Shown piece after piece: positions 1 through 39,404 of a stretch of DNA of 39,404 nt. The notes beneath the pieces were generated by a model. It saw only the letters and a list, made by a program, of their open reading frames with translations, searched no databases and was not told the origin of the DNA. How positions within the stretch are numbered: the first letter of the stretch is position 1; the number at the start of each line of letters is the position of its first letter. The DNA is from Chitinophagaceae bacterium (GTDB lineage: Bacteria > Bacteroidota > Bacteroidia > Chitinophagales > Chitinophagaceae): assembly GCA_003167015.1 (NCBI GenBank), contig PMUF01000380.1:2177-41580 (forward strand), read 5' to 3'. The translations under genes and the position numbers were made by a program.

Positions 1-1
1 C

Positions 2-703
2 GGCTTACTCGGCCATAGCGAAGGCGGCATGATAGCGCCCATCGTCGCCGATGAAAGAAAAGAAGTGAAGTTCCTGGTACTCCTTGCAGGTCCCGGGATC
101 CCGAACAAAGACCTTTTGCAGCAGCAGTATGAAGCGATCGCCGTTTCAAATGGCCAGACCCTCGCGGTAGCCAGGGCAAACAGCGGGTTCCTGCGTATTG
201 TCTTTGAAGAGATCAATAAAAATCAAGACACTGCTACCACTTTCAAGAATATCAGGACGAGGGTCGATGCCTGGGCCAAAACCCTGGATACGGCTACATT
301 GGCAAAGATCAGAAGCAGGCTTACCGGCTCTGTAGACGACCAGATAAGGCAGAATATGGCTGCCATGACCACCAAATGGTTCCGCTACTTCATCAGCTTT
401 GACCCCCAGCCCTATCTGCAGAAGCTGCATTGCAAGGTACTGGCCTTAAATGGCAGCAAAGACGTGCAGGTAATTGCCTCATCCAACCTGGCAGGTATCA
501 GGGCTTCTTTACAAAAAAGCCACTCCCCGGAGTACGATGTGATCGAGCTGCCCGGGTTAAACCATCTTTTCCAAACCTGTATCAAGTGCAGCCCCTCCGA
601 ATACGGAGACCTGGAAGAAACCTTTTCACCAACGGCGCTTGAGATAATGGACGACTGGCTTTTGAAAAATGTCCCTACCTCCAACCCCCGCCCAACGCCT
701 TGA
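2..703 (+). CDS. alpha/beta hydrolase, 3' part (start lies before the window)
   Basis: The reading frame is open from base 2, upstream of the ATG used by the ORF track, so the gene is cut by the window edge. The first visible residues, GLLGHSEGGM, are a nucleophile elbow (G-x-S-x-G) of the alpha/beta hydrolase fold with the catalytic Ser in GHSEGG. Downstream, VLALNGSKDVQV fits the strand carrying the acid residue and LPGLNHLFQ carries the catalytic His, in the usual order. The missing N-terminal part would hold the oxyanion-hole region and any signal peptide. The natural substrate cannot be read from the sequence; esterase or peptidase-like activity is a family inference. The gene converges on the DUF3237-type gene with only 5 bp between stop codons. 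Confidence 0.85.
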   Translation, partial: GLLGHSEGGMIAPIVADERKEVKFLVLLAGPGIPNKDLLQQQYEAIAVSNGQTLAVARANSGFLRIVFEEINKNQDTATTFKNIRTRVDAWAKTLDTATLAKIRSRLTGSVDDQIRQNMAAMTTKWFRYFISFDPQPYLQKLHCKVLALNGSKDVQVIASSNLAGIRASLQKSHSPEYDVIELPGLNHLFQTCIKCSPSEYGDLEETFSPTALEIMDDWLLKNVPTSNPRPTP

Positions 704-708
704 TCTAT

Positions 709-1236
709 TTACCTGATGGCATAAATTCGAAAGGCGACTTTGCCGGCAGCAGGAAAACTACCTACGCCTATTGCAACAGTATGATTGAGCCAGGCATACG
801 TAGGAGAGCCTGTTTCAAATGATACACTTGTTCTGAAATAATAGTCGGAAGGGGAAAGTTCACCTCCTTTACCGGAGCCTATCAAAGCCGCGGTTTTTGC
901 ACTCGCATAACTATATCCGGAGTATGTAAGGTATATAAGAGCACCATCAGCTGTTTCAATAGTGACACGACTGTCTACTTTAAAGGTTGTGGAATCAATG
1001 ATAAGCCCCCAATCTCCGCTACCTTCTAATATTTTACCGTTTATTTTATCGCCTTTTACAAAGCCCTTCTTGAACGGGGAAATTAGCCGGGTTCCCTTCA
1101 ATACAGGGCCAACTACCTGTGGTGGATTGAGATCGATCTCCAAACCAAATAAAAATTCAGATTTCAATTCCTGTGCAAATATCTCCTGATAAAAAAACAG
1201 GGAACAAATAAATACGGAGAAGATAAATTTTTTCAT
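709..1236 (-). CDS. secreted DUF3237-type protein
   Basis: I place the start at the ATG at 1236 (MKKFIFSVF), not at the ORF-track start at 1296, because it opens directly into a signal peptide (basic MKK, hydrophobic core, end near EIFAQ). The mature part has features I associate with DUF3237 beta-barrel proteins: FLFGLEIDLNPP, GSGDWGLI, an acidic/Thr segment with ETADGALIYLTYSG, then YFRTSVSFETG and YAWLNHTVAIGVG before the end. The function of DUF3237 is not known to me; export to the periplasm or outer membrane is inferred from the signal peptide. It lies 81 bp downstream of the SLAC1-like channel gene on the same strand, so co-transcription is possible. Confidence 0.75.
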   Translation of the reverse strand: MKKFIFSVFICSLFFYQEIFAQELKSEFLFGLEIDLNPPQVVGPVLKGTRLISPFKKGFVKGDKINGKILEGSGDWGLIIDSTTFKVDSRVTIETADGALIYLTYSGYSYASAKTAALIGSGKGGELSPSDYYFRTSVSFETGSPTYAWLNHTVAIGVGSFPAAGKVAFRIYAIR

Positions 1237-1317
1237 ACTGTGTTTATCTTTTGGACGATTGGGCGATCCAAAACGGTCGGGATTTTTTTTGGCCAAATCA
1301 GCCCGCTATAAAGTCCA

Positions 1318-2367
1318 CTAGACAGCCGGTTTCGGTTGATCCTGACTTCCGCGAATGAATTCCCTGTAGGTCATTCTCGCCGTAGGTTTGGGACAACCTT
1401 TGATGATATATTCGGCGATGATAAAATGAAACGTCTGGAAAAAAAGGGCGATCACGATAAAGCTGGTTCCCGCGAGCAATAGGAAAGGAATGACTTTTAC
1501 AAAGACTATTTTCGAATGACTGGCATAGCGAAAAGCAGCAACGGTGAGGGCGGCCAGCGGGAAGCTTACCGACCAAAAGGACACTGAAAACTGGAACTTT
1601 AGCATGCAAAAAAAAATCTTCCTTCCAAACACAGCGGCCATGAATAGCGCACCATAAAAGAGAAAGGCGGCAATCATGTCTGCTCTGCCGCCGGTCATTA
1701 TATCATAGATGGAATAGGTCATGGAGAAGGGGACTGAAAGTAAGAGCAGGGTTGGATACATCGGCGCAGCCAACTCGGCCTGAAACAGCAGACGTGTAAA
1801 GATAACCACGATCAATATAGCGGTAAACAGCAAGGCGGTGACAAAAAAGAATAAGCAAACCTCCCGGATATCCGGAGAAGTATAACGAAGTCCTGTAAGC
1901 GGCACGTCCAGGATACCCATGAGCGGCACAAGCCATACCGGCAGCGCATTTTGTGGATTCTGGGGATGACCAAACCACCGGCTGAGCACAATCCATGCAA
2001 AGACCGACATGGATACCGTTCCTATAACCCAGATGACAAAACCCAACTGCTCATCGTAGTTGAATAAAAACCCGGAGATGATCAACAGCGAAATAAAAAA
2101 GACCCCAAAGAGGTTGATAGCAATGGGATCGGCAAAGTCGTGTTTAACGATCTGCGGATAGTGCCACCACTTCAGCGCGTAAATAATGCTGACAATAACA
2201 AATATCGCCGTGGAGGTCATTCCAAGTACCCCTTTTAGCTGCAAGCCGATCCGCCATCCCGTCAATCCCCAGGCCGCTGAAAGACCGCTGAGGCTACTAA
2301 CGGCCGCATAGAGGGTCAGCGGAAAGAACTCGAGAAAAGTTGGCTTCCTAACCGGTGCTTCGGCCAT
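1318..2367 (-). CDS. SLAC1/TehA-type anion channel or C4-dicarboxylate carrier family protein
   Basis: This 349-residue protein is almost entirely hydrophobic, with about ten predicted membrane segments and short loops, matching the length and topology of the TehA/SLAC1 (voltage-dependent anion channel) family. Segments such as INLFGVFFISLLIISGFLF and the early FFPLTLYAA stretch resemble family members. Members conduct or transport small anions, malate or tellurite-related oxyanions across the inner membrane; which one applies here cannot be told. The gene begins with a clean ATG, is separated from the upstream TonB-receptor gene by a terminator at 2415-2452, and so probably has its own promoter. 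It is followed on the same strand by the DUF3237-type gene. Confidence 0.75.
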   Translation of the reverse strand: MAEAPVRKPTFLEFFPLTLYAAVSSLSGLSAAWGLTGWRIGLQLKGVLGMTSTAIFVIVSIIYALKWWHYPQIVKHDFADPIAINLFGVFFISLLIISGFLFNYDEQLGFVIWVIGTVSMSVFAWIVLSRWFGHPQNPQNALPVWLVPLMGILDVPLTGLRYTSPDIREVCLFFFVTALLFTAILIVVIFTRLLFQAELAAPMYPTLLLLSVPFSMTYSIYDIMTGGRADMIAAFLFYGALFMAAVFGRKIFFCMLKFQFSVSFWSVSFPLAALTVAAFRYASHSKIVFVKVIPFLLLAGTSFIVIALFFQTFHFIIAEYIIKGCPKPTARMTYREFIRGSQDQPKPAV

Positions 2368-2414
2368 ATTTTTGTTTTAGATCGTCTGACAAATATAAAG
2401 GCCCATATCCACAA

Positions 2415-2452
2415 ATAAAAAAGCGACCGAAAACATTGGTTTTCAAGTCGCT
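2415..2452 (-). terminator. rho-independent terminator after the TonB-receptor gene
   Basis: On the minus strand AGCGACTTGAAAAC pairs with GTTTTCGGTCGCT around a short loop, and the hairpin is followed by TTTTTTATTTG. It lies 20 bp past the stop of the TonB-dependent receptor and closes the sigma/FecR/receptor unit. Confidence 0.85.
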
Positions 2453-2471
2453 AAACCTACTAATCATAGGA

Positions 2472-5204
2472 TCAAAACTTATACCTGATAGAAATTTTAA
2501 AGCTTCTCCCGAGTATCGGACGCGCTAAAAAGTAAAATTGATTGGCTTCCTGACTTTGGATCTCGCCCTGGCGTGGATTACCTTCCGTAAGTCCTAAGGA
2601 ATTGGTAAGATTATCGATATATCCAAAAATGGAGATTTCATTGGTAACTCTTACTTGCGCATCTATATCGACTTTCGTATAGGCGGGGAGAACCTGGGAG
2701 TTCGCAACATCTGTATAGCGTTTTCCTTCATATTCTATGGCAGATTGCAGGCGAAGACGGTTGCGAAAAAGATTGAATCCCGGAACAGCTCTGATAGAAG
2801 TATGCGGCACTCTGATCAGCTGATTACCATTGTAATTATTTTTTTCCGTTAGAGTACCTCCGGAAACAGCATCTACAACATATCCCTCATATACTCCATG
2901 CTGATATGTTGCTGTCGCTGAAACATCAAACCATTTCACCGGATAGATGCTGCCCTCGAGTTCAAGACCAAATGTCTTTGTATTGGCATTCGCGTTTTCT
3001 GAAGTGAATCCGTTTAAGGTGCTAACTTCATTTGTAAAACCAACGTTATTGTACTTTGTCCAGAACCCTGTACCATAAAAAGCGAATAGCGAGCGGGCGT
3101 ATTTGTATCCGATTTCACCAAGCTCCATTGTTTGGGTAACAGCTGTTGCATTAACATTGGTATAGTAAGTGCCAAATCCGGGAATACGTGCTGCAGAAGT
3201 ATATCTGCCGAACAGACCCATATCGCTTGACAGTTGATAATCTGCTCCCAATGTCCAGGTAGTGTAATCAAAATGATGGCTATAGCCTTGCCATAATCCG
3301 CTTCCGGTTTCTATTTGGGATGTCGCATAAGTACCTAAGTTCACAGTTGTCGATTGTTCTACAACGCCATTCGTTTCCGCATATTCCCAACGCACTCCGC
3401 CATCCAGACGAAAAGCATGTGTTACCTGCCATTCGTCACTGACATAAAGTGCATTAGTTGTCTGTTCCCCATTGGCATCCGCCCACTCATATCCATATTG
3501 GGAGACTCCATTACTGGAAAACGTATGTACTACATTTCCATTGCCATCCAAGCCTACGATATTCAACAATCTCGAATTATTTTGAACGTCCAGGTATACC
3601 TTTGAAGAATATCTGCTGAAGTTTTGATTGAAGTGAGCGTAATAGTATCCAAAGTTAAAATCGTGTTTGGAAGACCCTGTAAAAAAAACATGCGAAAGGT
3701 GAAGATCATTCATGACTTCCGTCTGGGGCATCGTAATGCCTCTTAATCCACCTTGAATAACAAGACCATTGCCGTTTTGATTGGCAGAGTTGAAGGCTGT
3801 GCCTGTGGTTGCATATTGGAACCCCAATTGCTGTGCACCCGGGGCTTGTGACAAGAGACTCGACTGAGCTTTATAAAACGAATCGGCCGTTAATAAATTT
3901 AACGCATACACCCCATTGCGTTGGGCTTGTGTATTATCGAAACGAAGCGAATTCTTTAATATCCAATCATTGGAAAGTTCCGTCTGAAATTTAATGGTTA
4001 CCTGGCTTCTGTTTACGGACGTTCCAACCGTATTATCATAATGGTAAAGACTGCTGTCACCTTGAACCATGTTCATTCTTTCCGTTTCGGGGCCGGCAAT
4101 GGCGCCGTAATGACCATTAAAACCCGGCACTGCCACTATTTTCCCTTTGCTGTTATAGGTCATAGGCAGATCCGTATAAAACACTACGTCATCATCCAAT
4201 TGCTTATAGTCAATACTAAGAGATGATTTGTCCCAGCTCTTACCAAGGGTAGCTCTGATTTGGCCGCCATGATTACCGGTGTAACCAGGGTTACGCACCC
4301 CTGACTCTGTACGATAAAACCCCCCGGTAGCAAATTTCCAACCATCACCGACAGGCGCCCCTATCCAAAAATCTTCTCTGTTAAGCTGGTCGCCTCCCAT
4401 GGTCAGCTTAAAAATACCCTCCGTCTTATCGCCAACGGCCCGGGGAATATAGTTTACTGCTCCTGCCGGCGCATTTGAATAAAAAACGGAAGATGGACCA
4501 CCCCTTACAACTTCAATAGATTGAATGGTCTCGTCGAAACGAAATGCCTGGTCTGCATTCAGATAGCCTAAGGCCGGGTCATGTTGTACCGGAATGCCGT
4601 CTTCCAGCAACTGAATGGATCCGAAACCATCCACGGGAACACCCCTTGCCCTTACATTGCCACTCGCCTCACCTCCGGACGCTTCAACCCAGAAACCCGG
4701 TACTGATTTTAAAGACTCGGTAACACTTGTCGGCCCCTGTAAGCTCAGCGCATTGTAACCGATACTGGTAACTGAATAGCTTGTTTGAAGTTTGGTCCGG
4801 TTCAGCGCACCGGCACGCCCGGTAACGATAATTTCGTTTAAACCATTCTCTACCGCTTTCAATTTGATCAATAAAGATATGTCGGCATCGGTTTTTATAT
4901 TATAGCCGGATAATGTTTGAGTTTGAAAACCCACATGTGAAACAATAAAGGAATAAGGACCTCCTGCTGGCAAATTGTGATAAGTGAAAATACCTAGTGA
5001 ATCTGTTTGCGTATTAGTGGTTGTGCCGGTACCCTGGTTTTTGGCAGAAACAGAGGCGTAGGCAACCGGCTGTCCGTTCTCGTCATTTACCTGTCCCTTT
5101 ATTTCATTTACGTTTTGCGCATTGGCAATCAACTGAATATGACAAAGGACTGCCGATAATAGAATAAAGAGAAGCTGTCGGATTTTGGTAATTGATCTGA
5201 TCAT
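2472..5204 (-). CDS. TonB-dependent receptor with N-terminal carboxypeptidase-like domain
   Basis: The 910-residue protein has a signal peptide ending near ANAQ, then a CarboxypepD_reg-like beta-sandwich (IKGQVNDENGQPVAYASV, about residues 35-115), a plug domain (about 120-260, with SVPGFWVEASGGEAS, VRARGVPVDG and IEVVRGGPSSVFY) and a long 22-strand-type barrel ending in the aromatic tail FKISIRYKF. It should import a ligand through the outer membrane using TonB-ExbBD energy. No SusD gene follows, so it resembles siderophore or metal-chelate receptors more than glycan SusC proteins; the ligand is unknown. It lies 84 bp after fecR-like and sigma genes. I do not see the STN signalling domain that would contact FecR, so regulation through direct receptor-FecR contact is uncertain. 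Confidence 0.9.
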   Translation of the reverse strand: MIRSITKIRQLLFILLSAVLCHIQLIANAQNVNEIKGQVNDENGQPVAYASVSAKNQGTGTTTNTQTDSLGIFTYHNLPAGGPYSFIVSHVGFQTQTLSGYNIKTDADISLLIKLKAVENGLNEIIVTGRAGALNRTKLQTSYSVTSIGYNALSLQGPTSVTESLKSVPGFWVEASGGEASGNVRARGVPVDGFGSIQLLEDGIPVQHDPALGYLNADQAFRFDETIQSIEVVRGGPSSVFYSNAPAGAVNYIPRAVGDKTEGIFKLTMGGDQLNREDFWIGAPVGDGWKFATGGFYRTESGVRNPGYTGNHGGQIRATLGKSWDKSSLSIDYKQLDDDVVFYTDLPMTYNSKGKIVAVPGFNGHYGAIAGPETERMNMVQGDSSLYHYDNTVGTSVNRSQVTIKFQTELSNDWILKNSLRFDNTQAQRNGVYALNLLTADSFYKAQSSLLSQAPGAQQLGFQYATTGTAFNSANQNGNGLVIQGGLRGITMPQTEVMNDLHLSHVFFTGSSKHDFNFGYYYAHFNQNFSRYSSKVYLDVQNNSRLLNIVGLDGNGNVVHTFSSNGVSQYGYEWADANGEQTTNALYVSDEWQVTHAFRLDGGVRWEYAETNGVVEQSTTVNLGTYATSQIETGSGLWQGYSHHFDYTTWTLGADYQLSSDMGLFGRYTSAARIPGFGTYYTNVNATAVTQTMELGEIGYKYARSLFAFYGTGFWTKYNNVGFTNEVSTLNGFTSENANANTKTFGLELEGSIYPVKWFDVSATATYQHGVYEGYVVDAVSGGTLTEKNNYNGNQLIRVPHTSIRAVPGFNLFRNRLRLQSAIEYEGKRYTDVANSQVLPAYTKVDIDAQVRVTNEISIFGYIDNLTNSLGLTEGNPRQGEIQSQEANQFYFLARPILGRSFKISIRYKF

Positions 5205-5276
5205 AGAAGAAACTTAGTCTTGGTGATAAAGATTTTATTTCTTTATTATACGCATGACTTGCCCCATCCCCTTACT

Positions 5277-5288
5277 GTTAATATTAAC
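5277..5288. promoter_or_regulatory. 12-bp perfect palindrome just after the FecR stop
   Basis: GTTAATATTAAC is its own reverse complement and sits directly against the FecR stop codon, in the 84-bp spacer before the TonB-receptor gene. It could be a protein-binding site or chance in AT-rich DNA. Confidence 0.3.
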
Positions 5289-6284
5289 TTAATAAGGGTT
5301 GTTCCCTATGACAAAACGATCACCTTGTTGATGTAAACTGAAATTATTGAGCAGCGCAATGCTTTTGAGTATATGGGCAAGCGAATCTTTTTTATCTATT
5401 TTTCCAATAAACGTCCGATTGCCTAGTTCTGCTTTATTATAGATGATTTTTGTATTATAAATAACCTGCAATTGGTCGAATACTACGTCAAAAGGGTAGT
5501 TGTCGAATACATAGCAATCATCTTTATCTTTTTCAAGATGTAATATCCGAGCTGATAGTGAATCGGTCTTCTTAAATATAAAAACATCTCCTGGAGCAAG
5601 GTAATATTCATTTTTATTGATCGAGGCAGAGGAATCAGCAATTTTTACCATTACCCTTCCTTCTTGTAAAATTACTTTGGTAGCATTATTAGCTTCGTAG
5701 GATTTTACCGTGAAACGAGTACCTAAAACAGTAATTATTACAGAATTACTACGTACGGAAAAGGGCTTGGCGATATCTTTGGCTATGTTAAAATCGGCTT
5801 CGCCATTTAATACTATATCTCTTTTTGCAGCATTAAAGTCTTCGGGATGAGACATCGTACTGTTAGGCGACAGTTCTACTGTGGAACCATCACTTAGCGT
5901 AAGCGTCATTTTTTGACGAGTATTATTGAAAATGTTTTTTGTTCTTGCAACAGTGGCGGAACTGATTGTACTTGTCTTTTGGTTTCTAAAAATATAAAAC
6001 CAGGACAGGCCTATAACCAATAAAGCCGATGCCGCCACTGCCATCCATCTGAAATGAGGATAATGTACTTTACGAGGACTGGTATTTTTATTTATGCTAT
6101 TCCATAATTTGCCGGATAGATCGGGCGATAAAACATGAGAGGGTTGAAAGTCCTCCCATTCCTTCGCTCCGATATATTCTTTCAGTTTAGCCGGGTTTTC
6201 ATTGAGCCAGGCGTGCACGATAGCAGCATCCCGGGCGTCGCATTTGCCTTCGAAAAATTTTAGTATGAGATCTTCTGTTATCAA
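5289..6284 (-). CDS. FecR-family anti-sigma factor (TTG start)
   Basis: The layout is that of Bacteroidota FecR proteins: an N-terminal cytoplasmic helical region (ILKFFEGKCDARD ... VHAWLNENP, residues 6-35) that should bind the sigma factor, one membrane helix (WMAVAASALLVIGLSWFYIF, about 80-100), a periplasmic FecR domain (about 120-220, with LSDGSTVELSPNSTM and FSVRSNSVIITVLGTRF) and a C-terminal DUF4974-type domain (about 255-325). The start must be TTG at 6284, because the next ATG is near residue 81, inside the membrane helix. The TTG overlaps the sigma stop as TTGA, suggesting translational coupling. It would hold the sigma factor until an outer-membrane signal arrives. Confidence 0.9.
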   Translation of the reverse strand: MITEDLILKFFEGKCDARDAAIVHAWLNENPAKLKEYIGAKEWEDFQPSHVLSPDLSGKLWNSINKNTSPRKVHYPHFRWMAVAASALLVIGLSWFYIFRNQKTSTISSATVARTKNIFNNTRQKMTLTLSDGSTVELSPNSTMSHPEDFNAAKRDIVLNGEADFNIAKDIAKPFSVRSNSVIITVLGTRFTVKSYEANNATKVILQEGRVMVKIADSSASINKNEYYLAPGDVFIFKKTDSLSARILHLEKDKDDCYVFDNYPFDVVFDQLQVIYNTKIIYNKAELGNRTFIGKIDKKDSLAHILKSIALLNNFSLHQQGDRFVIGNNPY

Positions 6285-6802
6285 ATTATATGCTTTTTTA
6301 TTTGCTTCAGCGCCTTGTAAATATGCGCTTCTACCGTTTTGGAAGAAACAGACAAGGTTTCAGCAATTTCTCTGTATGACATACCTTGCTCGCGGCTCAT
6401 CTCAAATACCTGCTTTCTTACAGGGGGCAAATCATTAACGGCTTCCGATATTCTCTTTTGTAATTCGGCCCCGCGCATTTTTTCATTTGTACTGTCAATC
6501 CCTTTTTCAATATTTATCACGTCAAGTCCAGCAGTTACCGCCTCTTTATTATTATACTTTCGCAAGAAATCAATAAGTATTGTAGTGGCCATCCTGAACA
6601 ACTGTGTGGAAATAGTGTATTCTTCCTGCAAGGTTTGGCGGCATTGCCAAAGTTTAGTAAATGCCATCTGTACTACTTCCTCTGCTATATATTCTGATTT
6701 TGTTTTGTATAAAATGAAGAGATAAAGTTTTTGATGGTATTGATCAAATACTTTTCTGAAGCAAGATTCGTCGCCATCCTTTAATTCCTTAATGCTATGC
6801 AA
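6281..6802 (-). CDS. ECF RNA polymerase sigma-70 factor, FecI-like (TTG start)
   Basis: The 173-residue protein has sigma region 2 (CFRKVFDQYHQKLYLF ... AEEVVQMAFTKLW, about residues 15-60) and region 4 with a helix-turn-helix (VFEMSREQGMSYREIAETLS ... TVEAHIYKALKQIK, about 125-170), the normal size and content of an ECF factor. An in-frame TGA lies just upstream and the next ATG is at residue 46, so translation must begin at the TTG at 6802 to keep region 2. It is the first gene of a sigma/FecR/TonB-receptor unit and probably drives the receptor gene, perhaps also itself. No autoregulated promoter could be identified in the AT-rich 137-bp upstream spacer. Confidence 0.92.
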   Translation of the reverse strand: MHSIKELKDGDESCFRKVFDQYHQKLYLFILYKTKSEYIAEEVVQMAFTKLWQCRQTLQEEYTISTQLFRMATTILIDFLRKYNNKEAVTAGLDVINIEKGIDSTNEKMRGAELQKRISEAVNDLPPVRKQVFEMSREQGMSYREIAETLSVSSKTVEAHIYKALKQIKKHII

Positions 6803-6939
6803 CTTTATTAAATTTAATCAAGTTGATATAAATATATAAAATTATTCTAATCTGCGGCGAATGTATATAAATAACGATCTATCAATTACAACATTAATGA
6901 AAAATAAGTATTTAATAATATTGGTGACATTCACACCAC

Positions 6940-9171
6940 CTACTGCTTCTTCAAATCATCATTGGTAATAGCCTTCTTCTCATGCTGCTCCCTTTCCACC
7001 TTCAGCTTTCCGAAGGTAAAGCTCATGTAAATACGTAGACTAAGCGTATGGTTCAGATTCGTGGTTGATTGGGACAGTAAGGCCGACTTCACGTCAGTGG
7101 TGACCGATATTCCGCGGGAGAGAAAATTTTCTGCCCCGACGCCGATGGTCCCCCTCTTTTTCGGTAGTTCCCGCTTCAGGGTAAGACTATAATAAGGGAA
7201 GCCGGTTTGGTATCCCTGCAATAGGACCTGGCTGCCCCGGTAATAGCTGTATAAATAGAGCGACCATCCTTTTGAAAACGTATAGCCCCCCGACAGTCTG
7301 GCGCTGACAATCCAGCCCGCATGGCGACCGGCCACAGCACCCACGCCCGTCAACAGCCCATTATTTTCCAATTCGGTGTAATACAGGTCAGCGCCACCAC
7401 TGAGCGACAGTTTTTGACCGACTTCAAGATTGGCAAAGACATTCAGACCGCCGGTGGATTCTTTTCCGATATTCGCATAGGTCCTCTCAATGGTATCTCC
7501 ACCGCCAACGGGCAGACTCACGCTTTCAATTGCGTGCGTCGTATGCCGAAAAAAGCCGGAAAAGCCAATCGACATATCCTTGATCGTCGTATTATAGCTC
7601 AGCTCGACATTATCCGAATATTCTGGCCCCAGGGCCGGATTACCGGTCGCTACGCTCCCCGGATCGGAGGCGATCACATTCGGATTGAGGAACTGAATCG
7701 AAGGCCGTTGAATCCGCCTTGTAAAGGATAGTTTTATCAGCTTTCCGTTTTTCAGCCGCCAGCCTGTATTGACGGCAGGAACAAAGACACCATAGGACGG
7801 GATGTTTGGCAAAGTCACGCCCTGGTCCCGCAAACCGGCACTAATAGCTGCATACTCGTACCGGACACCGGCCCGGAAACTAAAAGGAGACCGGGTATTT
7901 AACGTATATTCCAGGTAACCGGCCGTCACATTTTGATGATAGGTGAAGCGATTGGTAAGTTCCGGGGAAGCCTCCACGGTGAAAGGATCGTTTCCGGCAG
8001 CCATTTCATAGTGGTAATTGCTGATCACCTGCCGGATGATATACTTGCCCCCAAACTCCAGCAGTTGATTGGAGTCCAACGGCGTCTGATAATCGGCCTG
8101 CAAGGTAATTTCCTGGTTGGAGCTTCCGTCATCATTCCCCAGCCGGCCGATCAACGAATCATCTGCCGGCGTCTGCTGCGCATTTTTGAATCCACTCGTG
8201 CCACCCGTCCGGCTAAAGAGGGTAAGGAAACTGAATTCCCGCCGTGACCGGGTAAAAGTATGGGTAAAATCAACCGTCGCGTCGACTGTCCCTGACTGTG
8301 TGGATAGTGCCACCTGATTCAAAAGCGTACTATCCGGGACAGACCCGTTGTAAAAATTACTAACCAGGTTATCCTGGTAGTTATGACTATTGAATTGGCT
8401 GTATCGCACGGAGGCATTTAAAAAGTTATTTTTGTCCATATCGTAGTCCCACCCCAAATTATAGTTGTCCGTGAGTTCATTTTTGTGAGTGGCCGCCTGC
8501 TGAACAATCGTCTCCGACCCTGCCGTCTGCACATTGCTATATGTCCCTGTAACGTTATAGGTCGCCCGTCCAAAACCCCCGATGGAAAATGCCATTTTCT
8601 TGTTATTATAGGCCCCATCTATGCCCAGGAAGGAAGCCCTGGTGCCGATGGCCATATCCGGATTCACAAGAATACCACGCAAACGGTCCTGTTTCAACAC
8701 GATGTTGATGATGCCCGCCGATCCATCGGCATCATATTTAACGGATGGCGCGGTGATCACCTCGATCGACTTTATCTGATCGAGTGGAATTTGCTTCAAC
8801 GCATCGGCCAGATTATTCGCCGTGATCGTCGAAGGTCTACCATTGATCAGCACTTTGATATTGGCACTGCCCCGCAGCGTCACATTGCCGTCAATATCCA
8901 CGGAGAGCAGTGGCACCCGCCGCATGGCGTCGGTGGCGTCGCCACCGGTAAGCGACTTATCCCGCTCCACGTTATACACCGTTCGGTCCAGCTTTTCTTC
9001 AATCAAAGCCCGCTTGCCGTCAATAACCACTTCCTTTAGGATGGATATGGTGTCAAATACCAAGGGCGCCCGTTTCAGGGAATCTTTCGCGACCCCCGAA
9101 ACCGTTTGTGCCGATCCGTATAGGACCAAAAGCATAAACAGGCAGCCCATAGTCATCCTTATCATAGCCAT
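6940..9171 (-). CDS. outer-membrane beta-barrel protein (OMP_b-brl_3 type, TonB-receptor-like)
   Basis: I choose the ATG at 9171 or 9165 rather than 9216, because MIRMTMGCLFMLLVLYGSAQ is a good signal peptide. A plug-like domain follows: LDRTVYNVERDKSLTGGDAT, VPLLSVDIDGNVTLRGSANI and VLINGRPSTITANNLADAL, then IKSIEVITAPSVKYDADGSA, all typical of the barrel family that Pfam calls OMP_b-brl_3. The rest is a barrel with alternating aromatic strands. Unlike many relatives, there is hardly any carboxypeptidase-like domain before the plug; only about 45 residues separate the signal peptide from it. A charged tail (KKAITNDDLKKQ) follows the last strand. It is divergent from the LytS/LytTR pair, which may regulate it. 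Confidence 0.85.
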   Translation of the reverse strand: MAMIRMTMGCLFMLLVLYGSAQTVSGVAKDSLKRAPLVFDTISILKEVVIDGKRALIEEKLDRTVYNVERDKSLTGGDATDAMRRVPLLSVDIDGNVTLRGSANIKVLINGRPSTITANNLADALKQIPLDQIKSIEVITAPSVKYDADGSAGIINIVLKQDRLRGILVNPDMAIGTRASFLGIDGAYNNKKMAFSIGGFGRATYNVTGTYSNVQTAGSETIVQQAATHKNELTDNYNLGWDYDMDKNNFLNASVRYSQFNSHNYQDNLVSNFYNGSVPDSTLLNQVALSTQSGTVDATVDFTHTFTRSRREFSFLTLFSRTGGTSGFKNAQQTPADDSLIGRLGNDDGSSNQEITLQADYQTPLDSNQLLEFGGKYIIRQVISNYHYEMAAGNDPFTVEASPELTNRFTYHQNVTAGYLEYTLNTRSPFSFRAGVRYEYAAISAGLRDQGVTLPNIPSYGVFVPAVNTGWRLKNGKLIKLSFTRRIQRPSIQFLNPNVIASDPGSVATGNPALGPEYSDNVELSYNTTIKDMSIGFSGFFRHTTHAIESVSLPVGGGDTIERTYANIGKESTGGLNVFANLEVGQKLSLSGGADLYYTELENNGLLTGVGAVAGRHAGWIVSARLSGGYTFSKGWSLYLYSYYRGSQVLLQGYQTGFPYYSLTLKRELPKKRGTIGVGAENFLSRGISVTTDVKSALLSQSTTNLNHTLSLRIYMSFTFGKLKVEREQHEKKAITNDDLKKQ

Positions 9172-9304
9172 CTTTCGGAGCAAAATAGCAGAAAAGCCTG
9201 GGCCAAAACAGGCCACCGGATACTTCCACCTGAATATTTGACGGATCGGGAGGAATAATTGACAGAAGCAAAGGGGGTGATTCGGCCAAAATCGCCCTTT
9301 GCCG

Positions 9305-9312
9305 TATCTTAC
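9305..9312 (+). promoter_or_regulatory. possible -7 element of the kinase/regulator operon
   Basis: TATCTTAC resembles the Bacteroidota -7 consensus TAnnTTTG with two mismatches and lies 7 bp before the ATG at 9320. If real, the message would be leaderless or translation would start at 9326. No convincing TTG at -33 is seen. Confidence 0.3.
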
Positions 9313-9319
9313 CCTGCGA

Positions 9320-10354
9320 ATGGCAATGACGCTACATAGGAAACGGGAAATCCTGATTCATACGGCATTTTGGGCCGTCTACCTATCCTTTATCATCAAT
9401 CATATCACAACCTACCAAACCGGTCCACAAATCCATTGGGGCCGGGTCCTGCTCGCCTCCGTGATCAGCACGTCGTATCTCATAGCGCTATCCTATCTGA
9501 ATTACTTTTATTTAATACCAGTCTTCCTGCTGAGGAAGAAGATCGGCGCATTCATCATCTTTTTTGTGGCCTGCTTTGCCGCCCTGACCTTAATACGCTT
9601 CGGCGTCGAAACCCTCGCCTTTGGCAAATCCTGGGAAACGCAAAGCCCCGCCCGAACGCAGATCATCATTCAGTCAACCATCAGCGACCTGTTTATCGTC
9701 CTGTTTATCGGCCTCCTGCGGTTCGCCTCCGATTGGGTGGAGTTCGATACCCGCCACCGGCAATTGGAGACGGAAAAACTCAATGCCGAACTAAAGTTCC
9801 TGAAAGCCCAGGTGAACCCGCATTTCCTGTTCAATACATTAAACAATCTCTACTACCTTTCCACCATAAAATCCGATACAGCCCCGATGGTGATCTCGAA
9901 GCTGTCCGAAGTCATGCGGTATATGATCTATGACTCTAACCATGAAAAGATCGAGCTGAGCAAAGAGATCGAATACATGCAGCACTATATCGGGTTGGAG
10001 CGCCTGCGTCTCAGGGATGGGATACCCCTGGAATTCGAAGTGATTGGCAAGACTGATATGCTGATCTTTCCGCTGATCCTGATCACGTTCCTTGAAAACG
10101 CCTTCAAACACGGTATCACCAATGGCAGCGACCAATGCTGGATCAAAGCCCGGTTGGAAGTCAATAAAACCCACCTGGTATACACGATTGCCAATAGCAA
10201 GATCAAAACGGTATCCTATCCGGCGGACACAGAAGGCATCGGGCTGAAGAACGTGAAAAGAAGGCTTGACCTTAGCTACCCCGGAAAACACCAACTCCAC
10301 ATCGATGACCGGGAAGTTGCTTATTCCGTGACCTTAACCATCGAACGGCCATGA
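9320..10354 (+). CDS. LytS/YehU-type sensor histidine kinase
   Basis: I start at the ATG at 9320 (alternative 9326); the ORF-track start at 9299 is a TTG with no support. About four membrane helices fill residues 10-150 (for example TAFWAVYLSFIINHI and IGAFIIFFVACFAALTLI). The His_kinase domain follows, with the phospho-acceptor His168 in QVNPHFLFNTLNNLYYL, and a HATPase module with LENAFKHGI and GIGLKNVKRRLDLSYPG. There is no obvious extracellular sensor domain, so the signal is probably sensed in the membrane. The stop overlaps the start of the response regulator by 4 bp (ATGA), so the two are translationally coupled. It is divergent from the outer-membrane barrel gene. Confidence 0.92.
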   Translation: MAMTLHRKREILIHTAFWAVYLSFIINHITTYQTGPQIHWGRVLLASVISTSYLIALSYLNYFYLIPVFLLRKKIGAFIIFFVACFAALTLIRFGVETLAFGKSWETQSPARTQIIIQSTISDLFIVLFIGLLRFASDWVEFDTRHRQLETEKLNAELKFLKAQVNPHFLFNTLNNLYYLSTIKSDTAPMVISKLSEVMRYMIYDSNHEKIELSKEIEYMQHYIGLERLRLRDGIPLEFEVIGKTDMLIFPLILITFLENAFKHGITNGSDQCWIKARLEVNKTHLVYTIANSKIKTVSYPADTEGIGLKNVKRRLDLSYPGKHQLHIDDREVAYSVTLTIERP

Positions 10355-11061
10355 GCATCAGATGCCATATTATCGAGGACGAACCGATGGCCAGTAAACT
10401 CCTGCAGCTTTATGTCAGCAAACTGCCCGTCCTGGAACTCATCGCCGTTAGCGACAATCCCCTCCATGCCCTCGAATCCCTAAAAACCAATCCGGTCGAC
10501 CTGCTGTTCCTCGACATTCGAATGCCGGAAATGACCGGTCTGTCACTTCTCGAAGTCTTGACAAACAGACCCCTGGCCATTCTTACCACCGCCTTTTCGG
10601 AATTCGCCCTTCAAAGCTATGAGCTGGATGTGGTCGACTACCTGAAAAAGCCCATCACCTTCGAACGCTTCATCAAAGCGGTTGGCAAAGCCGAACAACG
10701 ATTACAACTAAGAGAGCCTACCAACGAAAAATCAGGCAGTGCCGATTATATCTTTGTCAAAGAAGGCACCCGATTTGTCAAGGTAAACATCAGTGACATT
10801 CTGTTTATCGAGGGCCTGAAGAACTACGTGGCCATCCACACGGCCGCACAGAAGATCGTCAGCCTGCAACGGCTAAAAACCCTCGAAGACCAGCTTCCGG
10901 CGGATAAGTTCATCCGGGTCCACAACTCCTATATTGTGGCAAAAGGCGCCATTTCCAGCGTAAAGGAGAACGAAATCCATATCGGAGCTGCGAAGATCCC
11001 CATCGGTGAAACCTATTTGAAAACATTCATGGACTTTATAAGCGGGCGTCATCTGCATTAA
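10351..11061 (+). CDS. LytTR-family response regulator
   Basis: The 236-residue protein has a receiver domain (residues 1-120) with an acidic pair in IIEDEPMA, the phospho-acceptor Asp55 in LLFLDIRMPEMTG and the conserved Lys in DYLKKPITFERF. The C-terminal LytTR DNA-binding domain (about 130-235) shows IFVKEGTRFVKVNISDILFI, VAIHT, LEDQLPADKFIRVHNSYIV and IPIGETY. It should be phosphorylated by the preceding kinase and bind direct repeats in target promoters. The divergent barrel gene is the nearest candidate target, but no clear LytTR repeat pair was found in the GC-rich spacer. It is a separate polypeptide overlapping the kinase gene by 4 bp. Confidence 0.93.
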   Translation: MSIRCHIIEDEPMASKLLQLYVSKLPVLELIAVSDNPLHALESLKTNPVDLLFLDIRMPEMTGLSLLEVLTNRPLAILTTAFSEFALQSYELDVVDYLKKPITFERFIKAVGKAEQRLQLREPTNEKSGSADYIFVKEGTRFVKVNISDILFIEGLKNYVAIHTAAQKIVSLQRLKTLEDQLPADKFIRVHNSYIVAKGAISSVKENEIHIGAAKIPIGETYLKTFMDFISGRHLH

Positions 11062-11099
11062 CGTTTTTATTATTAACTTCAGACATAACTTTTGAAAAA

Positions 11100-11582
11100 A
11101 TGAACAAGGCATCAATATTTATTTTAGGGCTTGTCACCTCATTCTGTTTGGGTTTTGTTTTCAAGACGATAATCGTCAAACAAAATAATTCCAACACGAC
11201 AAACATGAAAAAGGTAACAGGAATCGGTGGCATCTTTTTTAAATGCAAAGACCCCAAAAAATTGAAGGAATGGTACAAAACACATTTAGGGTTTAACACA
11301 AACGATTATGGGGCAAATTTTGAGTGGCGACAAGATGGAGACTCAACAAAAAAAGGATCTACTAGTTGGAGCCCATTTGCTGTAACAACAAAGTATTTTG
11401 AGCCTTCGACAAAAGATTTTATGATAAACTATAGAGTGGAGAATTTAGAAGCGCTTGTAGAGCAACTAAAAAATGAAGGGGTAACAATTGTAGACAAAAT
11501 TGAGGCTTCTGATTATGGTAAATTTGTTCATATTATTGACGTGGAAGGCAACAAGATTGAACTTTGGGAGCCTGGCGGGTAG
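11100..11582 (+). CDS. VOC-family (glyoxalase-like) protein with N-terminal membrane segment
   Basis: Residues 36-160 form a compact VOC unit: VTGIGGIFFKCKDPKKLKEWYKTHLGF at the start (shown as separate motifs GIGGIFFKC and LKEWYKTHLGF), YRVENLEALVEQLKNEGV in the middle and VEGNKIELWEP at the end, the last carrying a Glu usually placed at the metal site. Before it lies a hydrophobic segment (SIFILGLVTSFCLGFVF, residues 5-21) and a short Asn/Thr linker, unusual for this normally cytosolic family. An alternative start at ATG 11205 (MKKVTGIGG) would remove the segment. The gene is clearly AT-richer than its neighbours, which suggests recent transfer. The substrate is unknown. Confidence 0.82.
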   Translation: MNKASIFILGLVTSFCLGFVFKTIIVKQNNSNTTNMKKVTGIGGIFFKCKDPKKLKEWYKTHLGFNTNDYGANFEWRQDGDSTKKGSTSWSPFAVTTKYFEPSTKDFMINYRVENLEALVEQLKNEGVTIVDKIEASDYGKFVHIIDVEGNKIELWEPGG

Positions 11583-11620
11583 GCTCATTCCAACGGATGA
11601 AAATAGAATCCGCCCCTCAT

Positions 11621-11908
11621 TTACTCCGACCTCAGTGTCTTTACCGGATTGGGCAAAGGCGGGTTTGAATGGGCGATTTCTGAAGCATGCATGGCCGCTT
11701 TCAATCGTCGCCAAAGCCTCTGAGCCCTTTCCGCATCGGCTCGCTCGTCGGCTTTTCTGTCGGATTCCAAAAACGCAAGGACCATTTCCATGAAATGCCC
11801 CTCGTCGGGTTGTTCCCTCATCAACGCCTGTAGCTCCTTCAATTCTTCCGGAGCGATCTCTCCCGAGACCTGACGGCCAAACAATATCCATATCCGGTCT
11901 TCTTCCAT
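11621..11908 (-). pseudogene. remnant of a MacB/FtsX-type permease: N-terminal prefix joined to C-terminal tail
   Basis: This 95-residue frame begins with a charged helical stretch (RIWILFGRQVSGEIAPEELK) like the FecR-like prefix that precedes the membrane part of some Bacteroidota permeases. It ends in NPVKTLRSE, which matches the last residues of the permeases in this window (NPVKSIRSE, NPIKSLRAE). The DNA at the 3' end also aligns with the 3' end of the permease gene at 12758. The roughly 700 residues of membrane and periplasmic domains expected between are absent, without a frameshift. The simplest reading is an in-frame internal deletion. It could still be translated as a small helical protein; that is unproven. 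A TAnnTTTG-type element lies 53 bp upstream. Confidence 0.6.
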
Positions 11909-12139
11909 AGATAAAGGTCGCGTTTAACGTCCCGTGCTTCTATTTCTGCCAAGCTAATGCCAAAAGTAAAATCAATTGTAAAACAATACGATAGGTCAAA
12001 CCCAGAATGTCTACCGTCTGTTTTCGATACAGTCATTGTCCGGTAACTTTGAGGTAACCCTAAGGGCGCTTACCCTCACTTTTCCTCCAGTCAATCGAAA
12101 CATATACCAACTGAAGGGATTATTGCGGATCTTAGCGAG
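11909..12139. other. spacer between the divergent remnant and methyltransferase genes
   Basis: This 231-bp stretch holds no convincing gene. It contains a -7-like element for the minus strand (11961-11968) and a short inverted repeat, ATTGT-TTT-ACAAT on the minus strand (11975-11987), next to it. The ORF 11839-12036 in the track is a shadow. Confidence 0.5.
11961..11968 (-). promoter_or_regulatory. possible -7 promoter element for the permease remnant
   Basis: On the minus strand TACTTTTG fits the TAnnTTTG consensus exactly and lies 53 bp before the ATG at 11908. A TTG occurs about 15 bp upstream, closer than the usual 19-21 bp, so the -33 element is doubtful. Confidence 0.4.
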
Positions 12140-12748
12140 ATGAAGACAGAAAACAATTCTAATCTCATAGAAGAAGCAATAGGCTCCACGGATATTTATT
12201 TGGTGGATCAGATCATGAAAGGCAGGTATAAAGCCAACGATATCGTTCTGGATGCAGGTTGCGGATATGGCAGGAATCTGCATTGGTTCCTTCGGAATAA
12301 TGTCGTCATTTACGGTATAGACCAGGACGTCAATGCTATTCATGATCTGCAGCGCCGTCACCCTGTGGTCGCAGCGCAGTTTCGTCAGTCGGCAGTAGAA
12401 AAGATGCCCTTTGAAAAGGGCCAATTTGACCATGTTATCAGCAGTGCGGTATTACATTTTGCAAAGGATACCGCACATTTCGGGCAGATGATCACGGAGA
12501 TGGTGCGTGTTTTAAAACCCTCAGGTTCGCTATTCATTCGGATGACATCCGATATAGGCATTGAGGATAGCGTACAGCCGGTCGGAAATGGCGTCTATGA
12601 TATACCTGACGGCTCCCGCCGGTTTCTGCTGACCAGAACTTTATTGGCTGATGTGATGCGAAAGAATGAGCTATCCTTTCTGGAGCCATTGAAAACAGTT
12701 AATGTGAATGATATCCGTTGTATGAGTACTTTGATGTTAGCGAGATGA
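12140..12748 (+). CDS. class I SAM-dependent methyltransferase
   Basis: The 202-residue protein has the Rossmann-type methyltransferase signature: motif I VLDAGCGYGRN (about residues 36-46) for SAM binding, an acidic residue after VIYGIDQDVNA that should hold the ribose hydroxyls, SAVEKMPFEKGQFDHVISS (motif II/III) and VRVLKPSGSLFIRM (post-motif strand). It resembles the Methyltransf_11/25 group used on small molecules, but the substrate is not visible. The gene starts with ATG and its stop lies 9 bp from the stop of the convergent permease gene. No partner gene or pathway is evident nearby. Confidence 0.88.
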   Translation: MKTENNSNLIEEAIGSTDIYLVDQIMKGRYKANDIVLDAGCGYGRNLHWFLRNNVVIYGIDQDVNAIHDLQRRHPVVAAQFRQSAVEKMPFEKGQFDHVISSAVLHFAKDTAHFGQMITEMVRVLKPSGSLFIRMTSDIGIEDSVQPVGNGVYDIPDGSRRFLLTRTLLADVMRKNELSFLEPLKTVNVNDIRCMSTLMLAR

Positions 12749-12757
12749 ATAAAGATT

Positions 12758-15220
12758 CTACTCCGACCTGATCGATTTCACCGGGTTGGCCAAAGCGGTC
12801 TTAAAACTTTGTAAGCCGATCGTAATCAAAGAAATGATAAGCAATATCAGGGGTGGTGCTATAAAAAGGAAGCCGTCCACAGGAATATGGAAAGCATAAT
12901 TGCTGAGCCATAGGTGCACAAGGAAATAGATGACGGGCAATGCGATGGCTGATGCTATGGCAACCAGCACGACGAAGTCTTTGGAAAATAAAACCAGGAT
13001 ACTATACACAGAAGCTCCCAATACTTTCCGGATCCCGATTTCCTTGACACGTAGCCGGACCACAAAGCTGGACAATCCCAGTAACCCCAGGCAGGCCACG
13101 ATGATGGTAAGGATGGTAAATAGGCTGAAGACTTTCCCGAACCGTTGATCGGACTGGTACTGGCGGTCAAAGAATTCATTCAGGAAAAAGTATTCAAACG
13201 GAGTGCCCCCAAAAATACTTTCATAGGAATCTTCGATGGCAGACATGCCATCGGATATATGGCCGGCATGAACATGTATCGAAAAATAGGTCCAGTTCGT
13301 ACGGCTGGGATACAGGTAAATCATTGGATCATAGCCTTCCCGAAGCGATCGTTGATGATAGTCGCTTAACACGCCGATGATCTCGGCATGATTGTCGCCG
13401 ATTTCCGTGAGAGTGACATACTGGTGAAGTGCGGCTTCATTATTCTTAAACCCCAGGCCTTTAACAACTTCTTCATTGACGATCACCTTGGTCTTATCAT
13501 GCTGGTAATCGGACGACGTATCATGGAAGGTAAAATTCCTTCCGGCGGCCAGCTCCATCTGGTAGGTGCTGATGAAATGATCATCTACCTCAACGATATT
13601 GGTGACAAAATTATGCGTTTGGTCGTCGGTTGCCTTCCGGATGCTATTCCGAGCGACCACGGTCTTACCCGGAATTTCCGTAGACAGGGCGACATCGCTG
13701 ATGGACGGCTGCCGGAGCACCTGCGCCTGGAAGGACCTGAGCTTATACTCGTAGGTCGTATCATAGTGCGGAGGTACCTTCACAACGAGCACCTCGTCCT
13801 TATTATAGCCCAAAGATTGGTTCCGCATAAAAGATAGTTGCCGGTAAACCGTCACCGTACCGGCGATCAGCAGCAGGGATAGCACAAACTGAAAAGAAAC
13901 CAGCACCTTTCTCAGCAGAATACCTTTCCCGGATTGAAAGAATCTTCCTTTCAGTACCAGGACAGGCTTGTAGGCAGACAGGATAAAGGCGGGATAGGCT
14001 CCGACAAGTAAGGCGCCTGTCAGGAAGATCGTGACTAAGGACAGCCAAAACCCGGATGCATGCCAGAGCCCGGAGGAAGCAGAACCCGCGCTGATATCTT
14101 TGCCGATAAAGGCGCCGAAATAAGGGAAACAAATGTACACAATAGCCGCGGCCAGGATCAGCGCCAGCAGGTTGATCAGCACCGACTCAATGATGAACTG
14201 GCCGATCAATTGCCATCGCAAAGCGCCTACTACTTTTCTGAGCCCTACTTCCTTGGCGCGTTCCATGGACTTAGCCGTGGATAAATTGATATAATTGATC
14301 CAGGCGATCACGAGGATGAAGATCCCAATGACGGTCAGGAAGTAGACTTCCTTGTCACTCCCATTATCTTCCGGTCCTTTGAGGCCCTCGGACCTGAGAT
14401 GGATGTCCACTAATGGCTGTAAATGGAAATAGGTCACGAAATTATAATCTTTCATGATTTTACCCAGGTGCGTATTGATGAAAGTCGGAAACCTCGCTTC
14501 CACCTTTTTAGGGTCCGTTCCGGGAGCCAGCATCACATAGTTATAAAATTCAGGCCATGTCCAACTATCTACCCGGTCGCTGCCCAGCGTACTGAACGAA
14601 ATCAGCATATCGAATTTTATATGTGAGTTCTCCGGTACATCCTTAAAAACGCCGGTCACTTTCAAAGGCAAGTTCTGATTAAGAAGTAAGGTTTTACCCA
14701 TCGGGTCTTCTTTTCCAAAATATTTTTCCGCCAATTTTTTAGAGATCACCGCTGTCCGGGCTCCTATTAGGGCTGTAGAAGGATCGCCCGACACGAATGG
14801 AAAGGAGAACATCGTCAAAAAGGAGGCATCCGCGAAATAGAGTTTCCCCGGATTAAAGATGACCGCATTACCTTTTGTATTAGTATAGGAAATATTGGAA
14901 GCGGCCATAAAGATGACAGGGCTCACCACCCGGGCATAATCGACGACCTCCGGGAACGCTGCTTTCATGGCAGGCCCTACCGCCGGATGATTGGTGGACA
15001 TAGGCGGCAGGTTGGAAAAGCTGCCTCCGAAGGATATATTGACACGGTAAATATTCGCCAGGTTTTTATTGAAACCGTCATAGCTCGATTCGAAATGGAC
15101 GTATTGAAAAATAAAAAAACAGGCCGCCAGGCCGATGGCCAGTCCAAAAATATTGACCAGCGTATATATTCTATTCTTGATCAGGTTCCTGTAAGCGATT
15201 GTAAAATAGCTCCTGAACAT
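12758..15220 (-). CDS. MacB/FtsX-type ABC transporter permease (820 aa), no ATPase domain
   Basis: Two repeats of the MacB layout are visible. Each has a first membrane helix (LVNIFGLAIGLAACFFIFQY, then LVSFQFVLSLLLIAGTVTVY near 450), a periplasmic MacB_PCD domain, and an FtsX core of three helices (about 295-410 and 690-805). Conserved couplings AKEVGLRKVVGA and VKEIGIRKVLGA mark the cytosolic loops that contact an ATPase. The tail is NPVKSIRSE. No Walker motifs are present and no ATPase or membrane-fusion gene is adjacent, so it must use an ATPase encoded elsewhere if active. The family exports peptides, lipids or antimicrobials or acts mechanically on envelope proteins; the substrate is unknown. 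Confidence 0.9.
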   Translation of the reverse strand: MFRSYFTIAYRNLIKNRIYTLVNIFGLAIGLAACFFIFQYVHFESSYDGFNKNLANIYRVNISFGGSFSNLPPMSTNHPAVGPAMKAAFPEVVDYARVVSPVIFMAASNISYTNTKGNAVIFNPGKLYFADASFLTMFSFPFVSGDPSTALIGARTAVISKKLAEKYFGKEDPMGKTLLLNQNLPLKVTGVFKDVPENSHIKFDMLISFSTLGSDRVDSWTWPEFYNYVMLAPGTDPKKVEARFPTFINTHLGKIMKDYNFVTYFHLQPLVDIHLRSEGLKGPEDNGSDKEVYFLTVIGIFILVIAWINYINLSTAKSMERAKEVGLRKVVGALRWQLIGQFIIESVLINLLALILAAAIVYICFPYFGAFIGKDISAGSASSGLWHASGFWLSLVTIFLTGALLVGAYPAFILSAYKPVLVLKGRFFQSGKGILLRKVLVSFQFVLSLLLIAGTVTVYRQLSFMRNQSLGYNKDEVLVVKVPPHYDTTYEYKLRSFQAQVLRQPSISDVALSTEIPGKTVVARNSIRKATDDQTHNFVTNIVEVDDHFISTYQMELAAGRNFTFHDTSSDYQHDKTKVIVNEEVVKGLGFKNNEAALHQYVTLTEIGDNHAEIIGVLSDYHQRSLREGYDPMIYLYPSRTNWTYFSIHVHAGHISDGMSAIEDSYESIFGGTPFEYFFLNEFFDRQYQSDQRFGKVFSLFTILTIIVACLGLLGLSSFVVRLRVKEIGIRKVLGASVYSILVLFSKDFVVLVAIASAIALPVIYFLVHLWLSNYAFHIPVDGFLFIAPPLILLIISLITIGLQSFKTALANPVKSIRSE

Positions 15221-15279
15221 AGTTTAATATTTCTGCTTAAGGATCAAAGGAAATGCCATCCATACAGTCAATTGAAAAT

Positions 15280-15287
15280 CAAACATA
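15280..15287 (-). promoter_or_regulatory. possible -7 promoter element of the permease gene
   Basis: TATGTTTG on the minus strand matches TAnnTTTG and lies 60 bp before the ATG at 15220. The -33 side is weak. The IS element ends 66 bp further upstream, so this promoter would be left intact by the insertion. Confidence 0.4.
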
Positions 15288-15397
15288 TAGATTCTTTCGA
15301 ACCATAACATTGTCCGGTTTTGGTACATCGGGTGTCCAGATATTAGTCAGGATGACTCGTCCGGCTAAAACTATACAGATGAATGAATAAATCCTGC

Positions 15398-15421
15398 AAA
15401 GGCTATACACAGCCTTTTTTT
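15398..15421 (+). terminator. terminator-like hairpin inside the IS end, plus-strand direction
   Basis: AAAGGCT pairs with AGCCTTT around ATACAC and is followed by a T run (15415-15421). It overlaps the orfB stop. Its orientation would stop transcription entering the element from the left flank, a known way for IS elements to limit transposase expression from outside promoters. Confidence 0.5.
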
Positions 15422-16407
15422 AAAGATAGTTCTTTGTTTTGTCGACCAGAAAGAAGAGGCGGGGGGTTGCTCTGTGGGGGGAGTTGTCCCGCCTCTTCAA
15501 TACCAGTTGTCGGTTGTTTATTTATTCTTTTTTTTGGGTACTTTTTCCACCTTTTTTTTAATTCTCCCTCTTTTTGGTGAGCCTGGGAAGGGGTTAGATA
15601 ATCACAACTGCCATGAGGTCTGATATCATTGTAAGCCGTTATACTCCTGACAATGCGATCATAAGTATCCTCAAAGCTTTCCTGGCTGCTGTAGAGGTTA
15701 AATTCCCCTTTGATAATTCCATTCATTCGCTCGGCCAGGGCATTTTCATAAGGATCGCCACGTTCTGTCATGCTGATCGCTATGTTTTGAGATCCCAGTA
15801 AGTCAACATACTCTTTACAGCAATACTGGCATCCCCGATCCGAATGATGAATCAATGCATGTCGTCCATAGCTGCGGTTAGCATAGGCCATTTGCAAAGC
15901 CTCCAAACAGCCCAGGGCAGACAAATCGCTGCGGAAGCCAAAGCCCACGATCTTGCGCGAATAAGCATCTGTAATCAAGCTTAGATAGCCCCATTGATTT
16001 ATCATTCTGATATAGGTGATATCACTCACCCAAAGTTGTTCGGGACGCGTAATGACCAGCTCTCGGGTTAGGTTGGCATACTTACGCATCCAGTGTCGGG
16101 AATCGGTCGTAAAGACCTTTCTCTTGCGCTGCCTGATCAATAGTTTATGCTCCTGCAGCAAATCAAATAAATAATCCCGCCCTACCTCAATTTGATGGGA
16201 GAGGAGATCAGGCCTCAGCAGGGGCAACAGTTTACGCGTCCCTAACTTGGGTAAGGGTATTCTTATTTGGCGCACCAACTGTAAAATAATCTCATCTCTT
16301 ACGCTATGATCCTGCTGACGCCACCCGTGATCATAGTATGCGTGGCGAGTCTTGCCAAACAGTCTGCACAGGACCTCCTTGCTGATATGAGGATAGTCCT
16401 GCTTCAT
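15403..16407 (-). CDS. IS3-family transposase OrfB (DDE integrase catalytic part)
   Basis: The 334-residue frame has the rve-type catalytic core with the DDE triad in WVSDITYIR, HHSDRGCQYC and ERMNGIIKGEF, and the HTH_21-like N-terminal part (FGKTRHAYYDHGW). After the core comes a Lys/Pro-rich tail (GELKKRWKKYPKKR), seen in several Bacteroidota copies. It catalyses strand cleavage and joining in transposition. The frame continues upstream of its ATG through the orfA end without a stop, so the functional protein is most likely the OrfAB fusion produced by -1 frameshifting, as known for the IS3 family. All motifs are intact, so the copy may be active. Confidence 0.93.
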   Translation of the reverse strand: MKQDYPHISKEVLCRLFGKTRHAYYDHGWRQQDHSVRDEIILQLVRQIRIPLPKLGTRKLLPLLRPDLLSHQIEVGRDYLFDLLQEHKLLIRQRKRKVFTTDSRHWMRKYANLTRELVITRPEQLWVSDITYIRMINQWGYLSLITDAYSRKIVGFGFRSDLSALGCLEALQMAYANRSYGRHALIHHSDRGCQYCCKEYVDLLGSQNIAISMTERGDPYENALAERMNGIIKGEFNLYSSQESFEDTYDRIVRSITAYNDIRPHGSCDYLTPSQAHQKEGELKKRWKKYPKKRINKQPTTGIEEAGQLPPQSNPPPLLSGRQNKELSLKKGCV

Positions 16408-16409
16408 TC

Positions 16410-16973
16410 TTATGACTGCCTGGCACCAGGTTTTTTTCGGATAGAAATTTTAAACTGTTCTTCGGCCACGTCAATCATGGTATTTAAAGCCTTTATTTTA
16501 AGTTCGGCTTCCTGTAGTTTTTTCAGCGCCTCCTCGAGTGCCTCTTTGCTCGGATCAGGATCGGGTTGCCGGTTTGACTCTTCTTTTGCCATAAGGGTCT
16601 TGTTGGATGCCTCAAGTTCCTCATTTTCCCGCTGAAAATCACGTAACCACTTCTTGATCGTAGGGGTCCAGGAGAGGTTATGGGCCAATTTGGCCTCGGC
16701 TACCGTCATCCGGCCCTCTTCCAGCGCCCGGACAATCGATCTGCGCTGCTGCAAACTCAGATGCCCTTGCTTCCTGGCATGATAGGCCTGGGAACCATAT
16801 TCCCGCATCCAATCACATAAGGCACTTCGAGACATCCCATGTGCTTTTACCGCCTCACTTCGAGGCATGCCATTTTCAATCGCCAACACGATCTCCTTGA
16901 TAAAACGTTTGTCATACCCGGCACCGCGTTTCCTGCGCCCCGGATCTTCATTTTTGTCGTAATTTGCTGACAT
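16410..16973 (-). CDS. IS3-family transposase OrfA (DNA-binding part)
   Basis: The 187-residue protein carries two helix-turn-helix regions: one in IVLAIENGMPRSEAVKAHG ... SALCDWM (about residues 28-57) and one in IVRALEEGRMTVAEAKLAHN ... TIKKWLRDF (about 78-115). A leucine-zipper-like coiled coil follows (LEEALKKLQEAELKIKALN). The length matches the IS150 subgroup rather than the short OrfA of IS3 itself. It should bind the terminal repeats. A run of seven A (minus strand, 16431-16437) near its end is the likely frameshift site joining it to OrfB. Confidence 0.9.
   Translation of the reverse strand: MSANYDKNEDPGRRKRGAGYDKRFIKEIVLAIENGMPRSEAVKAHGMSRSALCDWMREYGSQAYHARKQGHLSLQQRRSIVRALEEGRMTVAEAKLAHNLSWTPTIKKWLRDFQRENEELEASNKTLMAKEESNRQPDPDPSKEALEEALKKLQEAELKIKALNTMIDVAEEQFKISIRKKPGARQS
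16431..16437 (-). promoter_or_regulatory. programmed -1 frameshift signal (A7) between orfA and orfB
   Basis: On the minus strand the orfA codons CGA AAA AAA CCT include A7. Slipping back one base yields AAA AAA ACC, which enters the orfB frame; orfB is open there and runs into its own ATG. A short palindrome, CCTGGTGCCAGG, follows immediately and could form a small stimulatory stem. Confidence 0.75.
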
Positions 16974-17012
16974 ACACTAGTTTTTAGTGTATAGTCTTTT
17001 CAGGACGCGTCA

Positions 17013-17020
17013 TATCTTTT
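17013..17020 (+). promoter_or_regulatory. possible -7 element of the S9 peptidase gene at the IS junction
   Basis: TATCTTTT resembles TAnnTTTG with one mismatch and starts at the first base outside the IS. Any -33 element would lie inside the IS end, so the insertion may have replaced the native upstream promoter half. Confidence 0.35.
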
Positions 17021-17036
17021 CAAAGCTGACTAACAC

Positions 17037-19229
17037 ATGAGAAAGATTTTATTTCTTTTACTGTTGCCGCTGCAAGGTCTTGCGCAGCGGAGCGCATTCC
17101 TTCCTTTTAAGAAATATCCGTTCCCGACCGAACTCGCCGCGGCTCCGGCGGGAGCGCGAATAGCCTGGGCGATGGATGAAGAGGGGCGGCGCAATGTATA
17201 TGTTGCGGAAGGGCCTGCCTTTACGCCTCGCAAGCTGACCGATTTTTCGGAAGATGACGGGCAGGAGATCACCAGCCTTTCCATCTCTGCTGACGGGCGG
17301 TGGGTGGTGTTTGTGCGGGGCGGCGATCATGGCGCCAACTGGGAAAGCGGGTTGCCGGTCAATCCTGCGGCTGACACTCAACCTTTCAAAGTGCAGGTTG
17401 CGTGTATTCCTTTTGCGGGAGGGGCGGTGAAGTATTTGTCCGCAGGGGACCATCCGGTTATATCGCCCGACAGTAAGACTGTGGCGTTCATCAAGGCCGA
17501 CCAGGTATGGGGAACGGCGCTGGATAGCGCGGCCGCAACGAATCTCTTTACGACCCGGGGCAGTGTCAGTTCGCTGCAATGGTCACCCGACGGCAAGCGG
17601 TTGTTGTTTGTGGCCAACCGGACGGATCATGCCATCATTGGGATCTATACTCCGGGCTCTTCCCCGATCAAATGGATAGCGCCCTCCTTTTACCGGGATG
17701 AAGTACCGCAGTGGAGTGGTGATGGGAGCAGGATTGTCTTCGTCCGGCGGCCGGGAGAGGGCGGGGCGCCCGATTCGATGCTGGTACGTCAGCCCGAGCC
17801 CTGGAGCATCTATATCGCGGATACGGCCGGCGGCAGGCCTGTGCTGCTGTGGAAGTCGTCGCTGACCTTACGCGGGTCTTTTCCGCCGACGGATGGCGGG
17901 GCGAATCTGCATTGGGCGGTGGGCAACAGGATCGTCTTCCTGACTTACGTGGATGGGTGGCCGCATTTGTATTCGCTGGATGCGGGAGTGGAAGCGGCTT
18001 CGGCGGCTCGTGGGACCGCGGCGGGCGCGGCTTCGGGCGGCGCGAAACCCTTGTTGCTGACGCCGGGGAATTTTATGTGCGAGCATATCAGGCTCAGCGC
18101 CGACAGGCGCTACCTTATCTTCAGTGCGAATGCGGGGGATGACCCTGGCGACATCGAGCGGCGGCATGTGGGGATGGTCAGTGTAGACAAGCCGGACATG
18201 GAGGTGATGACGCCGGGTAAAGGACTGGAATGGACGCCTGTGCTGACGGGGGACAGCAGGACGCTGGCCTTTATCAGCGCTACGCCGCAGCGGCCGCCTC
18301 TTCCTGCGGTGATGGGGCTGGCGGATAACCCCCGGAAGAACTTTACGGTGTTATGTGCCGACAGGATACCGGCGGATTTTCCCCAGGGGACATTGGTGAC
18401 GCCCAGGGCGGTGACTTTCCGGGCGTCGGACGGGGTGATCGTGCATGCGGATTTGTTCGAGGCAGGGGTTGCGGGGGCTCCACCGGGCCCGGCCGCGAAA
18501 GGCGCGCGGAGACCGGCGATCGTGTATGTACATGGCGGGCCGCCGAGGCAGATGCTGTTGGGCTGGCATTATTCGGATTATTATTCCAATGCGTATGCAA
18601 GTAATCAATATTTGGCAAGCTTAGGCTTTGTGGTACTGGCAGTGAATTATCGGCTGGGCATCGGTTATGGATATGACTTTCATCAACCTGCCCATGCGGG
18701 ACCGGCGGGGGCAGCAGAGTATAAAGATATCAAGGCGGCGGGGGAATGGCTTCGCCGGCAAAGTGATGTCGATACAGCCAGGATCGGTATCTATGGCGGT
18801 TCCTATGGCGGTTTCCTGACGGCGCTGGCGCTGGCCCGAGACTCCAAACTATTTGCCGCGGGCGTGGATTTTCACGGGGTTCATGACTGGCTCGCTCAAT
18901 CTTCGCTGATGACTGCCTTCAAAGATAAATATGAAAAGGCCCCGGATTATGACAAGGCGCTGAAGACGGCGTGGCTTTCTTCACCGGTCTCCGCGATTGA
19001 TACGTGGAAATCGCCGGTGCTGATCATCCAGGGAGATGACGACAGGAATGTGCGTTTCAACCAGAGCGTCGACCTGGTGAACCGGCTGGAGAAGAAAGGG
19101 GTGCCGATCGAAACGATGGTGATAGTGGATGATACGCATCACTGGATGAACTTTGCCAATTCGGTGACGGTGTATGCTGCGGCAGCGGATTTTTTTACGC
19201 GGCAGTTTATGAAGGGAGGTGGGAAATGA
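17037..19229 (+). CDS. S9-family serine peptidase (prolyl oligopeptidase / dipeptidyl peptidase-like)
   Basis: The 730-residue protein has a signal peptide (MRKILFLLLLPLQGLAQ), a propeller-type N-terminal part with PD40/WD40-like repeats (SISADGRWVVFVRGG, VISPDSKTVAFI, LQWSPDGKRLLFVA, LSADRRYLIFSANAG) and a C-terminal hydrolase domain from about residue 480. The catalytic triad reads Ser589 in YGGSYGGF, Asp669 in QGDDDRNV and His701 in DDTHHW, in the family order. It should cleave short peptides in the periplasm or at the cell surface. The gene is very GC-rich with Gly/Ala-rich loops (AASAARGTAAGAASGGA). Its last 23 bp overlap the end of the convergent Zeta-like gene, and its ATG is 24 bp from an IS element. 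Confidence 0.93.
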   Translation: MRKILFLLLLPLQGLAQRSAFLPFKKYPFPTELAAAPAGARIAWAMDEEGRRNVYVAEGPAFTPRKLTDFSEDDGQEITSLSISADGRWVVFVRGGDHGANWESGLPVNPAADTQPFKVQVACIPFAGGAVKYLSAGDHPVISPDSKTVAFIKADQVWGTALDSAAATNLFTTRGSVSSLQWSPDGKRLLFVANRTDHAIIGIYTPGSSPIKWIAPSFYRDEVPQWSGDGSRIVFVRRPGEGGAPDSMLVRQPEPWSIYIADTAGGRPVLLWKSSLTLRGSFPPTDGGANLHWAVGNRIVFLTYVDGWPHLYSLDAGVEAASAARGTAAGAASGGAKPLLLTPGNFMCEHIRLSADRRYLIFSANAGDDPGDIERRHVGMVSVDKPDMEVMTPGKGLEWTPVLTGDSRTLAFISATPQRPPLPAVMGLADNPRKNFTVLCADRIPADFPQGTLVTPRAVTFRASDGVIVHADLFEAGVAGAPPGPAAKGARRPAIVYVHGGPPRQMLLGWHYSDYYSNAYASNQYLASLGFVVLAVNYRLGIGYGYDFHQPAHAGPAGAAEYKDIKAAGEWLRRQSDVDTARIGIYGGSYGGFLTALALARDSKLFAAGVDFHGVHDWLAQSSLMTAFKDKYEKAPDYDKALKTAWLSSPVSAIDTWKSPVLIIQGDDDRNVRFNQSVDLVNRLEKKGVPIETMVIVDDTHHWMNFANSVTVYAAAADFFTRQFMKGGGK

Positions 19230-19848
19230 GTGCGGTCAGGTTCTTAAGATTTTTGGTGAACCACATGGGTAGTCTTTCCACAGCTAAGCTGTATGACAGC
19301 GTATTGTTTTTAATTTGTAACAGTAATAAATGTTCCGTTTGCGAAGAATCAATAATGGTAAGGTTATCAATTACTGGATAGTGGATGTCCAGCTTTTCGA
19401 GGTTACCATAAAAGTTGTCTTCTACCGTAAGCCGGGGAACAAAATGTCCCCCTTCTTTTACCCTGTTAATGACCCGTAGTTCGGAGGTGTCGGGATCAGT
19501 CAGGCCTAAGAAAATCATGCTGATGACATAACCCCTGGATTTAAACATTTCCGGAATATCCCAGGTAGAATCATTCGTAAAATGACCTTCGTAGACGAAG
19601 GTATCGTTTGCTTCCAGGGCTCGTTCTACAAGTTGGTCAAAGGTATCGCTGACATACTGGTAGGCTAGTTTTCTTGCTTCTTTATGGGCTTTTATTCCGG
19701 TATTCCACAACTCTTTCTGCTTTTGCATAAAAAGCTTATCTCCATCGAATATGGAATATTTGTTTTGAATATGTTCAGGGAGATAATTGAAGCCTAATGA
19801 AGATTTGCCCGCACCGTTTGCCCCGGTTATTATATATAATTCAGGCAT
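19207..19848 (-). CDS. Zeta-toxin-like P-loop kinase/ATPase (COG4185 type), candidate toxin
   Basis: The 213-residue protein opens with a Walker A motif in LYIITGANGAGKSSL, followed by an acidic residue in IFDGDKLF. It also has VYEGHF and MIFLGLTDP strands and the signature NRVKEGGHFVPRLTVEDNFYG ... NL, which I associate with the Zeta-like 'predicted ABC-type ATPase' group. Classical Zeta toxins phosphorylate UDP-N-acetylglucosamine and block wall synthesis; whether this branch does so is not known from the sequence. It lies 9 bp after a small gene on the same strand, the usual antitoxin-first order. It is AT-richer than the flanking peptidase, and its 3' end overlaps that gene by 23 bp, which suggests insertion of a transferred module. 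Confidence 0.85.
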   Translation of the reverse strand: MPELYIITGANGAGKSSLGFNYLPEHIQNKYSIFDGDKLFMQKQKELWNTGIKAHKEARKLAYQYVSDTFDQLVERALEANDTFVYEGHFTNDSTWDIPEMFKSRGYVISMIFLGLTDPDTSELRVINRVKEGGHFVPRLTVEDNFYGNLEKLDIHYPVIDNLTIIDSSQTEHLLLLQIKNNTLSYSLAVERLPMWFTKNLKNLTALISHLPS

Positions 19849-19857
19849 GCAAAATAA

Positions 19858-20109
19858 TTAGGCAAGATGGTACTTCTTTCTTATGTCAGCATTTTCAATG
19901 CCTGAAAGCTCCCGAAGCACAGTAAAGTCACTACCAGCGGATGAAATGGTGACCAATAATATTTTACCGTCGGGAAATTCCAGGTAACATTGGTTGCCGG
20001 GTAATTCTTTGGCGTTAATCATGAAAGGCATTCCTTTGCGCAGCTTATCAATGCGAAGCGTCTTAACCGCATTACTGCCAGTCTGCTCTAATTTTTGAAC
20101 ATCGGTCAT
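19858..20109 (-). CDS. small protein upstream of the Zeta-like gene, candidate antitoxin of unknown family
   Basis: I do not recognise a named family. The start could be ATG at 20109 (MTDVQKLEQTGSNAVK, 83 residues), 20127 or 20202. I prefer 20109, because the residues before it are rich in Phe/Ile and look untranslated. The protein is soluble, with a basic first third (AVKTLRIDKLRKGMPFMI), a central strand-rich part (QCYLEFPDGKILLVTISS) and an acidic/helical end (LSGIENADIRKKYHLA). The 9-bp spacing to the toxin-like gene, the same strand and the small size suggest an antitoxin or cognate partner. It has no visible helix-turn-helix, so self-regulation by DNA binding is not evident. Confidence 0.6.
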   Translation of the reverse strand: MTDVQKLEQTGSNAVKTLRIDKLRKGMPFMINAKELPGNQCYLEFPDGKILLVTISSAGSDFTVLRELSGIENADIRKKYHLA

Positions 20110-20271
20110 AATAGGGTTATTTTTCATAAAGTTACTGAAAATTGGCTTGAAATTTTTGAAAATAATGCTGCTGGACCTGATAGGAAAAGTGTATAAAAGC
20201 ATCTTGTCACAGAAGCCAAAAGATTAGAAAAGATCTAACGGAATTCTAAGGCGCTTTTAATTCGAAGTGGA

Positions 20272-20279
20272 TATATTTG
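20272..20279 (+). promoter_or_regulatory. -7 promoter element of the OmpA lipoprotein gene
   Basis: TATATTTG is an exact TAnnTTTG match and lies 24 bp before the ATG at 20304. No clear TTG is seen near -33. Confidence 0.5.
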
Positions 20280-20303
20280 CCGGATAACCTACCTCATCTA
20301 CAC

Positions 20304-21197
20304 ATGACAAAAATTACACCTGGATTCATCGCGGTCATCGCGAGCCTGCTGGCGTTCACCGCCTGCGTTCCTACCAGTAAATTCAATGCTTCTCAGATGG
20401 CGCTGTCATCGGCGAGATACGACAGTGCGCAGCTGGCTAATAAAGTGGCGAAGCTGCAAGCCGATCTGGCACAGGCCAACCAGCTGGCGGCCAATCAAAA
20501 ACAGCAGATCGATTCGCTGAACAATGAAACCGCTTCGCTTCAGAGCGATATCAGCAGACTTAACCAGCAGGTCGCCGATCTGAAGGGCAAGAACAGTGAT
20601 CTGCAGTCTGAGTCGGCGGCCCGGCAATCCCTGCTGAGCAAAAGCAAACAGGACCTGATCAACCAGCAGGCGCGGCTGGAGCATCTGCAGGCATTGATGG
20701 ATGCACAGAAAAAGGCCATCGAGGCGATCAGGAAAAAAATGGCGGATGCCCTGGTCGGCTTCAACTCCAACGAGCTTTCGGTGTCTATCAAGAACGGAAA
20801 GGTATATGTGAGCCTGCAGGAAAACCTGCTGTTTCCTTCGGGCAGCGCCGTCGTGAATCCCAAAGGAAAGGATGCGTTGAGCAAGCTGGCGGATGTCCTG
20901 AACAAGAACCCGGATATCACGGTGGATATCGAAGGACATACGGATTCCATTCCCATTCACGGGAAATACCAGGATAACTGGGACCTGAGCCTGGCGCGGT
21001 CGGCATCGATCGTGCGAATCCTGACCAATGACTACAAGGTAGATCCTCAGCGCGTGATCGCCTCAGGACACAGCCAGTATGATCCGGTCCAGCCCAATAG
21101 CACGCCCGATGGCCGCGCCCTGAACCGCAGAACGGATATCATCTTATCGCCCAGGCTGGATGAGCTGTACAGGCTGCTGCAGACGCCGGATATGTAA
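20304..21197 (+). CDS. OmpA-family lipoprotein with coiled-coil stalk
   Basis: The ORF-track start at 20277 is a TTG; the ATG at 20304 opens a lipoprotein signal with lipobox LLAFTAC and the lipidated Cys21. Residues about 35-150 are a long coiled coil (LADLAQANQLAANQKQQID, LQSDISRLNQQVADLKG) containing Ala/Gln/Leu heptads. Residues about 175-285 form an OmpA domain (LLFPSGSAVVNPKGKDALSK, DIEGHTDSIPI, NWDLSLARSASIV, VIASGHSQYDP, NRRTDIIL), which binds peptidoglycan. The protein should be anchored in the outer membrane by lipid and tie it to the wall, like Pal or YiaD-type proteins. It stands alone, with a terminator-like hairpin after it. Confidence 0.92.
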   Translation: MTKITPGFIAVIASLLAFTACVPTSKFNASQMALSSARYDSAQLANKVAKLQADLAQANQLAANQKQQIDSLNNETASLQSDISRLNQQVADLKGKNSDLQSESAARQSLLSKSKQDLINQQARLEHLQALMDAQKKAIEAIRKKMADALVGFNSNELSVSIKNGKVYVSLQENLLFPSGSAVVNPKGKDALSKLADVLNKNPDITVDIEGHTDSIPIHGKYQDNWDLSLARSASIVRILTNDYKVDPQRVIASGHSQYDPVQPNSTPDGRALNRRTDIILSPRLDELYRLLQTPDM

Positions 21198-21219
21198 AGG
21201 ATATCAAAAGATAGAAACG

Positions 21220-21259
21220 GGGCCCGACCTGCGCTGAAGTGATCAGAACAGGCCGGGCC
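21220..21259. terminator. possible bidirectional terminator between the OmpA and desaturase genes
   Basis: GGCCCGACCTG and CAGGCCGGGCC form an imperfect inverted repeat with a loop of about 17 nt in the 69-bp spacer between the two convergent genes. The following T run is weak on both strands, so strength is uncertain. Confidence 0.45.
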
Positions 21260-21266
21260 TCATGCT

Positions 21267-22403
21267 TTACGGCAGGGCCGGTCCCGGGAGGGGAGAATCG
21301 GGCCGTTCCGGCGCCAGCGGCTTCTTTGTATCGAGATAAGGCCGATGGTATTCCGCGAGGAAAAGTTGTTTGGAATCGTGGTAGCTGCTGACGGCGCCGA
21401 CCTTGCTCAGGAGCCAGACGTAGCACCAGGCCAGATCCAGCTGGTAGCTCAGGAAGCCGCTGCGGGCGCTGGACGGAAAGAGGTGATGGTTGTTATGCCA
21501 TTCGCCGGCGACATATCCGGGCCAGATCTGGTTGATGGAAAGGTCTTTCCAGTTGAAATCGGTCCCCTCCCTGCGTTTGTCCTTTCCTTTGCCGTGACCT
21601 TCAAAATTAAAGGTACGGACACCTACGGCCCAGAACCCTGCCGCCCCGAATAGCGCAAAGAACAAGCCGGGGCCACCCAGCAGGTAAAAAACAGTCCCCC
21701 AGAAGGCCCAGTTCAGCAACGATCCCACGATGGCCCTCGACGGGCTGGCAATAGAACCCCACTTCTTGTACTGCGCATAGCTGTTAGGCCTGACGGGGGT
21801 ATGAGCCATCAGGCGGACCACCCGCGCATATTCTTCTTCCGTGAGGTGCTGTGAAATAGGCTGGTGGTTGACGTCCGCCAGGAAACAATATAAGAAACCA
21901 GCCGTAGCATTATAAGGATCTCCCGGTTCATCGGACTTGGCGTGATGGACATGATGGGAGATGACATAGATCTCTTCGGTGATCATATCCAGCGTCAGGT
22001 TGCGGGTGATGAAGGCCCAGAACTTGTTGCTGAATTTATAGGCGCCATGCGTGCAGTACCGGTGGAACCAGATGGTACCGTGCGTACCCATGATCACCAT
22101 ACTATACAGGAAGGCTGCCCCCAGCAGGTAAAAATTGAAATACTTAAAAAAGAAGATGAACAGGCAGGGCAGTAGCAGTGCCAGCTTCAACCAGCCGATA
22201 AATGGCACCCAGTTCTTTTTTGATCGGAAGACGTTAAGACGGAAAAAGAATTCTTTGAGGATCTGACGCGAAGTAGGCGTGACCAACTGGTCTTCCTTGT
22301 CCCTCCACCCGTAGGAGGGTTCTTCGAGTACGTTGTCCATCAGATTTGTGCTTTTCTTACTTTGGGGGGCGCTACTAATTGCGTCAGGCATTTGATACCT
22401 CAT
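21267..22403 (-). CDS. acyl-CoA desaturase (delta-9 type fatty-acid desaturase)
   Basis: Three histidine boxes of the membrane desaturases are intact: HRYCTH (about residue 114), HHVHH in ISHHVHHAKSDEPGDPYN (about 148) and HNNHH in EWHNNHHLFPSSARSG (about 301). Hydrophobic pairs lie before the first box (WLKLALLLPCLFIFFFKYF) and between the second and third (FWGTVFYLLGGPGLFFALFG), giving the usual four membrane helices. The enzyme uses O2 and a di-iron centre to introduce a double bond into acyl chains and so adjusts membrane fluidity. The 378 residues are within the family range. An alternative start is the ATG at 22391. The Pro-rich C-terminus (RPDSPLPGPALP) is not part of the domain. Confidence 0.92.
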   Translation of the reverse strand: MRYQMPDAISSAPQSKKSTNLMDNVLEEPSYGWRDKEDQLVTPTSRQILKEFFFRLNVFRSKKNWVPFIGWLKLALLLPCLFIFFFKYFNFYLLGAAFLYSMVIMGTHGTIWFHRYCTHGAYKFSNKFWAFITRNLTLDMITEEIYVISHHVHHAKSDEPGDPYNATAGFLYCFLADVNHQPISQHLTEEEYARVVRLMAHTPVRPNSYAQYKKWGSIASPSRAIVGSLLNWAFWGTVFYLLGGPGLFFALFGAAGFWAVGVRTFNFEGHGKGKDKRREGTDFNWKDLSINQIWPGYVAGEWHNNHHLFPSSARSGFLSYQLDLAWCYVWLLSKVGAVSSYHDSKQLFLAEYHRPYLDTKKPLAPERPDSPLPGPALP

Positions 22404-22581
22404 GTGTATTAAAGTGGATTCGAAACGATGATGGAATAGAGAATAACGGTGTTTTGAGGAATATCTTATGCGGACCTTCGCAAATTACGACAAGATTGTC
22501 TTTGTGGATGTCTTTGGTGACATGTTTAACAAAGATTTGTTGAAGCTGCCAAAATTATGAATCGAACTATCGAAAGGTATC

Positions 22582-22589
22582 TATCTTTA
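22582..22589 (+). promoter_or_regulatory. possible -7 element of the DinB-family gene
   Basis: TATCTTTA differs from TAnnTTTG only at the last base and lies 61 bp before the ATG at 22651. It lies in the 247-bp divergent spacer (22404-22650), which otherwise shows only the short near-repeat gtctttgtggat/gtctttggtgac and no gene. Confidence 0.35.
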
Positions 22590-22650
22590 CGAGGTTGGTT
22601 AGCGTGAGAAGCAAGATATTGTCTCTAATAATAGTTATAACCTCAACCAT

Positions 22651-23184
22651 ATGGATATGGGAAAATGGTTCGACAGGAAATTCGATTTCAACTTTGGCGC
22701 GGATGCATACGCTGCCATTTATCAGCGGCTGAAAAAGGCTCCGGATATCCTGCAGCAGCTAGTGCTTCATTTACCTGAGCCCATGCTGGTGCAGCAACCG
22801 CATTGCAAATGGTCTATCAAGGAACACGCGGGACATCTTTCGGTGCTGGAGCCGGTCTGGCGGGTACGGTGGCACGACATTCTCGAAAAGAAGCCTGTGC
22901 TGACGGCAGCCGATCTCAACAATGCGGCGACGAACGAAGCCGGATTCAACCGCTATTCTATTTCTTCGCTGGTAGAAAGGTTCCTGGATGAAAGAAGTCA
23001 ATCCCTGGCTTTGCTGGATGGGGTGGACGTGCTGGATGAGAGCCTGACGAGCATGCATCCGCGCTTGCAGCAGCCCATGCGGGTGATCGATCTGGCGAGC
23101 TTTGTCGCGGACCATGATGAGCATCATCTGGGGGCGATCCAGGAAATCATCCGGGCGTTGCGGGAAGGGCCGAAGATGGTGTGA
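22651..23184 (+). CDS. DinB-fold protein
   Basis: This 177-residue, mostly helical protein resembles the DinB/YfiT four-helix superfamily. It has an early amphipathic helix (YAAIYQRLKKAPDILQQL), the metal-site motif WSIKEHAGHL in helix 2 and a second His cluster in FVADHDEHHLGAI near the end; together these offer the three His ligands of the family. Members include thiol-dependent transferases such as bacillithiol S-transferases, but the substrate here is unknown. The last codons (PKMV-stop) are duplicated as DNA 35 bp downstream. The gene is divergent from the desaturase and convergent with the enolase-superfamily gene. Confidence 0.85.
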   Translation: MDMGKWFDRKFDFNFGADAYAAIYQRLKKAPDILQQLVLHLPEPMLVQQPHCKWSIKEHAGHLSVLEPVWRVRWHDILEKKPVLTAADLNNAATNEAGFNRYSISSLVERFLDERSQSLALLDGVDVLDESLTSMHPRLQQPMRVIDLASFVADHDEHHLGAIQEIIRALREGPKMV

Positions 23185-23223
23185 GGGGGCCGATGCGGGG
23201 AGACCCGAAGATGGTGTGAGGGG
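23171..23223. repeat. 35-bp period partial tandem repeat covering the end of the DinB-fold gene
   Basis: CGAAGATGGTGTGAGGGG occurs at 23171-23188 and again at 23206-23223. The first copy encodes the last codons and stop of the gene; the second lies in the spacer. Confidence 0.85.
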
Positions 23224-23262
23224 ATGCAATTGGCTGCGAAGGCGTTGGGGGCTTGCGGGTTT

Positions 23263-24558
23263 TCAACTCGTCAGCACCTGGCGGCGGCTGATCTTCGTAT
23301 CGTCGAGCTCAATGCCGAAGCCGGGTTTGGTCGGCAGCTGAAGGATGCCGTTGGTAGTCTGCAAGGGATCCTTTTGGAATTGCAATTTATACGGCATGTG
23401 ATTAATGAGGTATTCTACCATCGGGCAGACGTCGGGCGACTGGCTGGCCACGACGTGCAGGGCCGCGTGGATGTTGTGGCCGTGGGGGTATACCTTGGCG
23501 CCATAGGCCGATGCGAGGCTGCATATTTTGACCAGCTCGCTGACACCGCCGCACCACTCAGGGTCTGCCTGTACGATCTCTATTGCCCCTGCCTGGAGAA
23601 ATTCGAGGACTTCCCAACGGCTGTAGAAATGCTCGCCGGTAGCGAGGGGTATGGTGGTGTTGCGGCGGAGTTGAACGAAACTCTCCAGCCTATTGACAGG
23701 GAAGGCTTCTTCGATCCAATAGGGATTATATTTTTCAGCGGCTTTGCACCATTGTGTGGCGAAGGGAATGTCCCAGCTCTGATAGGCATCGAACATGATC
23801 TGCGCGTCCTCGCCCAGCGCATCCCGCACTTCTTCCACGATCTCTACATTCTTCCTGACACCGGCATAGCCGTCGCCGGGCCCGTAGGCCATGAACCATT
23901 TCTGGTTCACAAATCCCTGCTTGTACAGCTCTTTTGCGCGTGGAGCTATCCTGCCTTTTTCCACCGAAAAACTTAAACAACTGCCATAGGCGCCGACTTC
24001 CTTACGGGTGGCGCCCCCAAGCAACTCGTATACGGGGGTCTTCAGATATTTCCCGCGGATATCCCAGAGGGCGTTGTCCACGGCGGACATCGCCATCATA
24101 TAATGCCCGGCGCGGGAATGCCGGTTGTTACGGTATAGCTGATCCCACAGCGCAGAGACATTCATCGCATCTTTGCCCAGCAGGAAAGTCCGCAGCTGCC
24201 GCAGGATCGGCGTGACCGTCTCGGGCTCCAGCATCCCGTAAAGTCCTTCGATGCCGCTTTTGGTCCTGATCCGGATGTAGGCCTGGGTAATATCGGTAGT
24301 GATGGGTTTGGCGTCCGGGCTGTCGTGATAGACGGGCGGACGGAGATCGTCGTAGATATGGATCGGCTGTGCCTGGTATTGTTTGTTGAGGCCCGGCTGG
24401 GTAGTATAGGGGCCCGTGACCTGAATGATCTCCACTTCACCGATGATGGTGTCGGTTGTAAAGGGTGTTTCGGTGAGCAACTGTCTGGCGGGGAAAGGCA
24501 GGAAGGCGAAGGCGGAGGCCCGGGCGGCAGAGGAGAGGAATTGGCGTCTGTTACTCAT
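23263..24558 (-). CDS. Tat-exported enolase-superfamily enzyme (mandelate racemase / sugar-acid dehydratase-like)
   Basis: The N-terminus MSNRRQFLSSAARASAFAF has the twin-arginine pattern RRQFL and a hydrophobic stretch, so folded export by Tat is likely. A capping domain follows, then a TIM barrel with the three metal-binding acids at the usual spacing: Asp257 (MFDAYQSW), Glu283 (WIEEAFP) and Glu309 (TGEHFYS). VYPHGHNIHAALH gives the candidate His base at the barrel end. QKWFMAYGPGDG occupies the place of the KxK motif, which points to an acid-sugar dehydratase type rather than a standard racemase. The substrate is unproven. No sugar-acid pathway genes are adjacent. Confidence 0.85.
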   Translation of the reverse strand: MSNRRQFLSSAARASAFAFLPFPARQLLTETPFTTDTIIGEVEIIQVTGPYTTQPGLNKQYQAQPIHIYDDLRPPVYHDSPDAKPITTDITQAYIRIRTKSGIEGLYGMLEPETVTPILRQLRTFLLGKDAMNVSALWDQLYRNNRHSRAGHYMMAMSAVDNALWDIRGKYLKTPVYELLGGATRKEVGAYGSCLSFSVEKGRIAPRAKELYKQGFVNQKWFMAYGPGDGYAGVRKNVEIVEEVRDALGEDAQIMFDAYQSWDIPFATQWCKAAEKYNPYWIEEAFPVNRLESFVQLRRNTTIPLATGEHFYSRWEVLEFLQAGAIEIVQADPEWCGGVSELVKICSLASAYGAKVYPHGHNIHAALHVVASQSPDVCPMVEYLINHMPYKLQFQKDPLQTTNGILQLPTKPGFGIELDDTKISRRQVLTS

Positions 24559-24632
24559 ATGGCGTTTCGGCGTTATACTACAATATAAACAATTTTAGCC
24601 TACTCAGTTATTATGTAGCGAGGTTGTTTGGC

Positions 24633-24675
24633 AAAAAACGAAAAGGCCGCTGCCGGTTGCCCGGAACGGCCTTTT
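24633..24675 (-). terminator. rho-independent terminator after the lipoprotein gene at 24808
   Basis: AAAAGGCCG (24641-24649) pairs with CGGCCTTTT (24667-24675), with an inner GCCGG/CCGG stem; on the minus strand it is followed by CGTTTTTT. It also shields the enolase-superfamily gene from upstream transcription. Confidence 0.8.
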
Positions 24676-24701
24676 GTCTATCTGAAGGCGAGAGGACGCG
24701 C

Positions 24702-24746
24702 GAGGGCGCGGCCGATACCAGAAGCGGGAGCCCCGTGCGAGGGTTG
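24702..24746. repeat. GC-rich dispersed intergenic repeat, copy A
   Basis: GCGCGGCCGATA..AGAAGCG..(A)GCCC.GTGCGAGGGT recurs at 28064-28110 with only a few changes. Both copies lie just downstream of genes: the lipoprotein gene for copy A and kup for copy B. A degenerate third copy may lie at 23186-23206. Confidence 0.7.
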
Positions 24747-24755
24747 CGCGCGATA

Positions 24756-24830
24756 GATTAATAAGGTGCGATCTACGAATGCGATCCCGATTCGAGTGAC
24801 GGTCGGATTAATAAGGTGCGATCCACGTAT
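24756..24830. repeat. 50-bp period direct repeat of the lipoprotein gene's 3' end
   Basis: GATTAATAAGGTGCGATC-ACG-AT occurs at 24756-24780 and 24806-24830, differing at two bases. The second copy contains the last codons (IAPY) and stop of the minus-strand lipoprotein gene; the first lies downstream of that stop. Confidence 0.85.
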
Positions 24831-25809
24831 ATGTTTTGCCGTTGATGACCCAGACGACCTTATAGTAGTAAGTGCCGGTACCGGGGCAGCTGGTGGGATC
24901 ACCATTGGAATCGAGGCCATAGGTCACGGTAGTGGTCACCGCGGGGCGGATGGTCTCCGTTTGTCCGCTGGTCAGCCTGTAATCACAGGATTGTGCGATG
25001 ACCTTCGGCTGGGTGATCAGGGTCTCAAAGGAGTTGCCGTAGCGGTTGGTTCCCCAAACGGACACATCGGTATTCGTGCCGTCCGAGTGTGTGCCGGTGG
25101 TGGTGATGACGACGCCATCATTGTAGGTGAATACGCGTTGTTTGGATACGCTCCAGACACGGGTGGCGCTGTCGGCAAATTCGATGGAAACGCTGTCGGC
25201 GGTGATGGTGTGGGTGATGGAATCACGGGTGGCGAGGTCAACCAGCAGGCCGCCGGTCACATTGGTATAGATATAAGTCCCGTTAAACGTGATGGTCTTG
25301 CCATCTCTTACGCGGGTGATCTTCAGGTTCTGGAAGTCGACAGTGACGACAGCCCCGGTATCGCGCCACCGGACGCCGACGGGAATGGAGATCACAACTA
25401 CACCGGTGCGGATGCGGTTACCCCAGCAATTATTGCCATTATAGGTAATGATCACTTGTCGCAGGCCATTGGCAGTGTCCATCGTGACGGTGCCGTCACA
25501 GATCGTGTAATCGATGTCGAGGCTGCCGCCGCTGGGGCCGCCGGTGGTCTGGATACCACTGGAATAACTGGTGGACGTGTTGCCGCTGACGGCTGACTGG
25601 GTATTCAGCGCATTATTGACGTCGTCGGCGGAGGCGTCGATTTCGTTGGATACCTGGGTCTCGTCATCGGTCTGCGTCTCTATCTGGGTGGGGGTGGTAC
25701 CTGAGGTAGTGGAACTGCCGGCGCTATTGCTCTTGTTACAGGCAGCAAACAGTCCGGCGGCTGCGACTGTTACTGCCATGGCGAAGCGCCATGTTGTCTT
25801 TGTTTTCAT
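24808..25809 (-). CDS. lipoprotein of unknown function
   Basis: No family is recognised. A lipoprotein signal (MKTKTTWRFAMAV ... GLFAAC, lipid Cys24) is followed by a Ser/Thr/Gln-rich linker up to about residue 95. The rest is strand-rich with many Thr/Val residues (VVVISIPVGVRWRDTGAVVT, TVTYGLDSNGDPTSC) and a C-terminal YYYKVVWVINGKTYTWIAPY. Four Cys in the mature part (YTICDGT, NNCWGN, QSCDYR, TSCPGT) could pair as disulfides. It is probably anchored in the outer membrane and exposed to the periplasm or surface. The gene is divergent from kup, with an inverted repeat in the shared spacer, and ends before a strong terminator. Confidence 0.75.
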   Translation of the reverse strand: MKTKTTWRFAMAVTVAAAGLFAACNKSNSAGSSTTSGTTPTQIETQTDDETQVSNEIDASADDVNNALNTQSAVSGNTSTSYSSGIQTTGGPSGGSLDIDYTICDGTVTMDTANGLRQVIITYNGNNCWGNRIRTGVVVISIPVGVRWRDTGAVVTVDFQNLKITRVRDGKTITFNGTYIYTNVTGGLLVDLATRDSITHTITADSVSIEFADSATRVWSVSKQRVFTYNDGVVITTTGTHSDGTNTDVSVWGTNRYGNSFETLITQPKVIAQSCDYRLTSGQTETIRPAVTTTVTYGLDSNGDPTSCPGTGTYYYKVVWVINGKTYTWIAPY

Positions 25810-25865
25810 AATAGTAATTTTTAACGATTAATTGATTCCATCCTGTGATGGCCGATGGAATGGGG

Positions 25866-25938
25866 AAGTTTAACCGGTGGACATATTATTTTTTCCTTTT
25901 ATAGAACTTTGCCGTTTTGGGGCCGGCCGGTTAAACTT
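25866..25938. promoter_or_regulatory. 12-bp perfect inverted repeat pair in the divergent spacer before kup
   Basis: AAGTTTAACCGG (25866-25877) and CCGGTTAAACTT (25927-25938) are exact reverse complements 49 bp apart, in the 267-bp spacer (25810-26076) between the lipoprotein gene and kup. They could be two operator sites or the arms of a long hairpin. Nothing else was recognised in the spacer. Confidence 0.5.
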
Positions 25939-26076
25939 TTCCGGTTCGGGGGAGTCTGAAGCCGTTTTTGTCCGCGGTCGGCAGCCGGCATTTCCGGTAC
26001 ATAATATTTGCCGTTATTATTCGATAACTTGTCGGGGAATTCGTCCTACTGGATTAAAAATTGCTACCACACCATC

Positions 26077-28065
26077 ATGGAATCGAAGCATCTGAATAGA
26101 ACATTATCGACTGCGGGTCTATTGATTGCACTGGGGATTATTTACGGGGACATCGGCACTTCCCCGCTGTACACTTTTCAAACCATTCTGACGGAGGGGG
26201 GAGCGGCCAACCGATCGCTGGTATTGGGCGCGATTTCCTGTGTTTTTTGGACCCTGACCCTGCAGACCACCTTTAAATATGTGCTGATCACGTTGCAGGC
26301 TGATAACCATGGGGAAGGGGGCATATTCTCTTTATATGCGCTGGTGCGGCATTATAATAAGGCATTGTATATCGTAGCCATTATAGGCGCCGGCACGCTG
26401 CTGGCCGACGGGATCATCACGCCGCCGATCTCCATCACCTCGGCCATCGAGGGGCTGAATACGGTGCCGGGTCTGTCAAAGGATATCGTGCCGGGCAATA
26501 CCCTGGTGGTGGAGATCGTCATGGTCGTGCTGATGCTGTTGTTCCTGTTCCAGCGGTTCGGTACGAAGGTGGTGGGGGGTGCTTTCGGCCCCATCATGTT
26601 CCTATGGTTTTTAATGATCGGCGGGCTCGGGCTGTGGCAGGTCGTTCAGTATCCTTCCGTGTTGAAGGCGTTGAGTCCCTGGTATGGCATCGAGCTGCTG
26701 ACGCTGCACCCGCGGGGTTTCTGGCTGCTGGGGGCCATTTTTTTGTGTACGACCGGGGCGGAGGCTTTGTATTCGGACCTCGGTCATGTAGGCCGGAAGA
26801 ATATCCGGATCAGCTGGATTTTCGTCAAGACGACGCTGGTATTGAACTACCTGGGCCAGGGGGCCTGGGTGCTGTTGCAGCATACCGATAATATCAACGG
26901 GGTCAACCCCTTCTTCGCCATTGTCCCTCAAGGGCTGCAGCTGGCGAGTGTGGCGATCGCCACGTCGGCCAGCATCATTGCCAGCCAGGCGCTGATCAGC
27001 GGCAGCTTTACCCTGATCAACGAGGCGATCAGCCTGGGCTTCTGGCCCAGGATCAACGTGAAATACCTGTCCAATATCAGGGGGCAGATCTATATCCCCA
27101 GTATCAATTGGATCCTTTTCGTCGGGTGTGCGTTGGTGCTGCTGTATTTCCGGACATCGGAGGCGATGACGGCTGCGTATGGGTTCTCGATCACGATCGC
27201 CATGCTGATGACGACCTTTCTGATGTTCTTTTTTCTCCGCCGGATCAAACATATGCCGTTCTGGATCGTTGGGGCGATCCTGACGGTGTTCGTGTGCGTG
27301 GAATTTAGCTTTTTTGTGGCCAATGCGGTGAAGCTGCTGAAGCGGTTATTTTTCCTGGTGTTCGAGATCGGGCTGATCTCGACGATGTATATCTGGTATA
27401 CGGCGAGGAACATCACCCAACGATTTTTGAAGTTTGTGCCGCTGGCGAATTATATCCCGATGCTGGAAACGCTGAGCAAGGATGCTACCGTCCCCAAGTA
27501 TTCGACGCACCTGATCTATTTTACCCGGTCGCCGAATTCGAAGATGATAGAAGAGCGGATCATGAATTCCATTTTCGACAATATAGAAAAGAAGGCGCAG
27601 CTGTACTGGTTCATTCATATCGAGCGGACGGACGACCCGTTCACGATCGAATATGGGGTGGAGGAGATCAGGGACGATAAGATCATCCGGGTGGATTTCC
27701 GGCTGGGGTTCAGGGTACAGCCGAAGATCGGGTTGATGTTGCGGAGGGTAGTGCAGGAGATGATCGCGAGCAAGGAGCTGGACATTGTGAGCCGGTACCC
27801 GATCTTCTCGCATATCCGACCGTCGGACTTCAAGTTCGTGATCATGAAACGCTTCCTTTCCTATGACAATGAATTTTCGGTGCGGGACGGGTTTTTACTG
27901 AATGCTTTCTTTACGATTGGCAACCTGGCGCAGTCGGAGAAGAACGCTTATGGACTGGACAGTAACCAGACGGTGGTCGAGTATGAGCCGTTGGTGGTGA
28001 ACCCGATCTCGAATATCAAGATGAAGCGGGCTTTTTACAAGCGGGATACGGAGGAGGGGGCGTGA
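26077..28065 (+). CDS. kup: Kup-type potassium uptake transporter
   Basis: The ORF-track start at 26008 is a TTG; the ATG at 26077 (MESKHLNRTLSTAG) gives 662 residues, the usual size. The signature IIYGDIGTSPLYTF (about residues 20-35) is diagnostic of the KUP/HAK/KT family. About twelve membrane helices follow (for example YIVAIIGAGTLLADGIITPP and FLMIGGLGLWQVV), with a cytosolic C-terminal domain from about residue 470 (FTRSPNSKMIEERIMNSIF). The protein takes up K+ with H+ across the inner membrane. It is monocistronic as far as visible, with a GC-rich dispersed repeat right at its stop codon. Confidence 0.95.
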   Translation: MESKHLNRTLSTAGLLIALGIIYGDIGTSPLYTFQTILTEGGAANRSLVLGAISCVFWTLTLQTTFKYVLITLQADNHGEGGIFSLYALVRHYNKALYIVAIIGAGTLLADGIITPPISITSAIEGLNTVPGLSKDIVPGNTLVVEIVMVVLMLLFLFQRFGTKVVGGAFGPIMFLWFLMIGGLGLWQVVQYPSVLKALSPWYGIELLTLHPRGFWLLGAIFLCTTGAEALYSDLGHVGRKNIRISWIFVKTTLVLNYLGQGAWVLLQHTDNINGVNPFFAIVPQGLQLASVAIATSASIIASQALISGSFTLINEAISLGFWPRINVKYLSNIRGQIYIPSINWILFVGCALVLLYFRTSEAMTAAYGFSITIAMLMTTFLMFFFLRRIKHMPFWIVGAILTVFVCVEFSFFVANAVKLLKRLFFLVFEIGLISTMYIWYTARNITQRFLKFVPLANYIPMLETLSKDATVPKYSTHLIYFTRSPNSKMIEERIMNSIFDNIEKKAQLYWFIHIERTDDPFTIEYGVEEIRDDKIIRVDFRLGFRVQPKIGLMLRRVVQEMIASKELDIVSRYPIFSHIRPSDFKFVIMKRFLSYDNEFSVRDGFLLNAFFTIGNLAQSEKNAYGLDSNQTVVEYEPLVVNPISNIKMKRAFYKRDTEEGA

Positions 28066-28110
28066 GGGGGCGCGGCCGATAGTAGAAGCGAAGCCCTGTG
28101 CGAGGGTGGC
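28064..28110. repeat. GC-rich dispersed intergenic repeat, copy B
   Basis: This copy matches copy A at 24702-24746 over GCGCGGCCGATA, AGAAGCG, AGCCC and GTGCGAGGGT, with short differences between. It begins at the kup stop codon. The 162-bp spacer after kup (28066-28227) holds this repeat and the cryptic 3' part of the interrupted membrane protein gene. Confidence 0.7.
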
Positions 28111-28143
28111 TGGCGTGCGGGTGAGGGGGCGGGATTAAAGGGA

Positions 28144-28584
28144 CTATTCCTGGAACAAATTTCTATTGGTCATCAATATAAAAGCGAAAATAAGCGCCAA
28201 TAAGATCAGCAAACCGATCAGTCCGATTCAGACCGCTCTCCAAACTGAATATATTTGCCCGCCTTGCGCGATATGCTCTTTAATGGCATTTCCCTGGAAT
28301 CGTTGTACCAAATATTGTGCTATGCCGGTGTAAAGCAATGGGATGATATAATTCGGCAATTTTTGAACACCAGGAATAAAAAATACCACCCCAAAAATTA
28401 CTACTGTCGCAATAATAGCAACAAACCAGGCATTTTTTACCTTGTTGGGTTGCCCGATATGCTTAAAGTTTTCAGCGGCCAGGTATCCCGCCACCAGGGG
28501 GCGGCCCAAAATTGTACCTACATAAATCGCCCTGTCTTTATAAAGTTTGTAATCGGGGAGAGGCGATATTAGATTTTCTTCCAT
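28144..28584 (-). pseudogene. small membrane protein gene interrupted by an in-frame TGA
   Basis: The track ORF (28228-28584, 118 residues) ends in SVWRAV-stop, but the same frame continues after the TGA for 27 codons, IGLIGLLILLALIFAFILM followed by TNRNLFQE, before a TAG at 28144. The extension is a perfect membrane helix after two earlier ones (WFVAIIATVVIFGVVFFIPG and YIIPLLYTGIAQYLVQRF). So the original protein was probably 146 residues with three helices and a Trp (TGG) or similar codon where TGA now stands. The shortened 118-residue form may still be made. I do not recognise the family; the N-terminal 50 residues are soluble (SPLPDYKLYKDRAIYVGTIL). Confidence 0.65.
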
Positions 28585-28622
28585 ATGGTTTTAATCATAA
28601 ATGTAATCAAATTTTTTCGGCC

Positions 28623-28632
28623 GGGGGGGGGG
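28623..28632 (+). repeat. homopolymer tract of ten G
   Basis: Ten consecutive G, followed by TGGG and a further GGCCCGGGG, lie in the 77-bp spacer between the interrupted membrane protein gene and the next permease. Such tracts slip during replication and may also be a sequencing weak point. Confidence 0.8.
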
Positions 28633-28661
28633 TGGGCTTGAGGCCCGGGGCGGTCCAGCGC

Positions 28662-31049
28662 CTATTCCGCCCGCAAACTCTTGATAGGGTTGGCGATAGC
28701 TGCATTGATTGCCTTAACGCTGATGGTCAGCAGCGTGATCAGCAACACCAAAAGACCGGCCGCGAGGAAGTCCCAGATACGGACGGTCACCCTGTAGGCG
28801 AAATCCTGCAACCACCGGTGCATCAGCCACCCCGTAACCGGCGAAGCCACGATAAAGGAAATGACCACCAGCTGCAGGAAATCCCTGGACAAGAGATTGA
28901 CGATACCGGCCATGGAAGCGCCCAGTACTTTCCGGACGGCGATCTCTTTGGTCCGTTGAAGGATGCTGTACGAGGCCAGCCCAAACAAGCCCATGCAGGA
29001 GATAAAGATGGCCAGAACGGTGAAATATAAAAAGAGCTTTCCGAATCTTTCTTCGCTACGATACTGCCGGTCAAAATGCTCGTCCAGGAAATAATACAGC
29101 AACGGCCTGTAGGGAACGATGCTCTTCCATTTGTTTTCAATGGCCGAGAGCGTAGCAGGCAAATGATCGGTCGATACTTTGACGGAGACAAGATAGCAGT
29201 AATCCGGCTCAATCCGCATGGACAGCGGTTTTATCTCCTCCTGGAGGGACCGGATATGGAAGTCCTTCATTACGCCGATGATCCTGCCCGTTCTCCCGAC
29301 CTGGCTGAAACGCCTGCCCACGGCCTGTTGGGGTGTAGGATAACCGAACATTTTCGCCGCGGCCTCATTGATCACCATGGCCTGGGTGGTATCGGTCTGA
29401 AAATCCCTGGAGAAAGCCCGGCCGGCCACCATTTTTATCTTATACTGGTCGATATAATCCCAGTCCACAAAATAGGAGTCCATGTTGGCGACCTGCAGGT
29501 CACCCTTGTAGTTTTCTATCTGGCAATTGAGGATCAGCGTCTGTGTGCCCGGGACATCGGAGGCGAGGGAAGCTGAAACCACGCCCGGGACTTCCTTCAG
29601 CGACTGCCGGAAGGCCTTTAGATGCGGATCTCCCTCGGTGTTGATGATCATCAGCTGCTGTTTGTCAAAACCCAGGTCCTGGTCGCGCATATACTTCAAT
29701 TGATTGTATACTACGATCGTGGCGATGATGAACGCGATGGACAGCGTGAATTGCACAAAAACCAGCCCTTTCCGGAGAACGTTGCCGCGGCTACCCGTTG
29801 TAAAGCGTCCTTTTAATACGATGGATGGCTTAAAGGAGGAAAGGACGAGGGCGGGATAAATACCTGCCAGCAAGCCAATGCCCAGGGATGCCGCAAAGAG
29901 CAGGACAACATAGGCGGGGTGTTCGAAAACGCCATGGCTGATGGTTTTTCCGGACAGCTGATTGAATTCCGGGATGAGGAGGCCGGCAAAAAGCAGGGAT
30001 AAGCAAGCCGCGATCAGGCAGAGTATAATGGATTCCCCGGCAAACTGGCCGGCGAGCTGGGCCTGAAGCGCACCAATGACTTTCCTGATCCCCACTTCCT
30101 TTGCACGTTCTGCCGACCGGGCAGTGGACAGGTTGACAAAGTTGATACAGGCGATCAGCAAGATGATGGCAGCGACAAAAGAGAACAGGTAAACGTTTTT
30201 GTAGTTGCCGTTTTTGCTGCCGTCACGCGTAGAATACAGGTATACGGCTTTCAGGGGTTCCAACGACAGCGTCGAAGCCATCTGTTGGCTTCTCATGGCC
30301 TGGCCTTCCCTGTTCTCTATAAAGGCAGGGAATTTGTCCTCGAGCGTCCGGATATTTGTGTTCGGCTTTAGGAGGAGGTAGCATATGGGGTGGTAGTCGC
30401 TCCATTGCCAATCGTCTTCCAGGCCCTGGTTCAGATGTAGGGTCTCTGTGCTCATGGAGACAATGACGTCGCCGCTGACCCGGGAATTCTCCGGCAGGTC
30501 TTTCATGACCCCTGTGACCTTGACCGGCCAGCCCTTTTGAGCGAGTAGGATGGTCTGACCTATGGGATCGGTATTTCCGAAATATTTTTTTGCGGTAGTG
30601 GCAGAAAATACGGCGCTAAAAGGTTCTTTCAGGCAAGTGTTCGGATCCCCCTGCAACAGCGGGAAATCGAAGACTTTGAAAAAGTCCGGGTCTGCGAGCA
30701 GGGAATTTTCTTCCTGGTATTTGATATCACCTTTCCTGAAGAGAAAGCTTACCGTGGCCACGCGAACCGCGGATTCTATTTCAGGAAACACCGGTTTCAT
30801 ATTGGGGAGCACAGGCCAGGCGGGGCCATTCGCCTTAATGGTCTCTGTGGGGGTTTTGACGTTACAAACCAGGCGGTAGATGCGGCCGGCTTTGGAGTGA
30901 AAGCTGTCATAGCTGAATTCAAAGCGTACGTAGAGAAAGATAAGGAAACAGGCGGTCATGCCGACCGATAATCCCAGGATATTGATCAGGGAAAATGCGC
31001 GGCGTTTCCAAAGATTGCGCAATGCAGTCGTCAGGTAGTTCTTTAACAT
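28662..31049 (-). CDS. MacB/FtsX-type ABC transporter permease (795 aa), no ATPase domain
   Basis: The layout matches the permease at 12758: first helix SLINILGLSVGMTACFLIFL, a periplasmic domain, an FtsX core with AKEVGIRKVIGALQAQL, a second half starting FVQFTLSIAFIIATIVVY, and a final core with TKEIAVRKVLGASMAGI, ending NPIKSLRAE. About eight membrane helices are expected. No ATPase gene is near. The gene is divergent from the M16 peptidase across a 140-bp spacer containing a 12-bp palindrome. On the minus strand, TTG, 20 bp, TACATTCA could be its promoter. Export or mechanotransmission substrate is unknown. Confidence 0.9.
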   Translation of the reverse strand: MLKNYLTTALRNLWKRRAFSLINILGLSVGMTACFLIFLYVRFEFSYDSFHSKAGRIYRLVCNVKTPTETIKANGPAWPVLPNMKPVFPEIESAVRVATVSFLFRKGDIKYQEENSLLADPDFFKVFDFPLLQGDPNTCLKEPFSAVFSATTAKKYFGNTDPIGQTILLAQKGWPVKVTGVMKDLPENSRVSGDVIVSMSTETLHLNQGLEDDWQWSDYHPICYLLLKPNTNIRTLEDKFPAFIENREGQAMRSQQMASTLSLEPLKAVYLYSTRDGSKNGNYKNVYLFSFVAAIILLIACINFVNLSTARSAERAKEVGIRKVIGALQAQLAGQFAGESIILCLIAACLSLLFAGLLIPEFNQLSGKTISHGVFEHPAYVVLLFAASLGIGLLAGIYPALVLSSFKPSIVLKGRFTTGSRGNVLRKGLVFVQFTLSIAFIIATIVVYNQLKYMRDQDLGFDKQQLMIINTEGDPHLKAFRQSLKEVPGVVSASLASDVPGTQTLILNCQIENYKGDLQVANMDSYFVDWDYIDQYKIKMVAGRAFSRDFQTDTTQAMVINEAAAKMFGYPTPQQAVGRRFSQVGRTGRIIGVMKDFHIRSLQEEIKPLSMRIEPDYCYLVSVKVSTDHLPATLSAIENKWKSIVPYRPLLYYFLDEHFDRQYRSEERFGKLFLYFTVLAIFISCMGLFGLASYSILQRTKEIAVRKVLGASMAGIVNLLSRDFLQLVVISFIVASPVTGWLMHRWLQDFAYRVTVRIWDFLAAGLLVLLITLLTISVKAINAAIANPIKSLRAE

Positions 31050-31116
31050 AAGCTGGATGGTATGTATTGAATGTAGAAAGAAGGAACGGCCCGGTCAAGC
31101 GGAAAATGACGAGTGG

Positions 31117-31128
31117 CCCTGATCAGGG
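31117..31128. promoter_or_regulatory. 12-bp perfect palindrome in the divergent permease/M16 spacer
   Basis: CCCTGATCAGGG equals its own reverse complement and lies midway between the two divergent starts (31049 and 31190), a natural place for an operator acting on both genes. Confidence 0.4.
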
Positions 31129-31164
31129 ATGGGGTGCGCATTAGCGGTTATCCAAAAGATTTAT

Positions 31165-31172
31165 TATCTTAC
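31165..31172 (+). promoter_or_regulatory. possible -7 element of the M16 peptidase gene
   Basis: TATCTTAC lies 17 bp before the ATG at 31190 and is identical to the element before the kinase gene at 9305. It is a two-mismatch relative of TAnnTTTG. Confidence 0.35.
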
Positions 31173-31189
31173 CAGCCATAATTATTGCC

Positions 31190-34009
31190 ATGACCTACAT
31201 CCTAAACCTGAGGCAAGCGGTACTGCTTGTTTTATCCTGTCTGTTCTTTATTCCATCGGGCTTCGGCCAATATAAGCTGACCGATGCCATACCTCCTGAT
31301 CTGGCGGTACTGACGGGCGTCTTACCCAATGGGTTGCACTATTATATCCGGGAGAATCACAACATTCGAAATGTCCAGTTACGTCTCGTCGTCAATGCGG
31401 GATCTGTGCTGGAGGATGACGATCAGCTCGGGCTGGCGCATTTCATGGAGCACATGAACTTTAACGGGACCAAGCACTTTCCGAAAAATGAATTGGTGGA
31501 CTATCTTCAATCCATCGGCGAGTCAATAGGCGCCGATCTCAATGCCAACACGGGGTATGATGCAACCAACTATATCCTCTGGATGCCGACCGGCGACGAA
31601 AAGAAGATCGAAAAAGGCCTTACCATCCTCTCGGACTGGTCGCACGATGCCTTACTGGATACAACGGAGATAGATAAGGAAAGGGGAGTGGTCCTCGAAG
31701 AATCCCGGCTGCATAAGACTGCCAGCGACCGGATGCGGCTTGTCTACATGCCTGTCATGCTAAACGGATCCAAATATTCCGGGCGGCTTCCCATCGGCAA
31801 GGACTCCATCATCGAGCATTTCAGCCCGGAGACGTTGCGCCGGTTTTATGAAACCTGGTACCGCCCCGACCTGGAGGCGGTCATCGTTGTCGGAGATATT
31901 GACGCCCGTGATATCGAAAAAAAGATCATCAAACATTTCCGCAGCTTTTCCAACCCGGTCAATGAAACGCCCCGCCCGGCAGTTATTCCGATCCCCCTAC
32001 GGACCAATCCGGTTGGACTGGTGGTTACGGATAAGGAATTCCCGAATACGGTATTCGAACTGTACAATTATATCGAAAGCCGGCCGAAATACGTGACCTG
32101 GGGGGATTACCGGCAAAAGATAGTGGAACAGCTATTTAACCTCATGCTGGATGAACGACTGGCTGGGATCACCCAACAAACAAATGCGCCATTCCTGTCG
32201 GGTGACGCCTCCTTTGAGGATTTTTTTTCGGGTTATCGGACTTTTAGCTCCGTGTTGTCTATCGGTGACAAGCCTTTGCAGCCAGCCATCGATTCGCTGA
32301 TGGTCGCTCTCGGCTCGATCCGGCAGTATGGATTTCTGGACGCCGAGCTGGAAAGGGCCCAAATCGCTTTGCTCAGAAAGGAGAGCAGCGCCTACCAGGA
32401 AAGCGACAAGACCCCCACCGCACAGTTTGTCGGTGACTATGTGAATAGCTACCTGACCGGTGCGCCGATCATTTCAGAGGTCGACCAGTATCAATTTCTT
32501 CGACAGGTGTTGCCAACCATCACCCGTGACGATATGGCTGCGTTGGAAAAAAGGCTGGACACCGGCCCGGGCAGCTTTGCCCTGGCCCTCTCTTCGGACA
32601 AGCCCGCAGGGGTATCGTCCGGAGACCAATTGATAGCGGATATCGCCGAGGCCCGGCAGCTGCCCATCACCGCACATGAGGAAAAAGAGATCGGTCACTC
32701 GCTGATGGATCATGTGCCTGAGGCGGAATCGATGTCGATTATCGAACAGAGTCAGGACGAACAATTGGGCACGACCAACCTGACCTTTAGTAATGGGATT
32801 ACGATAACCCTGAAGCCGACCACTTTCAAGAACGACGATATCCGGATGGACGCCTGGCGATTTGGTGGATTTCATCATTACCCATTAGCCGACAAGTTCA
32901 ATGCCATGAACGCGGCGCAGATCGTCAGGGCCATGGGCATTGAAGGTTTCACGAATACGGAACTGGACAAATTCCTCGCGGGTAAGACCGTTCACGTACA
33001 GCCCTATCTGAACGCCTATGAGGATGGCGTGGAAGGCAATTGCGGTGCTGCTGACCTGGAGACCTTTCTGCAGCTGGTGTATCTGTATCTCACTAAACCG
33101 GGCATCGATAAGGCGGCGTTCAATTCCTTTATCGACCGGCGGGAAAGTGCCGTTCAGAATTTGAAAGCAAATCCGACGGCCTGGTATGCCGACACCCTGG
33201 AAAAGATCGAGTACCGGAACAATCCCTGGAGCAACACTATCCCGACGCCTGCGGATTATGCAGGCATCGATTTACAGCGGTCGATGGACATTTATAAAAA
33301 GACCTTCAGCAACTGCTATGGTATGCACTTTACGTTCGTCGGAAGCTTTGACCCACAAACTATTTTGCCTTTGCTGGAAAAATACCTGGCCAATCTGCCG
33401 GCTGCCCAAATGGAAAATAGATATAAGGATGAGGGGATGCGGCCTGCGACGGGGGTTGTACAAACGTCGGTCAAAAAGGGGGTGGCCAGTCAGGGGCAGG
33501 TAACTATCGTCTTTACCGGAGAAGGCCCCTACATCAGAGAAGATATCCTGAAGCTCAATCTTTTGGTAGGGCTGCTCAATGTACAGATCTTCCAGCAGCT
33601 GCGCGAAGAAATGGGGGGCACCTACAATGCCAGCATGTCCGCCGTCTTTAATAAACGGCCTTATCAGCACTATGCTGTTACCGCACGGATACCCTGCGCT
33701 CCCGAAAATGCAGACCGGATGAGTGCCGCGCTGTTCGACATCATCAATTCGGTCCGCGAAAACGGAATAGATAAGGACCTGATGAACAACATGAAGCAAA
33801 ATATGATGAATCATCATGCAGGGCAGATGAAGACCAACGAATACTGGCTTCAGAGCTTGAGCTCCAGCTGGATTGATGCGGAGGACCCTATATGGCTAAA
33901 TGATTTCTATAAAATGGTACAGAATATTTCAGCGCGGGATTTAAAGGAGACGGCCAATAAATACCTGAATACTTCGAATTTTATAAAAGTCCAGTTGTTG
34001 CCGGAATAA
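31190..34009 (+). CDS. M16-family zinc metallopeptidase, two-domain (PqqL-like), secreted
   Basis: A signal peptide (AVLLVLSCLFFIPSGFGQ) precedes a first M16 domain with the inverted zinc motif HxxEH: His84, Glu87, His88 in AHFMEHMNF. The third ligand is Glu170 or Glu171 in GVVLEES. An inactive M16_C-type domain follows (PDLEAVIVVGDIDARDIE and so on). The second half (about 530-930) repeats the fold without the zinc motif (FTFVGSFDPQTILPLLEKYL, REEMGGTYNASMSAV). The 939 residues fit PqqL/pitrilysin-like single-chain proteins, which cleave peptides in the periplasm. It converges with the SusCD operon at a shared terminator. PqqL-like enzymes can process imported protein ligands, so a link to SusCD is conceivable but not shown. 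Confidence 0.93.
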   Translation: MTYILNLRQAVLLVLSCLFFIPSGFGQYKLTDAIPPDLAVLTGVLPNGLHYYIRENHNIRNVQLRLVVNAGSVLEDDDQLGLAHFMEHMNFNGTKHFPKNELVDYLQSIGESIGADLNANTGYDATNYILWMPTGDEKKIEKGLTILSDWSHDALLDTTEIDKERGVVLEESRLHKTASDRMRLVYMPVMLNGSKYSGRLPIGKDSIIEHFSPETLRRFYETWYRPDLEAVIVVGDIDARDIEKKIIKHFRSFSNPVNETPRPAVIPIPLRTNPVGLVVTDKEFPNTVFELYNYIESRPKYVTWGDYRQKIVEQLFNLMLDERLAGITQQTNAPFLSGDASFEDFFSGYRTFSSVLSIGDKPLQPAIDSLMVALGSIRQYGFLDAELERAQIALLRKESSAYQESDKTPTAQFVGDYVNSYLTGAPIISEVDQYQFLRQVLPTITRDDMAALEKRLDTGPGSFALALSSDKPAGVSSGDQLIADIAEARQLPITAHEEKEIGHSLMDHVPEAESMSIIEQSQDEQLGTTNLTFSNGITITLKPTTFKNDDIRMDAWRFGGFHHYPLADKFNAMNAAQIVRAMGIEGFTNTELDKFLAGKTVHVQPYLNAYEDGVEGNCGAADLETFLQLVYLYLTKPGIDKAAFNSFIDRRESAVQNLKANPTAWYADTLEKIEYRNNPWSNTIPTPADYAGIDLQRSMDIYKKTFSNCYGMHFTFVGSFDPQTILPLLEKYLANLPAAQMENRYKDEGMRPATGVVQTSVKKGVASQGQVTIVFTGEGPYIREDILKLNLLVGLLNVQIFQQLREEMGGTYNASMSAVFNKRPYQHYAVTARIPCAPENADRMSAALFDIINSVRENGIDKDLMNNMKQNMMNHHAGQMKTNEYWLQSLSSSWIDAEDPIWLNDFYKMVQNISARDLKETANKYLNTSNFIKVQLLPE

Positions 34010-34015
34010 AGTTGT

Positions 34016-34048
34016 AAAAAAAATCGGGTAGTTGACACTACCCGATTT
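34016..34048. terminator. strong bidirectional terminator between the M16 gene and the SusCD operon
   Basis: AAATCGGGTAGT and ACTACCCGATTT form a perfect 12-bp stem with a TGAC loop. On the minus strand it is followed by eight T, making it a strong terminator for the SusCD operon; on the plus strand the T run is short. Confidence 0.92.
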
Positions 34049-34081
34049 ACTATAAACCAACTACTCGAATAACAGAATAAA

Positions 34082-35701
34082 TCAAAAATTTCCTCCGTTT
34101 ACATCCCACCAAACCCGGGTCCCCCCGTTATCCGGTCCACCCATCGCAGATACGGCAGCAGTCACAGCCGCTGTATTCGTGGTATATTCATTCAGCGGGT
34201 AAGCCAGGCGTCGGATCTGGGTCTGTGTACTGATTAATCCTCCGCTGTTGTTATTGGCAACGGTAAAGAGGTGCGGGTAACCTGTCCTTCTGAATTCTGT
34301 CCAGGCCTCCTGCCCTTCGGGGAACATGGCGATCCATTTTTGCGTAATGATACGCTCCAGTGATTGTTCCTGCGTGGCGGCGGGATCCCAGGCAATGGTA
34401 ATCGACTCAACCGCCGGGGAACTATTGGCTGAATTTTTAGGATCGGTATAAGCGAGCGGAGTGCTTGTATTGTCCGCAATATAGGCTGCTGCTGCACTGG
34501 AAACACCCCATTGAGTGAATGAAGTTTGAATGCCCTGCTCATAATCCGCCTGGGCGGTTCCGAAACCCGGCCAGCCCCGTAACGCAGCTTCGGCCTTGAG
34601 AAAATAAACCTCCGCGGCGGTCATCATGACCATTGGTGCTGTCGGAGCACCAGCGCCGCCTGTATTGACGTTTATAATCGAAAACCCTCCGTATCCGGGT
34701 TTGGCTGTTACCGCAGCTCCTACCCGGATGCCTGCATATAGCCTGCCGATAGTAGGATCTGTCGTCTGGGAATAGTATACCGGAAGGCGGGGGTCATTAT
34801 AGCCGGACAGGATCGACTCTATAGAAGCGCCCATGGATATATCGGTCCAATTGGTTGCAATGAACCCGATCGGGTTATGATACCCCGAATTGGCGATACC
34901 GGCATCATCCGAAGGAGTGGTCATCAGGCCGCCGGCTGCGCCTAAGGCTTTTACAGCCTGTGCCTGTGCCGTGGTCGGATCGATTTTTACGATATGCATG
35001 GCCAGGCGAAGACGCAGGGAATTGGCAAATTTGACCCATTCCGTATAGTCTCCTCCAAATACCCAATCGTTGGCTCCAAGAGGCTCTGAACCCGGATTGG
35101 CGGCTATATATGCCTGTAAATTGCTGGTGGCGGTATCCAGCTCTGCGAAGAATTGGTTATAAATACTCTGTTGGGAATCATATGGAGTGGAGGTAAGGGA
35201 TGTACCGGCCTTGCTATACGGAAGCGCACCCCATTTATCGGTTATCCTGTCCATTACTTCGACTTTCAGGATCAATGCAACAGCCCACAGGTCCGGGTTC
35301 GTAGTGGGTACGCCTTTTTGGGCCAGAAAGTTGACTGGGCCCACTGTCAGGGTATAGGCATCAATAAAAGCCTGCTGATTCCATCCGTCGATAAGGAAAT
35401 AGCTCAGGTTATTGATATTACCTTTGAAAGGATCGGGGGACATCATATAGCCTGAGTAACAGTCCGCATTCAGATTTTGGTCCAGCTGATAATTGCCCTC
35501 TTCCCCGTAAATGGAGGCGAATATAGGCGGGAATAGCGGACTGATCTGCACAGCGCTGGCGAGAAGACCTGTATTATCCTGGTTAAAACTCTCGAATTTT
35601 TTCGTACAGCCCGACATAGCTGCAACGGACAGCAGGAAAGCTGCTGCCAGCAGGCGGTATTGATTTCGAAAATGCCTGATCGATTTATATTTTAGGTTCA
35701 T
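34082..35701 (-). CDS. SusD-like outer-membrane lipoprotein (SusD-like_2 / RagB type)
   Basis: A lipoprotein signal with SVAAMSGC (lipid Cys32) begins the 539-residue protein. It is helix-rich with TPR-like features, including ALILKVEVMDRITDKWGALPYS, WVKFANSLRLRLAMHIVKID, MVMMTAAEVYFLKAEAALRG and IITQKWIAMFPEGQEAWTE, typical of the SusD-like_2 family. The C-terminal region carries RRTGYPHLF and RLAYPLNEY. It should sit on the outer surface as a lid over the SusC barrel and bind the nutrient; peptides and glycans are both possible, and the substrate cannot be read. Its gene follows susC-like by 24 bp in one operon and ends at a strong terminator. Confidence 0.92.
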   Translation of the reverse strand: MNLKYKSIRHFRNQYRLLAAAFLLSVAAMSGCTKKFESFNQDNTGLLASAVQISPLFPPIFASIYGEEGNYQLDQNLNADCYSGYMMSPDPFKGNINNLSYFLIDGWNQQAFIDAYTLTVGPVNFLAQKGVPTTNPDLWAVALILKVEVMDRITDKWGALPYSKAGTSLTSTPYDSQQSIYNQFFAELDTATSNLQAYIAANPGSEPLGANDWVFGGDYTEWVKFANSLRLRLAMHIVKIDPTTAQAQAVKALGAAGGLMTTPSDDAGIANSGYHNPIGFIATNWTDISMGASIESILSGYNDPRLPVYYSQTTDPTIGRLYAGIRVGAAVTAKPGYGGFSIINVNTGGAGAPTAPMVMMTAAEVYFLKAEAALRGWPGFGTAQADYEQGIQTSFTQWGVSSAAAAYIADNTSTPLAYTDPKNSANSSPAVESITIAWDPAATQEQSLERIITQKWIAMFPEGQEAWTEFRRTGYPHLFTVANNNSGGLISTQTQIRRLAYPLNEYTTNTAAVTAAVSAMGGPDNGGTRVWWDVNGGNF

Positions 35702-35725
35702 TTTTTTGAATTTTTATGGTGAAAA

Positions 35726-38700
35726 TTATAGACCAACACTCAAGCTGAGGCCAAAATTTCGGGTGGCAGGCTGGGTGAATGTATCCACACCGCTGAGGCC
35801 ATTCCCTGTTGACATCGTCAGCTCAGGATCGTAAGGCGCTTTCTTTGAGAAATACAGCAGGTTTCTGGCAGTAAGGGAAAGCCGCAGACTCTTGATATAA
35901 GCGGTTTTAAATGGCAGGTTATAACCCAGCGTAGCTTCACGCAGACGAATGACTGTTGCGCTATAAATATATTCACCGGCTACGCCCGCACGGCCACCGA
36001 TGATAGTATACCAGGTTTGAGCGTTTACATTGCTAACAGCTTCACCGCTGGAAAGAACGCCATTGATCTTTACACCTCCCTGTGCTCTCGCGTCACCGCT
36101 GGCCTTGGAAACACCGTAAGAGTCCAGCATACCCTGGGTCATGGACAAGACAGATCCCCCGAATTTTCCATCAATCAGAAAACTGAATATCAGCTTATTA
36201 AATGTAAAACTGTTATTCCACCCCAATTGGAATTTGGGATTTGGGTTCCCTATTTTCATAAACGCGCTGGAAACGGTTGGCGTAGTGGCAGACTGCATTT
36301 CGATCTGGCCCTTGCTATTGCGTACCAGGGTCTGCCCCCAGATATCTCCATAGGATCCGCCGGTGGATAGAACAGACTCATAATTATTGTTGGCGCTTGC
36401 TGTCAATATCAACGTATTGATACCATCCCTGGAATCCACGTCGATGATCTTATTGTTGTTGGAAGAACCATTGAAGGAGGTATTCCAGGTAAACCGCTTC
36501 ATTTTAACGACATCGTAACCTACCATAAATTCAAGCCCCTTATTCTGGATATTTCCCGCATTTACATACCCCGTGGCAAAAGTAGTGCTGTAGGAAGGAG
36601 TCACTTGTATGAATTGGTTATGGGTATTGGTCTTATAAAGGGTGGCGCTGACGGTCAGCCTATCCTGGGCGAAGCGCAGATCAGCCCCCACTTCGGTGGA
36701 TTTTGTTTGTTCCGGCTTAAGGGTCGGAAAAGGCGCGGTAGAGTTTAAGACTTCCCCTCCCGATATGCCAAAATGGGTAAGAGGTGCGGTCACATAGTTG
36801 GGCACCGTATTTCCTACTTCAGCATAGGATCCTCTTAATTTTGCATAGGTGATCACGTCGGGCAGGTGGACCAATTGGCTTAAAATAACGGACAAGCCCG
36901 CCGAAGGATAGAAGTAGGAGTCATTGGGCGTATATGACAGGTTGGAAGACCAGTCATTCCTTCCTGTCAGCGTAAGGTATGCCCAATTATCCCACGACAG
37001 GTTAAGATTGCCAAACACCGACTGTATTTGATTGTGGTTTGCAGGAAGCGCAAGCGCATTCGTAGAACCCGCTGCTACAACCAGGTTCTGTGGCACCATT
37101 AAGTTGGGGATGGCCAGACCCGGGGAGGTATAATTGCCGGCCACATTCGGACCGACGGTAGTGCCAGAGGTGATATTGTCCATGATACTGCTGCCCAGCA
37201 AACCGTCTACTTTAAATTTAGTAGTGTTGGGCACGGTAAAGTTCAACAGCAGATCCCCATATTTTTGGGTCTGAGTCGAGTTGGTCTGATAAAACTGACC
37301 GTTGGGCTGGGAGTTCACAGGGTTGGTGCCTGCATACAAATCCTGTTCAATCGCGTCCGCGGAGCGATCTTCATTGCCCCGGGCCTGAAGGCTCAGCCAG
37401 CTGGTGAAATCATATTTGACGCTGGCGTTGATCAATATACGATTGCGGTTGGTATTGAACGGATTGCGGTTCAGGATCCACCAGGGGTTTTGTTGTACGT
37501 CCTCGTTAAAAGGCCAGTTTTGCGTAGGAGCGCCATTGGTCCCATCGGGGCCTTCATAACTATTTTTATAGGGCGTGATATCCATTCCTCTCGGGAAAAG
37601 GTAAAGCCCGGTCAAAGGATTGAAATAAAGACCCAGGAACGGAGAGTTGTGAATTTTCTGTGTGATATAATTGACGTTGACATCCACGGTCAGCTTATTA
37701 TCCAAATAGTGCCCGATCTCACGGAAATCAAAATTGTTGCGGGCCAGTGTATTGGTAGGTTCTACCCCTCTCGCAGCCGTATTGGCATAAGAAAAATAGG
37801 ACTGGGATACGTCTGAACCACCGGATAAGTTAATGGAATTCGTAAAATTGTCCGCGTTTTGAAAGAATGCCTTCAGGTTGTCGGGAGCGCCGCCGGTTAA
37901 TTGAGGTCCCCAGCTTTGAGTCTGTCCGGCGGCCGTTTGTCCGTACTCATTTTGGAATTTTGGCAGATAGGCCACATGATCCGTAGAGGCGGAAGAAGAA
38001 AAGTTGATGGCCGTGCGCCCTACCTTACCTTTTTTAGTGGTAATGACGATCACGCCATTGGCCGCCTGGCTACCGTATAAAGCGGCGGCGGAAGCACCTT
38101 TCAGTACGGTTATACTTTCAATATCATCCGGGTTCAGATTCGAGATCCCATCTCCCTGGTCCGCATTGGTAGATCCGCCATAGGTACTGTTGGGACCACC
38201 GGTCATGTTGGTGGTTGACGCGGAAATATTATTCCCGGTGTTGGATATCGGTACCCCGTCGATGACATACAAAGGTTGATTTCCTCCGGCAGCGGAACGA
38301 TCACCTCTTAAGATCACTTTTGCGGAACCGCCAATACCGGAAGCGCTGGGAGATATGGTTGCTCCGGCCACTTTGCCATTCAGCGCGTCCATCATATTGT
38401 CCGTCTTTACCGCTGTCAGGTCTGCGTTACTGATCTGCTGGGTGGCGTAAGAGATGGATTTTTCTGATTTTTTTACCCCAAGGGCCGTGACTACGACAGA
38501 ATTTAGTTCCCTGCTTTCAACGGACAGGAATGCAGTTACCGTAGAGCTGCCTTCTTGTACGATGACGTCTTTTGTGGTGTAACCGACAGAAGTGAATTCA
38601 AGGACAACCGTACCTTCGGGGACGGTAATGAAGAACTGACCATTTGCATCTGTGGTGACACCCCCTTTGGCGCTGCCTTTAATACTGACTGTTACGGAGG

Positions 38701-38818
38701 CGATGCCCGTGCTTTTCCCCTCTTCTTTGACCACACCCGTGAGCTTTCGGGTATGATCCTGGGCGTTTGCGCAATACGCAACTAGCAGGAATAAAAGACC
38801 AGTTAAAACTTTTCTCAT
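35726..38818 (-). CDS. SusC/RagA-family TonB-linked outer-membrane transporter
   Basis: The 1030-residue protein has a signal peptide (LTGLLFLLVAYCANAQ), a CarboxypepD_reg-like domain (LTGVVKEEGKSTGIASVTVS, about residues 25-105), a plug (about 110-240) with the SusC signatures ILRGDRSAAGGNQPLYVIDG and IESITVLKGASAAALYGSQA, and a large barrel to the end. It imports a nutrient with its SusD partner using TonB energy. There is no STN domain and no sigma/FecR gene nearby, so it is probably regulated in another way. No glycoside hydrolase is adjacent, so this is not a complete polysaccharide utilization locus in the visible part. The next gene is the SusD-like lipoprotein, 24 bp on. Confidence 0.95.
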   Translation of the reverse strand: MRKVLTGLLFLLVAYCANAQDHTRKLTGVVKEEGKSTGIASVTVSIKGSAKGGVTTDANGQFFITVPEGTVVLEFTSVGYTTKDVIVQEGSSTVTAFLSVESRELNSVVVTALGVKKSEKSISYATQQISNADLTAVKTDNMMDALNGKVAGATISPSASGIGGSAKVILRGDRSAAGGNQPLYVIDGVPISNTGNNISASTTNMTGGPNSTYGGSTNADQGDGISNLNPDDIESITVLKGASAAALYGSQAANGVIVITTKKGKVGRTAINFSSSASTDHVAYLPKFQNEYGQTAAGQTQSWGPQLTGGAPDNLKAFFQNADNFTNSINLSGGSDVSQSYFSYANTAARGVEPTNTLARNNFDFREIGHYLDNKLTVDVNVNYITQKIHNSPFLGLYFNPLTGLYLFPRGMDITPYKNSYEGPDGTNGAPTQNWPFNEDVQQNPWWILNRNPFNTNRNRILINASVKYDFTSWLSLQARGNEDRSADAIEQDLYAGTNPVNSQPNGQFYQTNSTQTQKYGDLLLNFTVPNTTKFKVDGLLGSSIMDNITSGTTVGPNVAGNYTSPGLAIPNLMVPQNLVVAAGSTNALALPANHNQIQSVFGNLNLSWDNWAYLTLTGRNDWSSNLSYTPNDSYFYPSAGLSVILSQLVHLPDVITYAKLRGSYAEVGNTVPNYVTAPLTHFGISGGEVLNSTAPFPTLKPEQTKSTEVGADLRFAQDRLTVSATLYKTNTHNQFIQVTPSYSTTFATGYVNAGNIQNKGLEFMVGYDVVKMKRFTWNTSFNGSSNNNKIIDVDSRDGINTLILTASANNNYESVLSTGGSYGDIWGQTLVRNSKGQIEMQSATTPTVSSAFMKIGNPNPKFQLGWNNSFTFNKLIFSFLIDGKFGGSVLSMTQGMLDSYGVSKASGDARAQGGVKINGVLSSGEAVSNVNAQTWYTIIGGRAGVAGEYIYSATVIRLREATLGYNLPFKTAYIKSLRLSLTARNLLYFSKKAPYDPELTMSTGNGLSGVDTFTQPATRNFGLSLSVGL

Positions 38819-39053
38819 AAGTTGTTTAAGTTTTGAATGTTAGAAATTAGTCGTTCGGACACAAGCAAAAGAATCCCATCACCCTTGTCAGGCATGTGGG
38901 AAGCTTTCCGCTGTGACATTTTAGTTACATGCAGTCAATACTGAAGTGGCAGAGAAGGGAAAAATGTAACGAGGAAAAATAACTTATTTTTAAAAAAACA
39001 AATTATCAGGGTTAACATTTAGTTATGCGCGGAACGCGGGACGCGTGGCGCGG
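38819..39053. other. spacer between the partial permease and the SusC gene
   Basis: This 235-bp stretch has no gene that I can support. It is AT-rich in the middle (near 38980-39020) and ends with a GC-rich run of short CGCG-containing units (gcggaacgcgggacgcgtgg). It must contain the SusC promoter; on the minus strand TAATTTCT near 38848 is only a weak -7 match. Confidence 0.4.
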
Positions 39054-39404
39054 TCATTCGGCCTTCAAACTTCTCGTCGGGTTCATCAGCGCGGCTTTGA
39101 TCGCCTGAAAACTGATGGTGATGCCGGTGATCGCGATGGCGGCGACGGCTGCGGCGACGAAGACCAGCGGGCTGATGCTGATGCGGTAGGTATACTGCTG
39201 CAGCCAGTTTTGCAAGAAGTAGAAGGCGATGGGCGACGCAATCACACAGCTGATGATGACGAGCACGATAAAATCTTTGGTGAGCATGAGGAAAATTTCG
39301 GGCACGGAGGCGCCGAGCACCTTGCGGATACCGATCTCTTTGGTGCGTTGTTCTGCGACATAGGCGGCGAGGCCGAAGAGACCCAGGCAGGAAATGAAGA
39401 CGGC
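39054..39404 (-). CDS. MacB/FtsX-type permease, C-terminal part (start lies beyond the window)
   Basis: The frame is open to the window edge, beyond the internal ATG used in the ORF track. It reads VFISCLGLFGLAAYVAEQRT, then KEIGIRKVLGAS and three hydrophobic segments (DFIVLVIISCVIASPIAFYF, LVFVAAAVAAIAITGITI), ending NPTRSLKAE. This is the last FtsX core of a MacB-type permease like the two complete ones in this window. Only about 116 residues are visible, so size, prefix domains and neighbours are unknown. Confidence 0.88.
   Translation of the reverse strand, partial: AVFISCLGLFGLAAYVAEQRTKEIGIRKVLGASVPEIFLMLTKDFIVLVIISCVIASPIAFYFLQNWLQQYTYRISISPLVFVAAAVAAIAITGITISFQAIKAALMNPTRSLKAE

What the first reader, a model, noticed from the sequence alone, without database searches (positions are those of the whole stretch)
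19207..20127. Zeta-like kinase paired with an unrecognised small upstream gene: candidate non-classical toxin-antitoxin module
The Zeta-like protein (Walker A GANGAGKSS and the GGH-VPRL motif) is preceded by 9 bp by a small soluble protein on the same strand. That protein does not look like Epsilon, PezA or another antitoxin I know and has no visible helix-turn-helix. The pair is AT-richer than its surroundings, and the toxin's 3' end overlaps the neighbouring peptidase by 23 bp, as after insertion of a mobile module. If conserved as a pair, the small protein would define a separate antitoxin family or a cognate substrate/adaptor.
Basis: partly seen in the sequence, partly recalled or inferred. 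Interest (0 to 1): 0.65.

Follow-up and report, generated by a model that had tools for sequence, protein, structure and literature searches.

The report
Zeta-kinase toxin with a new antitoxin
A two-gene module that spreads between soil and water bacteria of the Bacteroidota pairs a Zeta-type kinase (most likely a toxin) with a small protein that belongs to no described family and is, by all genetic signs, its antidote; distant versions of the same pair sit on plasmids of Proteobacteria.

Summary
A 213-aa Zeta_toxin-family kinase (19207-19848, minus) lies 9 nt downstream of an 83-aa gene (19858-20109, minus). The small protein matches nothing in Pfam, NCBIfam, PADLOC, PDB sequences or PDB folds. 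The pair is conserved: in 74 loci found with the kinase alone, all 51 intact kinases have an intact small gene directly upstream (overlap 17 nt to gap 15 nt). Fifteen further loci keep the small gene although the kinase is broken; none shows the reverse. The two proteins co-diverge (Mantel r 0.81), the pair is scattered across genera, is AT-richer than its flanks and usually has its own promoter box. Both genes are under purifying selection. In a read-through fusion model the small protein becomes confidently ordered against the kinase. Profile comparison ties it to small genes on proteobacterial plasmids, half of the ten examined also next to a zeta kinase. Best reading: an autonomous, horizontally spreading type II-like toxin-antitoxin module with an undescribed antitoxin family (not helix-turn-helix, ribbon-helix-helix or epsilon/PezA). 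The kinase keeps the ATP and catalytic residues but lacks the UDP-GlcNAc-binding GTxR motif (GHF instead), so its substrate probably differs. Toxicity and neutralisation are inferred, not shown.

The parts
19858..20109 (-). Small upstream gene, 83 aa: candidate antitoxin of an undescribed family; predicted helix (res 3-24), four short strands (29-31, 40-44, 50-55, 62-67), helix (70-79); core motif G-x-PFMIN...YLEYPDG
   Evidence: ORF; conserved family of 61 aligned members with R19, G26, F29, E44 invariant; no Pfam/NCBIfam/PADLOC/PDB match; AlphaFold model pLDDT 82
19207..19848 (-). Zeta_toxin-family P-loop kinase, 213 aa: candidate toxin
   Evidence: PF06414 E 2.8e-9, above cut-off; top 12 fold matches are AvrRxo1-ORF1, zeta (1gvn, 3q8x) and PezT (2p5t); 48-row alignment with invariant catalytic columns
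19801..19824 (-). Walker A motif GANGAGKS, kinase residues 9-16
   Evidence: G9, N11, G12, K15, S16 invariant in 48 homologues
19738..19740 (-). Asp37, equivalent of catalytic base Asp66 of PezT / Asp67 of zeta
   Evidence: aligned by hmmsearch to the DGD of PezT; invariant; role from PMC3062530
19576..19593 (-). YEGHFT, residues 86-91, where zeta/PezT carry EGTxR; the UNAG-binding Thr and Arg are replaced by His and Thr
   Evidence: alignment to PezT; Y86, E87, G88, H89 invariant in 48 homologues; role of GTXR from PMC6362051
19438..19476 (-). R125...R129...GGHxV, residues 125-137: phosphate-binding/catalytic arginines, with His135 in the place that Rv0366c also fills with His
   Evidence: R125, R129, G133, G134, V137 invariant; same R-to-H spacing as Rv0366c R116/H122
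20127..20134 (-). Promoter-like box TAACTTTA just upstream of the small gene (variant of the Bacteroidota TAnnTTTG box)
   Evidence: TAnnTTTG lies within 150 nt upstream of the small gene in 43 of 65 homologous loci, 6.6 expected after shuffling; the window copy differs by one base
19207..19229 (.). 23-bp convergent overlap of the kinase 3' end with the S9 peptidase gene 17037-19229 (+)
   Evidence: ORF coordinates; peptidase orthologues end at the same place

Best explanation
An autonomous, horizontally spreading toxin-antitoxin operon. The downstream gene makes a short Zeta-type P-loop kinase that, when free, phosphorylates an essential small metabolite and stops growth. The upstream gene makes an 83-aa alpha-beta protein of an undescribed family that binds the kinase directly and keeps it off (type II mode). 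It is made first because its gene is first and is coupled to the toxin gene by 9 nt or, in relatives, by overlap. Shown here: kinase family and fold, obligate pairing, co-divergence, toxin-first decay, purifying selection, patchy spread. Inferred: toxicity, direct neutralisation, that binding blocks the nucleotide or substrate site, and a substrate other than UDP-GlcNAc.
For: Kinase above the Pfam Zeta_toxin cut-off, fold of zeta/PezT/AvrRxo1, Walker A, Asp37, Glu87, Arg125/129 invariant. 51/51 intact kinases have an intact small gene immediately upstream; 15 broken kinases keep an intact small gene; 0 intact kinases lack one; spacing -17 to +15 nt in 68 loci. Independent scan from the small gene: 14 of 17 genuine hits in 399 genomes of the order have a zeta homologue downstream, one more keeps 15 residues of it. 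More distant zeta kinases of the phylum lack it, so it tracks one subfamily. Mantel r 0.81, no permutation of 2000 above 0.23. Genera scattered on the tree. Own promoter box. Small protein alone pLDDT 82, pTM 0.66; in the read-through fusion with the kinase its blocks rise to 91-97 and the whole has pLDDT 95, pTM 0.82. Homologous small genes on proteobacterial plasmids: hhalign 91-92.5% against a maximum of 7.6% in 100 column shuffles.
Against: No toxicity or binding experiment. The fusion model had a 4-residue linker and mostly unpaired alignment rows, coordinates could not be inspected, and pLDDT gain is indirect evidence of contact. No DNA-binding fold, so no classical autorepression. Half of the ten plasmid relatives of the small gene examined have no zeta neighbour, so that branch may have other roles.
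Confidence: 0.83

Rival explanations
1. The kinase is a non-toxic metabolic or repair kinase and the small protein is its obligate subunit or allosteric regulator; the pair is an accessory enzyme, not a TA module.
For: Two-gene obligate pair with strong purifying selection would look the same; many P-loop small-molecule kinases share the fold.
Against: A mere subunit should decay with its enzyme, yet the small gene stays intact in 15 loci where the kinase is broken; patchy, scattered distribution; closest folds are zeta, PezT and AvrRxo1.
Confidence: 0.1
2. The small protein is the substrate or targeting adaptor of the kinase, as the first reader offered as an alternative.
For: Constant pairing and co-divergence fit any obligate partner.
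Against: Known zeta-fold toxins phosphorylate small molecules (PMC3062530, PMC5923241, PMC5491322). An adaptor has no reason to persist after loss of the kinase. No invariant Ser/Thr/Tyr in the small family: the invariant residues are R19, G26, F29, E44.
Confidence: 0.04
3. A phage-defence or anti-plasmid module in which the same TA pair acts as an abortive-infection switch.
For: TA modules often serve so; scattered horizontal spread.
Against: No defence-gene neighbours in the window; no specific PADLOC match; not found in viral contigs. Not exclusive of the main explanation.
Confidence: 0.2
4. A chance neighbour or an artefact of ORF calling.
For: One could suspect this from a single locus.
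Against: Adjacency in 51 of 51 intact homologues, dN/dS mostly 0.01-0.11.
Confidence: 0.005

Closest known systems
epsilon/zeta and PezAT (S. pyogenes, S. pneumoniae)
   Same: Zeta_toxin family kinase fold, Walker A, catalytic Asp, antitoxin gene upstream
   Different: Antitoxin there is a three-helix bundle; here a helix-four strands-helix protein without sequence or fold match. UNAG-binding GTxR is replaced by GHFT; the kinase is shorter (213 aa).
Rv0366c-Rv0367c (PezAT-like pair of M. tuberculosis, PMC6362051)
   Same: Short kinase (about 200 aa), same P-loop position, R...H spacing, loss of GTxR
   Different: Its antitoxin is ribbon-helix-helix/ParD-like (Pfam PF11903); the present one matches neither.
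AvrRxo1-Arc1 (PMC4938570; kinase of NAD, PMC5491322)
   Same: Closest fold match of the kinase (4z8t, 4z8q); small partner; lower GC; partner intact when the toxin is a pseudogene
   Different: Gene order reversed there (antitoxin downstream); toxin of about 380-420 aa; Arc1 structures were not among the 50 best fold matches of the small protein.
ng_epsilon1/ng_zeta1 (N. gonorrhoeae, PMC5923241)
   Same: Gram-negative zeta system with a divergent antitoxin
   Different: Antitoxin there is an extended, non-globular chain; toxin has an extra OB domain and rewired topology.
Unnamed zeta pairs on proteobacterial plasmids (e.g. E. coli pMTY18780-4, Zymomonas pZM33, Paraburkholderia pBPHYT01)
   Same: About 80-aa hypothetical gene overlapping or abutting a short zeta kinase; homologous core (hhalign 91-92.5%)
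   Different: Kinase under 32% identical; different N-terminal half of the small protein; several copies without zeta.

Membership tests
Zeta_toxin kinase family (PF06414) | Profile score above the curated cut-off | tested here: met
   37.2 bits against 22.3; 11 of 11 relatives match
Zeta_toxin kinase family (PF06414) | Zeta/PezT P-loop kinase fold | tested here: met
   Best fold matches AvrRxo1-ORF1, 1gvn, 3q8x, 2p5t, E 4e-7 to 1e-6
Zeta_toxin kinase family (PF06414) | Walker A and catalytic Asp | tested here: met
   K15, S16, D37 invariant in 48 sequences; D37 aligned with PezT D66
epsilon/zeta or PezAT system | UNAG-binding GTxR motif | tested here: not met
   GHFT/GHF instead
epsilon/zeta or PezAT system | Antitoxin with three-helix bundle (epsilon) or HTH plus bundle (PezA) | tested here: not met
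   Predicted alpha-beta4-alpha, no PDB fold match at E<0.001
Type II toxin-antitoxin module | Small antitoxin gene co-directional and tightly linked to toxin gene | tested here: met
   -17 to +15 nt in 68 loci
Type II toxin-antitoxin module | Intact toxin never without intact antitoxin; toxin decays first | tested here: met
   51:0 intact, 15 toxin-only losses
Type II toxin-antitoxin module | Protein-protein complex of toxin and antitoxin | tested here: inconclusive
   Fusion model pLDDT 95, pTM 0.82, small part more ordered than alone; coordinates not inspectable
Type II toxin-antitoxin module | Toxin arrests growth and antitoxin rescues | not testable with these tools
   Needs expression assay
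Rv0366c-Rv0367c type | RHH/ParD-like antitoxin (PF11903) | tested here: not met
   No PF11903 match in any of 16 members scanned
AvrRxo1-Arc1 | Antitoxin gene downstream of toxin | tested here: not met
   Small gene upstream in every locus

The most novel reading that the evidence does not exclude
The small protein founds a cross-phylum antitoxin superfamily (a G-x-P-[FIY] strand and an EYPDG hairpin after an N-terminal helix) that serves short zeta kinases in Bacteroidota, Proteobacteria and perhaps Cyanobacteria, neutralising kinases of a new, non-UNAG substrate; some plasmid members have changed toxin partner or act alone.
Probability: 0.45. Interest if true: 0.68.

Novelty: new variant of a known kind. 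Interest (0 to 1): 0.52.

Why it matters
Zeta kinases are common in Gram-negative genomes, but the antitoxins described for them are few: epsilon/PezA, ParD-like RHH, Arc1 and ng_epsilon1. An antitoxin family found with all 51 intact kinases of one subfamily fills part of that gap, gives annotators a name for a recurring 'hypothetical protein', and makes two questions directly testable: how a non-DNA-binding alpha-beta protein shuts off a zeta kinase, and what a zeta kinase without the UNAG motif phosphorylates.

Tried and rejected
Empty insertion site: peptidase and OmpA neighbours are not adjacent in genus relatives and downstream regions differ, so no clean empty site. Viral contigs: no relatives; phage records only distant kinase hits. 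Plasmid search with the small protein itself: none; only the kinase led to the plasmid family. Other Bacteroidota zeta partners (L026/L028/L030 type) as members of the same family: not supported by hhalign (5% or less, within the range of shuffles). Hit L016 is a chance match inside another gene's frame. Class-wide scan with the small profile found only one further genome. Literature searches returned no description of this antitoxin; only open-licence papers are held, so subscription papers on zeta partners were not seen.

Full report
Observation. The window holds, on the minus strand, an 83-aa gene (19858-20109; the ORF is open to 20202) followed after 9 nt by a 213-aa gene (19207-19848). 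The second gene scores 37.2 bits against Pfam Zeta_toxin (cut-off 22.3). The first has no match in Pfam, NCBIfam or PADLOC, nor do 15 relatives at a meaningful level in Pfam, nor does its profile in PDB sequences. The 23-bp overlap with the S9 peptidase is real, but peptidase orthologues end at the same place.

Conservation of the pair, starting from the small gene. A scan of 399 genomes of the order gave 18 places in 15 genomes. One is a chance hit (L016). Of the other 17, 14 have a zeta homologue directly downstream, sometimes frameshifted or truncated; one keeps only 15 residues of it, and two have none.

Conservation of the pair, starting from the kinase. A scan of the GTDB genome collection with kinase peptides only gave 74 loci, mainly Chitinophagaceae, Sphingobacteriaceae and Flavobacteriales. 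All 51 with an intact kinase carry an intact small gene upstream; 15 loci have an intact small gene and a broken kinase; none has an intact kinase with a broken or missing small gene. The remaining loci are contig ends, loci where both genes are fragmentary, or weak kinase fragments. Spacing in 68 loci runs from a 17-nt overlap to a 15-nt gap. The search demanded part of the kinase and nothing of the small gene, so the asymmetry of decay is conservative. Some frameshifts may be draft-assembly errors, which would strike the longer gene more often; even so, 15 to 0 is unlikely from length alone (about 0.715 to the power 15, or 0.007; my arithmetic). In the phylum, strong kinase hits have the partner and more distant zeta kinases have other neighbours, so the partner tracks a subfamily.

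Evolution. Pairwise distances of the two proteins correlate (52 pairs, Mantel r 0.81, highest of 2000 permutations 0.23). Purifying selection acts on both genes (dN/dS mostly 0.01-0.11; one small-gene pair 0.24). Mucilaginibacter, Chitinophaga, Sediminibacterium, Parapedobacter and Flavobacterium sequences fall in several places on the tree, and the family is sparse (15 of 399 genomes of the order, 2 of 395 drawn from the class; the class scan may be less sensitive). The pair has lower GC than its flanks in 40 of 52 loci (mean -0.032, Wilcoxon p 7e-7). A TAnnTTTG box precedes the small gene in 43 of 65 loci against 6.6 expected, so the pair usually brings its own promoter. No clean empty site was found in relatives.

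The kinase. The best fold matches of the model are AvrRxo1-ORF1, zeta (1gvn, 3q8x) and PezT (2p5t). Walker A, Asp37 (PezT Asp66, whose loss abolishes toxicity: PMC3062530), Glu87, Arg125/Arg129 and GGH are invariant or nearly so. The UNAG-binding GTxR motif (PMC6362051) is replaced by GHFT, with H89 invariant. As argued for Rv0366c in that paper, this suggests another substrate; AvrRxo1, of the same fold, phosphorylates NAD (PMC5491322, title). The substrate here is unknown.

The small protein. Alone it is modelled as helix, four short strands, helix (pLDDT 82, pTM 0.66), with no fold match at E<0.001 in PDB or viral models; neither epsilon, PezA nor Arc1 appears among the 50 best PDB matches. 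Because the intergenic 9 nt keep the frame, the natural read-through (stop read as Gly) could be folded as one chain with 88 relatives: pLDDT 95, pTM 0.82, and the small part rises to 91-97, its first ten residues from 53 to 93.

Wider family. The kinase, not the small protein, led to plasmids. There, zeta genes of E. coli, Paraburkholderia and Piscirickettsia follow an about 80-aa hypothetical gene that abuts or overlaps them, and a search from the E. coli copy added Burkholderia and Zymomonas. The small proteins tested also lack family entries. Profile-profile comparison with the Bacteroidota family gives 92.5% and 90.9% probability over 43-48 columns around GxP and EYPDG, against a maximum of 7.6% in 100 shuffles and 0.8% reversed. 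Of the ten plasmid loci of this family examined, five have a zeta kinase next to them. A third type of zeta partner in Bacteroidota (L026/L028/L030) did not pass this test.

Mechanism. Most likely: antitoxin made first from the same message, binds the kinase and holds it inactive; loss or degradation of the antitoxin frees the kinase, which phosphorylates an essential metabolite and stops growth; the module thereby stabilises itself in the host. Only pairing, decay pattern, co-divergence, selection, fold and spread are shown; toxicity, neutralisation, interface and substrate are inferred.

Comparison. By what it works like, it is a zeta-type toxin-antitoxin system. By membership, the kinase belongs to Zeta_toxin, but the system is not epsilon/zeta, PezAT, the Rv0366c type or AvrRxo1-Arc1, because tested defining features of each are not met. 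I rate it a new variant of a known kind.

Noticed in passing
window 15403-16973 (-): Two adjacent ORFs matching a helix-turn-helix domain (16410-16973) and an rve integrase core (15403-16407): an IS3-like transposase pair just beyond the S9 peptidase, about 2.2 kb from the module.
   Followed up: no
L026, L028, L030 (upstream of the zeta kinase): Other Bacteroidota zeta kinases have a different 79-90-aa upstream partner with an 'EYRDHKELVK'-like C-terminal motif; not significantly related to the present family by hhalign.
   Followed up: partly
L025, L027, L029 (upstream of the zeta kinase): Zeta kinases preceded by a 53-55-aa gene that overlaps the kinase start; a further possible partner type.
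   Followed up: no
L167 908-1563 (Xanthomonas arboricola plasmid): A relative of the plasmid small-gene family overlaps by 4 nt a gene annotated 'antitoxin VbhA family'; L161, L163, L165 and L166 also lack a zeta neighbour, so this branch may have other partners or act alone.
   Followed up: no
L005 570-1500 and L118: Kinase gene broken after residue 46; in L005 a nucleotidyltransferase (MNT-like) and a HEPN-like ORF, typical of another TA type (recognised by eye, not searched), follow at once.
   Followed up: no
L075 (Limnohabitans MAG) and L093 (Beijerinckiaceae assembly): Copies in records named as Proteobacteria, but with Bacteroidota-like sequence (L075 groups with Flavobacterium L081); possibly transfer, more likely mis-binned contigs.
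   Followed up: no
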